A DNA stretch of 56,339 nucleotides from positions 40,714-97,052 of the forward strand of contig UCJH01000068.1 in NCBI GenBank assembly GCA_900472785.1, given 5' to 3'. Positions 1 to 56,339 of this stretch are shown here, piece by piece. Source of the stretch: Hyphomicrobiales bacterium. GTDB taxonomy: Bacteria > Pseudomonadota > Alphaproteobacteria > Rhizobiales > Rhizobiaceae. Every line of letters begins with the position of its first letter. Positions within the stretch are counted from its first letter, which is position 1. Position numbers and translations under genes: made by a program. The notes under the pieces are model-generated. The model was not told the DNA's origin. It saw only the letters and a program-made list of their open reading frames with translations, and did no database searches.

Positions 1-1659
1 GGCAATGTCATTCGCCTGCCGATCCATATAAACGGCGTAGGTCGCATCAATCTCGAGCGCCTCAGCAATCTTCGGATTGATTTCCGTCATCTGCGGCCAA
101 ACCGCAGACAGGGATGCAATGGAATGTTCCGCATAGGAGAGCAGCTCGAAGGCGGACCGGCGCTGACCATCCTGGTTGATGTTCAAGCCAAACCGACGCG
201 CCTCACTCGGCGTGATCTGCATGTTTTTCAACGTCGCTTTCGCGTTATCAAACAATCCGACCCAATTTTCAAAGCGCGATGTCCGCGACGTCGAAACGAT
301 CCCAAGGCGAATGGCCTCAGGCGTTAGGCGCATGTCAGCATTGTCGGCTCTTAAAGACAGCCGATATTCGGCGCGAGACGTAAACATTCGATAGGGTTCG
401 CTCACGCCACGAGACGTCAGATCATCGACCATCACGCCGATATAGGAGTTTGTGCGGCTAAAACTGTGTTCCGGGCTTCCAGCAACGAACAGGGCGGCAT
501 TCAAGCCGGCGACGAGTCCTTGCGCGCCGGCTTCCTCATAACCCGTTGTACCGTTGATCTGTCCGGCAAGAAACAAGCCCGGCATCTTCCGAACCTGCAA
601 TGTTGACGACAGTTCCCGTGGATCGACATGATCGTACTCGATCGCGTAGCCTGGCTGAAGTATCTCAACATGCTCCAGCCCCGGGATTGTGCGGATGAAG
701 GCGTCCTGGACCGCTTCCGGCAACGAGGTCGAAATCCCGTTTGGATAAACGGTATCGTCGTCAAGCCCTTCAGGCTCCAGAAAGATCTGATGGCCGTCTC
801 GCTCGCCGAATTTAACGATCTTATCCTCAATCGAAGGACAATAGCGTGGACCGACCCCTTCGATTTGCCCGGAATACATCGCGGACTGATTGAGATTATC
901 CGCTATGATTTTGTGCGTCGCCGGCGTCGTGCGCGTGATGCCGCATTCAATCTGCCGGTTCGCGATCGTGTCCGTCATAAAGGAGAACGGCACCAGGTCC
1001 TCATCCGCGCCTTGTTTGCCGACGCTCTGCCAATCAATGGTGCGACCGTTCAGGCGAGCGGGTGTTCCCGTCTTAAGCCTGCCAAGACGAAGCCCGAATC
1101 GCTCAAGCGTCTTCGACAAGCCCATCGAGGGATCCTCTCCGACGCGGCCGGCCGGAATCTTCCGCTGCCCGATATGGATCAAACCGCGGAGGAAGGTCCC
1201 GGTCGTTAAGACGGCGGCGCCGCAGGCAATTGTTCGGCCATCCTTCAGAACAACGCCGGACACATATTCCGCATCCATCAGGAGATCATAGGCGTCACCT
1301 TCAATTACATCCAGATTTTCGATGGATGCTATTTCGCGCTGCATGGCTTCCCGGTAAAGCCGCCGATCGGCCTGTGTGCGCGGGCCGCGCACAGCCGGCC
1401 CCTTGCGACGGTTGAGCAATCGAAACTGGATGCCACCGGCATCGGCAACACGACCCATCAAACCATCCATGGCGTCGATCTCGCGAACCAGATGACCCTT
1501 CCCGAGACCACCAATGGCCGGGTTACAGGACATGACACCAATCGTTTCTCGCTTATGGGTAATCAATGCTGTCTTTGCACCCAGGCGCGCCGATGCACTC
1601 GCGGCTTCGCACCCCGCGTGTCCCCCACCGATAATGACGACGTCGTATCTTGAATTCAT
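1..1659 (-). CDS. mnmG: MnmG (GidA), tRNA U34 carboxymethylaminomethyl-modifying subunit, 3' part missing
   Basis: FAD-dependent partner of MnmE that installs the cmnm5 group on wobble uridine 34 of tRNAs in the cytoplasm. The ATG at 1657-1659 starts [20 protein letters not shown], a Rossmann FAD-binding N-terminus. Further in, the MnmG signatures [19 protein letters not shown] and [10 protein letters not shown] (near residue 270) are readable. The frame stays open for 553 codons to the window edge; the family is about 620-630 residues, so roughly the last 70 residues are outside. It lies downstream of mnmE on the same strand, with a parS site in the 112-bp gap. In relatives the order continues rsmG-parA-parB, which would be just outside the left edge. 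Confidence 0.95.
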
Positions 1660-1714
1660 GTTTGCCGTCTCCGCATCCACGGCTCGATTCAGTAGTTTCA
1701 GGATGAGTCAAGCC

Positions 1715-1728
1715 GTTTCACGTGAAAC
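1715..1728. other. parS site 1 (ParB-binding palindrome)
   Basis: GTTTCACGTGAAAC is a perfect 14-bp palindrome in the mnmG-mnmE gap, and the next base on the right (A) also matches the bacterial parS consensus TGTTTCACGTGAAACA. It is the best of three such sites within 6.5 kb around oriC. ParB loads and spreads from such sites for origin segregation. The match is seen directly; ParB binding is inferred. Confidence 0.88.
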
Positions 1729-1771
1729 ATCGTCTGAGACTCACTGTTATTCACATCCCTTCAAGAGGGAT

Positions 1772-3106
1772 CTATTTGCCGATGCAAAACTCCGAAAAGA
1801 TGACATCCAGCAGATTTTCCACATCCACACGTCCAGTAATCCGCCCGAGCGCATCGCCGGCCACACGCAGGAATTCCGCCTGGATATCCAAACCTGTACT
1901 AGACTGCGCCATACTGGCGTCGATCGCATCGACTGTCTGGCGCAAGCAATCGACATGGCGCCGTCTCGACGGTATCGAAAACGACATTTTACCAGTTAAA
2001 ACAGGTAGATAGGAAGAAATCAGCGCCAGTAGCGCATCGATTCCATCCCCCGTCTTTGTCGATATTGTGATATCCGCGGGCGACTTATCCCACACTTGTT
2101 GCCTTTGATCAATCTTCGTGCCGACACGGATCACGCCAGCCTTTGTCACCGCCTGATCCATTTCGTAGAAGCCATCCGGCCTATCCGAAAGCAGCAGAAC
2201 CAAATCGGCTTCCGCAACCGTCGCCTGCGCGCGCCGAATGCCCTCCCGTTCGATGGGTTCCGAGGTCTCCCGCAGACCAGCAGTATCGTAAAGCCGAACG
2301 GAGAATCCGGCTAAGGAAAGATCGATCGACAGCACGTCCCGCGTCGTCCCGGCAATATCCGTGACAATCGCAATATCGCGTCCGGCCAGATAATTGAGAA
2401 GACTGGATTTCCCGGCGTTTGGTGGCCCGGCGATGACTACTTTCAGTCCGTCACGGATGATCTCCGCCAAGGGAGCGCCGGCTATGTGGGTTTCGATCTC
2501 ATTGCGGAGGTGTCGCATATCCATCCAGATGGCATCTGCCACAGAACCCGGCACGTCGTCCTCGTCGGCAAAATCCAGTTCAGCCTCGATCATTGCCCGG
2601 GCATGGGTCAGGCGACGCGCCCAAGCCTGATAGATTGCCGAGAGGCCACCCTGTGCATGCTCGATAGCCAGACGCCGCTGCATCTCCGTTTCTGCGGAGA
2701 TAAGATCGGCCAGGCCCTCGACTTCGACGAGATCAAGCTTGCCGTTGTGGAACGCGCGTCGGGAGAACTCGCCGGCTTCCGCGTGCCGAAGCCCCTCCAT
2801 GCCGGCAAGCTCGGCCAGAAGCGCCTGAACGACTGCACGGCCACCATGCACCTGCAATTCACCGCAGTCCTCTCCCGTGAAGGACGCTGGCCCAGGAAAA
2901 TAAAGGACCAGACCGCTATCGATGAGGTCACCGTTCCGGTCTCGAATCGATCTCAAATGCGCTGTTCGTCCTGACCCTAGCGGACCCGTCAGTCCACGCA
3001 AAACATCTGCGGTTCGTAAACCGCTGATCCGTATCACTGCGACACCGGAGGGCAAGGCGCCGGTCGACAGCGCATATATCGTATCATTCGAGTTCACGGT
3101 GTTCAC
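1772..3106 (-). CDS. mnmE: MnmE (TrmE), tRNA-modification GTPase
   Basis: GTPase partner of MnmG in wobble uridine modification. 444 residues, normal for the family. The N-terminal folate-binding domain covers about residues 1-120 (FTGEDCGELQVHGG, then EFSRRAFHNGKLDL), followed by the helical domain. The inserted G domain has G1 GPPNAGKSS at 227-235, the TT of G2 in IAGTTRD, and DTAGLRET as G3. The C-terminus ends CIGK, the Cys-Ile-Gly-Lys motif needed for activity. The start ATG gives MNTVNSNDTIYALST, aligned with the family N-terminus. Transcribed in the rho-mnmE-mnmG direction. Confidence 0.97.
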   Translation of the reverse strand: MNTVNSNDTIYALSTGALPSGVAVIRISGLRTADVLRGLTGPLGSGRTAHLRSIRDRNGDLIDSGLVLYFPGPASFTGEDCGELQVHGGRAVVQALLAELAGMEGLRHAEAGEFSRRAFHNGKLDLVEVEGLADLISAETEMQRRLAIEHAQGGLSAIYQAWARRLTHARAMIEAELDFADEDDVPGSVADAIWMDMRHLRNEIETHIAGAPLAEIIRDGLKVVIAGPPNAGKSSLLNYLAGRDIAIVTDIAGTTRDVLSIDLSLAGFSVRLYDTAGLRETSEPIEREGIRRAQATVAEADLVLLLSDRPDGFYEMDQAVTKAGVIRVGTKIDQRQQVWDKSPADITISTKTGDGIDALLALISSYLPVLTGKMSFSIPSRRRHVDCLRQTVDAIDASMAQSSTGLDIQAEFLRVAGDALGRITGRVDVENLLDVIFSEFCIGK

Positions 3107-3258
3107 ATTCCAAACGGATGTTCAATTTTTGCAGGTCGCCATTCGCTTGCGCCATTGAAGGATACGGATCCGAATCGATTTTCGGCAATTCCAATGTTTC
3201 GCTTTCGAATCGATAGTGGGCCGCCCGACGCCTATGGATTCCGCCAGATACAGAACGC

Positions 3259-3285
3259 AAAAACCCGGGTCGAGACCCGGGCTTT
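3259..3285 (-). terminator. Rho-independent terminator after rho
   Basis: Read on the minus strand, an AGCCCGGGT / ACCCGGGTT hairpin with a very short loop is followed by TTTTTG. It lies about 20 bp past the rho stop codon and separates rho from mnmE. Confidence 0.85.
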
Positions 3286-3305
3286 ATTGATTGAAAGGCG
3301 ACAAC

Positions 3306-4571
3306 TCAAGTGTTCATCGAGTCGAAGAAATCGCCGTTGGTCTTGGTTTGCTTCAGCTTGTCGATCAGGAATTCGATCGCATCGGTCGTGCCCATTGGGG
3401 CCAGAATCCGGCGAAGAACAAAGATCTTCTGCAGATCCTGGCGCGGCACCAGCAGGTCTTCCTTACGGGTGCCGGATTTCAGAATGTCCATCGACGGGAA
3501 GATGCGCTTGTCGGCGACCTTGCGATCAAGGACGATTTCCGAGTTGCCGGTGCCCTTGAATTCTTCGAAGATGACTTCGTCCATGCGGCTGCCGGTGTCG
3601 ATCAGCGCCGTCGCGATGATCGTCAGCGAGCCGCCTTCCTCGATATTGCGGGCCGCACCGAAGAAGCGCTTCGGCCGCTGCAGCGCGTTGGCATCCACGC
3701 CGCCCGTCAGCACCTTGCCGGACGAGGGGACGACCGTGTTGTAGGCACGGCCAAGGCGGGTGATCGAATCGAGCAGAATGACAACGTCGCGGCCGTGTTC
3801 GACCAGACGCTTGGCCTTCTCGATCACCATCTCGGCGACCTGGACGTGGCGCGTGGCCGGTTCGTCGAAGGTCGAGGAGACGACTTCGCCCTTCACGGAG
3901 CGCTGCATGTCGGTGACTTCTTCCGGCCGCTCGTCGATCAGAAGAACGATGAGATAGCATTCCGGATGGTTGGCGGTAATCGAATGGGCGATGTTCTGCA
4001 GGAGAACCGTTTTACCAGTGCGCGGCGGGGCGACGATGAGTCCGCGCTGGCCCTTGCCGAGCGGCGCGATCAGGTCGATGACCCGGGCCGAAAGATCCTT
4101 GGAGGTCGGAACCTCGAGCTCCATCTTGAAGCGCTCGTTCGGATAGAGCGGTGTCAGATTGTCGAAGTGGACCTTGTGGCGGATCTTTTCTGGATCCTCG
4201 AAATTGATCGTGTTGACCTTGAGGAGCGCGAAATAGCGCTCGCCTTCCTTCGGTCCGCGGATCGGACCCTCGACGGTATCGCCGGTCTTCAGCGAAAAGC
4301 GGCGGATCTGCGACGGCGAGATGTAGATGTCGTCCGGGCCGGGCAGGTAATTGGCATTGGCCGAGCGCAGGAAGCCGAAACCGTCCTGCAGCACTTCGAC
4401 GACACCCTCGCCGATGATTTCGACATCCTGGCTGGCAAGCATCTTGAGGATCGCGAACATCAGCTCCTGCTTGCGCATGACGCTGGCATTCTCGACCTCG
4501 ACCGATTCGGCGAAAGCCAGAAGATCGGTAGCCGTTTTGTTTTTAAGTTCTTGTAGCTTCATTTCAGCCAT
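3306..4571 (-). CDS. rho: Transcription termination factor Rho
   Basis: Hexameric RNA helicase/ATPase that terminates transcription of untranslated RNA. From the second in-frame ATG (4569-4571) the product is 421 residues and begins [13 protein letters not shown], the usual rhizobial Rho length and start. An upstream ATG at 4583 would add four residues. Order: N-terminal RNA-binding region ([28 protein letters not shown]), then the ATPase core with Walker [13 protein letters not shown] near residue 180, Walker [17 protein letters not shown], and the Q/R-loop region [22 protein letters not shown] parS-like site and about 190 bp of non-coding DNA separate it from hemJ upstream. Confidence 0.97.
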
Positions 4572-4699
4572 GAAGGGCACCACATTTGCAATTTATGTCT
4601 TGGAAGGTCGGCGTGTTTTTTGAAAGGGAGCTGCGGGGGAAAGGGGCAGGCTCGTAACTTTTACACATGCCACGAAAGATGAGATGCGCTGAAAATAGC

Positions 4700-4713
4700 G
4701 ATTCACGTGAAAC
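4700..4713. other. parS site 2 (one-mismatch palindrome)
   Basis: GATTCACGTGAAAC differs from the perfect 14-mer of site 1 at one position. It is in the non-coding gap between rho and hemJ, about 1.8 kb from the candidate oriC. Same TTCACGTGAAAC core as the site at 8207-8220. Confidence 0.78.
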
Positions 4714-4763
4714 GCCGCAAGGGCCTCAGCCAAATTAGCCGAAAATTCGTATTCCGACCTTGC

Positions 4764-5318
4764 TCAAAACGGTTTTACCACCGCCATGATGACGATCAGG
4801 ATCATCAGCAGCGTCGGCGCTTCGTTCATCAGACGCCAGTAGCGTGCCGTGCGCCGCGGTCCGTCGCCTGCAAAGACGCGGACGGCACGGCTGAAATGAA
4901 TATGGACGCCGGTCAGAAGAACCACGAACAAAAGCTTGGCGTGCAGCCAGCCCCCCTGAAAGCCGTAAACGCTCCAGGCAAGGTAGAGACCAAGCCCCCA
5001 AGAGATCATCATCGCCGGGTTCATGATCACCTTCAACAGCCGGCTTTCCATCACCTTGAAGGTTTCCGACTGGTCCGATCCGACCGGTGCATCGGTGTGG
5101 TAGATGAACAGCCGCGGCATGTAGAGCAGGGCCGCCATCCAGGACATCACCGCGATGATGTGCAGCGCCTTGACCCAGAGGTAGAGATTGTCCGGCTGCC
5201 CGATCAACAGCCCGCCGAGAAGCGCGACGAAGAGCGCAATCGCCACAAAGGCGCGCAATCGCGCCTGGTTGCCCGCGCGCCTGCCGGTCTGACGCCCCTC
5301 GGTCTGGTCGTTGCTCAT
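4764..5318 (-). CDS. hemJ: HemJ, protoporphyrinogen IX oxidase
   Basis: Membrane-bound heme b enzyme that oxidises protoporphyrinogen IX to protoporphyrin IX, the HemG/HemY-independent step of heme synthesis common in alphaproteobacteria. 184 residues from [12 protein letters not shown]. After a basic cytoplasmic N-terminus there are hydrophobic segments FVAIALFVALLGGLLIG, ALHIIAVMSWMAALLYMPRL, AMMISWGLGLYLAWSV, AKLLFVVLLTGVHIHF and LLMILIVIMAVV. Conserved His residues in ALHIIAVMSW and GVHIHF are candidate heme ligands. Its ATG overlaps the hemE stop by one base (TGATG), so the two consecutive-pathway genes are translationally coupled. A longer frame starting at 5927 reads antisense to real hemE codons and is not used. 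Confidence 0.93.
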   Translation of the reverse strand: MSNDQTEGRQTGRRAGNQARLRAFVAIALFVALLGGLLIGQPDNLYLWVKALHIIAVMSWMAALLYMPRLFIYHTDAPVGSDQSETFKVMESRLLKVIMNPAMMISWGLGLYLAWSVYGFQGGWLHAKLLFVVLLTGVHIHFSRAVRVFAGDGPRRTARYWRLMNEAPTLLMILIVIMAVVKPF

Positions 5319-6349
5319 CAGGCCGATCTCCGGACGCGTGCGACCAGGCGGGACACCGTTTCGGGGTCCGCCTGCGGGGTGATGCCATGGCCGAGATTGA
5401 AGATCAGCGGGCCGTTGCCAAGCACCTGCAGGATCGCGTCGATGCCGTCGTCCAGCGCCTGGCCGCAGGCCACGACGCGCATCGGATCCAGATTGCCCTG
5501 CACCGGGCCATCCTTCTGCAGCTCGGCGGCAAAGGACAGGGGTACCGACCAATCGAGCCCGATCGCATCGGCATTCGTCTGCTGACGATAGTTTTTCAGG
5601 AGAATGCCGACCCCCTTGGCGAAAGCGATGATCTTCGCCTGCGGCCGGCGCGCGCGAATGCTGTCGATCATGCGGCGCACCGGTTTCACGACATAACGCT
5701 CGAACTCGGTTTCCCCCAGAACGCCCGCCCAAGAATCGAAGATCTGAACGGCATCCGCGCCGGCGTCGATCTGGGCGACCAGATAGTCGGCGGAGATATC
5801 GGCGAGCAGCGCCAGCAGATGATCGAAGGCTTGCGGATGGCGATAGGCAAACAGCCGGGCAGGGGCCTGGTCGGGCGTTCCGTGGCCGGCAATCATGTAG
5901 GTCGCGACAGTCCAGGGTGCGCCGCAAAATCCAAGAAGCGTCGTCTCGGCGGGCAGTTCCCGGCGCAGTCGCGACACGGTCTCGATCACCGGCTTCAAAT
6001 GATTGGCGACATCATCCGCCTTCAAAGCAAGAATACCAGACGGATCGATCGGATCCATCAAGGGTCCTCGTCCTTCCTCGAAGCGAACATTCCTGTCGAG
6101 CGCATCCGGGATCACCAGAATATCCGAGAACAGGATGGCTGCGTCAAAACCGTACCGGCGGATCGGCTGCAGCGTGACTTCGACGGCCAGTTCCGGCGTG
6201 TAACAGAGATCAAGGAAGCTCCCGGCTGTCGCCCTGGTCTGCCGGTATTCCGGCAGGTAGCGCCCCGCTTGTCTCATCAGCCAGAGAGGCGGTGGTGTCA
6301 GTGTCTGGCCATCCAGAACCTGAAGGACCTTACGGCTATTCACGGTCAC
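5318..6349 (-). CDS. hemE: HemE, uroporphyrinogen decarboxylase
   Basis: Cytoplasmic enzyme converting uroporphyrinogen III to coproporphyrinogen III by four decarboxylations. 343 residues from a GTG at 6349 (an in-frame GTG two codons later is possible). The signature [17 protein letters not shown] sits at about residues 20-36, with [20 protein letters not shown] (catalytic Asp region), [16 protein letters not shown] and [14 protein letters not shown] following. The promoter lies inside the candidate origin, as in Caulobacter where hemE borders oriC. Followed by hemJ. Confidence 0.96.
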
Positions 6350-6365
6350 CTGTCACGCACTCCCT

Positions 6366-6404
6366 CTAAAATACTAAACTTATCTAAAAGGTTTCTATTT
6401 CTTA
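6366..6404. other. AT-rich candidate DNA unwinding element
   Basis: Only 9 of 39 bases are G or C, a sharp dip in a GC-rich chromosome. It lies on the hemE side of the DnaA boxes, which is a plausible place for strand opening. It could also contain hemE promoter elements. Confidence 0.55.
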
Positions 6405-6442
6405 GAGTCGGTGACTATCAAGGATTAAAATCTCCCCCCACC

Positions 6443-6451
6443 TTTTCCACA
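6443..6451 (+). other. DnaA box TTTTCCACA
   Basis: Exact match to the TTWTNCACA consensus, closest to the AT-rich element (about 40 bp away). Confidence 0.75.
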
Positions 6452-6571
6452 TCGGGCAGGATTCAATTTCACGATTACGCCAGATTCCGACGATCGCTGG
6501 AATTAGCGGTGAAAGGATCGAAATGAAGTTTCGATTCAAATATTTGCATCGGCCTCTCATCCGGCGGCATA

Positions 6572-6580
6572 TGTGGATAA
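6572..6580 (-). other. DnaA box TTATCCACA (perfect high-affinity type)
   Basis: Minus-strand TTATCCACA, the strongest DnaA box sequence known from E. coli. It is followed at 6583-6591 by a weaker minus-strand copy with one mismatch. Confidence 0.85.
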
Positions 6581-6660
6581 GCTGTGAAAAGCCGTGACAC
6601 TTTGTCGTTGCGTGAGTCTTCTCCACAAGCGCCGTGAAAAACAATCTGCGCCGAGGCAAT

Positions 6661-6669
6661 TGTGCATAA
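6661..6669 (-). other. DnaA box TTATGCACA
   Basis: Minus-strand match to TTWTNCACA, about 85 bp upstream of the PPSR start codon. Confidence 0.7.
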
Positions 6670-6753
6670 GTTTGAGGTTTTCCCCTTGCCTTCGCCCCGG
6701 CCCCGCCCTTAGCTGTGTCCGTCCCGCTTTATCAACAGCCGCCGGAGAATAGC

Positions 6754-7575
6754 GTGGAGAACCAGAAAAACTATTTCCATCTGCACCTGATTTCTGACTC
6801 GACCGGCGAAACCCTGATCGCGGCCGGGCGGGCGGCTGCGGCGCAATTCCAGTCGTCGCATGCGCTGGAGCATGTCTATCCGCTGATCAGAAACCGCAAA
6901 CAGCTGATGCAGGTGATGGAAGCGATCGATGGCGCACCGGGAATCGTGCTCTATACGATCGTCGATCGCGAGCTTTCCGGCATCATCGATTCCCAATGCA
7001 AGGAGATGGGCGTGCCTTGCGTCTCTGTCCTCGAGCCGGTGATCGACCTGTTCCAGACCTATCTCGGCGCCCCGTCGCGCCGCCGGTCCGGCGCGCAGCA
7101 CGTGATGGACGCCGATTATTTCGCGCGCATCGATGCCTTGAATTTCACCATGGACCATGACGACGGCCAATTGCCGGCCGACTTCAACGATGCCGATGTC
7201 GTGCTGGTAGGCATCAGCCGGACGTCGAAGACGCCGACCAGCATCTATCTTGCCAATCGCGGCATCAAGACCGCCAATATTCCGATCGTGCCCGGCGTGC
7301 CGCTGCCGGACCGCCTCTATGAAGCGACCACACCGCTGGTCGTCGGGCTGATCGCCACCGCCGACCGGATCTCGCAGGTCCGCCAGCATCGGGTGCTGGG
7401 CACCACGCAAGGTTTTCATGGCGAGGATTATACCGACAGGGCGTCGATTTCCGAGGAACTGAAATATGCCCGCGCGCTCTGTACGCGCAACAACTGGCCG
7501 GTGATCGATGTCACCCGCCGGTCGATCGAGGAAACGGCCGCCGCCATCGTTGCCCTTCGTCCGCGTCTGCGCTAA
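6754..7575 (+). CDS. PPSR, pyruvate phosphate dikinase regulatory kinase/phosphorylase (DUF299)
   Basis: Bifunctional ADP-dependent kinase and Pi-dependent pyrophosphorylase that switches pyruvate, phosphate dikinase (or PEP synthase) off and on by threonine phosphorylation. The GTG at 6754 gives 273 residues beginning [27 protein letters not shown] sits just upstream at good spacing. A GTG at 6715 would add 13 residues and overlap origin sequence, so it is not preferred. The family P-loop GISRTSKTP is at 153-161. First gene of a plus-strand run leading away from oriC, 33 bp before maf. Confidence 0.93.
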
Positions 7576-7608
7576 GGCCTGACGCCGAACGCCGCGACAG
7601 GATCCGCA

Positions 7609-8208
7609 ATGTCAGCCTCCCTCATTCTCGCTTCGTCCAGTCCCTTCCGGCGGATGCTCATGACCAATGCCGGCCTTGCCTTCGACTGGCAGGCGGCGAA
7701 GATCGATGAACGGGCGATCGAGGCACCCCTCGAAGAGAAGGGGTCGTCGCCGCAGGCGGTTGCCCTGGTGCTGGCGGAGGCCAAGGCGCGCGACGTAGGA
7801 CAAAGCCGCCCGGATGCGATCGTTATCGGCTCGGATCAGACGATGTCGCTCGGCGACAGGGTCTATCACAAGCCCCGCGACAGAGCAGAAGCCCGAAACC
7901 ACCTTCTCTCTTTATCCGGCCAAACGCATCAATTGAACAGCGCCGTTGTCCTGACCCAGGGCACGACGCTTGTCTGGTCGCATGTCTCTTCGGCACGGCT
8001 GACGATGCGAACCCTGTCCGCGGATTTCATCGATCGGCATCTGGAGCGCGTTGGCGACAAGGCGCTGTCGAGCGTCGGCGCTTACCAGCTGGAAGGCGAG
8101 GGCATCCAGTTGTTCGAGACGATCGAGGGCGATTATTTCACCATCCTAGGACTGCCGATGCTGCCGCTTCTGGAAAAACTGAGGACCCTGCGAGTGATCG
8201 ATGCGTGA
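7609..8208 (+). CDS. maf: Maf-family nucleotide pyrophosphatase
   Basis: House-cleaning nucleoside triphosphate pyrophosphatase of the Maf/YceF family, hydrolysing modified or canonical NTPs in the cytoplasm. 199 residues. The N-terminal [14 protein letters not shown] is the Maf signature (S-x-S-P-R/R-type). [10 protein letters not shown] and [21 protein letters not shown] are the next conserved blocks, and [29 protein letters not shown] the C-terminal block with catalytic acidic residues. The stop codon overlaps the aroE start region by 8 bp and lies within a parS palindrome. Confidence 0.93.
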
Positions 8209-9061
8209 TTCACGTGAAACATTTGTTAACCATGCTTTCGTGACCGGCTTTCCGATCAAGCATTCGCGCTCGCCCTTGATCCACAGATACTGGCTGAAAA
8301 GCTTCGGTTTGCCGGGAAGCTACAGGGCGCTTGAAATTTCTCCGGATGCCTTCGCCGATTTCATGAACACCCTGCGGGACGGAACATCCGACTTCTGCGG
8401 CGGAAACGTCACCATCCCGCACAAGGAGCGGGCCTTCGCGCTTTGCGACCGGCCGGACGCGTTGAGCCGGGAACTCGGCGCCGCCAACACGGTCTGGGTC
8501 GAGGATGGCTTGATCCACGCGACCAATACGGACGGTTATGGCTTCACCTCAAACCTGGATGAACGCGCCGCCGGCTGGGACCGCTGCGATACCGCGGTAA
8601 TCCTCGGTGCGGGCGGCGCCAGCCGCGCCGTCATCCAGGCCGTGCGGGATCGCGGCGTGAAAACCATTCACGTCGTCAATCGCACCGTTGCACGGGCACA
8701 GGAATTGGCCGACCGATTTGGCCCGTCGGTGCAGGCGCAGGCGATGGAGGCCCTGCCGGAACTGATGAAAGATGCCGGGCTGTTCATCAACACCACCTCG
8801 CTCGGCATGGACGGGACTCCGGTTCCAACGATCGATTTCACGACGATGGCTGAGAATGCCGTCGTCACCGACATTGTCTATGTGCCGCTCAAGACGCCGC
8901 TGCTGGCGCAGGCGCAACTGCAGGGTCTGCGCATCGTCGACGGTCTCGGCATGCTGCTGCACCAGGCGGCCCCCGGTTTCGAGAAATGGTTCGGCCGCAA
9001 GCCCGTGGTTGACGAGACGCTGCGACAGATCATCATCGACGACATGGACCGGCACGCATGA
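8201..9061 (+). CDS. aroE: AroE, shikimate dehydrogenase
   Basis: NADPH-dependent reduction of 3-dehydroshikimate to shikimate in aromatic amino acid synthesis. 286 residues. Shikimate-binding HSRSPLIH is at about 21-28, the catalytic Lys region [10 protein letters not shown] follows, then the dinucleotide fold [12 protein letters not shown] and the C-terminal [18 protein letters not shown]. The ATG at 8201 overlaps the end of maf, and codons 3-7 (DSRET) are written by the parS palindrome. The stop overlaps coaE (ATGA). Confidence 0.95.
8207..8220. other. parS site 3, inside the aroE coding start
   Basis: GATTCACGTGAAAC followed by A, identical in core to site 2. It spans the last two bases of the maf stop codon and codons 3-7 of aroE, about 1.6 kb from the candidate origin on the side opposite sites 1 and 2. 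Confidence 0.8.
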
Positions 9062-9639
9062 TCGTCCTCGGGCTTACCGGTTCGATCGGCATGGGAAAAT
9101 CGACGACGGCCGCGATGTTCGCCGATCTCGGTATTCCGGTAAACGACGCCGATGCGGTCGTGCATGCACTTTACCGAGGCGAAGCGGTGCCGTTGATCGA
9201 GGCCGCCTTTCCCGGCACGACAAAAGACGGCGCCGTCGATCGTGCGGCGCTGTCTCGTGCGCTTGCGGAAAACCCGGCCGGTTTTCGCACCCTCGAAGCG
9301 ATTGTCCATCCGCTGGTGCGCGAGCGTGAAGTCCGGTTTGTGAAAGCGCATCGTGCCGCCGGAGCGCCGCTGGTGCTGCTCGACATCCCGCTCCTGTTCG
9401 AGGCTGGCGGCCGCGACAGGGTCGATGCGGTCGTGGTCGTGACCTGCGATCCCGGTATCCAGCGCGAGCGCGTGCTCTCCAGGCCCGGAATGACGGTGGA
9501 AAAATTCGAGCTTATCCTGGCGCGACAGATGCCGGATGATGAAAAGCGCGCGAAAGCCGATTACATCATCGATACAGGCAAGGGGCTTGATTCGGCCCGG
9601 GCTCAGGTCGCGGCCGTGGTCGACGACCTTTTGAAATAG
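9058..9639 (+). CDS. coaE: CoaE, dephospho-CoA kinase
   Basis: Last step of coenzyme A synthesis: ATP-dependent 3'-phosphorylation of dephospho-CoA. 193 residues. The P-loop [12 protein letters not shown] is at residues 5-16, [19 protein letters not shown] is the conserved substrate region, and [11 protein letters not shown] and [17 protein letters not shown] follow. Four-base ATGA overlap with aroE upstream and 11 bp to dnaQ, so it belongs to the PPSR-maf-aroE-coaE-dnaQ operon. Confidence 0.95.
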
Positions 9640-9650
9640 GGAAGAGCGGA

Positions 9651-10355
9651 ATGCGCGAGATCATCTTCGATACGGAAACCACGGGCCTCGACAATCGGCA
9701 GGACCGCGTCATCGAAATCGGCGGCATCGAGCTCGACAACCATTTCCCGACGGGACGGACCTTTCACGTCTATATCAATCCGGGCGACCGGAAGGTGCAT
9801 CCGGACGCCCTGGCCGTTCACGGCATCACCGACGATTTCCTGAAGGACAAGCCGGCTTTCGCCCAGATCGTCAACGAGCTTGTCAGCTTCTTCGAAGGCG
9901 CGCGCTGGGTCGCGCACAACGCCACCTTCGACATGGGCTTCATCAATGCGGAGTTCGCGCGGCTCGACCTGCCGTCAATCTCCAACGATCTGGTGACCGA
10001 CACGCTGTCGCTTGCCCGCCGCAAGCATCCGATGGGGCCGAACTCGCTCGATGCATTGTGCCGGCGCTACGGCATCGACAATTCGCATCGCACAAAACAC
10101 GGCGCCTTGCTCGACTCCGAACTCCTGGCCGAAGTCTATATCGAGATGATCGGCGGCCGCCAGGCGGCACTCGGCCTGATGTCGGGCCAGAGCCGCGGCG
10201 AGATTGCCGACACCGACGAAACCATCGTGCCGACGGGGCAGCGGCCGCATCCCCTGCCGTCGCGATTGAGCGAAGCGGATCTTACACATCACGCGGCTCT
10301 GGTGGCAAAGATCGGTGCCAAAGCGATCTGGGCCAAATACGATCCGTCCCTCTAA
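9651..10355 (+). CDS. dnaQ: DnaQ, DNA polymerase III epsilon (proofreading 3'-5' exonuclease)
   Basis: Proofreading subunit of the replicative polymerase. 234 residues. The DEDDh exonuclease residues are visible: DTETTGL at 6-12 (Asp and Glu), VAHNATFDMGF (Asp), and HRTKHGALLDSELLAEVY (His and Asp). The C-terminal part past about residue 180 is the less conserved alpha-subunit tether. A GGGAAGAG ribosome site precedes the ATG. It faces secB tail to tail. Confidence 0.95.
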   Translation: MREIIFDTETTGLDNRQDRVIEIGGIELDNHFPTGRTFHVYINPGDRKVHPDALAVHGITDDFLKDKPAFAQIVNELVSFFEGARWVAHNATFDMGFINAEFARLDLPSISNDLVTDTLSLARRKHPMGPNSLDALCRRYGIDNSHRTKHGALLDSELLAEVYIEMIGGRQAALGLMSGQSRGEIADTDETIVPTGQRPHPLPSRLSEADLTHHAALVAKIGAKAIWAKYDPSL

Positions 10356-10365
10356 AAAATGCGCA

Positions 10366-10397
10366 TAAAAAATGCCCGGCTCGCGAAAGCCGGGCAT
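10366..10397 (-). terminator. Rho-independent terminator after secB
   Basis: Ten-bp stem ATGCCCGGCT / AGCCGGGCAT with a 6-nt loop at 10372-10397; on the minus strand it is followed by TTTTTTA. There is no T-run on the plus side, so it serves secB rather than dnaQ, though the hairpin may also stabilise dnaQ mRNA ends. Confidence 0.85.
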
Positions 10398-10419
10398 CGA
10401 TCTCGAATTCTGAAAATGA

Positions 10420-10914
10420 TCAGTTCGCGTTGTTTGCAACCTGCGTGCGGACCTTGTCCTCGGCCATGCGCTGCGTAAACATCTGCGCGAAATCGATCGG
10501 GTCGATGAGCAGCGGCGGGAAGCCGCCATTGCGCGTCGCGTCGGAAACGATCTGGCGGGCGAACGGGAACAGCAGGCGCGGGCATTCGATGAACAGCAGC
10601 GGCAGCATGTGTTCCTGCGGGAAACCGGCGATGCGGAACACGCCGCCATAGGTCAGCTCGACGTTGAACAGCATCTTGTCGCCGTCCTTGGCTTCCGCGG
10701 TCAGCGACAGAACGACATCGAATTCCGTCTCGGAGAGCGGATTGGCGTTGACGTTTACATTGATGTTGATGGCTGGCGCCTTGTCGCGGGCCTGCAGCGA
10801 ACGCGGTGCGCCCGGATTCTCGAAGGAGAGATCCTTGATGTACTGGGCCAGAATGTTCAGGGACGGGCTTTCGGCCGCGGGTGCCGTGCCATTGGATGCT
10901 GTTTCGGTCGTCAT
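10420..10914 (-). CDS. secB: SecB, protein-export chaperone
   Basis: Tetrameric chaperone that keeps precursors unfolded and delivers them to SecA. 164 residues from the ATG at 10914 ([13 protein letters not shown]); the frame is open 44 codons further upstream, but an AAGG site next to this ATG and the family length support it. Conserved blocks include [39 protein letters not shown], and [21 protein letters not shown] with [18 protein letters not shown]. It follows fxsA by 82 bp on the same strand. Confidence 0.95.
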
Positions 10915-10996
10915 AAGGCCTTTTCCTTCGGACTTCAATTTGGTGACGCCGTCTAGCATTTCACAGGAAGGCTTACAACCCTTGGAGCCGAAGGGC

Positions 10997-11512
10997 TCAG
11001 CCGAGGCGGTCCTTGCCGTCAGGGCCGGGCCGGCGCTGGTCGTCATGGGAAAAATCGCCCTCGTCCAGATCGATCACCTTGGGACCGCCGCGTGTGAAGG
11101 GCCCGCCGGGCGTGTCCGCACCGCGGCGAAATCCGGCCCCGCCGGTCGTCGTCACGATGGTCAGGCGGCTCTTCAGCAATGTCCATGCCGCCTCGCGCAC
11201 CGGCGGAATGAACAGCAGAAGGCCGAGCACGTCGGTGAGGAAACCGGGAATGATCAGGAGGAAGGCGGCAAAGACGATCATCACCCCATGCACCAGTTCC
11301 CGGCCCGGATCGACGCCCCGGCCGGTGGTGTCGCGAATGCGGCGCAGAACCCCCAGGCCCTGAACGCGCAGCAGCACGGCACCGACCACACCGCTCAAAA
11401 GAACCAGCAGCAACGTCGTCCCGATGCCGACTTCACGACCGACAAACACGAAGGTCGCGATCTCGGCCAGCGGCAATGCCAGAAGGAAAAGGGGGATCAA
11501 CAGGGAACGCAT
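10997..11512 (-). CDS. fxsA: FxsA-family membrane protein
   Basis: 171 residues from ATG 11512 ([18 protein letters not shown]). FxsA proteins are small inner-membrane proteins; in E. coli, overproduction relieves exclusion of phage T7 by the F plasmid, but the normal role is unknown. Hydrophobic segments: [43 protein letters not shown] and [27 protein letters not shown], the last a family signature. The C-terminal 45 residues are hydrophilic and Gly/Asp-rich. Divergent from timA; secB is next downstream. Confidence 0.88.
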
Positions 11513-11569
11513 CGTGTCCGCTCGGGTAAAAGGGGTCGGCAAAGCCCGGCTATTCCGGTCAAAGAAGTG

Positions 11570-11607
11570 ATATAGTCATTTGAATGATCGTGACATGCAG
11601 ACTATAT
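11570..11607. repeat. Inverted repeat in the fxsA/timA divergent promoter region
   Basis: Eight-bp arms ATATAGTC (11570-11577) and GACTATAT (11600-11607), 22 bp apart, in the 136-bp region between divergent genes. They could be a two-turn operator or simply two facing -10 elements. Confidence 0.4.
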
Positions 11608-11648
11608 GGGGTAAGCGCAAGAAATTTTAACAGCGGTTCTGGGTGGAA

Positions 11649-12347
11649 ATGGGCTCTTTTGACTTCGTCACATTGTTTTTTCTGGTTGCTGCGGTGATCA
11701 TATTCCTCCAGCTGCGCAGCGTCCTTGGCAGAAGGACAGGCAACGAACGCCCGCCGGTCGATCCCTATTCTCCCCGCGAAGCGGCCGAAGGTCCCGAGGC
11801 TTCTGGCAAGGTGGTGCAATTGCCCCGCCGTGACGGCACCGGTGAGGAGATTTCACGCTATGCCGACATCGATACCTTCACAAAGGCCGGCACGCCGCTC
11901 AACGACGCATTGCGCCGCATGCTTGATTCGGATCCCAATTTCGACCCGAAGGAATTCGTCAACGGCGCCAAGATGGCCTATGAGATGATCGTCATGGCTT
12001 TTGCCGATGGCGACCGCAAGACGCTGAAGGGACTTCTGTCCCGCGAGGTCTATGAGGGTTTCGACGCGGCGATCGCGGATCGCGAAAGCAAGGGCGAGGT
12101 CGTCAAGTCCACCTTCGTCGGTATCGAGAAGGCCGACATGGTTCATGCCGAAATCAAGGACAGCGAAGCCAACATCACCCTGCGCATCATCAGCCAGTTG
12201 ATTTCCGCCACCTACGACAAGGCCGGCGCCGTCATCGACGGCGATGCGGAAGCCGTGTCCGAGGTCAACGATCTCTGGACCTTTGCCCGCGACATCCGTT
12301 CGCGCGATCCGAACTGGAAGCTGATCGCCACGGAATCGGAAAACTGA
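11649..12347 (+). CDS. Tim44/TimA-like membrane-anchored protein
   Basis: 232 residues from ATG 11649 (a GTG two codons earlier is possible). One N-terminal membrane helix, FVTLFFLVAAVIIFLQL, is followed by a basic/Pro-rich linker (SVLGRRTGNERPPVDPYSP) and a C-terminal Tim44-like domain (about 95-232: FDPKEFVNGAKMAYEMIVMAFADGDRKTLKGLLSREVYEGF), related to mitochondrial Tim44 and MRPL45. TimA proteins of alphaproteobacteria are membrane-tethered with the domain in the cytoplasm; the exact role is not settled. 9 bp before mltA. Confidence 0.85.
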   Translation: MGSFDFVTLFFLVAAVIIFLQLRSVLGRRTGNERPPVDPYSPREAAEGPEASGKVVQLPRRDGTGEEISRYADIDTFTKAGTPLNDALRRMLDSDPNFDPKEFVNGAKMAYEMIVMAFADGDRKTLKGLLSREVYEGFDAAIADRESKGEVVKSTFVGIEKADMVHAEIKDSEANITLRIISQLISATYDKAGAVIDGDAEAVSEVNDLWTFARDIRSRDPNWKLIATESEN

Positions 12348-12356
12348 TCGGCGGGC

Positions 12357-13469
12357 GTGATGGATTTCGATGTGCAGCGGGTCGGCTTTGCGGATCTTCC
12401 CGGATGGGCGGACGACAATCCGGCGCCGCTGCTGGCGGCTCTTGAGCGCTGCCGCCGGCATGTGACCGAGATCAAGCCGTACAAGACCGGCGCGTTTGGT
12501 CTTGCCACCGCAGACCTCATGCCCGCGTTTGAGGCTGCCCGTTCGGTTGAGACCAGCGATGCCGGTGCGGCGCGGGCCTTTTTTGAAGCTCAATTCGTGC
12601 CGTTCCGGATCGTCCGCGCTGATGGCGAGGCCGGGTTTGTCACCGCCTTCTACGAGCCCGACGTTTTCGTCAGCGCGGTTGCGGACGAGACCTATCGTTA
12701 TCCTTTCTATCGCCGCCCTCTGGATCTGGTCGATGTCGACGAAACAAACCGTCCGTCGGACCTCGATGCCTACTTCGCCTTCGGGCAGGAACGAGCAGAC
12801 GGGATTGGCGAATATCCGGACCGCAAGGCGATCGAGCAGGGATATCTTGAAGGACGGGGTCTGGAGATCGCCTATGCGCGCTCGCTGGTCGATGTGTTCT
12901 TCGCCCATGTGCAGGGCGCCGCGCGCCTGGTCTATCCGGATGGGTCCGTCCGCCGGATCACCTATGCGGCCAAGACCGGCCACCCGTTTTCGGCGGTCGG
13001 CAAGCTGCTGATCGAGCGTGGCGCCATCGATGCCGCGACGGTTTCGATGCAGTCGATCCGGCAGTGGCTGGCCGATCATCCGGACGAGGCGCAATCCGTG
13101 CTCTGGCACAATCGCTCCTTCATCTTCTTTCGCGAAGCCGAGGTCTCCGATCCGGCGCTTGGTCCGGTCGCGGCTGCCAAGGTGCCGCTCGAACCCGGGC
13201 GGTCGCTGGCCGTCGACCGGATCATCCATACCTTCGGCGTTCCGTTTTTCATTGCAAGCGACAGCCTGACCCACATCGATGGCGGCAGGCCGTTCCGCCG
13301 GCTGATGCTGGCGCTCGATACCGGCTCCGCCATCGTCGGGCCGGCGCGCGGCGATATCTTCACCGGCTCCGGCGACGAGGCCGGCCGGCTGGCCGGCTCG
13401 GTGCGCAATGCCGCTACGTTTTTCGTCTTGATTCCGAAGGCGGCCGCGACAAGATACGGTCATGGCTAA
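12357..13469 (+). CDS. mltA: MltA-family lytic murein transglycosylase
   Basis: Peptidoglycan-cleaving transglycosylase (1,6-anhydroMurNAc-forming). 370 residues from GTG 12357, or one fewer from the ATG right after it. The MltA domain spans about 60-290 (VTAFYEPDVFVSAV, YPDGSVRRITYAAKTGHPFSAVGKLL, IRQWLADHPDEAQSVLWHNRSFIFF), followed by the 3D domain with LALDTGSAIVGPARGDIFTG carrying the conserved aspartates. No signal peptide or lipobox is visible, which is odd for a periplasmic enzyme. Overlaps smr by 8 bp. Confidence 0.9.
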   Translation: MMDFDVQRVGFADLPGWADDNPAPLLAALERCRRHVTEIKPYKTGAFGLATADLMPAFEAARSVETSDAGAARAFFEAQFVPFRIVRADGEAGFVTAFYEPDVFVSAVADETYRYPFYRRPLDLVDVDETNRPSDLDAYFAFGQERADGIGEYPDRKAIEQGYLEGRGLEIAYARSLVDVFFAHVQGAARLVYPDGSVRRITYAAKTGHPFSAVGKLLIERGAIDAATVSMQSIRQWLADHPDEAQSVLWHNRSFIFFREAEVSDPALGPVAAAKVPLEPGRSLAVDRIIHTFGVPFFIASDSLTHIDGGRPFRRLMLALDTGSAIVGPARGDIFTGSGDEAGRLAGSVRNAATFFVLIPKAAATRYGHG

Positions 13470-14025
13470 GGAAAAGAAGCTCTCCAGCGAAGACCGCATC
13501 CTGTGGGGCAAGGTCGCGCGCTCCACACGTCCGCTTCCCGGCCGGATGGAGGATCTGAAAGGCTTCGAGGAACCGGTCGCCGAACCGGAAAAGCCTGTGC
13601 CGGTCGTCATCAAGGAAGGCAAGTCGCTGGCCGAGGCCTTTGGCGCCGATGCAACCACCCAGAAGAAGGCACCGCCAAAGCTTCATCAGCCGCTTGAAAA
13701 ACCGGTGAAGCGCAAACTCGCGAAAGGCCATCTGACGCTGGAGGCGCGTATCGACCTGCACGGCATGATCCAGAGCGAGGCCCATGGTTTTCTGTTGCAT
13801 TTCCTGCTGCGGGCGCATGATCGCGGTCTGCGGCATGTGCTTGTCATCACCGGAAAGGGCACCTCGCTCGGCAGCGACGGCGCCCTGAAGCGCGCGGTGC
13901 CGATGTGGTTTTCGCTGCCGGAGTTCCGGACGCTGATTTCGTCCTATGAACCGGCCGCGCGCAACCATGGCGGCGACGGCGCACTTTATGTGCGACTGGC
14001 GCGGGTGCGGGGCGAAACCGCGTGA
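13462..14025 (+). CDS. Smr (MutS2 C-terminal)-domain protein
   Basis: 187 residues. The first 95 are charged and probably flexible (MAKEKKLSSEDRILWGKVARSTRPLPG). The Smr domain begins at EARIDLHGMIQSEAHGFLLHFL and contains LRHVLVITGKG, the LDxH and TGxG motifs of Smr nucleases. Stand-alone Smr proteins have been linked to RNA/DNA nicking and ribosome rescue; the role here is unknown. Starts inside the end of mltA; its stop overlaps the next gene (GTGA). Confidence 0.88.
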   Translation: MAKEKKLSSEDRILWGKVARSTRPLPGRMEDLKGFEEPVAEPEKPVPVVIKEGKSLAEAFGADATTQKKAPPKLHQPLEKPVKRKLAKGHLTLEARIDLHGMIQSEAHGFLLHFLLRAHDRGLRHVLVITGKGTSLGSDGALKRAVPMWFSLPEFRTLISSYEPAARNHGGDGALYVRLARVRGETA

Positions 14026-14396
14026 CGCCGTTCGGAGAGGCAATGCATGCGCTGCGCCGCCAGAAGGGCGTATCGCAGAAGGAAATGGCTAAGGCGATCG
14101 GCATATCGGCCGCCTATCTGTCGGCGCTCGAGCATGGAAAGCGTGGGGCGCCGAGCTTTGAATTCCTGCAACGCGTCGCCGGCTATTTCAATGTGATCTG
14201 GGACGAGGCCGACGAACTCTTCCGGCTCGCCGCCCTGTCGGACCCAAGGGTGGTGGTCGATACGGCCGGACTTTCGCCCGCTCATACGGCGTTTGCAAAT
14301 CGTCTGGCCGTCCGGATCAGCATGCTTTCCGTCGAAACCGTCGCCAGTTTGGAAGATGTTTTGGAAAAAGCCCGGTTTGCTGATAATGAACTGTGA
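14022..14396 (+). CDS. XRE-family helix-turn-helix regulator
   Basis: 124 residues, GTG start overlapping the smr stop. HTH_3 domain at about 5-62: GEAMHALRRQKGVSQKEMAKAIGISAAYLSALEHGKR, with the recognition helix in the AAYLSALE part. The rest (LAALSDPRVVVDTAGLSPAHTAFANRLAVRI) looks like a short helical dimerisation tail. Last gene of the timA-mltA-smr-xre run and 138 bp before gyrB. Targets are unknown. Confidence 0.85.
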   Translation: MTPFGEAMHALRRQKGVSQKEMAKAIGISAAYLSALEHGKRGAPSFEFLQRVAGYFNVIWDEADELFRLAALSDPRVVVDTAGLSPAHTAFANRLAVRISMLSVETVASLEDVLEKARFADNEL

Positions 14397-14484
14397 TGAT
14401 CCCCTGTTTTCTGCCGCTTCAGGCCGTGCAGGATTTTGGAACCATGGACAAATTCCCTATAGTCCGGAAGGCATTGCGAGGGTG

Positions 14485-14497
14485 ATTCGGACCGAAT
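14485..14497. promoter_or_regulatory. Palindrome upstream of gyrB
   Basis: ATTCGG-A-CCGAAT, a perfect 6-1-6 palindrome ending 37 bp before the gyrB start codon. It may be an operator or a leader hairpin; the sequence alone does not decide. Confidence 0.35.
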
Positions 14498-14534
14498 TGC
14501 CGCCGCTCGAAAACCCTGGAAAGACCCACGCTGA

Positions 14535-16970
<2,436 letters not shown>

Positions 16971-16999
16971 GATCATCCGCGCAGGTTTGATCACATTAA

Positions 17000-17035
17000 A
17001 AAAACCACGCTTTCCGGCCGGAAAGCGTGGTTTTT
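17000..17035. terminator. Bidirectional terminator between gyrB and the nitroreductase
   Basis: Perfect palindrome: AACCACGCTTTCC followed by GGCC and the mirrored arm, flanked by A and T runs on both sides, so it can end both convergent genes. Confidence 0.92.
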
Positions 17036-17053
17036 CTCTGTGTGCAGCTTTGA

Positions 17054-17656
17054 TTATTCGGCAGTGAAAGTGCCGTTGAAAGCGATTTCGGCGAGCGGCC
17101 GGCGCGGGCTGGGAGTCTCGCGGGCCTGCAGATAATCCGGAAGCTGCGACTTGTCGCCGGGCTTGCCGATCGCAACCGCGGCCTCGACGCGGTAGCCTTC
17201 CGGAATGCCGAGGATTTCGACTGCCTTGTCGAAATGAATGCCGGTCATGCCATGAGCCTGAAAACCGTCAAGCTGCGCCTGCTGGGCGATTGCACCCCAA
17301 GCCGCGCCCGCATCGAAGCTGTGGCTGTGCGAGAGTTTGGATTCGGTGGCGCCCGGTGCGGTAAAATGCGTTTTCGAAATGACGATGACCAGCGCGGCTG
17401 CCGATTTTGCCCAGCCCTGGTTGAAATCGTTGAGGATCGGGAAAATCGTGTCCCATTGCTCTGTGCCGCGCAGCGCATAGACGAAACGCCAGGGCTGCGA
17501 ATTGAAGGCGGAGGGCGCCCAGCGCCCGGCTTCCAGAATGGTCAGCAGTTCCGCCTCCGATAGGGTGGTATCGGCAAAGGCGCGAGGCGACCAGCGATTG
17601 AGAAACATCGATTCGATGGGGAAGTCGGCTTGGCGGTGGTTGCTTTGCGTGCTCAT
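17054..17656 (-). CDS. FMN-dependent nitroreductase-family protein
   Basis: 200 residues from ATG 17656 (MSTQSNHRQADFPIES); the frame is open 10 codons further but this is the first ATG-type start. Family features: FLNRWSPRAFADTTLSE at the start (FMN phosphate-binding Arg/Ser), LLTILEAGRWAPSAFNSQPWRFVYA, and the C-terminal PRRPLAEI. It probably reduces quinones or nitro compounds with NAD(P)H; the physiological substrate cannot be told. Convergent with gyrB. The 263-bp region upstream carries the candidate gabD operator. Confidence 0.87.
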   Translation of the reverse strand: MSTQSNHRQADFPIESMFLNRWSPRAFADTTLSEAELLTILEAGRWAPSAFNSQPWRFVYALRGTEQWDTIFPILNDFNQGWAKSAAALVIVISKTHFTAPGATESKLSHSHSFDAGAAWGAIAQQAQLDGFQAHGMTGIHFDKAVEILGIPEGYRVEAAVAIGKPGDKSQLPDYLQARETPSPRRPLAEIAFNGTFTAE

Positions 17657-17720
17657 GGCGATTGTTCCTGTGCAGCGGCCCGCCATCCCCTTTGGAACCG
17701 GCGTCGGCCGAATAAGATAG

Positions 17721-17732
17721 TGTCTATTCTAC
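17721..17732 (+). promoter_or_regulatory. Candidate operator 1 of the sugar locus (gabD upstream)
   Basis: TGTCTATTCTAC. It shares its first eight bases and the following TA with the site before uxaA (TGTCTATTGTAG), and lies about 190 bp before gabD. Proposed target of the GntR protein at 21383-22261; inference from motif sharing only. Confidence 0.4.
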
Positions 17733-17919
17733 CGCGCCGGGCAGGGCGCGGTGAAGGCAGCGTTTCTGAGATGGACTGTTTCCGTGGCGAAGACAAAGTA
17801 CGGATTTTCTTTTTGGAACGCATGGGCAGGATTTTGGCCTAATATTGAAGCGTGTCCCTGTCGACATTCCGAAATAACTTGTATAAGTTCTGCAAAGTTT
17901 TTGAAAAAGGATTGCTGCG

Positions 17920-19380
17920 ATGACCATCACCCTGAAAGACCCTTCGCTTTTCCGTCAGGCCGCTCTTGTCGGGGGTGAGTGGATCGAGGCCGATCCGAAG
18001 ACCGGCATTGCCGTCAACAACCCGGCAACGGGCGAGATCATCGGCCATGTGCCGAAGCTGGGTGGTGCGGAAACCAGAACGGCCATTGAGGCGGCCCGGG
18101 TCGCGCAGAAGGGCTGGGCTGCCCGCACCGCCAAGGAACGTTGCGGCATCCTGCGCAAATGGTTCGACCTGATGATCGAAAACAAGGAGGATCTTGGCCG
18201 CATCCTGACACTGGAACAGGGCAAGCCGCTGGCCGAAGCCACGGGCGAGATCGTCTATGGCGCAAGCTTCATCGACTGGTTTGCCGAGGAAGGCCGCCGG
18301 ATCTATGGCGATCTCATCCCCGGCCACCAGCCCGACAAGCGCCTGATGGTCATGAAGCAGCCGATCGGCGTCGTCGCCGCGATCACGCCCTGGAACTTCC
18401 CGAACGCGATGATCACCCGCAAGGCTGGCCCGGCCTTTGCCGCGGGCTGCGCCATGGTCCTGAAGCCCGCCTCGCAGACGCCGTTCTCGGCGATCGCGAT
18501 CGCGCTTCTGGCCGAACGCGCCGGGCTTCCGAAGGGTCTGTTCAGCGTCATCACAGGTTCTGCCGTGGCGATCGGTGCCGAGATGACGTCGAACCCGACC
18601 GTGCGCAAGCTGACCTTCACCGGATCGACCGAAATCGGCATGGAACTCTACAAGCAGAGCGCCCCGACGATCAAGAAACTGGGCCTGGAACTCGGTGGCA
18701 ACGCACCGTTCATCGTCTTCGACGACGCCGATCTCGATGCTGCCGTCGAGGGTGCGCTGATCGCCAAGTTCCGCAACAACGGCCAGACCTGCGTCTGCGC
18801 CAACCGGATCTATGTGCAGGAGGGCGTCTATGACGCCTTTTCCGAGAAGCTGGCTGCCGCTGTCGGCAAGCTGAAGACGGGCAACGGCATGGACGAGGGT
18901 GTCATTCTCGGCCCGCTGATCGACAAGGCAGCGCTGGAAAAGGTGCAGGAACACATTGCCGATGCGCTCGGCAAGGGTGCCAAGGTGCTGCAGGGCGGCA
19001 AGGCGCATGCGCTCGGCGGCACCTTCTTCGAGGCGACGATCCTCGGCGACGTCACCAAGGACATGGCCGTGGCCCGCGAGGAAACCTTCGGGCCGCTCGC
19101 GCCGCTGTTCAAGTTCAGGAACGAGGCCGACGTCGTCGAACAGGCCAATGACACGGAATTCGGTCTCGCATCCTATTTCTACGCCCGCGACCTGTCGCGC
19201 GTCTTCCGCGTCGCCGAGGCGCTGGAATATGGCATGGTCGGCGTCAATACAGGCCTCATCTCGACGGCGGAAGCGCCGTTCGGCGGCGTCAAGCTTTCCG
19301 GTCTTGGCCGCGAAGGCTCGAAATACGGCATCGAGGAATTCGTCGAGGTCAAATATGTCTGCCTCGGCGGTATCGCCTGA
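17920..19380 (+). CDS. gabD: Aldehyde dehydrogenase, succinate-semialdehyde dehydrogenase (GabD) type
   Basis: NAD(P)+-dependent oxidation of an aldehyde to an acid; best match by eye is GabD, the last step of GABA breakdown. 486 residues. Catalytic Glu257 in GLELGGNAPFIVF and Cys291 in NNGQTCVCANR; cofactor block GVVAAITPWNFPNAM and FTGSTEIG. The C-terminus GREGSKYGIEEFVEVKYVCLG is typical of GabD. It has its own terminator. A motif shared with the neighbouring sugar locus lies upstream, so it may oxidise the aldehyde released by the HpaI-type aldolase next door instead of, or besides, succinate semialdehyde. Confidence 0.88.
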   Translation: MTITLKDPSLFRQAALVGGEWIEADPKTGIAVNNPATGEIIGHVPKLGGAETRTAIEAARVAQKGWAARTAKERCGILRKWFDLMIENKEDLGRILTLEQGKPLAEATGEIVYGASFIDWFAEEGRRIYGDLIPGHQPDKRLMVMKQPIGVVAAITPWNFPNAMITRKAGPAFAAGCAMVLKPASQTPFSAIAIALLAERAGLPKGLFSVITGSAVAIGAEMTSNPTVRKLTFTGSTEIGMELYKQSAPTIKKLGLELGGNAPFIVFDDADLDAAVEGALIAKFRNNGQTCVCANRIYVQEGVYDAFSEKLAAAVGKLKTGNGMDEGVILGPLIDKAALEKVQEHIADALGKGAKVLQGGKAHALGGTFFEATILGDVTKDMAVAREETFGPLAPLFKFRNEADVVEQANDTEFGLASYFYARDLSRVFRVAEALEYGMVGVNTGLISTAEAPFGGVKLSGLGREGSKYGIEEFVEVKYVCLGGIA

Positions 19381-19401
19381 GATAGACTGCGCTTCCTTGG
19401 A

Positions 19402-19433
19402 AAGCCGGCCGGATTGTTCTGGCCGGCTTTTTT
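19402..19433 (+). terminator. Rho-independent terminator after gabD
   Basis: Nine-bp stem AAGCCGGCC / GGCCGGCTT with a 10-nt loop and a T6 tail, 21 bp after the stop codon. Confidence 0.9.
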
Positions 19434-19474
19434 GATTCCGGCTAAGGATTGTCATCGCTACAAGGGAGACAAGC

Positions 19475-20275
19475 ATGCCTGCACCGAAAAACCTGTTCAA
19501 GGCAGCCTTGCGCGAGGATCGTTTCCAGCTTGGGCTCTGGGTGGCGCTGGCAAGCCCCTATGCGGCCGAAATCCTCAGTGGCAGCGGATATGACTGGCTT
19601 TTGATCGACGGGGAACATGGACCGAACGACATTCCGCTGCTTGCGGCGCAGATCCAGGCGCTGGCTGGCTCCGGCAGCCATCCGATCGTGCGCCTGCCGA
19701 TCGGCGAGACCTGGCTGATCAAGCAGATTCTCGATGCCGGCGCCCAGACGCTTCTGATTCCGATGGTAGAATCGGTGGAGCAGGCGCAAGCGCTGGTGCG
19801 CGCCGTGCGCTATCCGCCGCATGGCATCCGCGGCGTCGGTGCAGCGCTCGGACGAGCCTCGCAATTCAGCCGGATCGGCGACTACCTCGAGACGGCCAAT
19901 GACGAAATCTGCCTGCTTCTGCAGATCGAAAGCCGTGCCGGGCTTGCGGTGATCGATGCCGTGGCGGAGCTGGATGGGGTCGATGGCGTCTTCATCGGAC
20001 CGTCCGACCTGGCTGCCGATATGGGCCTCCTCGGAAAACCGGGCTCTCCTGAAGTGCTCGCAGCGATCACCGATGCATTCGAGCGCATCAAGCGGGCCGG
20101 CAAGGCACGGGGCATCATGACGCTCGATCTCGATCAGGCGCGGCGCTATCGCGACCTCGGAGCGACTTTCATGGCCATCGGCACCGACGTCACGCTGCTG
20201 GTCAGCGCGACGACGCAGTTGCGCGAGGCGTTTTTATACGGTGAAGGCAAGGCGACGTCCGTATCCGGCTACTGA
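19475..20275 (+). CDS. HpcH/HpaI-family 2-keto-3-deoxy acid aldolase
   Basis: Class II (metal-dependent) aldolase that releases pyruvate from 2-keto-3-deoxy or 4-hydroxy-2-keto acids. 266 residues. His48 in IDGEHGPND is the catalytic base, Arg71-type block PIVRLPIGE, metal-ligand Glu in LLQIESRAGL and Asp in IGPSDLAADMGLLG. Relatives include HpaI, GarL and YfaU/RhmA; which one fits best cannot be read by eye. In this locus it could cleave 2-keto-3-deoxygluconate or deoxyfuconate. Its TGA abuts the stop codon of the convergent uxaB-like gene (TGATCA). Confidence 0.88.
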   Translation: MPAPKNLFKAALREDRFQLGLWVALASPYAAEILSGSGYDWLLIDGEHGPNDIPLLAAQIQALAGSGSHPIVRLPIGETWLIKQILDAGAQTLLIPMVESVEQAQALVRAVRYPPHGIRGVGAALGRASQFSRIGDYLETANDEICLLLQIESRAGLAVIDAVAELDGVDGVFIGPSDLAADMGLLGKPGSPEVLAAITDAFERIKRAGKARGIMTLDLDQARRYRDLGATFMAIGTDVTLLVSATTQLREAFLYGEGKATSVSGY

Positions 20276-21367
20276 TCAAGCCGGTTTGGCGATCGCCGCC
20301 AGCTTCGGCATTGCGACATCCGGGCTCCATTGCGTGAGATCAACGATACGGCGGACAAGTTTCTCGGCGTGATGATTGGCGATATCGCGGATGCGATGGT
20401 CGAGAAACGGATTGTCGAAACGGTCCAGGGTCGCCGCGACATAGGCTTTTGCCTCAGGGCCAAGACCGTTTGCCGCAAAAGCAGGGATGACTTCGGTTTC
20501 GTAGATATCGAGGAGCGTCGAGCGGATCTGCGCAACGGACAGGATTTCCCGCACGGTCTCCGCGTCCGGCCGCTGCTGCTTCAGCCAGATATCGGCCAGC
20601 ACGGTATGCCCGAGGTTGAGGATATGCAGCTTCAGCTTTTCATAGGGCATCAGGTCGGCGACCGGCAGAATGCTGGGATGCGTGCAGGGCAGCACCAGAC
20701 CCGGCTGCTGCTCGATCGCCCAGAGCGCATAGGGCTCCGCCACGGCGCCTGCCGGTTCGATCGGTTCCGAAACGATGCGATCGACCAGCGTATTTGCCCA
20801 AATCACCTTGGTGTCGAGCCAGGCCGCGAAGGCGATATTTCCGATCCGCTCGTTCTGCATCGACAGGATCAAGGCCTTTAAAACGCTGCCGTTGCGGGAA
20901 ATCAGTTCGCAGGGCAGCATGCTCAGCGGCCGGCCTCCCGCCAGGAAACGCGCATGGAGCAGCGCAAGCAGCTTGCCGGGAAAGGACGCGGGAACGGCTT
21001 CACCCGCGCTGTCGGCGTCGATCCGGTAGCCGGTGTCGCCCGTGTTGGAGATGAGAATCTCTGCCTCTTCGACCACGATGCGCATCACTTCGGCCCAGTC
21101 TGTGGCCGTCGATAAAGCCCGCGCCACGCTCGTTACCTGCTGGGTGCGGTTGATCTCGATCCCGGCTTCGAGCCCGCGAACGATCACCGGGAACCCCTCG
21201 GGTGCGGCCAGTGCCGCAAGCCGCCCTGCGCGCTCGGCCGCTCCCGTCGTCTGGACGATCGTGATTTTGCCCAAGGCCTCGCCGCGCTCCAGCGCCTCGC
21301 TGATGAAAAGGTCGGCATGGGCCTGGAGGAAACGGCTGGTTCCGAATTGCACGATCGCGGTCTTCAT
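20276..21367 (-). CDS. Mannitol dehydrogenase-family oxidoreductase, tagaturonate reductase (UxaB)-like
   Basis: NAD-dependent long-chain polyol/hexuronate reductase. 363 residues, starting MKTAIVQFGTSRFLQAHAD with the Rossmann fold of the family; ILISNTGDTGYRID follows, and the catalytic Lys-Asn-His set is in KLKLHILNLGHTVLAD. E. coli UxaB is about 480 residues, so this is a shorter member. Proposed reaction: D-tagaturonate + NADH to D-altronate, feeding the UxaA-like enzyme encoded divergently. Fructuronate or another ketose-acid is possible. Probably co-transcribed behind the GntR gene (15-bp gap). Confidence 0.78.
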   Translation of the reverse strand: MKTAIVQFGTSRFLQAHADLFISEALERGEALGKITIVQTTGAAERAGRLAALAAPEGFPVIVRGLEAGIEINRTQQVTSVARALSTATDWAEVMRIVVEEAEILISNTGDTGYRIDADSAGEAVPASFPGKLLALLHARFLAGGRPLSMLPCELISRNGSVLKALILSMQNERIGNIAFAAWLDTKVIWANTLVDRIVSEPIEPAGAVAEPYALWAIEQQPGLVLPCTHPSILPVADLMPYEKLKLHILNLGHTVLADIWLKQQRPDAETVREILSVAQIRSTLLDIYETEVIPAFAANGLGPEAKAYVAATLDRFDNPFLDHRIRDIANHHAEKLVRRIVDLTQWSPDVAMPKLAAIAKPA

Positions 21368-21382
21368 CGTTCTGGTCGGCCT

Positions 21383-22261
21383 TTACTGGATGGATTGGAG
21401 CAGGGTTTCACGCGCCGAGCGCAGATGCCTGCGGCAGGCTTCCTCGGCTTTCACGGGATCGCGGGCGCGCAGCGCGGCGATATAGGCAAGATGTTCTTCC
21501 AGTGCGCGGCCGTTGCGTTCGCGGGCATTCGCCTTGTTCCACTGGTAATGATAGTGGAAGACGATGGCGATGATGTCGTAGAAATCGACGATAAAGCGGT
21601 TGCTCGACGATTTGTGCAGCAGGCGGTGGAAGCGTTCGTCCAGCTCCGAAAATTCCTTGTAGCGATTGTCGATGTCGCCAAGGATGTCATGGTGCAGCGC
21701 CTCGATCCGCGACAGTTCGGCCCAGGCCGGATGCTCTTCCGGCAGGGCGACGAAGGAATGCGCCGAGCGTAGCTCGAACATTTCGCGCACTTCGGTCAGC
21801 TCCAGCGCGAATTCGCGGGTGAAGCCCTTCAGGATCCAGTGGCTGTTCGGGCGTTTCTCGATCAGCCCGAAGCGGCTGAAGCGGATCAGGAATTCGCGCA
21901 CGCTGGTCGTGCCGGTGCCTATGTCGCGCGCCAGTTCCAGTTCGTTGATCTGCATGCCCGGTTCTGCACCACCGGCCAGAATCCGGCGCATGAAACTGCG
22001 CTCGATGATATCCGACAGCGAATCGGTTTCTTCCACGGGGTAATAGTCGGCTGGTTCCGGCTGGCGCAGCACCGCTTTCGCGCGTTTGTCCCAGGTGATC
22101 AGCTTCAGCTCTTCAAGACGCGTCAGGATGGCCCGGATCGTCGTGCGGCTGACGCCGAGCACGGCGCCGAGCTCCGGCTCGGACGGCAGGGCAGCGGTTT
22201 CGGCCAGGAGCTTGAGGCAACGGTTGAAGGCTTCCTTGAAGACGGTGTTTTGCTTCGCCAT
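21383..22261 (-). CDS. GntR/FCD regulator with two winged-helix domains
   Basis: 292 residues, longer than the usual 220-240 of FCD-type GntR proteins. Residues 8-66 form one winged helix (LPSEPELGAVLGVSRTTIRA, then ILTRLEELKLITW). Residues 84-146 form a second complete one (PGMQINELELARDIGTGTTS, then VREFLIRFSRFGLIEKR). The FCD ligand-binding domain fills about 150-290 (ELTEVREMFELRSA, HHDILGDID, FHRLLHKSSSNRFI, HLAYIAALRARDPVKAEEACRRHL). Such domains bind metal and sugar acids. Divergent from uxaA, hence the likely local repressor. Confidence 0.87.
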   Translation of the reverse strand: MAKQNTVFKEAFNRCLKLLAETAALPSEPELGAVLGVSRTTIRAILTRLEELKLITWDKRAKAVLRQPEPADYYPVEETDSLSDIIERSFMRRILAGGAEPGMQINELELARDIGTGTTSVREFLIRFSRFGLIEKRPNSHWILKGFTREFALELTEVREMFELRSAHSFVALPEEHPAWAELSRIEALHHDILGDIDNRYKEFSELDERFHRLLHKSSSNRFIVDFYDIIAIVFHYHYQWNKANARERNGRALEEHLAYIAALRARDPVKAEEACRRHLRSARETLLQSIQ

Positions 22262-22564
22262 GATTTCGCCGGTTGGAGAGAGAACCTGTTCGATCCGCGC
22301 ATGCGGTCGTGCCCATCGATACGGCGTTTAAAGCCGTGCCATGCGCTCCTCTATCCCGTCCGCCGGTTCCTGTCTCCGTCGCCGGCCTGATCTCGCATGA
22401 TTGTTTCGTCCCATGTTTTGTTTTGAAGGCGTCGGTGCCGTTTTGCATCGACGCTGTGATGGCTGGCATAATAACCATTGACGGAAAACTGTCTATTGTA
22501 GATAAAAGACAAAAATCGGAGAGCGTGGTCGTTTTCCGGAAAATCGACATGGGAGATACTCAGG
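22262..22564. promoter_or_regulatory. Divergent gntR / uxaA control region
   Basis: 303 bp with no gene. The 60 bp before uxaA are AT-rich. TGTCTATTGTAG at 22490-22501 recurs upstream of gabD and in related form upstream of the importer. It is part of an imperfect 22-bp inverted repeat (TGTCT at 22490-22494, AGACA at 22507-22511). Promoters for both directions must lie here. Confidence 0.6.
22490..22501 (+). promoter_or_regulatory. Candidate operator 2 (uxaA promoter)
   Basis: TGTCTATTGTAG followed by ATAAAAGACA; the outer TGTCT/AGACA arms give it dyad symmetry as expected for a GntR dimer site. 64 bp before the uxaA start codon. Confidence 0.45.
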
Positions 22565-24070
22565 GTGGCTGCACCGTCGTTCATCGTTTTGTCGCCGGAA
22601 GACAATGTCGCCGTCGCATCGCTGGCCATCGAGGCGGGTGGAGACCTCCCGGAAGGTGTCCGCGCCAATAGCAAGATCGATCCGGGCCACAAGGTGGCGA
22701 TCCGGCCGGTTCATGTCGGCGAACCGGTGGTGAAATACGGACAGGCCATCGGCCGGGCAACCGTCGAGATCGCCGCCGGCGACCATGTGCATTCCCACAA
22801 TCTCGCCTTCGATCAGGACCGTCTGTCGATCGGCGCGCCGGTGCCGCCGGAAGCGGCCAGCGAGGCCGACAAGGCCCGTACCTTCATGGGCTATCGCCGG
22901 TCTGACGGCCGCGCGGCAACCCGCAATTTCATCGGCATCATCGCCAGCGTCAACTGTTCCACCACCGTCTGCCGCGCCATTGCCGAGGAGGCCAACAAGA
23001 CCATCCTGCCGCTTTACGACGGCATCGACGGTTTCGTGCCGATCGTGCACGATCAGGGCTGCGGCATGAGCTCGACGGGCGACGGCATGCAGAACCTGCA
23101 CCGCACGCTGGCCGGCTATACCCGGCATGTGAATTTCGGCGGCGTGCTGATGGTTGGCCTCGGCTGCGAGGTCAACCAGCTGACGCTCTACGGCCAGAGC
23201 GGGGCGGGTGCCGGCAAGCGGCATTTCAACATTCAGGATGCCGGCGGTTCGCGCCGCGCGGTCGCCCGCGCCCTTGGCGTGCTGGGCGAGATCGCCGCCG
23301 AAGTCGGTACGGCAAAGCGTGTGGCCATCCCGGTCAGCGAAATCATCGTCGGCCTGCAATGCGGCGGGTCGGACGGGCTTTCGGGCATCACCGCCAATCC
23401 GGCTTTGGGTGCTGCCGTCGATATTCTCGCCGGTGCCGGCGGGACCGCGATCCTCTCGGAAACCTCGGAAATCTATGGGGCAGAACATCTCCTGCGCAGC
23501 CGTGCGGTCAACGAGGATGTGGCCAGGAAGCTCGATGGGCTGATTTCCTGGTGGGAAAATTACGTCGCCATGCACGGTGCTTCGCTGGACAACAATCCCT
23601 CTCCGGGAAACAAGCGCGGCGGCCTGACGACCATTCTGGAAAAATCGCTCGGTGCCGTGGCCAAGGGTGGCCGTTCGCCGCTGACGGCCGTCTACAATTA
23701 TGCCGAACGGGTCAAGGAACACGGGCTCGTGTTCATGGATACGCCCGGCTACGATCCGGTCTCCGCCACGGGCCAGGTGGCTGGCGGCGCCAATGTCATC
23801 ACCTTCACCACCGGTCGCGGCAGCTGCTTCGGCTCGCGCCCATGCCCGTCGATCAAGCTCACCAGCAACACGGCCCTCTACCAGTCGATGGAAGAGGACA
23901 TGGATATCGATTGCGGCACGATTGCCACCGGCGACGCGACGATTGCCGGCAAGGCGCGTGAAATCTTCGACCTGATCGTCGACACGGCATCGGGCAAGAA
24001 GACCAAGAGCGAACTGTTCGGCTATGGCGACAATGAATTCGTGCCGTGGCACCTCGGCGCAACACTCTGA
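22565..24070 (+). CDS. uxaA: Altronate dehydratase (UxaA)-family enzyme
   Basis: Iron-dependent dehydratase of the UxaA/GarD family that removes water from an aldonate to give 2-keto-3-deoxygluconate. 501 residues, GTG start with GGGAG nine bases before. An N-terminal SAF domain (about 1-85, EIAAGDHVHSHNL) is followed by the large catalytic part: SVNCSTTVCRAIAEEAN, DQGCGMSSTGDGMQNL, VGLGCEVNQ, GLQCGGSDGLSGITANPALG and GRGSCFGSRPCPSIKLTSN. The many Cys/His suit a metal centre. D-altronate is the expected substrate from the neighbours; L-fuconate or galactarate remain possible. First gene of a long plus-strand operon. Confidence 0.85.
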   Translation: MAAPSFIVLSPEDNVAVASLAIEAGGDLPEGVRANSKIDPGHKVAIRPVHVGEPVVKYGQAIGRATVEIAAGDHVHSHNLAFDQDRLSIGAPVPPEAASEADKARTFMGYRRSDGRAATRNFIGIIASVNCSTTVCRAIAEEANKTILPLYDGIDGFVPIVHDQGCGMSSTGDGMQNLHRTLAGYTRHVNFGGVLMVGLGCEVNQLTLYGQSGAGAGKRHFNIQDAGGSRRAVARALGVLGEIAAEVGTAKRVAIPVSEIIVGLQCGGSDGLSGITANPALGAAVDILAGAGGTAILSETSEIYGAEHLLRSRAVNEDVARKLDGLISWWENYVAMHGASLDNNPSPGNKRGGLTTILEKSLGAVAKGGRSPLTAVYNYAERVKEHGLVFMDTPGYDPVSATGQVAGGANVITFTTGRGSCFGSRPCPSIKLTSNTALYQSMEEDMDIDCGTIATGDATIAGKAREIFDLIVDTASGKKTKSELFGYGDNEFVPWHLGATL

Positions 24071-24099
24071 CGGACACAAGGTCAGGGGAGGAGAGACTT

Positions 24100-25122
24100 T
24101 TGCTGCAGACGAGAAAAATCGGCCGGACGGATTTGTCGGTCACCGAATTCAGTTTCGGCACCGCGCCGCTTGGCGGCATGTATCGCGCTTGCCCGCGCGA
24201 CATGGCCATGGAAACGCTGGACGCGGCCTGGGAATCCGGCATCCGGTTCATCGATACAGCGCCCTGGTACGGTTTCGGACTGGCCGAACGGCGTGTCGGT
24301 GATTTCCTGCGCGACAAGCCCAAGGGAAGCTGGGTTCTATCGACCAAGGTCGGTCGGCTGCAGCGGCCGGTGGCCGACGAAAAGGTGCCGAGCTACGGCT
24401 TCGTCGATCCGCTGCCCTTCGATACGGACTACGACTATTCCTATGACGGCATCATGCGCTCGGTCGAGTTCAGCCATGCCCGCCTCGGTCTCAACCGCAT
24501 CGATATTCTCTTTGTCCACGACATCGGCGTCTATACCCATGGCGCCGAGCGCAATGCCGTCTATCTGCGCCAGCTTTTCGATGGCGGGCTGAAGGCGCTG
24601 GAAGAGTTGAAATCGGGCGGGGCGATTGCCGCCTATGGCCTCGGCGTCAACGAAGTGCCCGTGTGTCTCGACGTGATGCGCGAGGCGGATCTCGACTGCC
24701 TTCTCCTTGCCGGCCGCTACACGCTTCTGGATCGGACGGCGACGGCCGAGCTTTTGCCGCTTTGCGAAAAAAAGCAGACCTCGCTGGTGGTCGGCGGCGT
24801 CTTCAACTCGGGCATTCTGGCGACAGGCCCGGTCGAGGGATCGCATTTCGACTACATGCCGGCGACGCCGGACGTGCTGGAAAAGGTTGCGGCGATGGAA
24901 AAGATCGCCGGGGCGCAGGGCTTTCCGCTTGCCCAGCCGGCGATCCAGTTTCCGTTGCAAAATCCGATGGTGGCCTCGGTGCTGCTTGGCACCGCAAAAC
25001 CATCGAGCCTCCTGCGCAACATGGAATTGACCGACCGGCGCCTGATGCCGGACGATTTCACCGCTTACGAAGCCCACACGCTGGTTGCCCCGGAACTTGG
25101 AACGGAAGCCATCCGGGTCTAG
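24100..25122 (+). CDS. Aldo/keto reductase, L-galactose/L-fucose (D-threo-aldose) 1-dehydrogenase type
   Basis: NAD(P)-dependent oxidation of an aldose at C1 to the lactone. The TTG at 24100 is chosen because GGGGAGGAG ends about 8 bases before it; this gives 340 residues (LLQTRKIGRTDLSVTEFSFG). Starting at GTG 24046 would overlap uxaA and has no such site. AKR tetrad: Asp52 and Tyr57 in DTAPWYGFGLAERRVG, Lys in VLSTKVGR, His in LFVHDIGVY. The relatives include L-fucose dehydrogenase, plant/bacterial L-galactose dehydrogenase and pyridoxal 4-dehydrogenase. 29 bp after uxaA. Confidence 0.85.
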   Translation: MLQTRKIGRTDLSVTEFSFGTAPLGGMYRACPRDMAMETLDAAWESGIRFIDTAPWYGFGLAERRVGDFLRDKPKGSWVLSTKVGRLQRPVADEKVPSYGFVDPLPFDTDYDYSYDGIMRSVEFSHARLGLNRIDILFVHDIGVYTHGAERNAVYLRQLFDGGLKALEELKSGGAIAAYGLGVNEVPVCLDVMREADLDCLLLAGRYTLLDRTATAELLPLCEKKQTSLVVGGVFNSGILATGPVEGSHFDYMPATPDVLEKVAAMEKIAGAQGFPLAQPAIQFPLQNPMVASVLLGTAKPSSLLRNMELTDRRLMPDDFTAYEAHTLVAPELGTEAIRV

Positions 25123-25145
25123 CCGGGTCAAGAAGAGAAGACAGC

Positions 25146-25592
25146 ATGCTGAAAGGAATACATCCCTTGCTCGGGCCGGATCTGCTGCATGCGATCCGCA
25201 CCATGGGCCATGGGGACGAGATCGTCATTGCCGATGCGAATTTTCCATCGAGCACCCTGGGGCCGACAGTCGTGCGCGCCGACGGGGTCGATGCGTTGTC
25301 CATTACGGAAGCGGTTCTGGCGCATATGCCGCTCGATACGTTCGTCGGAGAGTCCGCGTGGCGCATGGAGGTCGTCGGCGATCCGACGGCGGTGCCGGAT
25401 GTCTGCGTCAAGTTCCAGAGTCTGGTGAAGAAGCTGGCCGGTGACTTCAAGGTCGTGCCGATCGAGCGGTTTGCCTTTTACGAGCGGGCGCGCAAGGCCG
25501 CCTATATCGTCGCGACGACGGAGTTCCGGCTGTATGGAAACATCATCCTGAAGAAAGGCGTCGTGCATCCGCAGGACCTGTACCGCGTCTGA
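25146..25592 (+). CDS. fucU: FucU/RbsD-family sugar mutarotase (L-fucose mutarotase type)
   Basis: 148 residues from ATG 25146; FucU of E. coli is 140. It interconverts alpha and beta anomers of the imported sugar. MLKGIHPLLGPDLLHAIRTM, GHGDEIVIADANFPS and LGPTVVRADG at the start and RFAFYERARKAAYIV and YGNIILKKGVVHP at the end are the FucU rather than RbsD pattern. FucU accepts L-fucose, and L-galactose has the same ring configuration, which points to an L-galacto sugar as the locus substrate. 23 bp after the aldo/keto reductase gene. Confidence 0.9.
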   Translation: MLKGIHPLLGPDLLHAIRTMGHGDEIVIADANFPSSTLGPTVVRADGVDALSITEAVLAHMPLDTFVGESAWRMEVVGDPTAVPDVCVKFQSLVKKLAGDFKVVPIERFAFYERARKAAYIVATTEFRLYGNIILKKGVVHPQDLYRV

Positions 25593-25627
25593 AGGGATGC
25601 GGCCGCCGGCGAAGTCTGGAGAATTTA

Positions 25628-25639
25628 CTATAGAAAACA
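25628..25639 (-). promoter_or_regulatory. Candidate operator 3 (importer promoter region)
   Basis: Minus-strand TGTTTTCTATAG, 11 of 12 identical to the plus-strand site at 25731. Located between fucU and the binding-protein gene. Confidence 0.35.
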
Positions 25640-25730
25640 AACTCTTGGAATTTGAATAAAAACGGACGCTCAAGGAGGAAGAGGGCCGCTTGCAATTTCG
25701 AAAATGCTGAGATAGCTTGCCAGAGCAAAA

Positions 25731-25742
25731 TGTTTTTTATAG
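25731..25742 (+). promoter_or_regulatory. Candidate operator 4 (importer promoter region)
   Basis: TGTTTTTTATAG followed by ATAAA; with these extra bases it matches the uxaA site at 14 of 17 positions. 77 bp upstream of the binding-protein start, in a 226-bp non-coding stretch that suggests a second promoter inside the locus. Confidence 0.4.
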
Positions 25743-25818
25743 ATAAAGATCGACTGTTGGCGTCTTGCGGTCCGGTCTGGGAGAACTCAACAAGACGTTG
25801 TTGGAGGAGAACAACACC

Positions 25819-26808
25819 ATGACACTGATGAAGAATATTCTGTCCCGTCGCGCGTTCACCAGCTTGGCTGGTGCTGCGGTTTTCGCAACCATGATGCCGA
25901 TGACGTCGTTCGCGCAGGACGTGACCATCCCGATCATCGTCAAGGACACCACGTCCTTCTACTGGCAGATCGTTCTGGCTGGCGCCCGCGCTGCCGGCAA
26001 GGATCTCGGCGTCAACGTGCCGGAACTCGGCGCCCAGTCCGAATCCGACATCAACGGCCAGATCAGCATTCTTGAAAACGCCGTTGCCGGCGCGCCGGCT
26101 GCCGTCGTCATCTCGCCGACGGAATTCAAGGCGCTCGGCAAGCCGATCGACGAGGCCGCCAAGGCCGTTCCGATCATCGGCATCGACTCCGGTGCGGATT
26201 CGAAGGCGTTCACCTCCTTCCTGACCACAGACAACGTCCAGGGCGGCCGTATCGCTGCTGACGGTCTGGCTGCCGCCATCAAGGAAGCAACCGGCAAGGA
26301 AGAAGGCGAAATCGCCATCATCACCAGCCTGCCGGGTGTCGGTTCGCTCGATCAGCGTCATGAAGGTTTCGTCGAAGTCATCGGCGCGAAATATCCGGGC
26401 CTGAAGATCGTTGCCGACAAATATGCAGACGGCCAGGCGACAACCGGCCTCAACATGATGACCGACCTGATCACCGCAAACCCGAACCTGGTCGGCGTGT
26501 TCGCATCCAACCTGATCATGGCGCAGGGCGTTGGCCAGGCGATCGCCGAAAACAAGCTCGGCGACAAGATCAAGGTCATCGGCTTCGACTCGGACGAAAA
26601 GACGGTCGGCTTCCTCAAGGAAGGCGTTCTCGCCGGCCTCGTCGTGCAGGATCCCTATCGCATGGGCTATGACGGCATCAAGACCGCGCTCGCCGCTTCC
26701 AAGAAGGAAAAGGTCGAGGCCAATGTCGACACCGGCGCGAACCTGGTGACCAAGGCCAACATGGCCGACCCCAAGATCGACGCCCTTCTGAACCCGAAGG
26801 TCAACTGA
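25819..26808 (+). CDS. CUT2 sugar ABC transporter, periplasmic binding protein (RbsB-like)
   Basis: 329 residues from ATG 25819, with GGAGGAGA eight bases upstream. The N-terminus MKNILSRRAFTSLAGAAVFA has an SRRAFT twin-arginine motif, a hydrophobic stretch and a TSFAQD cleavage region, so Tat export is likely. The mature part has the periplasmic-binding-protein fold (DTTSFYWQIVLAGARAAGKD, GADSKAFTSFLTTDNVQGG, VGVFASNLIMAQGVGQAI, IKVIGFDSDEKTVGFLKEG, VVQDPYRMGYDGI). It binds a monosaccharide, here proposed to be L-galactose or L-fucose. Heads the sbp-rbsA-rbsC part of the operon. Confidence 0.9.
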   Translation: MTLMKNILSRRAFTSLAGAAVFATMMPMTSFAQDVTIPIIVKDTTSFYWQIVLAGARAAGKDLGVNVPELGAQSESDINGQISILENAVAGAPAAVVISPTEFKALGKPIDEAAKAVPIIGIDSGADSKAFTSFLTTDNVQGGRIAADGLAAAIKEATGKEEGEIAIITSLPGVGSLDQRHEGFVEVIGAKYPGLKIVADKYADGQATTGLNMMTDLITANPNLVGVFASNLIMAQGVGQAIAENKLGDKIKVIGFDSDEKTVGFLKEGVLAGLVVQDPYRMGYDGIKTALAASKKEKVEANVDTGANLVTKANMADPKIDALLNPKVN

Positions 26809-26817
26809 TCCAGCGAT

Positions 26818-26849
26818 CGGCAGGGCGCGGTTCATACCTCGCCCTGCCG
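26818..26849 (+). other. Intercistronic hairpin after the binding-protein gene
   Basis: Perfect 10-bp stem CGGCAGGGCG / CGCCCTGCCG with a 12-nt loop and no T-run. Such hairpins commonly protect the binding-protein message 3' end and lower expression of the membrane parts downstream. Confidence 0.6.
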
Positions 26850-26930
26850 GTGTCGATCCGGACGAATCATCCTGCCTCACAGGGCTTGTGCCGCGTGAGG
26901 CGGGTTTTCGAATATGGGGAGGGAGCCGCC

Positions 26931-28466
26931 ATGACAGGACTTCACGATATCACCCAGCTGCATGCCGAGGGGCATCCTGTCGCCAAGGGACAGCCGATCC
27001 TCGAACTGCGCGGGCTGCAAAAGAAATACGGTGCCGTCGAAGCTTTGAAGCCGGCGAACATCACCTTCCTGTCCGGCGAAATCCACGCCATCGTCGGTGA
27101 AAACGGCGCCGGCAAATCCACCCTCATCAAGCTTTTGACCGGCGTCATCCGCCGCACCTCCGGCGAGGTGTTTTGGTGCGGCCAGCCGGTGCAGCTCGCC
27201 ACCCCGACGGAAGCGATTGCCCGCGGCATCAATGCCGTGCACCAGGAGGTCGTGCTCTGCCGCCACCTGACGGTCGCGGCCAACATGTTTCTCGGCGACG
27301 AGATGCAGTCCAGGGGCCTGATGCGCAAAAGGGCCATGACCGAAGCCGCGCAGGCGGTTCTGAACGATCTCGGTTTCAACCTGCCGGCGGCCGCAATGCT
27401 CAGCGATCTGACGATCGGCCAGCAGCAGCTCGTCGCCACGGCGCGCGCGGCGATGCGCGGCACCCAGTTTCTGATTTTCGACGAGCCGACCGCCTATCTG
27501 ACGCGCCAGGAATCGGCGCAGCTCTTCCGGCTCATTCGCAGGCTTCAGGATGAAGGCGTAACGATCGTCTATATCAGTCACCGCATGGAAGAGGTTTTCG
27601 AGCTGGCCGACCGCGTTTCGGTCCTGCGCGACGGCACCCATGTCGGTACCCGCCTGATCGGTGAGACCAACGATGCCGAACTGATCTCGATGATGATCAA
27701 TCGCACCATCGAGCAGATTTATCACAAGGAACACCTGCCGATCGGCGAGACGATCGTCGAAACGCGCGGACTGTCCGGTCCCGGTTTCGAAAACGTGTCG
27801 CTGTCGGTGAAGGCCGGAGAGATCGTCGGGCTTTACGGCCTGATCGGTGCCGGGCGCAGCGAGTTCGCGCTCGGGCTCTACGGCCGCCAGCCGTTGAGCG
27901 CCGGCGAAGTCTTCTGGCAAGGCAACAGGGTAACGATCGACAACGAGCGCAAGGCGATGGATCTCGGCATTGCGCTGGCGCCCGAAAGCCGCCGCGACCA
28001 GGGGCTCTGCCTCAACCTGCCGATCGGCCTCAACATCAACCTTCCGGTGTTCGACCGCCTGAGCAATGGCCTGACCATCAACCGGCGCCGTGAAATCGAG
28101 AATGCCGACAGGCAGATCAGCGACCTGAAGATCAAGACGCCGTCGCGTCGGGTACTGGCGTCCGCCATGTCCGGCGGCAACCAGCAGAAGATCGTCATCG
28201 GCAAATGGCTGAGCCATGGCGCCAAGCTGTTCATTTTCGACGAACCGACTGTTGGCGTCGATGTCGGTACCAAGGCGGAAATCTACCGGCTGTTCGCGCG
28301 GCTCCTGGAAGGGGGCGCCGGCATCATCCTGATCTCGTCCTACCTGCCGGAAGTCTACGAGCTTTCCGACAGGCTGCATGTGTTCCGGCAGGGAAAGCTG
28401 GTGGCCAGCCACACCTATCGCAGCGCCTCGCACGAGGAAGTGCTGACGCAGGCGATCGGCGTGTGA
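26931..28466 (+). CDS. CUT2 sugar ABC transporter, ATP-binding protein (RbsA-like)
   Basis: 511 residues from ATG 26931, GGGGAGGGAG just before; an open frame from 26850 is not needed. Two fused ABC domains. The first has Walker A VGENGAGKSTLIK, signature LTIGQQQLVATARA and Walker B FLIFDEPTAYL. The second has a degenerate Walker A (GLIGAGRSEFALGL), signature MSGGNQQKIVIGKWL and Walker B LFIFDEPTVGVDVG, the normal asymmetry of RbsA/MglA. Powers import of the sugar captured by the upstream binding protein. Confidence 0.94.
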   Translation: MTGLHDITQLHAEGHPVAKGQPILELRGLQKKYGAVEALKPANITFLSGEIHAIVGENGAGKSTLIKLLTGVIRRTSGEVFWCGQPVQLATPTEAIARGINAVHQEVVLCRHLTVAANMFLGDEMQSRGLMRKRAMTEAAQAVLNDLGFNLPAAAMLSDLTIGQQQLVATARAAMRGTQFLIFDEPTAYLTRQESAQLFRLIRRLQDEGVTIVYISHRMEEVFELADRVSVLRDGTHVGTRLIGETNDAELISMMINRTIEQIYHKEHLPIGETIVETRGLSGPGFENVSLSVKAGEIVGLYGLIGAGRSEFALGLYGRQPLSAGEVFWQGNRVTIDNERKAMDLGIALAPESRRDQGLCLNLPIGLNINLPVFDRLSNGLTINRRREIENADRQISDLKIKTPSRRVLASAMSGGNQQKIVIGKWLSHGAKLFIFDEPTVGVDVGTKAEIYRLFARLLEGGAGIILISSYLPEVYELSDRLHVFRQGKLVASHTYRSASHEEVLTQAIGV

Positions 28467-28506
28467 TCGAAAAAGACATGATAAGAAAATGTGAGGGAGA
28501 AAATTC

Positions 28507-29481
28507 ATGAGCGTAGAGACCACAACGGAATCCGCACCGGTGCCGAAAAAGGGCATGAACATCCTGTTCGGCCTGATCCTGCTCGGTCTCCTGCTGCTCC
28601 TCTGGCTGCTGTTGGGCATCTTCACCAATAGCTTCTGGACGCCAAACAACATCAGCAACCTTTTGCGCCAGGGCGCGATGACGGCGATCCTTGCGGTCGG
28701 CCAGACCTTCGTCATCATCACGGCCGGTATCGATCTGTCCGTCGGTGCCGTGGTCGGGTTTGCCAGCGTCACCGTTGCCTGGCTGCTTGCCGCCGGCGTG
28801 CCGCTCTGGCCGGCCATGGCGATCACGCTGCTGATCGGCGTCCTCATCGGCGCCTTCCATGCCTTCGGGATCGTCCGCATGGGCCTGCCGGCCTTTATCA
28901 TTACGCTGGCAACATTGACGTCGCTGCGCGGCATCGGCCTTCTGATCACCAACGGCTCGACGATTTCAATCAGCAATGACGCCTTTACCAATTTCTCCCG
29001 TGCCGATTTTCTCGGCGTGCCCAGCCTTTTCTGGATGGTGCTCGTGGTGGCGATCCCCGCTTATATCTTCCTGCATCTCAGCCGCTGGGGGCGCTATCTG
29101 TTTGCCGTCGGTTCCAACAGCGAGGCGGCGCGCCTGTCGGGCGTCAATGTCAACCGCACCATCTATCTCGCCTATATCCTGTCTTCGACCTGCGCCGCTT
29201 TCGTCGGCCTGCTTCTGGCCTCGCGCATCGGCATCGGCAACGCGACCCAGGCGGAAGGCTGGGAGCTGCAGGCGATCGCTTCTTCAGTCATCGGCGGAAC
29301 CAGCCTTTTCGGTGCGGTCGGGTCTGTGCATGGACCGCTGATCGGCGCGTTTATCCTGGCAACCATCAACAACGGCGCCAATCTTCTCAACGTCAATTCG
29401 TTCTGGCAGCGGATCATCACCGGCGCGCTGATCATCGTCATCGTCTATGTCGACCAGCTGCGCCGCCGCGGCGCGCGTTGA
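28507..29481 (+). CDS. CUT2 sugar ABC transporter, permease (RbsC-like)
   Basis: 324 residues, BPD_transp_2 family. About eight or more hydrophobic segments, the first at ILFGLILLGLLLLLWLLLGI. The family motif AVGQTFVIITAGIDLSVGAV is at about 60-80, and GSNSEAARLSGVNV is the coupling loop to the ATPase. GAVGSVHGPLIGAFILATINNG is a late conserved block. ATG preceded by GAGGGAG; 40 bp after the ATPase gene. Confidence 0.93.
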   Translation: MSVETTTESAPVPKKGMNILFGLILLGLLLLLWLLLGIFTNSFWTPNNISNLLRQGAMTAILAVGQTFVIITAGIDLSVGAVVGFASVTVAWLLAAGVPLWPAMAITLLIGVLIGAFHAFGIVRMGLPAFIITLATLTSLRGIGLLITNGSTISISNDAFTNFSRADFLGVPSLFWMVLVVAIPAYIFLHLSRWGRYLFAVGSNSEAARLSGVNVNRTIYLAYILSSTCAAFVGLLLASRIGIGNATQAEGWELQAIASSVIGGTSLFGAVGSVHGPLIGAFILATINNGANLLNVNSFWQRIITGALIIVIVYVDQLRRRGAR

Positions 29482-29549
29482 TCCACCCTTGCATGGCGCG
29501 GCCCCGGCCGCGGCATGTTGTCTCCAAAACATGAACTTCGGACGACGCC

Positions 29550-30569
29550 ATGAAAGCTGTTCTTTGCCCTGAACCCGGGCGCCTGGAGATCGTCGAGAGG
29601 ACGGCACTGCCGACACCGCCGGCAGGCTGGGCAAGGCTTGCCGTCAGCCATGTCGGTATTTGTGGCACCGACTATCATATTTTCGAGGGCAAGCATCCCT
29701 TCCTCGAATATCCGCGCATCATGGGCCACGAGATTTCGGCGACCGTGCTGGAAGCGGGCATCGGCGTCACGCTGCAGCCCGGAACGCCGGTCATCGTCAA
29801 TCCCTACCTGTCCTGCGGCACCTGCATCGCCTGCCGGCAGGGAAAGCCCAACTGCTGCACGGCGATCAAGGTGCTCGGCGTGCACACAGACGGCGCCTTC
29901 TGCGAAGAAATCCTCGTTCCGGAAGCCAATCTCTATCCGGCCGGCGAGCTGTCGCTCGAAGCGGCCGCGACGGTGGAATTCCTGGCGATCGGCGCGCATG
30001 CGGTGCGGCGCTCGCTGGCGCCGTCCGGCGTCCGGGCGCTGGTCATCGGCGCCGGGCCGATCGGCCTTGGCACCGCGATCTTCTCGCGGATTGCCGGTCA
30101 TGCCGTCACACTCCTCGATGCCAGTTCCGAACGCCTCGGCATGGCCGCCGCGCGGTTTGGATTTACCGGTGGCATTCAGGCGGGCGAGGGCACGCTGGAG
30201 GCGGTGCTGTCTGCCACCGATGGCGAGGGTTTCGATGTGGTTTTCGATGCCACGGGTCATGGTGGCTCGATGGAAAAATCCTTCGCCTTCGTCGCCCATG
30301 GCGGCTGCCTCGTATTCGTCAGCGTCGTGAAGGACGACATCCGGTTTTCCGATCCGGAATTCCACAAGCGGGAAATGATGCTGATCGGCAGCCGCAATGC
30401 GACAAGGGTGGATTTCGAGCACGTCGCGGCCTCGATCCGCTCCGGGCAGGTGCCGATCGATCAGCTGATCACCCATCGCACCACGCTTGAGCGCGTCATC
30501 GACGACCTGCCGCGCTGGGCACATGAAAAATCCGGGCTGATCAAGGCGGTGATCAAGGTTTCGGCATGA
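29550..30569 (+). CDS. Zinc alcohol dehydrogenase, L-galactonate 5-dehydrogenase (LgoD)-like
   Basis: Medium-chain NAD-dependent dehydrogenase, 339 residues. Catalytic zinc ligands Cys38 (GICGTDYH) and His60-Glu61 (MGHEI); structural zinc cysteines 89, 92, 95 and 102/103 in CGTCIACRQGKPNCC. Rossmann motif VIGAGPIGLG. The block RFSDPEFHKREMMLIGSRNA resembles E. coli LgoD (YjjN), which oxidises L-galactonate to D-tagaturonate. This matches the UxaB- and UxaA-like neighbours. A related substrate such as 2-keto-3-deoxyfuconate cannot be excluded. 68 bp after rbsC, overlaps the next gene by 4 bp. Confidence 0.83.
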   Translation: MKAVLCPEPGRLEIVERTALPTPPAGWARLAVSHVGICGTDYHIFEGKHPFLEYPRIMGHEISATVLEAGIGVTLQPGTPVIVNPYLSCGTCIACRQGKPNCCTAIKVLGVHTDGAFCEEILVPEANLYPAGELSLEAAATVEFLAIGAHAVRRSLAPSGVRALVIGAGPIGLGTAIFSRIAGHAVTLLDASSERLGMAAARFGFTGGIQAGEGTLEAVLSATDGEGFDVVFDATGHGGSMEKSFAFVAHGGCLVFVSVVKDDIRFSDPEFHKREMMLIGSRNATRVDFEHVAASIRSGQVPIDQLITHRTTLERVIDDLPRWAHEKSGLIKAVIKVSA

Positions 30570-31399
30570 AGCGGATCGACGCCCACCAGCACTACTGGAC
30601 GCTTGGCCTTGGCCACAACAACTGGCCGACGCCGGATCTCGCAGCGATCCACCGCGATTTTGCACCTTCGGATCTCGCGCCGCATCTGGCGGCCTGCGGT
30701 GTCGTCCGCACCGTGCTCGTCCAGGCGGCGCCGAACATCGCCGAGACGGAATTCCTCTTGGAATTGTCGCAGAAGGAAGACACGGTTGCCGCCGTCGTCG
30801 GCTGGGTCGATGTCTGCGCACCGACCGCAGTTGGGGAGCTTGAGCGGCTGGCGCGTTACCCGAAATTCAGGGGCATCCGCCCAATGCTGCAGGGCATCGA
30901 GGACACGGCCTATATCCTGCAGCCGGCAGCGCTGGAAACCTTGGACCGTGTTGCCGCAATAGGCCTGCGCTTCGACGCACTGATCCAACCCCGGCATCTG
31001 CCGGTGATCGCGGCGCTGGCGGATCGCCTGCCCGGTCTGCCGATCGTGGTCGATCACGGGGCAAAGCCGTTCATCGAAACAGGCGTTACGGAGCCGTGGC
31101 GGGCCGATATGGCCGCCCTGGCGCGGCGCTCGAATGTCTTCGTGAAACTGTCCGGCCTGGTGACCGAGGCGGGAGAGGACTGGTCGGTCGAACGGCTGAA
31201 ACCCTATGCTGCGCATCTGCTGGAGGTCTTCGGACCGGACCGCATCATGTTCGGCAGCGACTGGCCGGTCGTCGAACTCGCCGCGACCTACGAGCGCTGG
31301 ATGGAGGCTGCAGACGCCCTGACGGCGCATCTGGACGCGAAAGGCAAAGAGGCGGTGTTCCGGGCGACGGCGGCGGCGTTCTATGGCATTGCCGATTGA
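30566..31399 (+). CDS. COG3618 amidohydrolase, probable sugar lactonase
   Basis: 277 residues, Amidohydrolase_2 fold. MKRIDAHQHYW has the HxH metal motif (His7, His9). PIVVDHGAKPFI carries a metal/base His, VFVKLSGLVTEAG the strand-6 region and RIMFGSDWPVVELAA the catalytic Asp. COG3618 includes L-fucono-1,5-lactonase and other sugar lactonases, so opening of the L-galactono- or L-fuconolactone made by the aldo/keto reductase is the likely job. ATG overlaps the upstream stop (ATGA). Last gene of the operon; about 220 bp to phaZ. Confidence 0.86.
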   Translation: MKRIDAHQHYWTLGLGHNNWPTPDLAAIHRDFAPSDLAPHLAACGVVRTVLVQAAPNIAETEFLLELSQKEDTVAAVVGWVDVCAPTAVGELERLARYPKFRGIRPMLQGIEDTAYILQPAALETLDRVAAIGLRFDALIQPRHLPVIAALADRLPGLPIVVDHGAKPFIETGVTEPWRADMAALARRSNVFVKLSGLVTEAGEDWSVERLKPYAAHLLEVFGPDRIMFGSDWPVVELAATYERWMEAADALTAHLDAKGKEAVFRATAAAFYGIAD

Positions 31400-31619
31400 A
31401 ACGCGCGACAGGCAGGGGCAAGCCACTTTACGTTATATCAAGTCCTGTCCGGTAGGGTTCGACCGTAACGGCTGCCGAAAGGAACTTTTGTTCTATTTGT
31501 TGCGTTGCAATAAAGAAATGCTAATGTTGCGGGCTGCTGCGACGAAAAGAACAAGAATGCAGGGTTGCGTCCGGTAGGGAGCGGCGTTGTCGTTTACGGT
31601 AACAAGGAGTGCGCTTCCG

Positions 31620-32894
31620 ATGTTTTACCAGCTGTATGAACTCAATCACGCGATGATGGCACCGTGGCGGGCCGCGGCCGATGCCATGCGGCTCGCCTAC
31701 CGCAACCCCCTCAATCCGATGTCACACACCTATATGGGCCGTGCCGCCGCCGCCGGTCTCGAGGTCTTCGAGCGCTCCACGCGGCGCTACGGGAAGCCCA
31801 CCTTCGACCTGCCGGAAACCGTGATCGACGGCATACCCGTCGCCGTGACGGAAAAGATCGTCTGGCGCGAGCCCTTCTGCAACCTCATCCACTTCCAGCG
31901 CGCCTTGCCGAAAGGCCGGGCTGCCGATCCGAAAGTCCTCATTGTCGCGCCGATGTCCGGCCATTATGCGACGCTGCTGCGCGGAACGGTCGAGGCCATG
32001 CTGCCGAATTCCGACGTCTACATCACCGACTGGATCGATGCCCGCACGGTGCCGCTCGCCGAAGGCACCTTCGATCTCGACGATTACATCGATTACGTCA
32101 TCAAGCTCCTGCATTTCCTGGGACCGGACACCCATGTCATCGCCGTCTGCCAGCCGGCCGTGCCGGTGCTGGCTGCGGTTGCCATCATGGAAGCCAATGA
32201 CGATCCGTTGTCCCCGTCTTCCATGACGCTGATGGGCGGGCCGATCGACACGCGGATCAATCCGACTGCGGTCAACAAGCTTGCCAAGGAAAAGCCGATC
32301 GAGTGGTTCCGCGACAATGTCGTGATGCCGGTGCCGTTCCCGCTGCCGGGCTTCATGCGCGCTGTTTATCCCGGCTTCCTGCAGCTGTCCGGCTTCATGT
32401 CCATGAACCTCGACCGCCATCTGACGGCGACCAAGGATTTCTTCGAGCATCTCGTCAAGAACGACGGCGATGCGGCCGAGAAGCACCGCGATTTCTACGA
32501 TGAATATCTGGCCGTCATGGACCTGACAGCCGAATTTTACCTGCAGACGGTCGAGGTCGTCTTCATGCAGCATGCCCTGCCGAAGGGCGAGATGATGCAT
32601 CGCGGCCAGAAGGTCGATACCACGGCGATCCGCAAGGTGGCACTGCTGACGGTCGAGGGCGAGAACGACGATATCTCCGGCGTCGGCCAGACCCAGGCGG
32701 CGCAGACCATCTGCACCAATATCCCGGACAATATGCGCCTGCACTACATGCAGCCGGATGTCGGGCATTACGGCGTCTTCAACGGATCGCGTTTCCGACG
32801 CGAGATCGCGCCGCGGATTTCCGCCTTCCACCGCGAACACACACGCAGCGCCAGACCGGTGCGGCGCGTGATCAAGGGCGGAAAATCCGCCTGA
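31620..32894 (+). CDS. phaZ: Intracellular polyhydroxybutyrate depolymerase (PhaZ)
   Basis: Mobilises stored PHB granules. 424 residues from ATG 31620 (MFYQLYELNHAMMAPWRAA), with AAGGAG upstream; a TTG at 31587 would add 11 residues. PHB_depo_C-type alpha/beta hydrolase in which Cys177, in VIAVCQPAVPVLAA, replaces the usual nucleophilic Ser. The Asp and His of the triad would be in the later blocks VEGENDDISGVGQT and VGHYGVFNGSRFR. The 220-bp upstream region has an AT-rich promoter-like stretch with a small TTGC-GTT-GCAA repeat. Confidence 0.92.
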   Translation: MFYQLYELNHAMMAPWRAAADAMRLAYRNPLNPMSHTYMGRAAAAGLEVFERSTRRYGKPTFDLPETVIDGIPVAVTEKIVWREPFCNLIHFQRALPKGRAADPKVLIVAPMSGHYATLLRGTVEAMLPNSDVYITDWIDARTVPLAEGTFDLDDYIDYVIKLLHFLGPDTHVIAVCQPAVPVLAAVAIMEANDDPLSPSSMTLMGGPIDTRINPTAVNKLAKEKPIEWFRDNVVMPVPFPLPGFMRAVYPGFLQLSGFMSMNLDRHLTATKDFFEHLVKNDGDAAEKHRDFYDEYLAVMDLTAEFYLQTVEVVFMQHALPKGEMMHRGQKVDTTAIRKVALLTVEGENDDISGVGQTQAAQTICTNIPDNMRLHYMQPDVGHYGVFNGSRFRREIAPRISAFHREHTRSARPVRRVIKGGKSA

Positions 32895-33041
32895 GGCCCG
32901 GCCGCTCAAGGATTTCCTCCATTGCGATCAGGCACTTGATCGATTGGAATGGGGGAATATCTTGCGCAGACGCTAAAGCCTTCCCACATCCTCGTTAGCG
33001 GGTCGCACAGGGCGGCCCACGATGAACGAGGACTTCCACAG

Positions 33042-33470
33042 ATGAACCAATCCGCATTGATCCGTCCGGACTGGACGCCCGCGACCATTGCAATGATGGT
33101 GCTCGGTTTCGTGGTTTTCTGGCCGCTTGGCCTGGCCATGCTCGCCTATATCATCTTCGGCGAACGGCTGAAGAGCTTCAAGAAGGATGCCAACGACACC
33201 GTCGATGGCGTGTTTTCATCTTTCAAGCGCGGCGGCCGCGGCCGTTACCGCCCATCCTTCGGCACCGGCAACGTCGCCTTCGACGACTGGCGCGATGCCG
33301 AACTGGCCCGCCTCGACGAGGAGCGCCGCAAGCTGGACGAAATGCGCGAGCAGTTCGATTCCTATGTGCGTGAGCTTCGCCGCGCCAAGGACCAGGACGA
33401 CTTCGACCGTTTCATGCGCGAGCGCAACGCCGGTGGTCACGGCTCGGTTCCCGGTTTTCCGGCGAACTGA
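33042..33470 (+). CDS. DUF2852 membrane protein
   Basis: 142 residues from ATG 33042; no function known to me. One hydrophobic helix near the N-terminus (TIAMMVLGFVVFWPLGLAML) is followed by a basic loop (GERLKSFKKD) and a long charged helix likely to be coiled coil (ARLDEERRKLDEMREQFDSY). The conserved-looking NVAFDDWRDAEL and DRFMRER parts are typical of this alphaproteobacterial family. Followed by its own terminator. Confidence 0.8.
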   Translation: MNQSALIRPDWTPATIAMMVLGFVVFWPLGLAMLAYIIFGERLKSFKKDANDTVDGVFSSFKRGGRGRYRPSFGTGNVAFDDWRDAELARLDEERRKLDEMREQFDSYVRELRRAKDQDDFDRFMRERNAGGHGSVPGFPAN

Positions 33471-33492
33471 TTCCCTTGCGTTTGAAGAGATC

Positions 33493-33525
33493 AAGGCCGG
33501 CGTCTTAATTGGGCGCCGGCCTTTT
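33493..33525 (+). terminator. Rho-independent terminator after the DUF2852 gene
   Basis: Ten-bp stem AAGGCCGGCG / CGCCGGCCTT with an 11-nt loop and TTTT tail, 23 bp after the stop codon. Confidence 0.88.
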
Positions 33526-33569
33526 CCATGCCATATGCACCCGCCGTTCGAATCGGATATCACCGTCTG

Positions 33570-34331
33570 ATGTTTTCGCTGCTCAGAAAAGCCAGTCGCT
33601 CCCCAAAGAAGCCGCCGCCACCGACGGTTCGCAGCATCGACGTGGCCGGCAAGGTCCTGTCGCTGACGATCAGGCAGAATGCGCGGGCGACGCGCATGAC
33701 GCTTCGGATCGAGCCGGGCGGCCGGGCACTGAAGATGACCATTCCGCAAGGCCTGCCGGAACGCGAGGTCAATGCCTTCCTCGACCGGCATCAGGGCTGG
33801 CTGATGACCAAGCTCGCCCGCTTCTCCGGCGAAAGTGTTCTGGAGGATGGCGGCAGCCTTCTCCTCCGCGGAATTGCCCATCGCATCGAGAGAACCGGCA
33901 AGCTGCGCGGGTTGACCGAGGCGATCGTTGTCGATGACGAGCGGGTGTTGCGGGTGAGCGGCGCGGAAGAGCATCTCGGGCGCCGCGTCGCCGATTTCCT
34001 GAAGAAGGAAGCGCGCAAGGATCTCGAGAGGCTCGTGGCGATCCACGCCCGCTCGGTCGGCCGCAAAGTCAAATCCTTGAGCTTCAAGGACACGCGCAGC
34101 CGCTGGGGGTCGTGTTCGGCCGATGGGGCATTAAGCTTTTCCTGGCGCATCGTCATGGCGCCGCCGAAGGTGATCGACTACTTGGCGGCCCATGAAGTTG
34201 CGCATCTGCGCGAGATGAACCATGGTCCGGATTTCTGGAACCTGTGCGAGGAACTATGCCCGGCGATGGACGATGCCAAGCGCTGGCTGAAGCGCAACGG
34301 TACCATGCTGCATGCCATCGATTTCGACTGA
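33570..34331 (+). CDS. YgjP-type M48-like metallopeptidase (DUF45, SprT-like)
   Basis: 253 residues from ATG 33570. An ATG at 33528 would sit directly on the preceding terminator, so it is less likely. WLM/YgjP-like zinc peptidase: SLSFKDTRSRWGSCSADG is the family block before the active site, and HEVAH at 208-212 with HLREMNHGPDFWNLCEEL supplies the HExxH zinc site and the third ligand. Substrates are unknown. Nine bp separate it from the convergent Pmp3-like gene. Confidence 0.87.
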   Translation: MFSLLRKASRSPKKPPPPTVRSIDVAGKVLSLTIRQNARATRMTLRIEPGGRALKMTIPQGLPEREVNAFLDRHQGWLMTKLARFSGESVLEDGGSLLLRGIAHRIERTGKLRGLTEAIVVDDERVLRVSGAEEHLGRRVADFLKKEARKDLERLVAIHARSVGRKVKSLSFKDTRSRWGSCSADGALSFSWRIVMAPPKVIDYLAAHEVAHLREMNHGPDFWNLCEELCPAMDDAKRWLKRNGTMLHAIDFD

Positions 34332-34340
34332 CGTCGACGT

Positions 34341-34541
34341 TTAGCGGCGGTACTGGCTGCCGAGCGCGTCCCTGATCTTCTCGTCCGTCTTGTACTGGCT
34401 CAGCGCATAGACCGACCTGATCGCCGCCGGAATCCAGCCGATCAGCGTCACCTGCAGGATCAGGCAGATAATGCCGGCAAACGGCCGGCCGATCGTGAAG
34501 AACTGCAGCCAGGGCAGAAGCAGGGCAAGCAGAAGACGCAT
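34341..34541 (-). CDS. YqaE/Pmp3-family small membrane protein
   Basis: 66 residues with two hydrophobic helices, LLLALLLPWLQFFTIG and FAGIICLILQVTLIGWIPAAI, ending YALSQYK and a basic tail. The Pmp3/YqaE family has been tied to membrane potential and salt tolerance in yeast and plants; role here is unknown. GGAGAA lies before the ATG. Confidence 0.87.
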   Translation of the reverse strand: MRLLLALLLPWLQFFTIGRPFAGIICLILQVTLIGWIPAAIRSVYALSQYKTDEKIRDALGSQYRR

Positions 34542-34636
34542 GGTGATTCTCCGTTCTATTGTCGAACGGGATATGGTTCGTCAGCCGCCGCGTTGCAATA
34601 CATACGGGATACGCACGGCAGGTGAACCGGCATCCT

Positions 34637-34846
34637 TCACCATTCCCCACGAATCTTTTCCTGATAATCGAGCCCGTCGAGCTTGTGACTCCTCCATAGC
34701 CCGAAGCCGTCGTTGTCGGGAGCGCGGCGGGAAAGATAGTTCTCGATGGCGGTGCGGATGACCGCTGCTCGCGAAGAATTTTCCTCTCTGGCTATGTCAT
34801 CAAGCGCCTTCATCTGCGTTTCGGCTATGTCGATCAGCGTTTTCAT
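34637..34846 (-). CDS. Ribbon-helix-helix (CopG/ParD-like) antitoxin-type protein, no toxin partner seen
   Basis: 69 residues from ATG 34846 (MKTLIDIAETQMKALDDIA). RHH domain: a short beta strand, then REENSSRAAVIRTAIENYL, the DNA-binding and dimer helices. The tail FGLWRSHKLDGLDYQEKIRG is the type that wraps a toxin. Its stop codon overlaps an ATG (ATGGTGA), the usual junction to a toxin gene, but that frame ends after 20 codons. A perfect palindrome 22 bp upstream is a likely self-regulation site. Confidence 0.8.
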   Translation of the reverse strand: MKTLIDIAETQMKALDDIAREENSSRAAVIRTAIENYLSRRAPDNDGFGLWRSHKLDGLDYQEKIRGEW

Positions 34847-34867
34847 GAATACCTCATCTCCCGGATA

Positions 34868-34884
34868 ATGATATCCAATATCAT
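34868..34884. promoter_or_regulatory. Candidate auto-operator of the RHH antitoxin
   Basis: ATGATAT-CCA-ATATCAT, a perfect 7-3-7 palindrome directly upstream of the antitoxin start. RHH antitoxins bind palindromes of this size in their own promoters. Confidence 0.55.
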
Positions 34885-34973
34885 CCCCGCAGAAAATCAC
34901 CTCCGGGTCGCCAGACACGCGTTTGCCGCTTTTTGGCTCGACTCCCGCGGGATTTCATGTCACGTCGCTTTCC

Positions 34974-35660
34974 ATGAAAACGGAAGTTAAGATTTGCGGG
35001 CTGAAGACCGCCGAAGCCGTGGACCGGGCCGTTGCGCTCGGCGCCTCGCACACGGGTTTCATCTTCTTCCCGAAAAGCCCGCGCAATATCGAACCGGACG
35101 ATGCCGGTCGTCTGGCGGAGCGGATTCGCGGCAAGGCGAAGATCGTCGCGGTGACCGTGAACGCCGACAATGACGATCTCGATGAGATCGTTTCGGCGCT
35201 GTCGCCCGATATGCTGCAGCTGCATGGCGAGGAAAGCCCGGAACGGGTGCTGAACATCAAGGCGGTCTACGGTCTGCCGGTGATCAAGGCCCTTTCGATC
35301 CGCGAGGCCGAAGACCTGCGCCGGATCGAACCCTATATCGGCATTGCCGACCGGTTCCTGCTCGACGCAAAGCCCCCCAAAGGGTCCGAGCTTCCGGGCG
35401 GCAACGGCGTCTCCTTCGACTGGCGGCTGCTCGAAGCGCTTGACGACGGCGTCGATTACATGCTTTCCGGTGGTTTGAACGCAGACAATGTCGCCGAAGC
35501 GCTGGCGATATCAGGTGCTAAGGCAATCGATACGTCCTCGGGCGTCGAAAGTGCTCCGGGCGTCAAGGATCTGACGCGCATGGATGCGTTTTTCGAGGCC
35601 GTTCGACGCGCGGAAGCGGATATAGCCGAGACCAGAGCAGTGGCAGGGAGAATGAAGTGA
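34974..35660 (+). CDS. trpF: TrpF, phosphoribosylanthranilate isomerase
   Basis: Third step of tryptophan synthesis: PRA to CdRP. 228 residues from ATG 34974 ([20 protein letters not shown]), with KICGLK holding the catalytic Cys. An open frame from 34923 adds no conserved residues. [28 protein letters not shown], and the phosphate-binding end [15 protein letters not shown] with [16 protein letters not shown] are intact. The stop overlaps trpB (GTGA). Confidence 0.96.
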
Positions 35661-36877
35661 ACGAGACGCCAAAATTGAATTCGTTCAAGGCCGGGCCGGA
35701 TGAAGACGGCCGCTTCGGCATTTTCGGCGGCCGGTTCGTTGCCGAAACCCTGATGCCGCTCATCCTCGACCTCGAGGAAAAGTGGAACATCGCCAAGACG
35801 GACGAGGCGTTCCAGGCCGAGCTCCAGCACCTCAATACCCATTACACCGGCCGCCCGAGCCCGCTTTATTTTGCCGAACGCATGACGCAGGAGCTCGGCG
35901 GCGCGAAAATCTACTTCAAGCGTGATGAGCTCAACCACACCGGCTCGCACAAGATCAACAATTGCCTGGGGCAGATCCTGCTTGCCAAGCGTATGGGCAA
36001 GACCCGCATCATCGCCGAAACCGGCGCCGGCCAGCATGGCGTGGCGTCGGCCACGGTCGCGGCGCGTTTCGGCCTTCCATGCGTCGTCTACATGGGCGCG
36101 ACGGATGTCGAGCGTCAGGCGCCGAACGTCTTCCGCATGAAGCTTCTGGGCGCCGAGGTCAAGCCGGTCACGGCTGGCCACGGGACGCTGAAGGACGCGA
36201 TGAACGAGGCGCTTCGCGACTGGGTCACCAATGTCGACGACACCTATTACATGATCGGCACCGCCGCCGGCCCGCATCCCTATCCGGAAATGGTCCGCGA
36301 TTTCCAGTCGATCATCGGCCGGGAAGTGCGCGAGCAGATGATGGCCGCCGAAGGCCGGCTGCCCGATCTCCTGGTCGCAGCCGTCGGCGGCGGGTCGAAC
36401 GCCATCGGCCTGTTCCACCCGTTCCTTGATGACGACAGCGTCCGCATCGTCGGCGTCGAAGCCGGTGGCAAGGGTCTTGACGGCGAGGAGCATTGCGCCT
36501 CGCTGACCGCCGGTTCGCCCGGCGTGCTGCATGGCAACCGTACCTATCTGCTGCAGGATGGCGACGGCCAGATCAAGGAAGGCCATTCGATCTCCGCCGG
36601 TCTCGACTATCCCGGCATCGGGCCCGAGCATTCCTGGCTGAAGGATGCCGGCCGCGTCGAATATGTGCCGATCATGGATCACGAGGCGCTCGAAGCCTTC
36701 CAGTTCCTGACCCGCATCGAAGGCATCATTCCGGCGCTGGAGCCGAGCCATGCGCTCGCCGAAGTGATGAAACGGGCGCCGAAGATGGACAAGGACCAGA
36801 TCATCGTGATGAACCTTTGCGGCCGCGGCGACAAGGATATCTTCACCGTCGGCAAGCTGCTTGGAATGGGACTGTAA
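35657..36877 (+). CDS. trpB: TrpB, tryptophan synthase beta subunit
   Basis: PLP enzyme joining indole and serine. 406 residues, GTG start overlapping trpF. The PLP lysine is Lys99 in [23 protein letters not shown] holds the serine-activating Glu, and [11 protein letters not shown] is the phosphate-binding loop. [25 protein letters not shown] and [12 protein letters not shown] complete the family pattern. Five bp before trpA, for channelling complex assembly. Confidence 0.97.
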
Positions 36878-36881
36878 GACG

Positions 36882-37721
36882 ATGACCGCACGCATGGACA
36901 AACGTTTTGCCGATCTCGCCGCCGAGGGCCGCCCGGCGCTGGTCACCTATTTCATGGGCGGGGATCCGGACTTCGAAACCTCGCTGGCGATCATGAAGGC
37001 GCTGCCCTCGGCCGGCGCCGACGTCATCGAGCTCGGCATGCCCTTCTCCGATCCGATGGCCGATGGTCCGGCGATCCAGCTGGCCGGCCAGCGGGCGCTG
37101 AAGGGTGGCCAGACGCTGGCAAAGACGCTCGATCTCGCCCGCCGCTTCCGCGCCGACGATCAGGACACCCCGATCGTCCTGATGGGCTATTACAACCCGA
37201 TCTACATCTATGGCGTCGATGCCTTTATCAGCAATGCGCTTGCCGCCGGCATCGATGGCCTGATCGTCGTCGACCTGCCGCCGGAAATGGATGACGAGCT
37301 TTGCATCCCGGCTCTGGAAAAGGGCCTCAACTTCATTCGCCTGGCAACGCCGACGACCGATGACAAGCGCCTGCTGAAAGTTCTGCAGAACACGTCCGGC
37401 TTCGTCTACTACGTGTCGATGAACGGCATCACCGGGTCGGCCCTGCCGGACCCGTCGCTGGTGTCGGGCGCCGTCCAGCGGATCAAAGGGCATACCAAAC
37501 TGCCGGTCTGCGTCGGTTTCGGCGTCAAGACCGCCGAGCACGCGCGGGCGATCGGCGCATCGGCCGATGGCGTCGTCGTCGGCACGGCGATCATCAACCA
37601 GGTGGCTTCCAGCCTGACCGGAGACGGACAGGCGACAGGCGCGACGGTTCCCGGTGTGGAAACACTGGTGCGCGGCCTCTCCGCCGGCGTTCGTAGCGCA
37701 AGACTTGCAGCGGCCGAATAA
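36882..37721 (+). CDS. trpA: TrpA, tryptophan synthase alpha subunit
   Basis: Cleaves indole-3-glycerol phosphate to indole, which passes to TrpB. 279 residues from ATG 36882, four bases after the trpB stop. Catalytic Glu50 in [18 protein letters not shown] and Asp61 in the same block; [12 protein letters not shown] and [11 protein letters not shown] follow, and [14 protein letters not shown] is the phosphate-binding end. Confidence 0.96.
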
Positions 37722-37771
37722 TTGCCCACATTGTGGCGCAGACCCGGATGTGAATATTCAGGAGTTTCGAT

Positions 37772-38689
37772 TTGAACTGGATCACAAACTACGTTCGTCC
37801 GAAGATCAACTCGATGCTGGGCCGTCGGGAAGTCGCCGAGAATCTTTGGATCAAGTGCCCGGAAACCGGCGAGATGGTGTTTCACCGCGATCTCGAGGAG
37901 AACAAATGGGTCATTCCCGCGTCCGGCTTCCATATGAAGATGCCGGCCAAGGCGCGTTTGAAGGACCTGTTCGATGACGGCGTCTATGAAGCCTTGGTCC
38001 AGCCGAAGGTGGCGCAGGACCCGCTGAAGTTCCGCGATTCCAAGAAATACACCGACCGCCTGCGCGACAGCCGCGTGAAGACGGATCTCGAGGACACCAT
38101 CGTCGCCGGTGTCGGCCGCTGCCGTGGCGTCAAGCTCGTCGGCGTCGTGCACGAGTTCAACTTCATGGGCGGCTCGCTCGGCATTGCCGCCGGCGAGGCG
38201 ATCATCAAGGCCTTCGAAAGGGCGATCTCGGAAAAATGCCCGCTGGTCATCTTCCCGGCCTCGGGCGGCGCCCGCATGCAGGAAGGCATCCTGTCCTTGA
38301 TGCAGCTGCCGCGCACCACCGTTGCCGTGCAGATGCTGAAGGAAGCCGGCCTTCCCTACATCGTCGTCCTGACCAACCCAACCACCGGCGGCGTGACGGC
38401 GTCCTACGCGATGCTGGGCGACCTGCATCTGGCGGAGCCCGGCGCTGAAATCTGCTTTGCCGGCAAGCGCGTCATCGAGCAGACGATTCGCGAAAAGCTG
38501 CCGGAAGGGTTCCAGACATCGGAATATCTGATGGAACACGGCATGGTCGACATGGTGATCAAGCGGCACGATATTCCGGCTACGCTTGCCAGCGTGCTGA
38601 AGATCCTGATGAAAAAGCCTGCCGAGGCCGCCAAGACGAATGGCGCGGCTGCACCGGTCGTGGCGCTTCCGATCGCGGCCAGCGCTTGA
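37772..38689 (+). CDS. accD: AccD, acetyl-CoA carboxyltransferase beta subunit
   Basis: Carboxyltransferase half of acetyl-CoA carboxylase, making malonyl-CoA for fatty acids. 305 residues. The crotonase-like core has [31 protein letters not shown] and [17 protein letters not shown]. The N-terminal zinc ribbon is reduced: where E. coli has four Cys, only Cys29 remains ([19 protein letters not shown] then WVIPASGFH). trpA upstream (50 bp) and folC downstream is the common rhizobial order. Confidence 0.95.
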
Positions 38690-38831
38690 TTTTGGTATAG
38701 CCTCAGGGCATCGCTGTCATCGCCGCCTTTGCGCCCATTGCGGCGCAGAGGCGGTTTTTACGTTCAAGCTATTCAGGTCGGACCGGCGTCTGTGTTTGAG
38801 CGGCCGGCCGCCAGGGTTCCGGGGAAAGACG

Positions 38832-40175
38832 ATGACGGCAGTGAAGGTCAGCGAAGCGGCGCAGGAAATCGAGAAGCTCCTCGGCCTCCACCCGAAGGGA
38901 TTCGATCTTTCATTGGACCGGATCACCCGGCTGCTTGCGGCTCTTGGCAACCCGCAGGATCGCCTGCCGCCGGTCATTCATGTTGCCGGCACCAACGGCA
39001 AGGGGTCGGTAACCGCCTTTTCGCGCGCCATTCTCGAGGCGGCGGGCCTCAGCGTGCATGTCCATACCTCGCCGCATTTGGTCAACTGGCATGAACGCTA
39101 CCGGCTCGGCGTCAAGGGCGGGCGCGGCCAGCTGGTCGGCGACGCCGTGCTCGCCGATGCCGTGCGGCGCGTGGCCGATGCCAATGGCGGCGAGAAGATC
39201 ACGGTTTTCGAAATCCTGACGGCGGTCACGTTTCTCCTGTTCGCGGATCATCCGGCCGACGTCGCCATCCTCGAGGTCGGCCTTGGCGGCCGCTTTGATG
39301 CCACCAACGTCATTGCCAGGCCGGCCGTCTCGGTGATCATGCCGATCTCGCTCGATCATCAGGCCTATCTCGGCGACCGGGTGGAACTGATCGCGGCGGA
39401 AAAGGCCGGCATCATGAAGCGCGGCTGCGCCGTGGTGATCGGCCATCAGGAAGAAGACGCGGCCCGTGAAGTGCTGATCTCCACCGCCGATCGTCTCGGC
39501 TGTCCCTATACGGTCTACGGACAGGACTTCATGGCGCATGAGGAGTTCGGCCGGCTGATCTATCAGGACGAGTTCAGCCTCTCCGATCTTCCCTTGCCGC
39601 GGCTTCCCGGCCGGCATCAATATGCCAATGCCGCCGCTGCCATCCGTGCCGTCAAGGCCGCCGGCTTCGACGTGTCGGATCGCGCCATCGAGCAGGGCCT
39701 GCAATCGGTGGAATGGCCGGGCCGCCTGCAACGGCTGACGCTCGGCAATCTCGCGGCGATTGCACCGAAGGGAGCCGAAATCTGGGTCGATGGCGGACAC
39801 AATCCGGGAGCCGGCCAAGTGATCGCCGAAACCATGGCGAACTTCGAGGAACGCGACCCTCGGCCGCTGTTCCTGATCATCGGCATGATCAACACCAAGG
39901 ATCCTGTTGGTTACTTCAATGCCTTCAAGGGACTGGCGGAACAGGTCTTCACCGTGCCGATCCGTGGCTCCGATGCCGGCATCGATCCGGTGGCGCTGGC
40001 CGATGATGCTGCGTCCGCAGGCTTCGAGGCCGGTGCGGTCTCCGGCGTCTCGGAAGCGCTGGCGGCCATCGGAGACATGTTCGAAAACGACCCGGTGCCG
40101 CCGCGCATTCTGATCGGCGGATCGCTCTATCTGGTCGGCGACGTGCTGGCCGACAACGGAACGCCGCCGAAGTAA
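38832..40175 (+). CDS. folC: FolC, folylpolyglutamate/dihydrofolate synthase
   Basis: Adds glutamate to dihydropteroate and to folates. 447 residues from ATG 38832 (MTAVKVSEAAQEIEKLL); a long upstream extension of the frame is non-coding. ATP site HVAGTNGKGSVTAF, second block VGLGGRFDATNVI with ISLDHQAYLGD, carbamylated-Lys region AAEKAGIMKRG, and the C-terminal domain WVDGGHNPGAGQVIAE. A shared terminator follows. Confidence 0.95.
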   Translation: MTAVKVSEAAQEIEKLLGLHPKGFDLSLDRITRLLAALGNPQDRLPPVIHVAGTNGKGSVTAFSRAILEAAGLSVHVHTSPHLVNWHERYRLGVKGGRGQLVGDAVLADAVRRVADANGGEKITVFEILTAVTFLLFADHPADVAILEVGLGGRFDATNVIARPAVSVIMPISLDHQAYLGDRVELIAAEKAGIMKRGCAVVIGHQEEDAAREVLISTADRLGCPYTVYGQDFMAHEEFGRLIYQDEFSLSDLPLPRLPGRHQYANAAAAIRAVKAAGFDVSDRAIEQGLQSVEWPGRLQRLTLGNLAAIAPKGAEIWVDGGHNPGAGQVIAETMANFEERDPRPLFLIIGMINTKDPVGYFNAFKGLAEQVFTVPIRGSDAGIDPVALADDAASAGFEAGAVSGVSEALAAIGDMFENDPVPPRILIGGSLYLVGDVLADNGTPPK

Positions 40176-40231
40176 TAAAGCGCCGTGCATTTGTAAAATG
40201 TACCAAGGTCGTTTTATCAAAAGTAGGCAAC

Positions 40232-40258
40232 AAAAAAGCCCGGGCGAGCCGGGCTTTT
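40232..40258. terminator. Bidirectional terminator between folC and trxA
   Basis: Stem AAAAGCCCGG / CCGGGCTTTT with a 5-nt loop; T-rich on both strands, shared by the convergent genes. Confidence 0.9.
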
Positions 40259-40282
40259 CGCAATCCGAACTATCCTGATCGA

Positions 40283-40606
40283 TCAGGCGGCCGCCGTCGA
40301 AATCCACGAGGTCAGCGCCGTCTTAGGTGCCGCGCCGACCTTGATGTCGGCGACTTCGCCAGCCTTGAAGAGGGCAAGCGTCGGGATCGAGCGCACGCCG
40401 TACTGGGCGGCGATTTCCGGGTTCTCGTCGATGTTGACCTTGACGACCTTAACCTTGCCGGCCATCTCGTTGGAAATTTCCTCGAGGCTCGGGCCGATCA
40501 TCTTGCACGGGCCGCACCATTCGGCCCAGAAATCGACGACCACCGGCTCGGCGGAATTCAGGACTTCGGCCTGGAAATTGGAAGTATCGACTTTTACGGT
40601 AGCCAT
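40283..40606 (-). CDS. trxA: TrxA, thioredoxin
   Basis: Cytoplasmic disulfide reductase, 107 residues from ATG 40606 ([12 protein letters not shown]) with AAGGAGCAG before it; the open frame continues 50 codons upstream without meaning. Active site [18 protein letters not shown], cis-Pro in [15 protein letters not shown]. About 90 bp after addA on the same strand. Confidence 0.96.
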
Positions 40607-40694
40607 AGGCTGCTCCTTGGTTTCGAATTCTGCGTTTGGGAAACGGTTGCCCCAGATGTGAGGCTCCGGCCGCCGGTTTTCAATATGCGGTATC

Positions 40695-43600
40695 TCACTT
40701 TGTCGCGAGCTCTTCAAGGCTGGCATCGAGCATGGCCCCCGGAAGGGCAAGAACATGCGGCCCCTCCGTGTAGATCAGCACGCAGCGGAAGTCGTGATCC
40801 GGATAGAGCGGCTGCAGCAGTGCCCGGTAAATCGCAAGCTGCGCCTTGTAGGGGAAGGGTACGTCTTTCGCCGTGTCCGGCACGTCCCTGTTGGTCTTGA
40901 AATCGGCGATCACGACGGTGTTGCCGGTCACGACAAGCCTGTCGATCCGGCCTGACACAGCATATTCGCGGCGCCCGAGCTTCAGCGTGCCCATCAGCGC
41001 CACTTCGGCGCGGGCCTGTTCGGAAAACAGATCGGCAAGGTCCGGATGATCCAGCACGCCGAAGACCGATGCGATCAGGGATTGTCGTTCCTCAAGAGAC
41101 CAGCCGGGAACGGAGCGTTGCAGATAGCGCTCGGCTGCGGCCAACCGTTCCGCAGGCGGGATGGACGGCAGCATCTGAAGGAAGCGGTGCTGGATCGAGC
41201 CGCGCAGCAGGGAGACATGCGGTGCGGCTTTCGGCGAAAACAGCGCCGATCCGACGGCGAGATCGGCCGCGTCCTCCTCGATGATGACGCCGGCGCCCGA
41301 CGGGCTCAACGGGCGCGGCAGGTGCCGTGGCGGTGGCAGGGCCTGCGACAGCGCCTGGGGCAGGGCCTTGCGCTCCGACATGGTTTCGCTGGTGCCGCCC
41401 TCCATGGGCTTTGATGTCCGGGGTCCGCCGGACACGCGCCAGACATAGCCCGACCATTCCTGCTCGGCCGCCTTGAAGAGCTGCGGCGTGCAGCGCCCCT
41501 TGTCGTCGGTCGAAAGGCTGGCTGTGACCATGCTGTGCCACGTATCCGGGTTCTGGCGTTTTCCGCGATAGCCGCAGACGATCAGCCGGTCGGCCGCGCG
41601 CGTCATGCCGACATAGAGCAGCCGGCGATATTCCTCCTCGGCCGCAGTCTTCAGCCGTTCCGTATCGGCGTCCATGATCGAGTTGGAGGCGGCACCGGGC
41701 GGGCGCCAGATGGGCAGGCGCACGGGGAGACGGCCGGTCTGGTCGCTCTCCAGAAGGCGAAGGCCGGAGACATGCTGGGCATTGAACGCCTTGCCGCCGC
41801 CATCGACGAGAAAGACCACGGGCGCCTCCAGCCCCTTGGCCGCGTGCACGGTCATGATCCGGACTTCGTTGCGCTCCTTGTCCTGCTCGCGCTTGACGGT
41901 CGGCGCTTCCATTTCGAGGCCGGAAATGAAGGCCTGCAGGCCGGGCAGGCCGTTTTTTTCGTGATCGAGCGCGAAGGTCAGAACCTCGTCGAGGATATCG
42001 CTGACTTCGCTGCCCAGACGGCCTAGAAAGGCCGTCCGTCCGCCGGCCGGTCCCAGAATTCGGGCGTAGAAATCATGGACGGGGAGGTGCCGGGCAAGCT
42101 TCTCATAGGTCGACAGCATCAGCGCCGTGCCGTGCCAGGGACTTGCCTCATCGGCGGCGGCGGCGGCCTGCAGGCGCGTCCAAAGCCCTTCGTCTGGCGC
42201 GCGCCGTGCCGCAAGCTCGAAAAGCGCCTCTTCGCCATGGTTGAAAAGCGGGCTTTTTAGAATCGCCGCCAGCGACAGGTCGTCCTGCGGCAGCAGAACG
42301 AAGCGCCCCAGCGCCATCAGGTCCTGCACGGCGATATGGCTGGTCAGGACCAGCCGGTCGGCGCCGGCAACCGGAATATTGCCGCGTTTCTTCAAGGCCC
42401 GAGTCAGGGCATTGACGAAGGCATCACGCTTGCGCACCAGAACGATAACGTCGCCGGGCTGCATCGGCCGCGCCACGCCCTTCTCGATCACCGTTTCCCG
42501 GCCGATCCATTCCGCCAGAACCGCCGCGATGCGCTGCGCCAGAATGTTCACCGGCGCGGTTTCCGGGGTCGCATCGAAGGCGGCCGTCCATTCGTCTTCC
42601 TGGATGGTTTCGGCAGGCGCGATTTCGTCCCAGACCTCGACGATGCCGGGGTGGCCGATGCGGTTCGAGGCATGCACCACCGCTTCGTTTCGGGCGCTCA
42701 GGCCCCGCGCATGGGCGGGATGCTCGAAGACGGTATCGACGGCCGAGAGCACGTCCTCGGTCGAGCGGAACGACAGCTGCAGGCGGATGGCGCTGAACAG
42801 GCGGTCGCCGGCCCGCACCCGCCGTTCCGTTTCGATGCTCTCGTTGGAAAACCGCTCGGGGCGCGCACCTTGAAAGGAATAGATCGACTGCTTCTCGTCG
42901 CCGACGGCAAACATGGTGCGGTTGGCGGCGCGGGCCGTTTCGCCGGAAAAGAAATCCCCCGTCAGCGCGTTGATGATCGCCCATTGCACCGGACTGGTAT
43001 CCTGCGCCTCGTCGACGAGGATATGGTCGATGCCCTGATCGAGCTTGTAGTGGATCCAGGGGCTGACGTCGTTTCGCGACAGAAGCGTCGCCGTCCGGTT
43101 GATCAGATCGTCGAAATCCAGCTGGCTGCGGTTCTTCTTGATGTCTTCGTAGTCACGGTTCAGCCGGTCGGCGAGCACCAGCGCTGCCAGCGTCGCCTCG
43201 AACATCCGCAAAAGATTGAGCCGGTCGCTGCGGGAAACCACATGGTCGCGGGCGAGCGTGATCAGCGCTTCGAGATCCGGCGCCGCCTTGAGCATGGCTT
43301 TTGAGACGAAGGCCGAATCGGCGCGCGGTTTCCCGGCCTGCGTAAAGAACAGCGCCTGCAGCCCCGTAAAGCGGGCCATCGGGTCGGTCATGCGGCCGAT
43401 CGCCTTCAGCCCCTCGGCAAATTCGAAGACTTTCGCGCCGCCGGCATCGAGCGCGATGCCGATATAGCGTTCGAGCGCCGCCCCGTTCAGCCCTTCGAGC
43501 GGCCAGACCGACGCCAGAATGCCGTCTGCCGTTTCATCCGCGTCGAGCCCGAGGGCCAAGCGAAGCGCCGCCTCGGTGCCGCCCTTGGCCTCGGCATGGT

Positions 43601-44267
43601 CGAGAAAGGCCTGGATGGCGGTGCGGTTGGCAACGATTGCCGAGAGAAGCTTTTCCAGCCCTGTATCGTCGGCAAGTTCCAGCACGGTCGCAAACGCTTC
43701 CGTCAGCTCGATATCGTCTTCGCTGGCGGTCGCCGTCAAAAGCGCGCGCCTTGCGTCGGCGAGCAGCGTTGCCGACGCCCGGTCGTCGAGGACGGAGAAA
43801 TGGCCGGCGACATTGGCTTCCAGCGGAAACTGGTGCAGCAGCGCCTCGCAGAAGGCGTGGATGGTCTGGATTTTCAGGCCACCCGGCGTTTCCAGCGCCC
43901 GGGCAAACAGGCGGCGCGCCTCCTGCAGCTTGAAAAGCGAGGGCGGTTCGCCCTCGATTTCCCGGATTCTTGCCGCCAGCGCGGCATCGTCGAGCGTCAC
44001 CCATTCCGCAAGCCGCTCGAAGACGCGGTTCGACATTTCCGATGCCGCCGCCTTGGTATAGGTCAGGCAGAGTATCGCCGAGGGCCGGCAGCCGGCGAGC
44101 AGCAGGCGGATGACGCGCTGTGTCAGCACATGCGTCTTGCCGGAGCCGGCATTGGCCGATACCCAGGCCGAGCGGGCAGGATCGGAGGCCAGCGATTGTT
44201 TTGCCGACGTCCAGTCGAGCCAGCCCTGCGGCGACGGCTCGGCCGGGCCGAAATCGTCATCCTTCAT
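40695..44267 (-). CDS. addA: AddA, double-strand break repair helicase-nuclease
   Basis: UvrD-like helicase with C-terminal nuclease; with AddB it resects DNA ends for RecA (RecBCD equivalent). 1190 residues from ATG 44267 ([15 protein letters not shown]), overlapping addB by 11 bp. Walker [11 protein letters not shown] (41-45 GSGKT), Walker [17 protein letters not shown], motif [22 protein letters not shown], motif [18 protein letters not shown], motif [17 protein letters not shown]. Near the C-terminus the PD-(D/E)XK nuclease core [14 protein letters not shown] is present. Confidence 0.96.
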
Positions 44268-47200
44268 CGCTGTCGTCCTCGCTGTCGGCGGTGGTCCATT
44301 CGGCGACACGAGCGAGGTGATCGTACTCGCCGCCATAATCGCGTTCCTTCTGGACGATGAGGCGCGAGGCAAACCCGTGACGCCGGCTCATCAGCGCCGA
44401 CAAAAGCCCGGTCAGTTCCCTGAGCGATTCATCCGCTAGCTGGTCGGCGGACTTGGTCTCGACATTGGCGCGGGCCTTGGCGTGCTCGTTGTTCACTTCT
44501 TCCGACGCGAAGCGTTCGCCGGGTTTCAGTCGCACATAGAGCAGCGATTGCGGATGCCGCTTGCCGACGGCGGCAAAGGCGCCGGCCTTGACGGCCGCGG
44601 CTTCCAGCGCCAGCTGCGGATCGAGCAGCACCCGCGCCTCCTTCAGCGATGGATTGGAGCCGGTCTTGTAATCGACCAGCGCCACGGAGCCGTCGCTAAG
44701 AATATCGATGCGGTCGGCCACGCCGGTCAGGCGGATGTCTTCAATACCCAGATTCATGCTGGCCGGAACTTCGGTATAAGACTTGCGGATATCACCTTTG
44801 CGCCCCGCCTCCCACTGGATGAAGGCCCTTCCGACGGCCGCAAAGCGCGGGCGCCAGACGACATCGATATGGGCCGGCAGCATTTCCGCGTCGAATACCG
44901 CATTCAGAATCCGGCTCATTTCTTCGTTTGCTTCGGGAGATGCCGGATCGAAGCCGCTGCGGACGAAACGATCGACGATGCGGTGATAGAGGGTTCCGCG
45001 TTCCGCCGCACCCGGGTCGCGATTGAACGGATCGACCGGCTGCAGGCGCAGGATGCGGCGCGCATAGATGGCGTAGGGATCGCGGCGAAGCCGGCTCACT
45101 TCGCTGAAGGAATATTTGCGCGGCTGGAATTCCCATGCCGGTTTCGGCTGCGGCCGTTCGGCGAGCGGCTGGAAACCGTCCTTGTCAAGCATGCCGGCCC
45201 ATGCCGCATAATCGCGGCCATTGTCGCGCAGCGTCTGCGCAAAGCTCTTGCCGCCCACGGCCAGCAGCCGCTGCAGCCAGCGGGAGGCGACGGTCGGGGT
45301 CGCGCCCTTGCGCATGGCGCGGGTGAAGATCAGCTTGCGGGTGCCGCAGGCCATCTGCAGGTCGTGCGCCAGCTGGCCGATCCGCCGTTCCGGCGGCTCG
45401 AGCCCGATGGCGGTCTTCATGGTGCGCGACAGAAAGGGATCGTTGGCCGTCTGGCCCGGCCATGTCCCCTCGTTCATACCGCCGAGCACGACGAGATCGA
45501 CGCTCTGCAGGCGCGATTCGAGCGCGCCGAAGATGAACACACGCGGATGCCGCATGGAGCGCGGCTTGATCGCCTCGCTTGCCGACAGCGCCTCCATGAT
45601 GTCGCCCCATTGCGGCCCGTCGGCTGTCATCTGGCCGTCGGTCTCGATGATGGTGCGCAGAAGCGTCGCGAGCGCGTCGCCCGCTTCCCCGGACCAGAGC
45701 CCGGCAAGGCTGTCATTCTCGTCCACGGCCACGGCTTCGAGGGACTGCCCGGTCTTCGTCGCCCATTCCGCAAGCGCCAGCACGTCCGTCAGGCCGCGTC
45801 CACTTGACTGGCGGCGCACCAGCGTTCCGGAAAGCGGTTCGACGGCGGCGGCGATCCGGGCGGCAAGGTTGCGGCTTGCGGCAATCGCGTCTTCGCCAAG
45901 CCCGGCGCGCCATTCCGGGCGATGGCGGTCGTCCACCTGCCGGGCCAGCGCCTCGTCCAGAAGGCTTTCGAGATCGGAAATATCGACCATGGCGGTGCCG
46001 CCGCGCAAAGCCAGCAGCTCCAGCCCGTCGGCCGCCTGCCGCGCCAGATCGGCGGGCAACCCGAAGCGCGCCAGCGGATGTTTGAGAAGTGCTGTAACGG
46101 CCACCGGATCACCGGGGCGCAGCGTTGCCTCGAGCAACAGCCGCAGCAGCGTCCCGGCCGGTGTCGAGGATAACGGCGTGCCGGCCGAATCGTCCGCCTC
46201 GATGCCGAACCGCGTCAGTTCGGCGGCGACGCGCCGGGCAAGGTCGCGATCCGGAGTGATCAGCGCTGCCTGGCTTTCGTCGTTGTCCTGAAGTGCGAGC
46301 CTGAGCGCGATCGCAATCGCGCTCGCCTCTTCGCGCTCGTTGGCAGTCTCGATCAGCGCGACATCACGGAAGGCGTCTGCCCGCCGGGCCGGATCGGTCT
46401 CCTCCCGCAGCGCCGGCCAGCCGCTCGTCGCCTGCACGGGAAGCAGCGCCTGCGACAGGAGCACGGCGCGATAGGCGAGATCGGGCTCGGCCACGGCAAG
46501 CGAGGGGATTTCATGCCGTTCGATCCCCATGCGCTGGAGCAGCCGGAAGAAGCCGTATTGCGGGTGGCTGCGGCTGGCCGGGCTCGGCTTTCCGGAGATC
46601 GCCTCGCCATCCGATGCGATCATCGCCCATTCCCCATCGCTCATCGCCTCGTCGAGGCCGGGCAGGACGATGGTGCCGTTTTCAAGCTTCTGGACGGCTG
46701 CGATCAGGTCTGCCGTTGCGGGAATGGATCCCGTCGAGCCGGCGATGATGATCGGTCCGGTGACCTTGCCGGCGGCAATCCGCTGCGCCTCGGCATTGAG
46801 AATGGCGTTGCGGTGCCGGGCCGGCGAGGATTGCCGGAGTTCTTCCAGCCTTGCCGGCCAGTAGGTGCGGGCGATCTTCAGGAATTCGAGCGTCAACGTC
46901 CACCAGAGCGCATGATCCGCCGCCTCGATCGTGTCGAGCGCGTCCCAGTCCAGTTCCTCGGTTTCCATGGCGTCGATGAGTTCGGCGAGGTTTCTCGCCA
47001 GCCAGATCGCATCCGCGGGGCTTGCCGGCGCGATCAGCGGGCTCTCGGCATGGATGTCGAGCACGATCTTCGGCAGCTGGTTGCGCCAGGCCAGCACCAG
47101 CCGGCCGAGTTCGATCAGCCGCGAGGTGCCCGGCAGCGGCGGGCTGAGATCGAGGATGGCGGGGATTTCGGCGTCGAAGAAGCCACTGTCGTCATCGGTT

Positions 47201-47448
47201 TCCCCCAGCGCCCGGATCATCGGCAGGATCGCCGAGCGGCCACCGAGATAATCCACCAGCTCCGAGCGAAGGACGCGGGCCGAACGCCGCGTCGGCACGA
47301 AGATCGTCACGCCGGCGAGCGACAGCGGATCGACGGGATCGTAACGGAAACCGGGGACAAGCTCGCCTTTGCACAGCGTCGCGACCAGCGTCTTCAGGAA
47401 CGGCAGCCCCGAGGGGATCGTGAAGACATTGGTTGCGGTGCCCGCCAT
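44257..47448 (-). CDS. addB: AddB, double-strand break repair nuclease
   Basis: Partner of AddA. 1063 residues, alphaproteobacterial AddB type. The N-terminal inactive helicase-like part begins FTIPSGLPFLKTLV; the typical block VLGGMNEGTWPGQTANDPFLSR is near the middle, and the C-terminal nuclease has SVALVDYKTGSNPSLKEA and DPQLALEAAAVKAG. The Fe-S cluster cysteines of Bacillus AddB are absent from the C-terminal part. Its ATG directly follows the murU stop (TGAATG), showing coupling to the genes upstream. Confidence 0.94.
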   Translation of the reverse strand: MAGTATNVFTIPSGLPFLKTLVATLCKGELVPGFRYDPVDPLSLAGVTIFVPTRRSARVLRSELVDYLGGRSAILPMIRALGETDDDSGFFDAEIPAILDLSPPLPGTSRLIELGRLVLAWRNQLPKIVLDIHAESPLIAPASPADAIWLARNLAELIDAMETEELDWDALDTIEAADHALWWTLTLEFLKIARTYWPARLEELRQSSPARHRNAILNAEAQRIAAGKVTGPIIIAGSTGSIPATADLIAAVQKLENGTIVLPGLDEAMSDGEWAMIASDGEAISGKPSPASRSHPQYGFFRLLQRMGIERHEIPSLAVAEPDLAYRAVLLSQALLPVQATSGWPALREETDPARRADAFRDVALIETANEREEASAIAIALRLALQDNDESQAALITPDRDLARRVAAELTRFGIEADDSAGTPLSSTPAGTLLRLLLEATLRPGDPVAVTALLKHPLARFGLPADLARQAADGLELLALRGGTAMVDISDLESLLDEALARQVDDRHRPEWRAGLGEDAIAASRNLAARIAAAVEPLSGTLVRRQSSGRGLTDVLALAEWATKTGQSLEAVAVDENDSLAGLWSGEAGDALATLLRTIIETDGQMTADGPQWGDIMEALSASEAIKPRSMRHPRVFIFGALESRLQSVDLVVLGGMNEGTWPGQTANDPFLSRTMKTAIGLEPPERRIGQLAHDLQMACGTRKLIFTRAMRKGATPTVASRWLQRLLAVGGKSFAQTLRDNGRDYAAWAGMLDKDGFQPLAERPQPKPAWEFQPRKYSFSEVSRLRRDPYAIYARRILRLQPVDPFNRDPGAAERGTLYHRIVDRFVRSGFDPASPEANEEMSRILNAVFDAEMLPAHIDVVWRPRFAAVGRAFIQWEAGRKGDIRKSYTEVPASMNLGIEDIRLTGVADRIDILSDGSVALVDYKTGSNPSLKEARVLLDPQLALEAAAVKAGAFAAVGKRHPQSLLYVRLKPGERFASEEVNNEHAKARANVETKSADQLADESLRELTGLLSALMSRRHGFASRLIVQKERDYGGEYDHLARVAEWTTADSEDDSDEG

Positions 47449-48183
47449 TCAGCCGGCCTTCGCCTGGAAGCGGGCAATCGCCGCCTCCGCCTCGCCGATC
47501 GCCTCGGGCGTGCCGACCGTCAGCCAGTGTCCGTCGAGGATAAGGCCGAACAGACGGCCTTTTTCGATTGCCCGGTCGAAATAGATGTTGAGATTGAAGG
47601 CGTCGCCCGGAGCATCGGCAAGGAGGCCGGCCTGCATGGCGATGGCACCGGCATAGACGACAGGGTTCGGCAGACCGTCGGCATGGCGGGTCAGACGGCC
47701 ATCTTCAGAGAGCGAAAAGTCTTTCTTGCCATTGTGCCCCGTCGTATCCTCCAGCCGGACGCAGAGCAGTGCCATGTCCATCGTCTGCGGATCGAAGAAT
47801 TCGGCCAGCCTCCGCAGATTGGTCGGTTCACCCGGCGTCTCGCCGATCCAGAACAGGTCGGCGTTCATCACCAGCACCGGGCCATCCGGCAGAAGCTTCA
47901 GGCCCTTGGCCAGGCCGCCGCCGGAATTCATCAGCCCGTCGCGCTCATCCGAGAAGAGGATGCCCGGGCTTTTGCGCCCCGCCAGATGGGCCTCCATCCG
48001 GTCCGCGAAATGATGGACGTTGACAACAGCCGTTTCCACCCCGGCCTTGCCGAGCAGGTCGAGCACGGTATCGATCATCGGCACCCCGGCGACGGGCACC
48101 AGCGGCTTCGGCATGGTATCGGTGATCGGGCGCAGGCGGGTGCCGAGCCCTGCGGCCAGCACCATGGCATTCTTGATCGGCAT
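47449..48183 (-). CDS. murU: MurU-like N-acetylmuramate-1-phosphate uridylyltransferase
   Basis: Sugar-1-phosphate nucleotidyltransferase, 244 residues from ATG 48183 (MPIKNAMVLAAG); a TTG 18 bp upstream is less likely. Signature LAAGLGTRLRPITDTMPKPL, then VVNVHHFADRME, VLVMNADLFW and HWLTVGTPEAIGEAE. It follows the AmgK-like kinase gene by 18 bp. AmgK phosphorylates MurNAc at C1 and MurU makes UDP-MurNAc, bypassing the start of peptidoglycan precursor synthesis (and fosfomycin). Adjacent position supports that assignment. Confidence 0.85.
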   Translation of the reverse strand: MPIKNAMVLAAGLGTRLRPITDTMPKPLVPVAGVPMIDTVLDLLGKAGVETAVVNVHHFADRMEAHLAGRKSPGILFSDERDGLMNSGGGLAKGLKLLPDGPVLVMNADLFWIGETPGEPTNLRRLAEFFDPQTMDMALLCVRLEDTTGHNGKKDFSLSEDGRLTRHADGLPNPVVYAGAIAMQAGLLADAPGDAFNLNIYFDRAIEKGRLFGLILDGHWLTVGTPEAIGEAEAAIARFQAKAG

Positions 48184-48201
48184 GGATGCTCGTTCTCGCA
48201 A

Positions 48202-49710
48202 TCAGTCCGGTGATTCGGTCACGATGATTCCAGCCTTTATGCACCAATCGCGCAAGGGCGCGAGCGCCGGATGTTGAAGCGCGACGTTGAGATAGGAAAA
48301 TGTCCGCGGCATGTGCTTCATGTAGCCCGGCTTGCCGTCCCGCTGCATCAGTCGCACCCAGATGCCGACGAGCTTGCAGTTGCGCTGTGCCGACATCAGG
48401 TGCCAGTCGCGCAGGAACGTCGCTTCGTCGAATCCACCCTGCGCATGGCGGGCAGCGATATAGCCGTCGAGAAGGGCGGCAGACAGGTCCGGCTCGATCG
48501 TGACCCTTGCATCCTGCGTCAGCGAGGCGACGTCATAGGCGGTCGGGCCGATCATCGCATCCTGGAAATCGATGATGCCGATCCGGTCCGTGCCGGTGCG
48601 GTCCTGCCGCCAGATGATGTTCGGCGAGTGATAGTCGCGCAGCAGCAGGTTTTTTTCCGAGCTTTGCAGAAGGTCGATCAGGCCGTCCCAGATCGACGCG
48701 TAGTCGGCCCGCTCCGTTTCCGAGGCCGGTTCGCCCCGCTTCCAGGGCAGGAACCAGTCGATCAAAAGCTGCGTCTCGATCTTCATCGCCGTGCGGTCGA
48801 AATCCGGGATGTGATGGATGAAATCGCCGGCCACCGAAATGTCCCGTTCCGGCGGCGTGGCGTGCAGATGCGCCAGAAGACGCGCGCTTTCCAGGTAGCG
48901 GTCGGCGACCGGCTTGCCGTCCGCATCGAGAATGCCGTCGCTGCCCAGGTTCTCGATCAGCAGGATGCCGGCATCGAGATCGGCGGCGTATATGTCGGGT
49001 GCATGCAGCCCTTTGCGCCGCAGGACCGCGCCGACGGCGACGAACGGGATCACGTCCTCGGCGATATGGGCGAGCTGTTGATAGTATTTCCCGTCCTGCA
49101 GGATCGGGCCGGGCTTGTGCCGGGCAGCATCCATCAGAAGTTTGGTCGGTGCATCCGCCATTTCGATCCGCTCATAGGCGCGCGCCGACGCATCGCCGCT
49201 GAGATGGCGGCGGCGGGCGGCGGCAATGTCGTTGTGGTTGAGAAAGGCCCGGATGGCGAGGCTGCGGGCAATCCGCTCGAGCGCGGCCGCGTTGCCCGAA
49301 AGCCGGACGGTGCGTCCGTCGCCGTCGTGCGAAAAGGCCAGTGTCAGCCGGTCCTTCGGCAGTCCGGCCAGCGCCTTTTCCGGCCATTCGACCAGGCAGA
49401 TGCCGTCCGACAAGGCTTCGTCTAAACCGAGTTCGTCCAGTTCGGAAACGTCGGCGAGGCGATAGAGATCGAAATGCGCGACGGGGATGCGCAGGTCATA
49501 GGCCTGGACCAGCGTGAAGGTCGGGCTCGGCACGTCGAGGGTTTCGTCGTCGGCCATGGCGCGTAGAAAGGCGCGGGCCAGCGTCGATTTGCCGGCGCCG
49601 AGATCGCCGGACAGTGCGAGGCAATCGCCGGCCTTCAGGGCCAGCGCCAGATCCTCGCCGAATTCGATGGTAGCCGCCTCATCCGCGAGGAAAATCTCGA
49701 TCGGCGGCAT
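48202..49710 (-). CDS. TsaE-AmgK fusion: t6A ATPase joined to sugar kinase
   Basis: 502 residues with two parts. Residues 1-150 are TsaE (YjeE), the ATPase of tRNA t6A37 synthesis: P-loop SGDLGAGKSTLAR (Lys41), then DVPSPTFTLVQAYD, VAHFDLYRL and ICLVEWPEKA. Residues about 165-500 are an aminoglycoside-phosphotransferase-fold kinase resembling AmgK: LLLRDYHSPNIIWRQ (catalytic loop) and RIGIIDFQDAMIGPTAYDVA (metal Asp). No frameshift separates the halves. The fusion is common in Rhizobiales genomes as far as I know. The start codon abuts the divL stop; murU follows 18 bp later. Confidence 0.9.
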   Translation of the reverse strand: MPPIEIFLADEAATIEFGEDLALALKAGDCLALSGDLGAGKSTLARAFLRAMADDETLDVPSPTFTLVQAYDLRIPVAHFDLYRLADVSELDELGLDEALSDGICLVEWPEKALAGLPKDRLTLAFSHDGDGRTVRLSGNAAALERIARSLAIRAFLNHNDIAAARRRHLSGDASARAYERIEMADAPTKLLMDAARHKPGPILQDGKYYQQLAHIAEDVIPFVAVGAVLRRKGLHAPDIYAADLDAGILLIENLGSDGILDADGKPVADRYLESARLLAHLHATPPERDISVAGDFIHHIPDFDRTAMKIETQLLIDWFLPWKRGEPASETERADYASIWDGLIDLLQSSEKNLLLRDYHSPNIIWRQDRTGTDRIGIIDFQDAMIGPTAYDVASLTQDARVTIEPDLSAALLDGYIAARHAQGGFDEATFLRDWHLMSAQRNCKLVGIWVRLMQRDGKPGYMKHMPRTFSYLNVALQHPALAPLRDWCIKAGIIVTESPD

Positions 49711-52200
49711 CTATTCCGCCGCTTCGGCTTTTGGCAGGTCGCCGGATGGGATGCGGCAGGTGACCTCGGTGCCCTGCCCCTCGTGGCTGTGGATCGAAAC
49801 CGTGCCGTGGTGAAGGCTGACGAAGCTCTCGACGATCGACAGGCCAAGACCCGCGCCGCCATGCTGGCCATGGCTCTCGAAGCGGTTGAACACCGTATCG
49901 AGAATATCCTGCGGGATGCCCGGTCCGTTGTCCGAAACAGTGAAGACGAAGTCTCCGCCTTCGCGGCGGCATTTCAGGCTGATCGTGCTGCCGTCGGGCG
50001 CAAAATTCGCGGCATTGGTCAGGAGCTTGATCAGGATCTGCTTCAGTCGCTGATGGTCGGCAACGAAGAGGCCGAGCATGTCCGGCGCGTCGATGCGCAG
50101 GGTGACGGCGCTTTCCTGCAGCCGGTCGGCCATCTGCAGCGAAACCTCGTCAAGGAAGTCGGTAAGGTTGATCTCCGACAGGTCGAGTTCGACGATGCCG
50201 GCATCGACGGTGGCGAGGTCGAGAATGTCGTTGACGATGGTGAGGAGCAGAGAGGAGGACGTCGAGATGTGATCGACATATTCCGCCTGCCGCTCGGTGA
50301 GTTCGCCGAAGGTCGGCGTCTTCAAAAGGTCGGCAAAACCGATGATGTTGGTGAGCGGCGAGCGCAATTCGTAGGACACGTGCTGGACGAAGTCGTTCTT
50401 CAGCGAATCGGCGAGCCGCAAGGCTTCGTTCTTCTCCGTCAGCGCACGCTCGACGCGGGCACTATCGGTGATGTTGACGAAGGTCAGCATGGTCTGCGCG
50501 TTCGGCAGCGGAATCACGGCGAAGTCGAGGATCAGACCGGTGCGCAATTCGAGCACGCCCTGGCAGGAGGGCCGCTCGTCATCGAAGCTGGTGATGATGT
50601 GGGCAAACCGTTTCCAGCCGTCCGGCTGGTCGTAGGAAGAGGTGCAGGCCTGCTCGATCGCGCGGATATGCGTGCCGGGCTTCGCATCCGTTTCGCTCAC
50701 GCCCCACAGTGCCCGGAAGGCCGGATTGGACAGCTTGATGCGACCGTCCGGCCCGAACACCGCGACGCCTTCGGACAGATGGTCGATGGTCTCGCCCTGC
50801 ACCTGGACGAGCGTGTTGTAGCGCGTTTCTAGATCGACCTTCTCGGTCAGGTTTTCGAACACCCAGGTGGCGCCGCCCTGCGGCCGGGCCGTGGCGAAGA
50901 CGCGCAGCGTCTGGCCGTTGGGCAGGTGCCAGAGATCGGTCTGCGTGTCGATCGCCTGATAGACCGACAGCGCCTGATCCTTCCACTGCTTCCAGTTCAG
51001 CTGTTCGGGCAGCTTGCCGCCGGCCCGCAACCGGTCGAGGATTTCGCCATTGCCGGGCTTGCGTTCGAGGAAGCCCATGTCGAGATCCCAGAGCGCCTGG
51101 AAAGCCTGATTGTAGAATTGCAGGCGCTGGCTGCCGTCGAAGGTGGCAACGGGCGTCGCCAGGTGATCGAGTGTCTCGGAATGGCTTTTCAGCGTCCGGC
51201 TGAGCTCCTCGCGAACGGCTTCCGCTTCGGAGACATTGATGGCGATGCCGGCGGAGCCGGACGGGCTCTTGGCATCGACGACATCGAAGAAGGTCCGGTT
51301 TCCACGGACGACGGTCGAGATCTTGTCGCGATAGGGGGTGTCGTAAGTGCTGACGGAGCGGATTTTTTCCCGGGCGACCGTGGCCAGCAATTCGCGGCCT
51401 TCGCGGATGGCAAGGGCCGGCGCAGGCGCCTCGACCGATTCGGCATAGGCATGATTGACCCAGAGAAGATTGCCGTCGGGTCCACGTTGCCATACCGGCA
51501 GGTCGATGGAATCCAGCATTGTCTGGACGGTGGACAGCGATGCATGCAGCCGGTCGCGTTCGAGCTTCAGGTCGGCCAGTTCGGCGCGAAGATTGTTGAG
51601 CGCCACGAAACGCACGAAGGCGCGGCCGCCGGACACCCGCCCCTGCGCCTCCAGGACTTCGTTTCGGGTGGTTTCCAGCACCAGGTCGAAACTCTGGGCG
51701 GTGGAACGCAGAAGCTCGATCGCTTTTTCCAGCTCGGAGGCTGATGTCGACTTGATCCAGCGGCCGAAGGCGAGGAAATCCCGGTCGTCCTGCGGCGCGC
51801 CGGTTTCGACCGGCAGCTGGCCGAGGAATTCCGGCTTGTCGGACAGGCCGTCCCAGACGACGATGCGGCGGTTCTTGTCGGCGATCAGCGCCTGGAAACG
51901 GGAAATTCGGTGGTTGGCGTCGGCGAGGGCGACGGTGAGTTCACGGTTTTCGGTTTCGATGTTGCCGCGCTGGCGGATCAGCCAGATGGCGGAAATCATG
52001 GCCGCCGAAATGACGCCGATCAGGACCGAGAAGGTGATGACCTCGGACGATTGAAAGATCGTCCCGGTGGTCAGGAAGCCATCGGCCGCGGCGCCGGCCG
52101 GCGTGGCCACTGCAACGAGCGCCGACCCGCAGCCAAGCCTGCGCATCAGGCGCCTCATCCGTCCGCCTGCGCAAACGCGCCTTAAAGAACCTGTTTCCAT
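49711..52200 (-). CDS. divL: DivL, PAS-containing histidine-kinase-like cell-cycle protein with Tyr in place of His
   Basis: 829 residues from ATG 52200, supported by GGGGAAAAG about 8 bases before it; the frame runs 26 codons further. An N-terminal signal-like/membrane part (VAVATPAGAAADG, then VITFSVLIGVISAAMISAI), a coiled linker, and three or four PAS-like domains are followed by a DHp-HATPase core. The H-box reads FVQHVSYELRSPLTNIIGF, with Tyr610 where kinases have His, the hallmark of Caulobacter DivL. The ATP lid has DNGPGIPQDILD and HGGAGLGLSIVESF. DivL modulates CckA and so CtrA activity. Confidence 0.93.
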   Translation of the reverse strand: METGSLRRVCAGGRMRRLMRRLGCGSALVAVATPAGAAADGFLTTGTIFQSSEVITFSVLIGVISAAMISAIWLIRQRGNIETENRELTVALADANHRISRFQALIADKNRRIVVWDGLSDKPEFLGQLPVETGAPQDDRDFLAFGRWIKSTSASELEKAIELLRSTAQSFDLVLETTRNEVLEAQGRVSGGRAFVRFVALNNLRAELADLKLERDRLHASLSTVQTMLDSIDLPVWQRGPDGNLLWVNHAYAESVEAPAPALAIREGRELLATVAREKIRSVSTYDTPYRDKISTVVRGNRTFFDVVDAKSPSGSAGIAINVSEAEAVREELSRTLKSHSETLDHLATPVATFDGSQRLQFYNQAFQALWDLDMGFLERKPGNGEILDRLRAGGKLPEQLNWKQWKDQALSVYQAIDTQTDLWHLPNGQTLRVFATARPQGGATWVFENLTEKVDLETRYNTLVQVQGETIDHLSEGVAVFGPDGRIKLSNPAFRALWGVSETDAKPGTHIRAIEQACTSSYDQPDGWKRFAHIITSFDDERPSCQGVLELRTGLILDFAVIPLPNAQTMLTFVNITDSARVERALTEKNEALRLADSLKNDFVQHVSYELRSPLTNIIGFADLLKTPTFGELTERQAEYVDHISTSSSLLLTIVNDILDLATVDAGIVELDLSEINLTDFLDEVSLQMADRLQESAVTLRIDAPDMLGLFVADHQRLKQILIKLLTNAANFAPDGSTISLKCRREGGDFVFTVSDNGPGIPQDILDTVFNRFESHGQHGGAGLGLSIVESFVSLHHGTVSIHSHEGQGTEVTCRIPSGDLPKAEAAE

Positions 52201-52538
52201 GGCGTGCTTTTCCCCGTTCTGCACAACACATGATGCCGGAGCCGAATCGGCAACAGCAATCACGCGCGTATTCAACACCTTGGAGCGTGCCCCGACCTTG
52301 TCAGTGGAACACGACCATCAGGTCTTTTCGTCCGGTTGCAAATCGCCACGCAGGATAACACGATGCCCCGACACAGCGGGTTCGTTCAGTCCGACCGCAT
52401 TTCCGGCATGTCTTCGTCTGTTTGCCGCATAAACGACAAGACACCCCAATTCGCGATGCTGGAGGTCCGCATCTCCATCACGAATCAATACCCGAAAACA
52501 TACTTCGTTGGGGAATCTGCGGGAAGGGTATAACGCCC
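52201..52538. promoter_or_regulatory. divL upstream region
   Basis: About 340 bp without a convincing gene between divL and the ahcY terminator. It must contain the divL promoter. Three GANTC (CcrM) sites lie at 52244, 52482 and 52513, so methylation-dependent control is possible. No clear CtrA site was recognised. Confidence 0.5.
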
Positions 52539-52578
52539 AAAAAAGAGGCCGCGATCTTTTGTCAAGATCGCGGCCTCT
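52539..52578 (-). terminator. Rho-independent terminator after ahcY
   Basis: Perfect 15-bp stem (AGAGGCCGCGATCTT and its mirror) with a 5-nt loop; on the minus strand T6 follows. Confidence 0.93.
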
Positions 52579-52605
52579 ATATGTTGTGGATTATCCGGAT
52601 AAGGA

Positions 52606-54006
52606 TTAGTAGCGGTAGTGTTCCGACTTGAACGGACCCTGCGTCTTCACGCCGATATAACCGGCCTGTTCCTCGGAGAGTTCCGTGAGCTTCACGCCGA
52701 GCTTGGCAAGATGCAGGCGCGCGACCTTCTCATCGAGGTGCTTCGGCAGGACGTAGACTTCCTTGCCGTACTGCTCGCCCTTGGTGAACAGCTCGATCTG
52801 GGCCAAGACCTGGTTGGAGAACGAGGCCGACATGACGAAGGACGGGTGACCCGTGGCGTTGCCGAGGTTCAGCAGGCGGCCTTCCGAAAGAAGGATCATG
52901 CGGTTGCCCTTCGGGAACTCGATCATGTCGACCTGCGGCTTGATGTTCGTCCACTTGAGATTGCGCAGCGAAGCGACCTGGATCTCGTTGTCGAAGTGGC
53001 CGATATTGCCGACGATCGCCATGTCCTTCATCTCGCGCATGTGGTCCATGCGGATAACGTCCTTGTTGCCGGTCGTGGTGATGAAGATATCGGCCGAAGA
53101 CACGACGTCTTCCAGCTGGACGACTTCGAAACCGTCCATGGCGGCCTGCAGGGCGCAGATCGGATCGACTTCCGTGACCTTGACGCGGGCGCCGGCGCCC
53201 GAGAGCGAGGCGGCCGAACCCTTGCCAACGTCGCCGTAACCGCAGACGACGGCGACCTTGCCGGCCATCATCACGTCGGTGCCGCGGCGGATGCCATCGA
53301 CCAGCGATTCCTTGCAGCCGTACTTGTTGTCGAACTTCGACTTGGTGACCGAATCGTTGACGTTGATCGCCGGGAAGGGCAAGAGGCCCTTGGCCTGGAG
53401 CTGGTAGAGGCGGTTGACGCCGGTCGTGGTTTCTTCGGTCACGCCCTTGATTGCATCGCGCTGCTTGGTGAACCAGCCCGGCGAAGCGGCAAGGCGCTTC
53501 TTGATCTGGGCAATGAGGATTTCTTCTTCCTCGGAGGTCGGGTTGGACAGCACGTCTTCACCAGCTTCGGCCCGGGCGCCGAGCAGGATGTACATGGTGG
53601 CATCGCCGCCATCGTCGAGGATCATGTTGGAGACGCCGCCGTCGGCCCACTGGAAGATCTTGTCGGTGTAGGTCCAGTAGTCCTCGAGGGTTTCGCCCTT
53701 GACGGCGTAGACCGGGATGCCGGCGGCCGCGATGGCGGCAGCGGCGTGATCCTGCGTCGAGAAGATGTTGCAGGACGCCCAGCGAATGTCGGCGCCGAGA
53801 ACGGCGAGGGTTTCGATCAGCACAGCCGTCTGGATGGTCATGTGCAGCGAGCCGGTGATGCGCGCGCCCTTCAGCGGCTTCGACACGCCGAATTCCTCGC
53901 GGCAGGCCATCAGGCCGGGCATTTCGGTTTCTGCAATGGTGATTTCCTTGCGGCCGAAGTCGGCCAGGCCGATATCGGCAACAATATAGTCGTTGGTCGT
54001 GCTCAT
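52606..54006 (-). CDS. ahcY: AhcY, S-adenosylhomocysteine hydrolase
   Basis: Reversible hydrolysis of SAH to homocysteine and adenosine, keeping methylation going. 466 residues from ATG 54006 ([21 protein letters not shown]) with GGAG upstream. NAD-binding [48 protein letters not shown] and [17 protein letters not shown] are the substrate and catalytic blocks; the C-terminus [22 protein letters not shown] donates Lys/Tyr across the dimer. The leader has a hairpin and a strong palindrome (separate entries). Confidence 0.97.
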
Positions 54007-54081
54007 GGATGTCTCCTGACTGGGTGGCATTCCGCCGGCCGGCCCCAGACAGCGAGGCGAAGGCGTGGCGCAGAATCATGC

Positions 54082-54102
54082 ACTCCCGAATGGTGCGGGA
54101 GT
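54082..54102 (-). other. Hairpin in the ahcY leader
   Basis: Seven-bp stem ACTCCCG / CGGGAGT with a 7-nt loop, extendable through GAATGC and GCAT-TTC with small bulges. About 75 bp before the start codon. It does not match the SAH or SAM-II riboswitch patterns I know. Confidence 0.45.
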
Positions 54103-54143
54103 TTGGCATTCCCCTATCAGGAAACAGGTCGGGGAGCAACAGT

Positions 54144-54165
54144 CATATAAAGAAGTCTTTATATG
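54144..54165. promoter_or_regulatory. Palindromic operator upstream of ahcY (SahR-like)
   Basis: CATATAAAGA, two bases, TCTTTATATG on the minus strand: a perfect 10-2-10 palindrome 138 bp before ahcY and 15 bp after the ptsH stop. ArsR-family SahR repressors control ahcY and methionine-cycle genes in many proteobacteria through AT-rich palindromes of this type. The regulator assignment is inference. Confidence 0.6.
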
Positions 54166-54179
54166 TTTATGTCGTTGGT

Positions 54180-54464
54180 TTACATTTCCTCGCCGAACTT
54201 GTCGGCGACAAGGGCATCGAGAGCGTCGAGCGCCTCTTGTGCCTGCGTGCCGTTCGCCGTGACGAAGATGGTGCATCCGGTGCTGGCGGCCAGCATCATC
54301 AGGCCCATGATCGAGGTACCGCCGACGGTCATGCCGTCCTTGGAAACGGAGATTTCGGCATCGTAGCCTTCGACCATCTGGACGAACTTTGCCGAGGCGC
54401 GGGCATGCAGCCCTCTTTTGTTGACGATCAGCAATTCGCGGGAAAGCGGCATAGGCGCAAGCAT
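54180..54464 (-). CDS. ptsH: HPr-type phosphocarrier protein (PtsH/NPr)
   Basis: 94 residues from ATG 54464, or 90 from an ATG four codons later. His20 in NKRGLHARASAKFV accepts phosphate from enzyme I. Ser51 in VGGTSIMGLMMLA is the HprK target. It lies 5 bp after manX. No sugar permease is present, so this belongs to the regulatory PTS of alphaproteobacteria. Confidence 0.93.
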   Translation of the reverse strand: MLAPMPLSRELLIVNKRGLHARASAKFVQMVEGYDAEISVSKDGMTVGGTSIMGLMMLAASTGCTIFVTANGTQAQEALDALDALVADKFGEEM

Positions 54465-54469
54465 TCCGG

Positions 54470-54871
54470 TTATTTACCGCTCAAAACGCGGCTGGCGACA
54501 TTGATATATTTACGGCCGGCTTCCGATGCCTCGACCAGCGCCCTGTCCATGTCGCTTTCCCCGCGCACGCCGGCCAGCTTGATCAGCATCGGCAGGTTGA
54601 CGCCGGCGATCACCTCGATCACGCCGCTCTGCATGACCGAAATCGCCAGGTTCGACGGGGTGCCGCCGAACATGTCGGTGAGGATGATGACGCCGTTTCC
54701 CGAATCGGCGGAGATGACGGCTTCAAGAATGTCTTGGCGCCGTTGGTCCATGTCGTCTTCCGGGCCGATACAGACGGTTTCGATTGCCTTTTGCGGACCG
54801 ACAACATGCTCGAGCGCATGACGAAACTCTTCAGCCAGCTTGCCGTGTGTGACAAGCACAAGTCCGATCAT
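54470..54871 (-). CDS. manX: PTS EIIA, mannose-family (ManX/EIIAMan-like)
   Basis: 133 residues. MIGLVLVTHGKLAEEF has the phosphorylated His9; GVIILTDMFGGTPSNLAI and the C-terminal EASEAGRKYINVASRV complete the EIIA-Man fold. Without EIIB/EIIC genes beside it, it probably acts as a phosphorylation-state output of the regulatory PTS. Its own promoter is likely, because a terminator-like hairpin follows hprK. Confidence 0.92.
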   Translation of the reverse strand: MIGLVLVTHGKLAEEFRHALEHVVGPQKAIETVCIGPEDDMDQRRQDILEAVISADSGNGVIILTDMFGGTPSNLAISVMQSGVIEVIAGVNLPMLIKLAGVRGESDMDRALVEASEAGRKYINVASRVLSGK

Positions 54872-54986
54872 GATGTCTATGCTCCAACTGCATCTGCAAC
54901 GCTTCGATGGTCAGATATCGCAATGCAGCAATTTCGTCCACCTTTCGGGCGGCCATCTTGGCAAGGAAAAGGCGAAGTGCAAGCCC

Positions 54987-55015
54987 AAAATGCCGCAGAA
55001 GCAGCAAATGCGGCA
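54987..55015 (-). terminator. Possible terminator or attenuator between hprK and manX
   Basis: Minus-strand hairpin TGCCGCA / TGCGGCA with an 11-nt loop followed by TTTT, about 10 bp after the hprK stop. It would separate chvG-hprK from manX-ptsH. Confidence 0.5.
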
Positions 55016-55024
55016 CTTTCGTCC

Positions 55025-55483
55025 TCAAAACGCTGAATTATGAGGCAAAAGGCACTCGAGAATCGCAAGCACATCCTGTCCATTGCCATGCGGCAAACGA
55101 AAAAGCGGAAGGCTCATGCGGTCATCGAGCCTGTACATTTCCGCCTCTGGCGGCAATCGCTCGAGGTTTGAGTCCTCGACCGGACGAAGTGCGAAGTGCA
55201 GCACGGCAGAGGCGATCGTCTCGACGGTGACTATGCCGGCGCCGCGAATCTCCAGGAGGCCGCGAATCGATACCGGGCCATGGGCGACGACCTCTCCGCC
55301 GACAGCGGAGACGAACACCTGGTCATCGCCGACGAGCGCGGCGTAAAGACCGCGCGACCGTGCCTGCGTCATCAGGGTAAGCGCCAATGTTGATTTTCCG
55401 GCGCCAGACGGCCCGACCAGCAGAAATCCCTTTGTTCCGAGCACAATGGCGGTGCCGTGGACATTGAGCTGCGGCGGTGTCAC
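55025..55483 (-). CDS. hprK: HprK, short HPr kinase/phosphorylase
   Basis: 152 residues, about half the length of Gram-positive HprK: the N-terminal domain is missing, as is usual in alphaproteobacteria. VHGTAIVLGTKGFLLVG leads to the P-loop GPSGAGKSTLAL (24-31 GPSGAGKS). LVGDDQVFV and the HprK signature LLEIRGAGIVTVE follow. Phosphorylates HPr at Ser51. Its start overlaps the chvG stop (ATGA), linking the sensor kinase and PTS control. Confidence 0.93.
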   Translation of the reverse strand: MTPPQLNVHGTAIVLGTKGFLLVGPSGAGKSTLALTLMTQARSRGLYAALVGDDQVFVSAVGGEVVAHGPVSIRGLLEIRGAGIVTVETIASAVLHFALRPVEDSNLERLPPEAEMYRLDDRMSLPLFRLPHGNGQDVLAILECLLPHNSAF

Positions 55484-56339
55484 GGATTGGCCTCGGTCGG
55501 CAGCGACAGGATGAACCGCGCGCCGGCAACGGCGCCGGTCTTGGCGTCGATGATGTTTTCGGCCTTGAGCGTGCCGTCATGAGCTTCGGCAATCTGCCGC
55601 GAGATCGACAGGCCGAGACCGGAATTCTGGCCGAAGTCCTCACCCTCAGGCCGGTCGGTGTAGAAGCGTTCGAAGATGCGGTCGATATCCTCGGCCTGGA
55701 TGCCAGGGCCGTTGTCTTCCACATAGACGAGGCAGCGCGTGCGCGCCCGGGTCAACCGGATGACGATCCGGCCACCTGGGTCGGGCACGAAGGAGCGGGC
55801 GTTCTCGATCAGGTTGGTGATGATCTGGCCGATGCGCAGCTCGTAGCCGGCAACCGTGAAGCGGGTTTTCGGATTGTCCTTGCGCTCGACCACGAAATCG
55901 AGATGCACCACCTTCTTGTGGCTGCGGGTCTGGCGGGAGATGTCGACGAGATCGCCCAGCAGTTTTTCGAGGTCGACGATGCTTGCGTCGCTGCGCGCCA
56001 GTTCGGCATCCAGCCGGGACGCATCGGAAATATCGCTGATCAGGCGGTCGAGACGGCGGACATCGTGCTGGATGACATCCATCAGCCGCTTCTTGGAATC
56101 GTCGGTGCGGGCCAGCGGCAGGGTTTCGACGGCGCTTCGCAGCGACGTCAGCGGGTTTTTCAGTTCATGGCTGACATCGGCGGCAAAATTCTCGATCGCG
56201 GCAATGCGGTCGTAGAGCGCGGTGGTCATTTCCCGCAGGGCTATGGACAGGTTGCCGATCTCGTCCTGGCGCGAGGAGAAATCCGGGATTTCCTCGCGTT
56301 CCTTGGCGCCGCCGCGGCGCACGCGGACGGCGGCTGCCG
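55480..56339 (-). CDS. chvG: ChvG (ExoS)-type sensor histidine kinase, 5' end missing
   Basis: Membrane sensor of the ChvG-ChvI system, which responds to acid and envelope signals in rhizobia and agrobacteria. Only the C-terminal 286 codons are in the window; periplasmic and membrane parts are beyond the right edge. Visible are the end of HAMP (RQDEIGNLSIALREMTTALY), H-box NFAADVSHELKNPLTSLR, N-box IGQIITNLIENARSF, G1 VEDNGPGIQAEDID, F-box FERFYTDRPEG and G2 GLGLSISRQIAEAHDG. The hprK overlap is typical. chvI would lie outside, upstream. Confidence 0.92.
   Translation of the reverse strand, partial: AAAVRVRRGGAKEREEIPDFSSRQDEIGNLSIALREMTTALYDRIAAIENFAADVSHELKNPLTSLRSAVETLPLARTDDSKKRLMDVIQHDVRRLDRLISDISDASRLDAELARSDASIVDLEKLLGDLVDISRQTRSHKKVVHLDFVVERKDNPKTRFTVAGYELRIGQIITNLIENARSFVPDPGGRIVIRLTRARTRCLVYVEDNGPGIQAEDIDRIFERFYTDRPEGEDFGQNSGLGLSISRQIAEAHDGTLKAENIIDAKTGAVAGARFILSLPTEANP

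What the first reader, a model, noticed from the sequence alone, without database searches (positions are those of the whole stretch)
17920..31399. Candidate complete L-galactose (or L-fucose) catabolic locus with CUT2 importer
The enzymes line up as a route: FucU-type mutarotase; aldo/keto reductase making the 1,5-lactone; COG3618 lactonase giving L-galactonate; LgoD-like zinc dehydrogenase giving D-tagaturonate; UxaB-like reductase giving D-altronate; UxaA-like dehydratase giving 2-keto-3-deoxygluconate; HpaI-type aldolase and aldehyde dehydrogenase for the end. Each family is recognisable in the sequence, and each step is known chemistry elsewhere. The combination with an RbsABC-like importer and a GntR regulator in a rhizobial-type genome seems poorly described. 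The LgoD-like and UxaB-like members favour L-galactose; an L-fucose route would leave those two unexplained.
Basis: partly seen in the sequence, partly recalled or inferred. Interest (0 to 1): 0.85.

Follow-up and report, generated by a model that had tools for sequence, protein, structure and literature searches.

The report
Shared L-fucose and L-galactose catabolic locus
A soil bacterium related to Rhizobium appears to use one importer and one set of first-step enzymes to eat two rare plant sugars, L-fucose and L-galactose, whose acids then follow separate routes; the chemistry is known, but this combined rhizobial version still needs bench tests.

Summary
The genes are real and correctly recognised: GntR, short UxaB, UxaA, aldo/keto reductase, FucU, CUT2 importer, zinc dehydrogenase, COG3618 lactonase. 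Three corrections follow.

(1) The aldehyde dehydrogenase and HpaI aldolase are probably resident neighbours. They lie beside the cassette in 26 of 26 loci between gyrB and phaZ and in 0 of 29 loci elsewhere, occur without it, and have no regulator site.

(2) The choice 'L-galactose or L-fucose' is probably false. The binding protein is 90% identical to the S. meliloti ortholog, taken to be SMc02774, which binds L-fucose at 3.6 nM. A conserved GntR operator lies before uxaA/gntR and before the importer, and in the same genome before an L-KDF-dehydrogenase-like gene and a FAH-type hydrolase gene.

(3) The L-galactose arm is credible: the zinc dehydrogenase groups with E. coli LgoD, and short UxaB lies near such a dehydrogenase in 23 of 33 loci. 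But 19 of 48 importer genomes with that dehydrogenase lack any short UxaB.

Combined fucose/galactonate loci are published for Halomonas; this is a rhizobial variant.

The parts
20276..21367 (-). short UxaB-lineage reductase (363 aa), proposed D-tagaturonate reductase
   Evidence: Pfam Mannitol_dh and Mannitol_dh_C; NCBIfam tagaturonate reductase 197 bits, below its 359 cut-off, versus 65 for fructuronate reductase; tree
21383..22261 (-). GntR-family regulator of the FCD type
22490..22511 (.). operator 1 (22-bp imperfect palindrome) between gntR and uxaA
   Evidence: best match at least 16 of 22 letters in 57 of 57 gntR upstream regions, window included; 34.4 bits
22565..24070 (+). UxaA/GarD-family dehydratase (start codon uncertain)
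   Evidence: four Cys shared with E. coli UxaA
24046..25122 (+). aldo/keto reductase, proposed L-galactose/L-fucose 1-dehydrogenase (start codon uncertain)
   Evidence: the five best of 13 PDB matches are named L-galactose dehydrogenase
25146..25592 (+). FucU-type mutarotase (148 aa)
   Evidence: NCBIfam L-fucose mutarotase 121 bits, cut-off 141
25731..25752 (.). operator 2, upstream of the importer genes
   Evidence: 22.2 bits
25810..26808 (+). CUT2 periplasmic binding protein, ortholog of the S. meliloti protein taken to be SMc02774
   Evidence: 90% identity; closest PDB sequence and fold 4rxt
26850..28466 (+). CUT2 ATPase
   Evidence: 84% identical to the S. meliloti ATPase; not scanned against Pfam
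28507..29481 (+). CUT2 permease
   Evidence: 90% identical to the S. meliloti permease
29550..30569 (+). LgoD-like zinc dehydrogenase
   Evidence: 39.5% to E. coli LgoD over 337 aa; tree
30566..31399 (+). COG3618 lactonase
   Evidence: NCBIfam L-fucono-1,5-lactonase 198 bits, cut-off 400; PDB 4dlf
17920..19380 (+). GabD-type aldehyde dehydrogenase, judged a resident neighbour rather than a cassette member
   Evidence: NCBIfam NADP-dependent succinate-semialdehyde dehydrogenase 852 bits, cut-off 828
19475..20275 (+). HpaI aldolase, judged a resident neighbour
   Evidence: NCBIfam HpaI 371 bits, cut-off 368.8

Best explanation
The cassette 20276-31399 is the core of one GntR-controlled regulon for two L-galacto-configured sugars, L-galactose and L-fucose (6-deoxy-L-galactose). 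Shared trunk: the CUT2 importer brings in the sugar, FucU interconverts its anomers, the aldo/keto reductase oxidises C1 to the 1,5-lactone and the COG3618 lactonase opens it. Then the acids part. L-Galactonate is oxidised at C5 by the LgoD-like enzyme to D-tagaturonate, reduced by the short UxaB to D-altronate and dehydrated by UxaA to 2-keto-3-deoxygluconate, which enters the general Entner-Doudoroff enzymes. L-Fuconate is dehydrated (most simply by the same UxaA) to L-2-keto-3-deoxyfuconate, which an unlinked FucF oxidises and an unlinked FucG-type hydrolase splits to pyruvate and L-lactate. Shown here: gene content, orthology of the binding protein, operator-like sites, linkage, relation to LgoD. 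Inferred: every substrate and reaction, and that GntR binds the sites.
For: Binding protein: 90% identical to the S. meliloti ortholog in the syntenic gyrB-phaZ locus; SMc02774 binds L-fucose at 3.6 nM and its gene is induced 4.2-fold by L-fucose (PMC3454389). AKR: the five best PDB matches are L-galactose dehydrogenases. Zinc dehydrogenase: 39.5% to LgoD against 31% to RspB, grouped with LgoD at 99/94 support. UxaB and zinc dehydrogenase: 23 of 33 short-UxaB loci have one at 48% or more within the ~20 kb fetched; all 29 importer genomes with a short UxaB have a zinc dehydrogenase, none of the 8 without the dehydrogenase has UxaB. Four genomes with a bare gntR-akr-importer locus carry uxaA-zndh-uxaB-gntR elsewhere, with operator-like sites of 15.9 to 26.1 bits beside that second gntR. 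A GH95-type gene adjoins zndh-uxaB in L060 and L063 and lies a few kb off in L062, not in L061 (GH95 includes an alpha-L-galactosidase, PMC4491172). Operator: own genome 28.2 bits, 65 bp before the FucG-type gene, and 19.7 bits, about 100 bp before a fucF homolog; 6 of 20 further unlinked fucF upstream regions have it at 16.0-21.6 bits; 20 Mb of simulated sequence gave 11 sites at 15 bits or more and none at 19. FucF identity rests on a homolog whose best PDB matches are the published L-KDF dehydrogenase structures. fucF-type genes: 55 of 56 importer genomes against 119 of 241 others.
Against: 19 of the 48 importer genomes with the zinc dehydrogenase have no short UxaB, and 6 of the 29 with one have only a member of a clade not linked to a zinc dehydrogenase, so the dehydrogenase often works without the proposed partner. 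The S. meliloti locus has UxaA and zinc dehydrogenase but no UxaB, FucU or lactonase gene. Full-length reductases near uxaC in four importer genomes (three of them with the dehydrogenase and no short UxaB) score as fructuronate, not tagaturonate, reductases. Eight of 55 loci have zinc dehydrogenase without UxaA or UxaB, and seven of these eight carry a fucF, so the dehydrogenase also accompanies L-fucose genes. 14 of 20 unlinked fucF upstream regions lack the operator, as do those in five of six fucF-bearing loci (L176, L182, L185, L186, L187; only L181 has it). The FAH hydrolase family is in all 56 importer genomes and is not specific to L-fucose; in this genome it stands beside a phosphonate operon. 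NCBIfam cut-offs are not reached by UxaB, UxaA, AKR, FucU, zinc dehydrogenase or lactonase. I saw no measurement of L-galactose binding.
Confidence: 0.6

Rival explanations
1. L-galactose only: all cassette enzymes, with or without ALDH and HpaI, serve L-galactose via D-tagaturonate, D-altronate and KDG; the fucF and FucG-type sites are incidental.
For: LgoD-type dehydrogenase, UxaB lineage and UxaA in one locus; AKR nearest in the PDB to L-galactose dehydrogenases.
Against: SMc02774 binds L-fucose at 3.6 nM; the operator stands before fucF in this genome, in G069 and in 6 of 20 others; fucF lies in or beside the importer operon in 9 of 55 loci.
Confidence: 0.2
2. L-fucose only: UxaA is an L-fuconate dehydratase, FucF and FucG finish, and the zinc dehydrogenase and UxaB have some other side role.
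For: L-fucose binding and induction in S. meliloti; S. meliloti-type loci lack UxaB; UxaA-family members act on L-fuconate (PMC6336799); zinc dehydrogenase with fucF but no UxaA or UxaB in seven loci.
Against: Leaves unexplained the LgoD relationship and the zndh-uxaB linkage, including loci with GH95-type genes and genomes where zndh, uxaB and uxaA sit together apart from the importer.
Confidence: 0.13
3. D-arabinose uptake and oxidation, since D-arabinose shares C2-C4 with L-galactose and L-fucose.
For: The closest solved relative, 4rxt (Arad_9553), is recalled to hold D-arabinose (ligand not seen in any call); an AKR of Paraburkholderia mimosarum oxidises D-arabinose and L-fucose alike (PMC6336799; not compared with this AKR).
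Against: A C5 dehydrogenase and UxaB make no sense for a pentonate (reasoning, not a test); the locus holds no enzyme specific to D-arabinose that I recognised.
Confidence: 0.04

Closest known systems
Halomonas L-fucose/L-fuconate/L-galactonate locus (PMC5507952; passages read)
   Same: lgoD, uxaA and uxaB or uxaF placed together with L-fucose/L-fuconate genes; likely co-regulation proposed
   Different: There a TRAP transporter is proposed for the acids; here a CUT2 system takes up the sugar, with AKR, FucU and a GntR operator, and the fuc genes are unlinked
Luteolibacter lgu dual L-glucose/L-galactose pathway (PMC12632266; abstract, part 1 of the results and the discussion read)
   Same: AKR, L-galactonate dehydrogenase, tagaturonate reductase and altronate dehydratase leading to KDG
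   Different: No importer, lactonase or FucU is listed in lguABCDEF; LguA is inactive on L-fucose; sequences were not compared here
E. coli L-galactonate route LgoD-UxaB-UxaA
   Same: Same three chemical steps; zinc dehydrogenase groups with LgoD
   Different: E. coli has the LgoT symporter for the acid; its UxaB is about 480 aa and 28% identical, its UxaA 34%
Non-phosphorylating bacterial L-fucose pathway (FucM, FucA, FucB, FucC, FucF, FucG; PMC11199699, passages read)
   Same: Mutarotase, 1-dehydrogenase and lactonase in the locus; a FucF-like and a FucG-type gene with the same operator
   Different: 1-dehydrogenase is an AKR; the candidate dehydratase is UxaA-type; FucF and FucG are unlinked
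S. meliloti SMc02772-SMc02775 region (PMC3454389, PMC12542648; passages read)
   Same: Syntenic ortholog between gyrB and phaZ with the same importer, AKR, UxaA and zinc dehydrogenase
   Different: No UxaB, FucU or lactonase gene in place

Membership tests
L-galactonate route of the E. coli type (LgoD, UxaB, UxaA) | C5 dehydrogenase related to LgoD | tested here: met
   39.5% identity over 337 aa; LgoD groups with it at 99/94, EcRspB outside with weak support. Relationship only; activity not tested
L-galactonate route of the E. coli type (LgoD, UxaB, UxaA) | tagaturonate reductase of the UxaB lineage | tested here: inconclusive
   Tagaturonate model 197 bits versus 65 for fructuronate, but below the 359 cut-off; groups with EcUxaB away from two UxuB-type proteins, few outgroups
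L-galactonate route of the E. coli type (LgoD, UxaB, UxaA) | altronate dehydratase activity of the UxaA-like protein | not testable with these tools
   Family and four Cys match; substrate needs an assay
Non-phosphorylating L-fucose pathway | L-fucose importer | tested here: met
   By orthology only: 90% identity to the S. meliloti protein; affinity from PMC3454389
Non-phosphorylating L-fucose pathway | L-KDF 4-dehydrogenase under the same operator | tested here: met
   fucF homolog at G000 C34 (63% to L086 fucF) with a site about 100 bp upstream; activity not tested
Non-phosphorylating L-fucose pathway | dedicated L-fuconate dehydratase | not tested
   Only UxaA is in the locus; an enolase-type L-fuconate dehydratase elsewhere in the genome was not searched for
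CUT2 sugar ABC importer | binding protein, ATPase and permease of the ribose type | tested here: met
   for binding protein and permease; the ATPase by identity to S. meliloti
GntR/FCD regulon | conserved palindromic site beside gntR | tested here: met
   57 of 57 upstream regions; binding itself not tested

The most novel reading that the evidence does not exclude
The zinc dehydrogenase and short UxaB act together as a C5 redox epimerase on L-fuconate as well as L-galactonate, so that L-fucose too can pass through 6-deoxy-D-altronate and, after dehydration and aldol cleavage, yield pyruvate and D-lactaldehyde: a route for L-fucose that I have not met.
Probability: 0.06. Interest if true: 0.65.

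Novelty: new variant of a known kind. Interest (0 to 1): 0.36.

Why it matters
L-fucose and L-galactose are minor sugars of plant cell walls (recalled background). One rhizobial importer for L-fucose has been measured, yet I found no bench assignment of the enzymes beside it in this family. The locus gives a testable assignment for ten genes, a 22-bp operator candidate that can be used to find the rest of the regulon, and a short UxaB subfamily that the plasmid records I saw call mannitol dehydrogenase family protein, D-mannonate oxidoreductase or hypothetical protein where they annotate it (30 of 52 records listed). It also shows how two sugars could share transport and first steps and part only at the acid.

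Tried and rejected
ALDH and HpaI as pathway ends: rejected, see the counts. Mutual exclusion of short UxaB and UxaC among the 56 importer genomes (4 both, 25 UxaB only, 24 UxaC only, 3 neither) looked as if a hexuronate-pathway UxaB stands in; four of four tested full-length reductases near uxaC score best as fructuronate reductase, so I do not use that argument. The FAH hydrolase as an L-fucose marker by presence: rejected, it is in 56 of 56 importer genomes. Ligand of 4rxt: the title was cut off before the ligand and the one paper listed for '4rxt' was off topic by title and not opened, so D-arabinose stays a recollection. Structure of the binding protein from a single sequence was useless (best pLDDT 32); with 36 close relatives the best model had pLDDT 76.7, the other four 35-57. 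The Watanabe paper on altronate dehydratase promiscuity was seen only as a citation, the Bacteroides vulgatus L-galactose work only as mentioned in PMC12632266. Fisher p-values ignore shared ancestry, take the 297 genomes as the same set (same request, same totals), and use lists typed from the outputs. The zndh tree contains one mislabelled row (S_L124, a YdjJ-like protein) and two far outliers (U_L045, U_L050_1107). The survey script stopped with an error at L123 after printing the earlier rows; L123 and L124 were read.
Full report
What is there. The window lies in a 5.38 Mb draft genome. Its nearest named relatives by the binding protein are Rhizobium sp. 32-5/1 (100%), Rhizobiales isolate AFS073149 and Rhizobium herbae DSM 26427 (both 99%) (records of the window's own genome may be left out there). 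Between a gyrB gene with a nitroreductase-like gene and a phaZ-like gene lie: aldehyde dehydrogenase, HpaI aldolase, short UxaB (reverse strand), GntR (reverse strand), UxaA, aldo/keto reductase, FucU, CUT2 binding protein, ATPase, permease, zinc dehydrogenase and COG3618 lactonase (names of the flanking genes from the S. meliloti annotation). Motifs expected for activity are present.

Orthologs. The binding protein is 90% identical to that of S. meliloti Ak57 in a locus with the same order and the same flanks, gyrB to phaZ. Identities there: ALDH 85, HpaI 78, GntR 82, UxaA 85, AKR 76, ATPase 84, permease 90, zinc dehydrogenase 72; UxaB, FucU and lactonase are absent. I take this protein to be SMc02774 because PMC3454389 places SMc02774 with the transporter genes SMc02772-4 and SMc02775, and PMC12542648 gives phaZ as SMc02770, with a site near chromosome position 24,214, and SMc02773 as the ATP-binding component; the sequence of SMc02774 itself was not compared. 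By this numbering the AKR would be SMc02775, annotated as putative L-fucose dehydrogenase. [quoted passage not shown] In the passages read there is no test of L-galactose.

Survey. In 297 genomes of the window's family, 56 have this binding protein at E <= 1e-120. I fetched 55 neighbourhoods (all but the window's own). Of these 55, 51 have gntR, 50 akr, 42 zinc dehydrogenase, 30 uxaA, 17 uxaB, 26 fucU and 7 lactonase at the thresholds used. All 17 with uxaB and all 30 with uxaA have the zinc dehydrogenase. Eight have the zinc dehydrogenase with neither; seven of these eight carry a fucF.

ALDH and HpaI. In 26 loci between gyrB and phaZ both are present 26 times; in 29 loci elsewhere neither is present. 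Of 20 hpaI loci fetched from outside importer loci, five lie between gyrB and phaZ, four without ALDH and one with it; three more have an ALDH homolog of 83-93% near hpaI at other places (L146, L150, L151). NCBIfam names the two window proteins succinate-semialdehyde dehydrogenase and 4-hydroxy-2-oxoheptanedioate aldolase above cut-off, which would fit each other as consecutive enzymes (recalled chemistry). No operator stands before them. I therefore leave them out. They may still help metabolically.

Regulator site. The gntR upstream regions of 56 relatives and the window share a 22-bp imperfect palindrome. A symmetrised matrix built without the window's row finds two sites in the window, at 22490 (34.4 bits) and 25731 (22.2 bits); the next is 9.5 and overlaps the first. 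In 20 Mb of simulated sequence with this genome's dinucleotide frequencies there were 48 sites of 13 bits or more, 11 of 15 or more, 1 of 17 or more and none of 19 or more. In the own-genome stretches fetched outside the window (L169, L170, L174, L269; 68 kb) a 28.2-bit site lies 65 bp before a FAH hydrolase gene (contig C144), a 15.9-bit site lies elsewhere in the same stretch, and a 19.7-bit site lies about 100 bp before a fucF homolog (contig C34). In G069 a 23.3-bit site precedes a fucF-fucG pair. Of 20 further importer genomes with an unlinked fucF, 6 have a site of 16.0 to 21.6 bits before it and 14 do not; four of the six are from one genus, g182, whose loci lack uxaB and FucU as in S. 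meliloti. These 20 were my choice among the 46 other importer genomes with no fucF in the importer locus. In the 15 unlinked FAH-hydrolase loci fetched, sites of 20 bits or more occur in two, L174 and L181; the others have none or only weaker matches. Six of those 15 also hold a fucF of 60% or more, and only L181 has a site before it.

FucF identity. The SDR found inside seven importer loci (L078, L086, L094, L096, L097, L100, L102; two more, L121 and L124, hold its L124-like form) matches best the entries 8XWK, 8Y11 and 8Y4J, then human 2AG5; PMC11199699 gives the first three as L-KDF dehydrogenase and 2AG5 as its homolog BDH2. The own-genome homolog is 63% identical to the L086 protein. At E <= 1e-88 fucF-type genes are in 55 of 56 importer genomes and 119 of 241 others.

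The L-galactose arm. The zinc dehydrogenase is nearest to LgoD among six E. coli relatives tested and groups with it at 99/94 (LgoD sits on a fairly long branch, and the tool warns of long branches near the root). Short UxaB at 47% or more occurs at 34 places in 33 of 397 genomes of the order; of the 33 neighbourhoods fetched (all but the window's), 23 have a zinc dehydrogenase at 48% or more. Among the 56 importer genomes 29 have a short UxaB and all 29 have a zinc dehydrogenase; 19 have the dehydrogenase only; 8 have neither. Six of the 29 hold only a UxaB from a clade that is not linked to the dehydrogenase, which leaves 23: 18 in the importer locus and 5 elsewhere beside a dehydrogenase. 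Four genomes (G480, G546, G600, G644) carry a bare gntR-akr-importer locus and a separate uxaA-zndh-uxaB-gntR locus with operator-like sites of 15.9 to 26.1 bits; in G396 an unlinked uxaB-zndh pair has a 31.4-bit site before uxaB. A GH95-type gene adjoins zndh-uxaB in L060 and L063 and lies a few kb off in L062; the otherwise similar L061 has none. Only the L060 protein was scanned and is GH95; the others were joined to it by sequence clustering. GH95 has members specific for L-galactose or for L-fucose (PMC4491172), and the residue once proposed to tell them apart is disputed (PMC8245568).

UxaA. A UxaA-family enzyme acted on D-arabinonate and, weakly, on D-altronate, L-fuconate and L-galactonate, which share C2 to C4; L-fuconate and L-galactonate dehydratases of this family were proposed from gene context (PMC6336799, passages read). 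So one UxaA could serve both arms. The genome has a KDPG aldolase above cut-off; KDG kinase was not searched.

What does not fit. The zinc dehydrogenase without any short UxaB in 19 of 48 genomes is the weak point. Full-length reductases near uxaC in four importer genomes, three of them of this kind, score as fructuronate reductases, so the missing reductase there is unknown. Either an UxuB-type enzyme also reduces tagaturonate, or the dehydrogenase has a second role, perhaps in the L-fucose arm.

What is known. A Halomonas locus with L-fucose/L-fuconate genes, lgoD, uxaA and uxaB or uxaF is described, with likely co-regulation suggested (PMC5507952). The L-galactose route through tagaturonate is shown for Luteolibacter, and that paper cites BVU_0219 and BVU_0222 of Bacteroides vulgatus. 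My paper searches for a rhizobial L-galactose route or this GntR regulon listed no such description by title or abstract start; most subscription journals are not in that library.

Verdict. A new rhizobial variant of known sugar-acid pathways: most likely one regulon for L-galactose and L-fucose, with the ALDH and HpaI genes as bystanders.

Noticed in passing
56 importer genomes; own genome UxaC at G000 C43: Short UxaB and UxaC nearly exclude each other: 4 genomes have both (the window's among them), 25 UxaB only, 24 UxaC only, 3 neither. Unexplained; ancestry not controlled.
   Followed up: partly
L060, L062, L063: GH95-type genes (alpha-L-fucosidase/alpha-L-galactosidase family) beside or near a zinc dehydrogenase-UxaB pair; a LacI-type regulator is also there in L060. 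Possible release of L-galactose or L-fucose.
   Followed up: partly
L174:3066-3087 (own genome, contig C144): A strong GntR operator-like site stands before a FAH hydrolase gene that is followed by phosphonate genes phnH, phnI and phnJ.
   Followed up: partly
L064 (CP090106.1): The S. meliloti Ak57 record is titled plasmid pSymB but is 3.7 Mb long and holds gyrB and secB, so it is probably the chromosome mislabelled.
   Followed up: no
G069 C14:102379-103392 and G136 C1:5989252-5990265: Second zinc-dehydrogenase copies, 60-61% identical, each with one in-frame TAG inside the match.
   Followed up: no
L033, L035-L038, L043: Short UxaB in a different setting without a zinc dehydrogenase; in L033 the neighbours are an HGSNAT-type protein and a sugar-nucleotide epimerase-like protein, the other loci were joined by clustering.
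   Followed up: no
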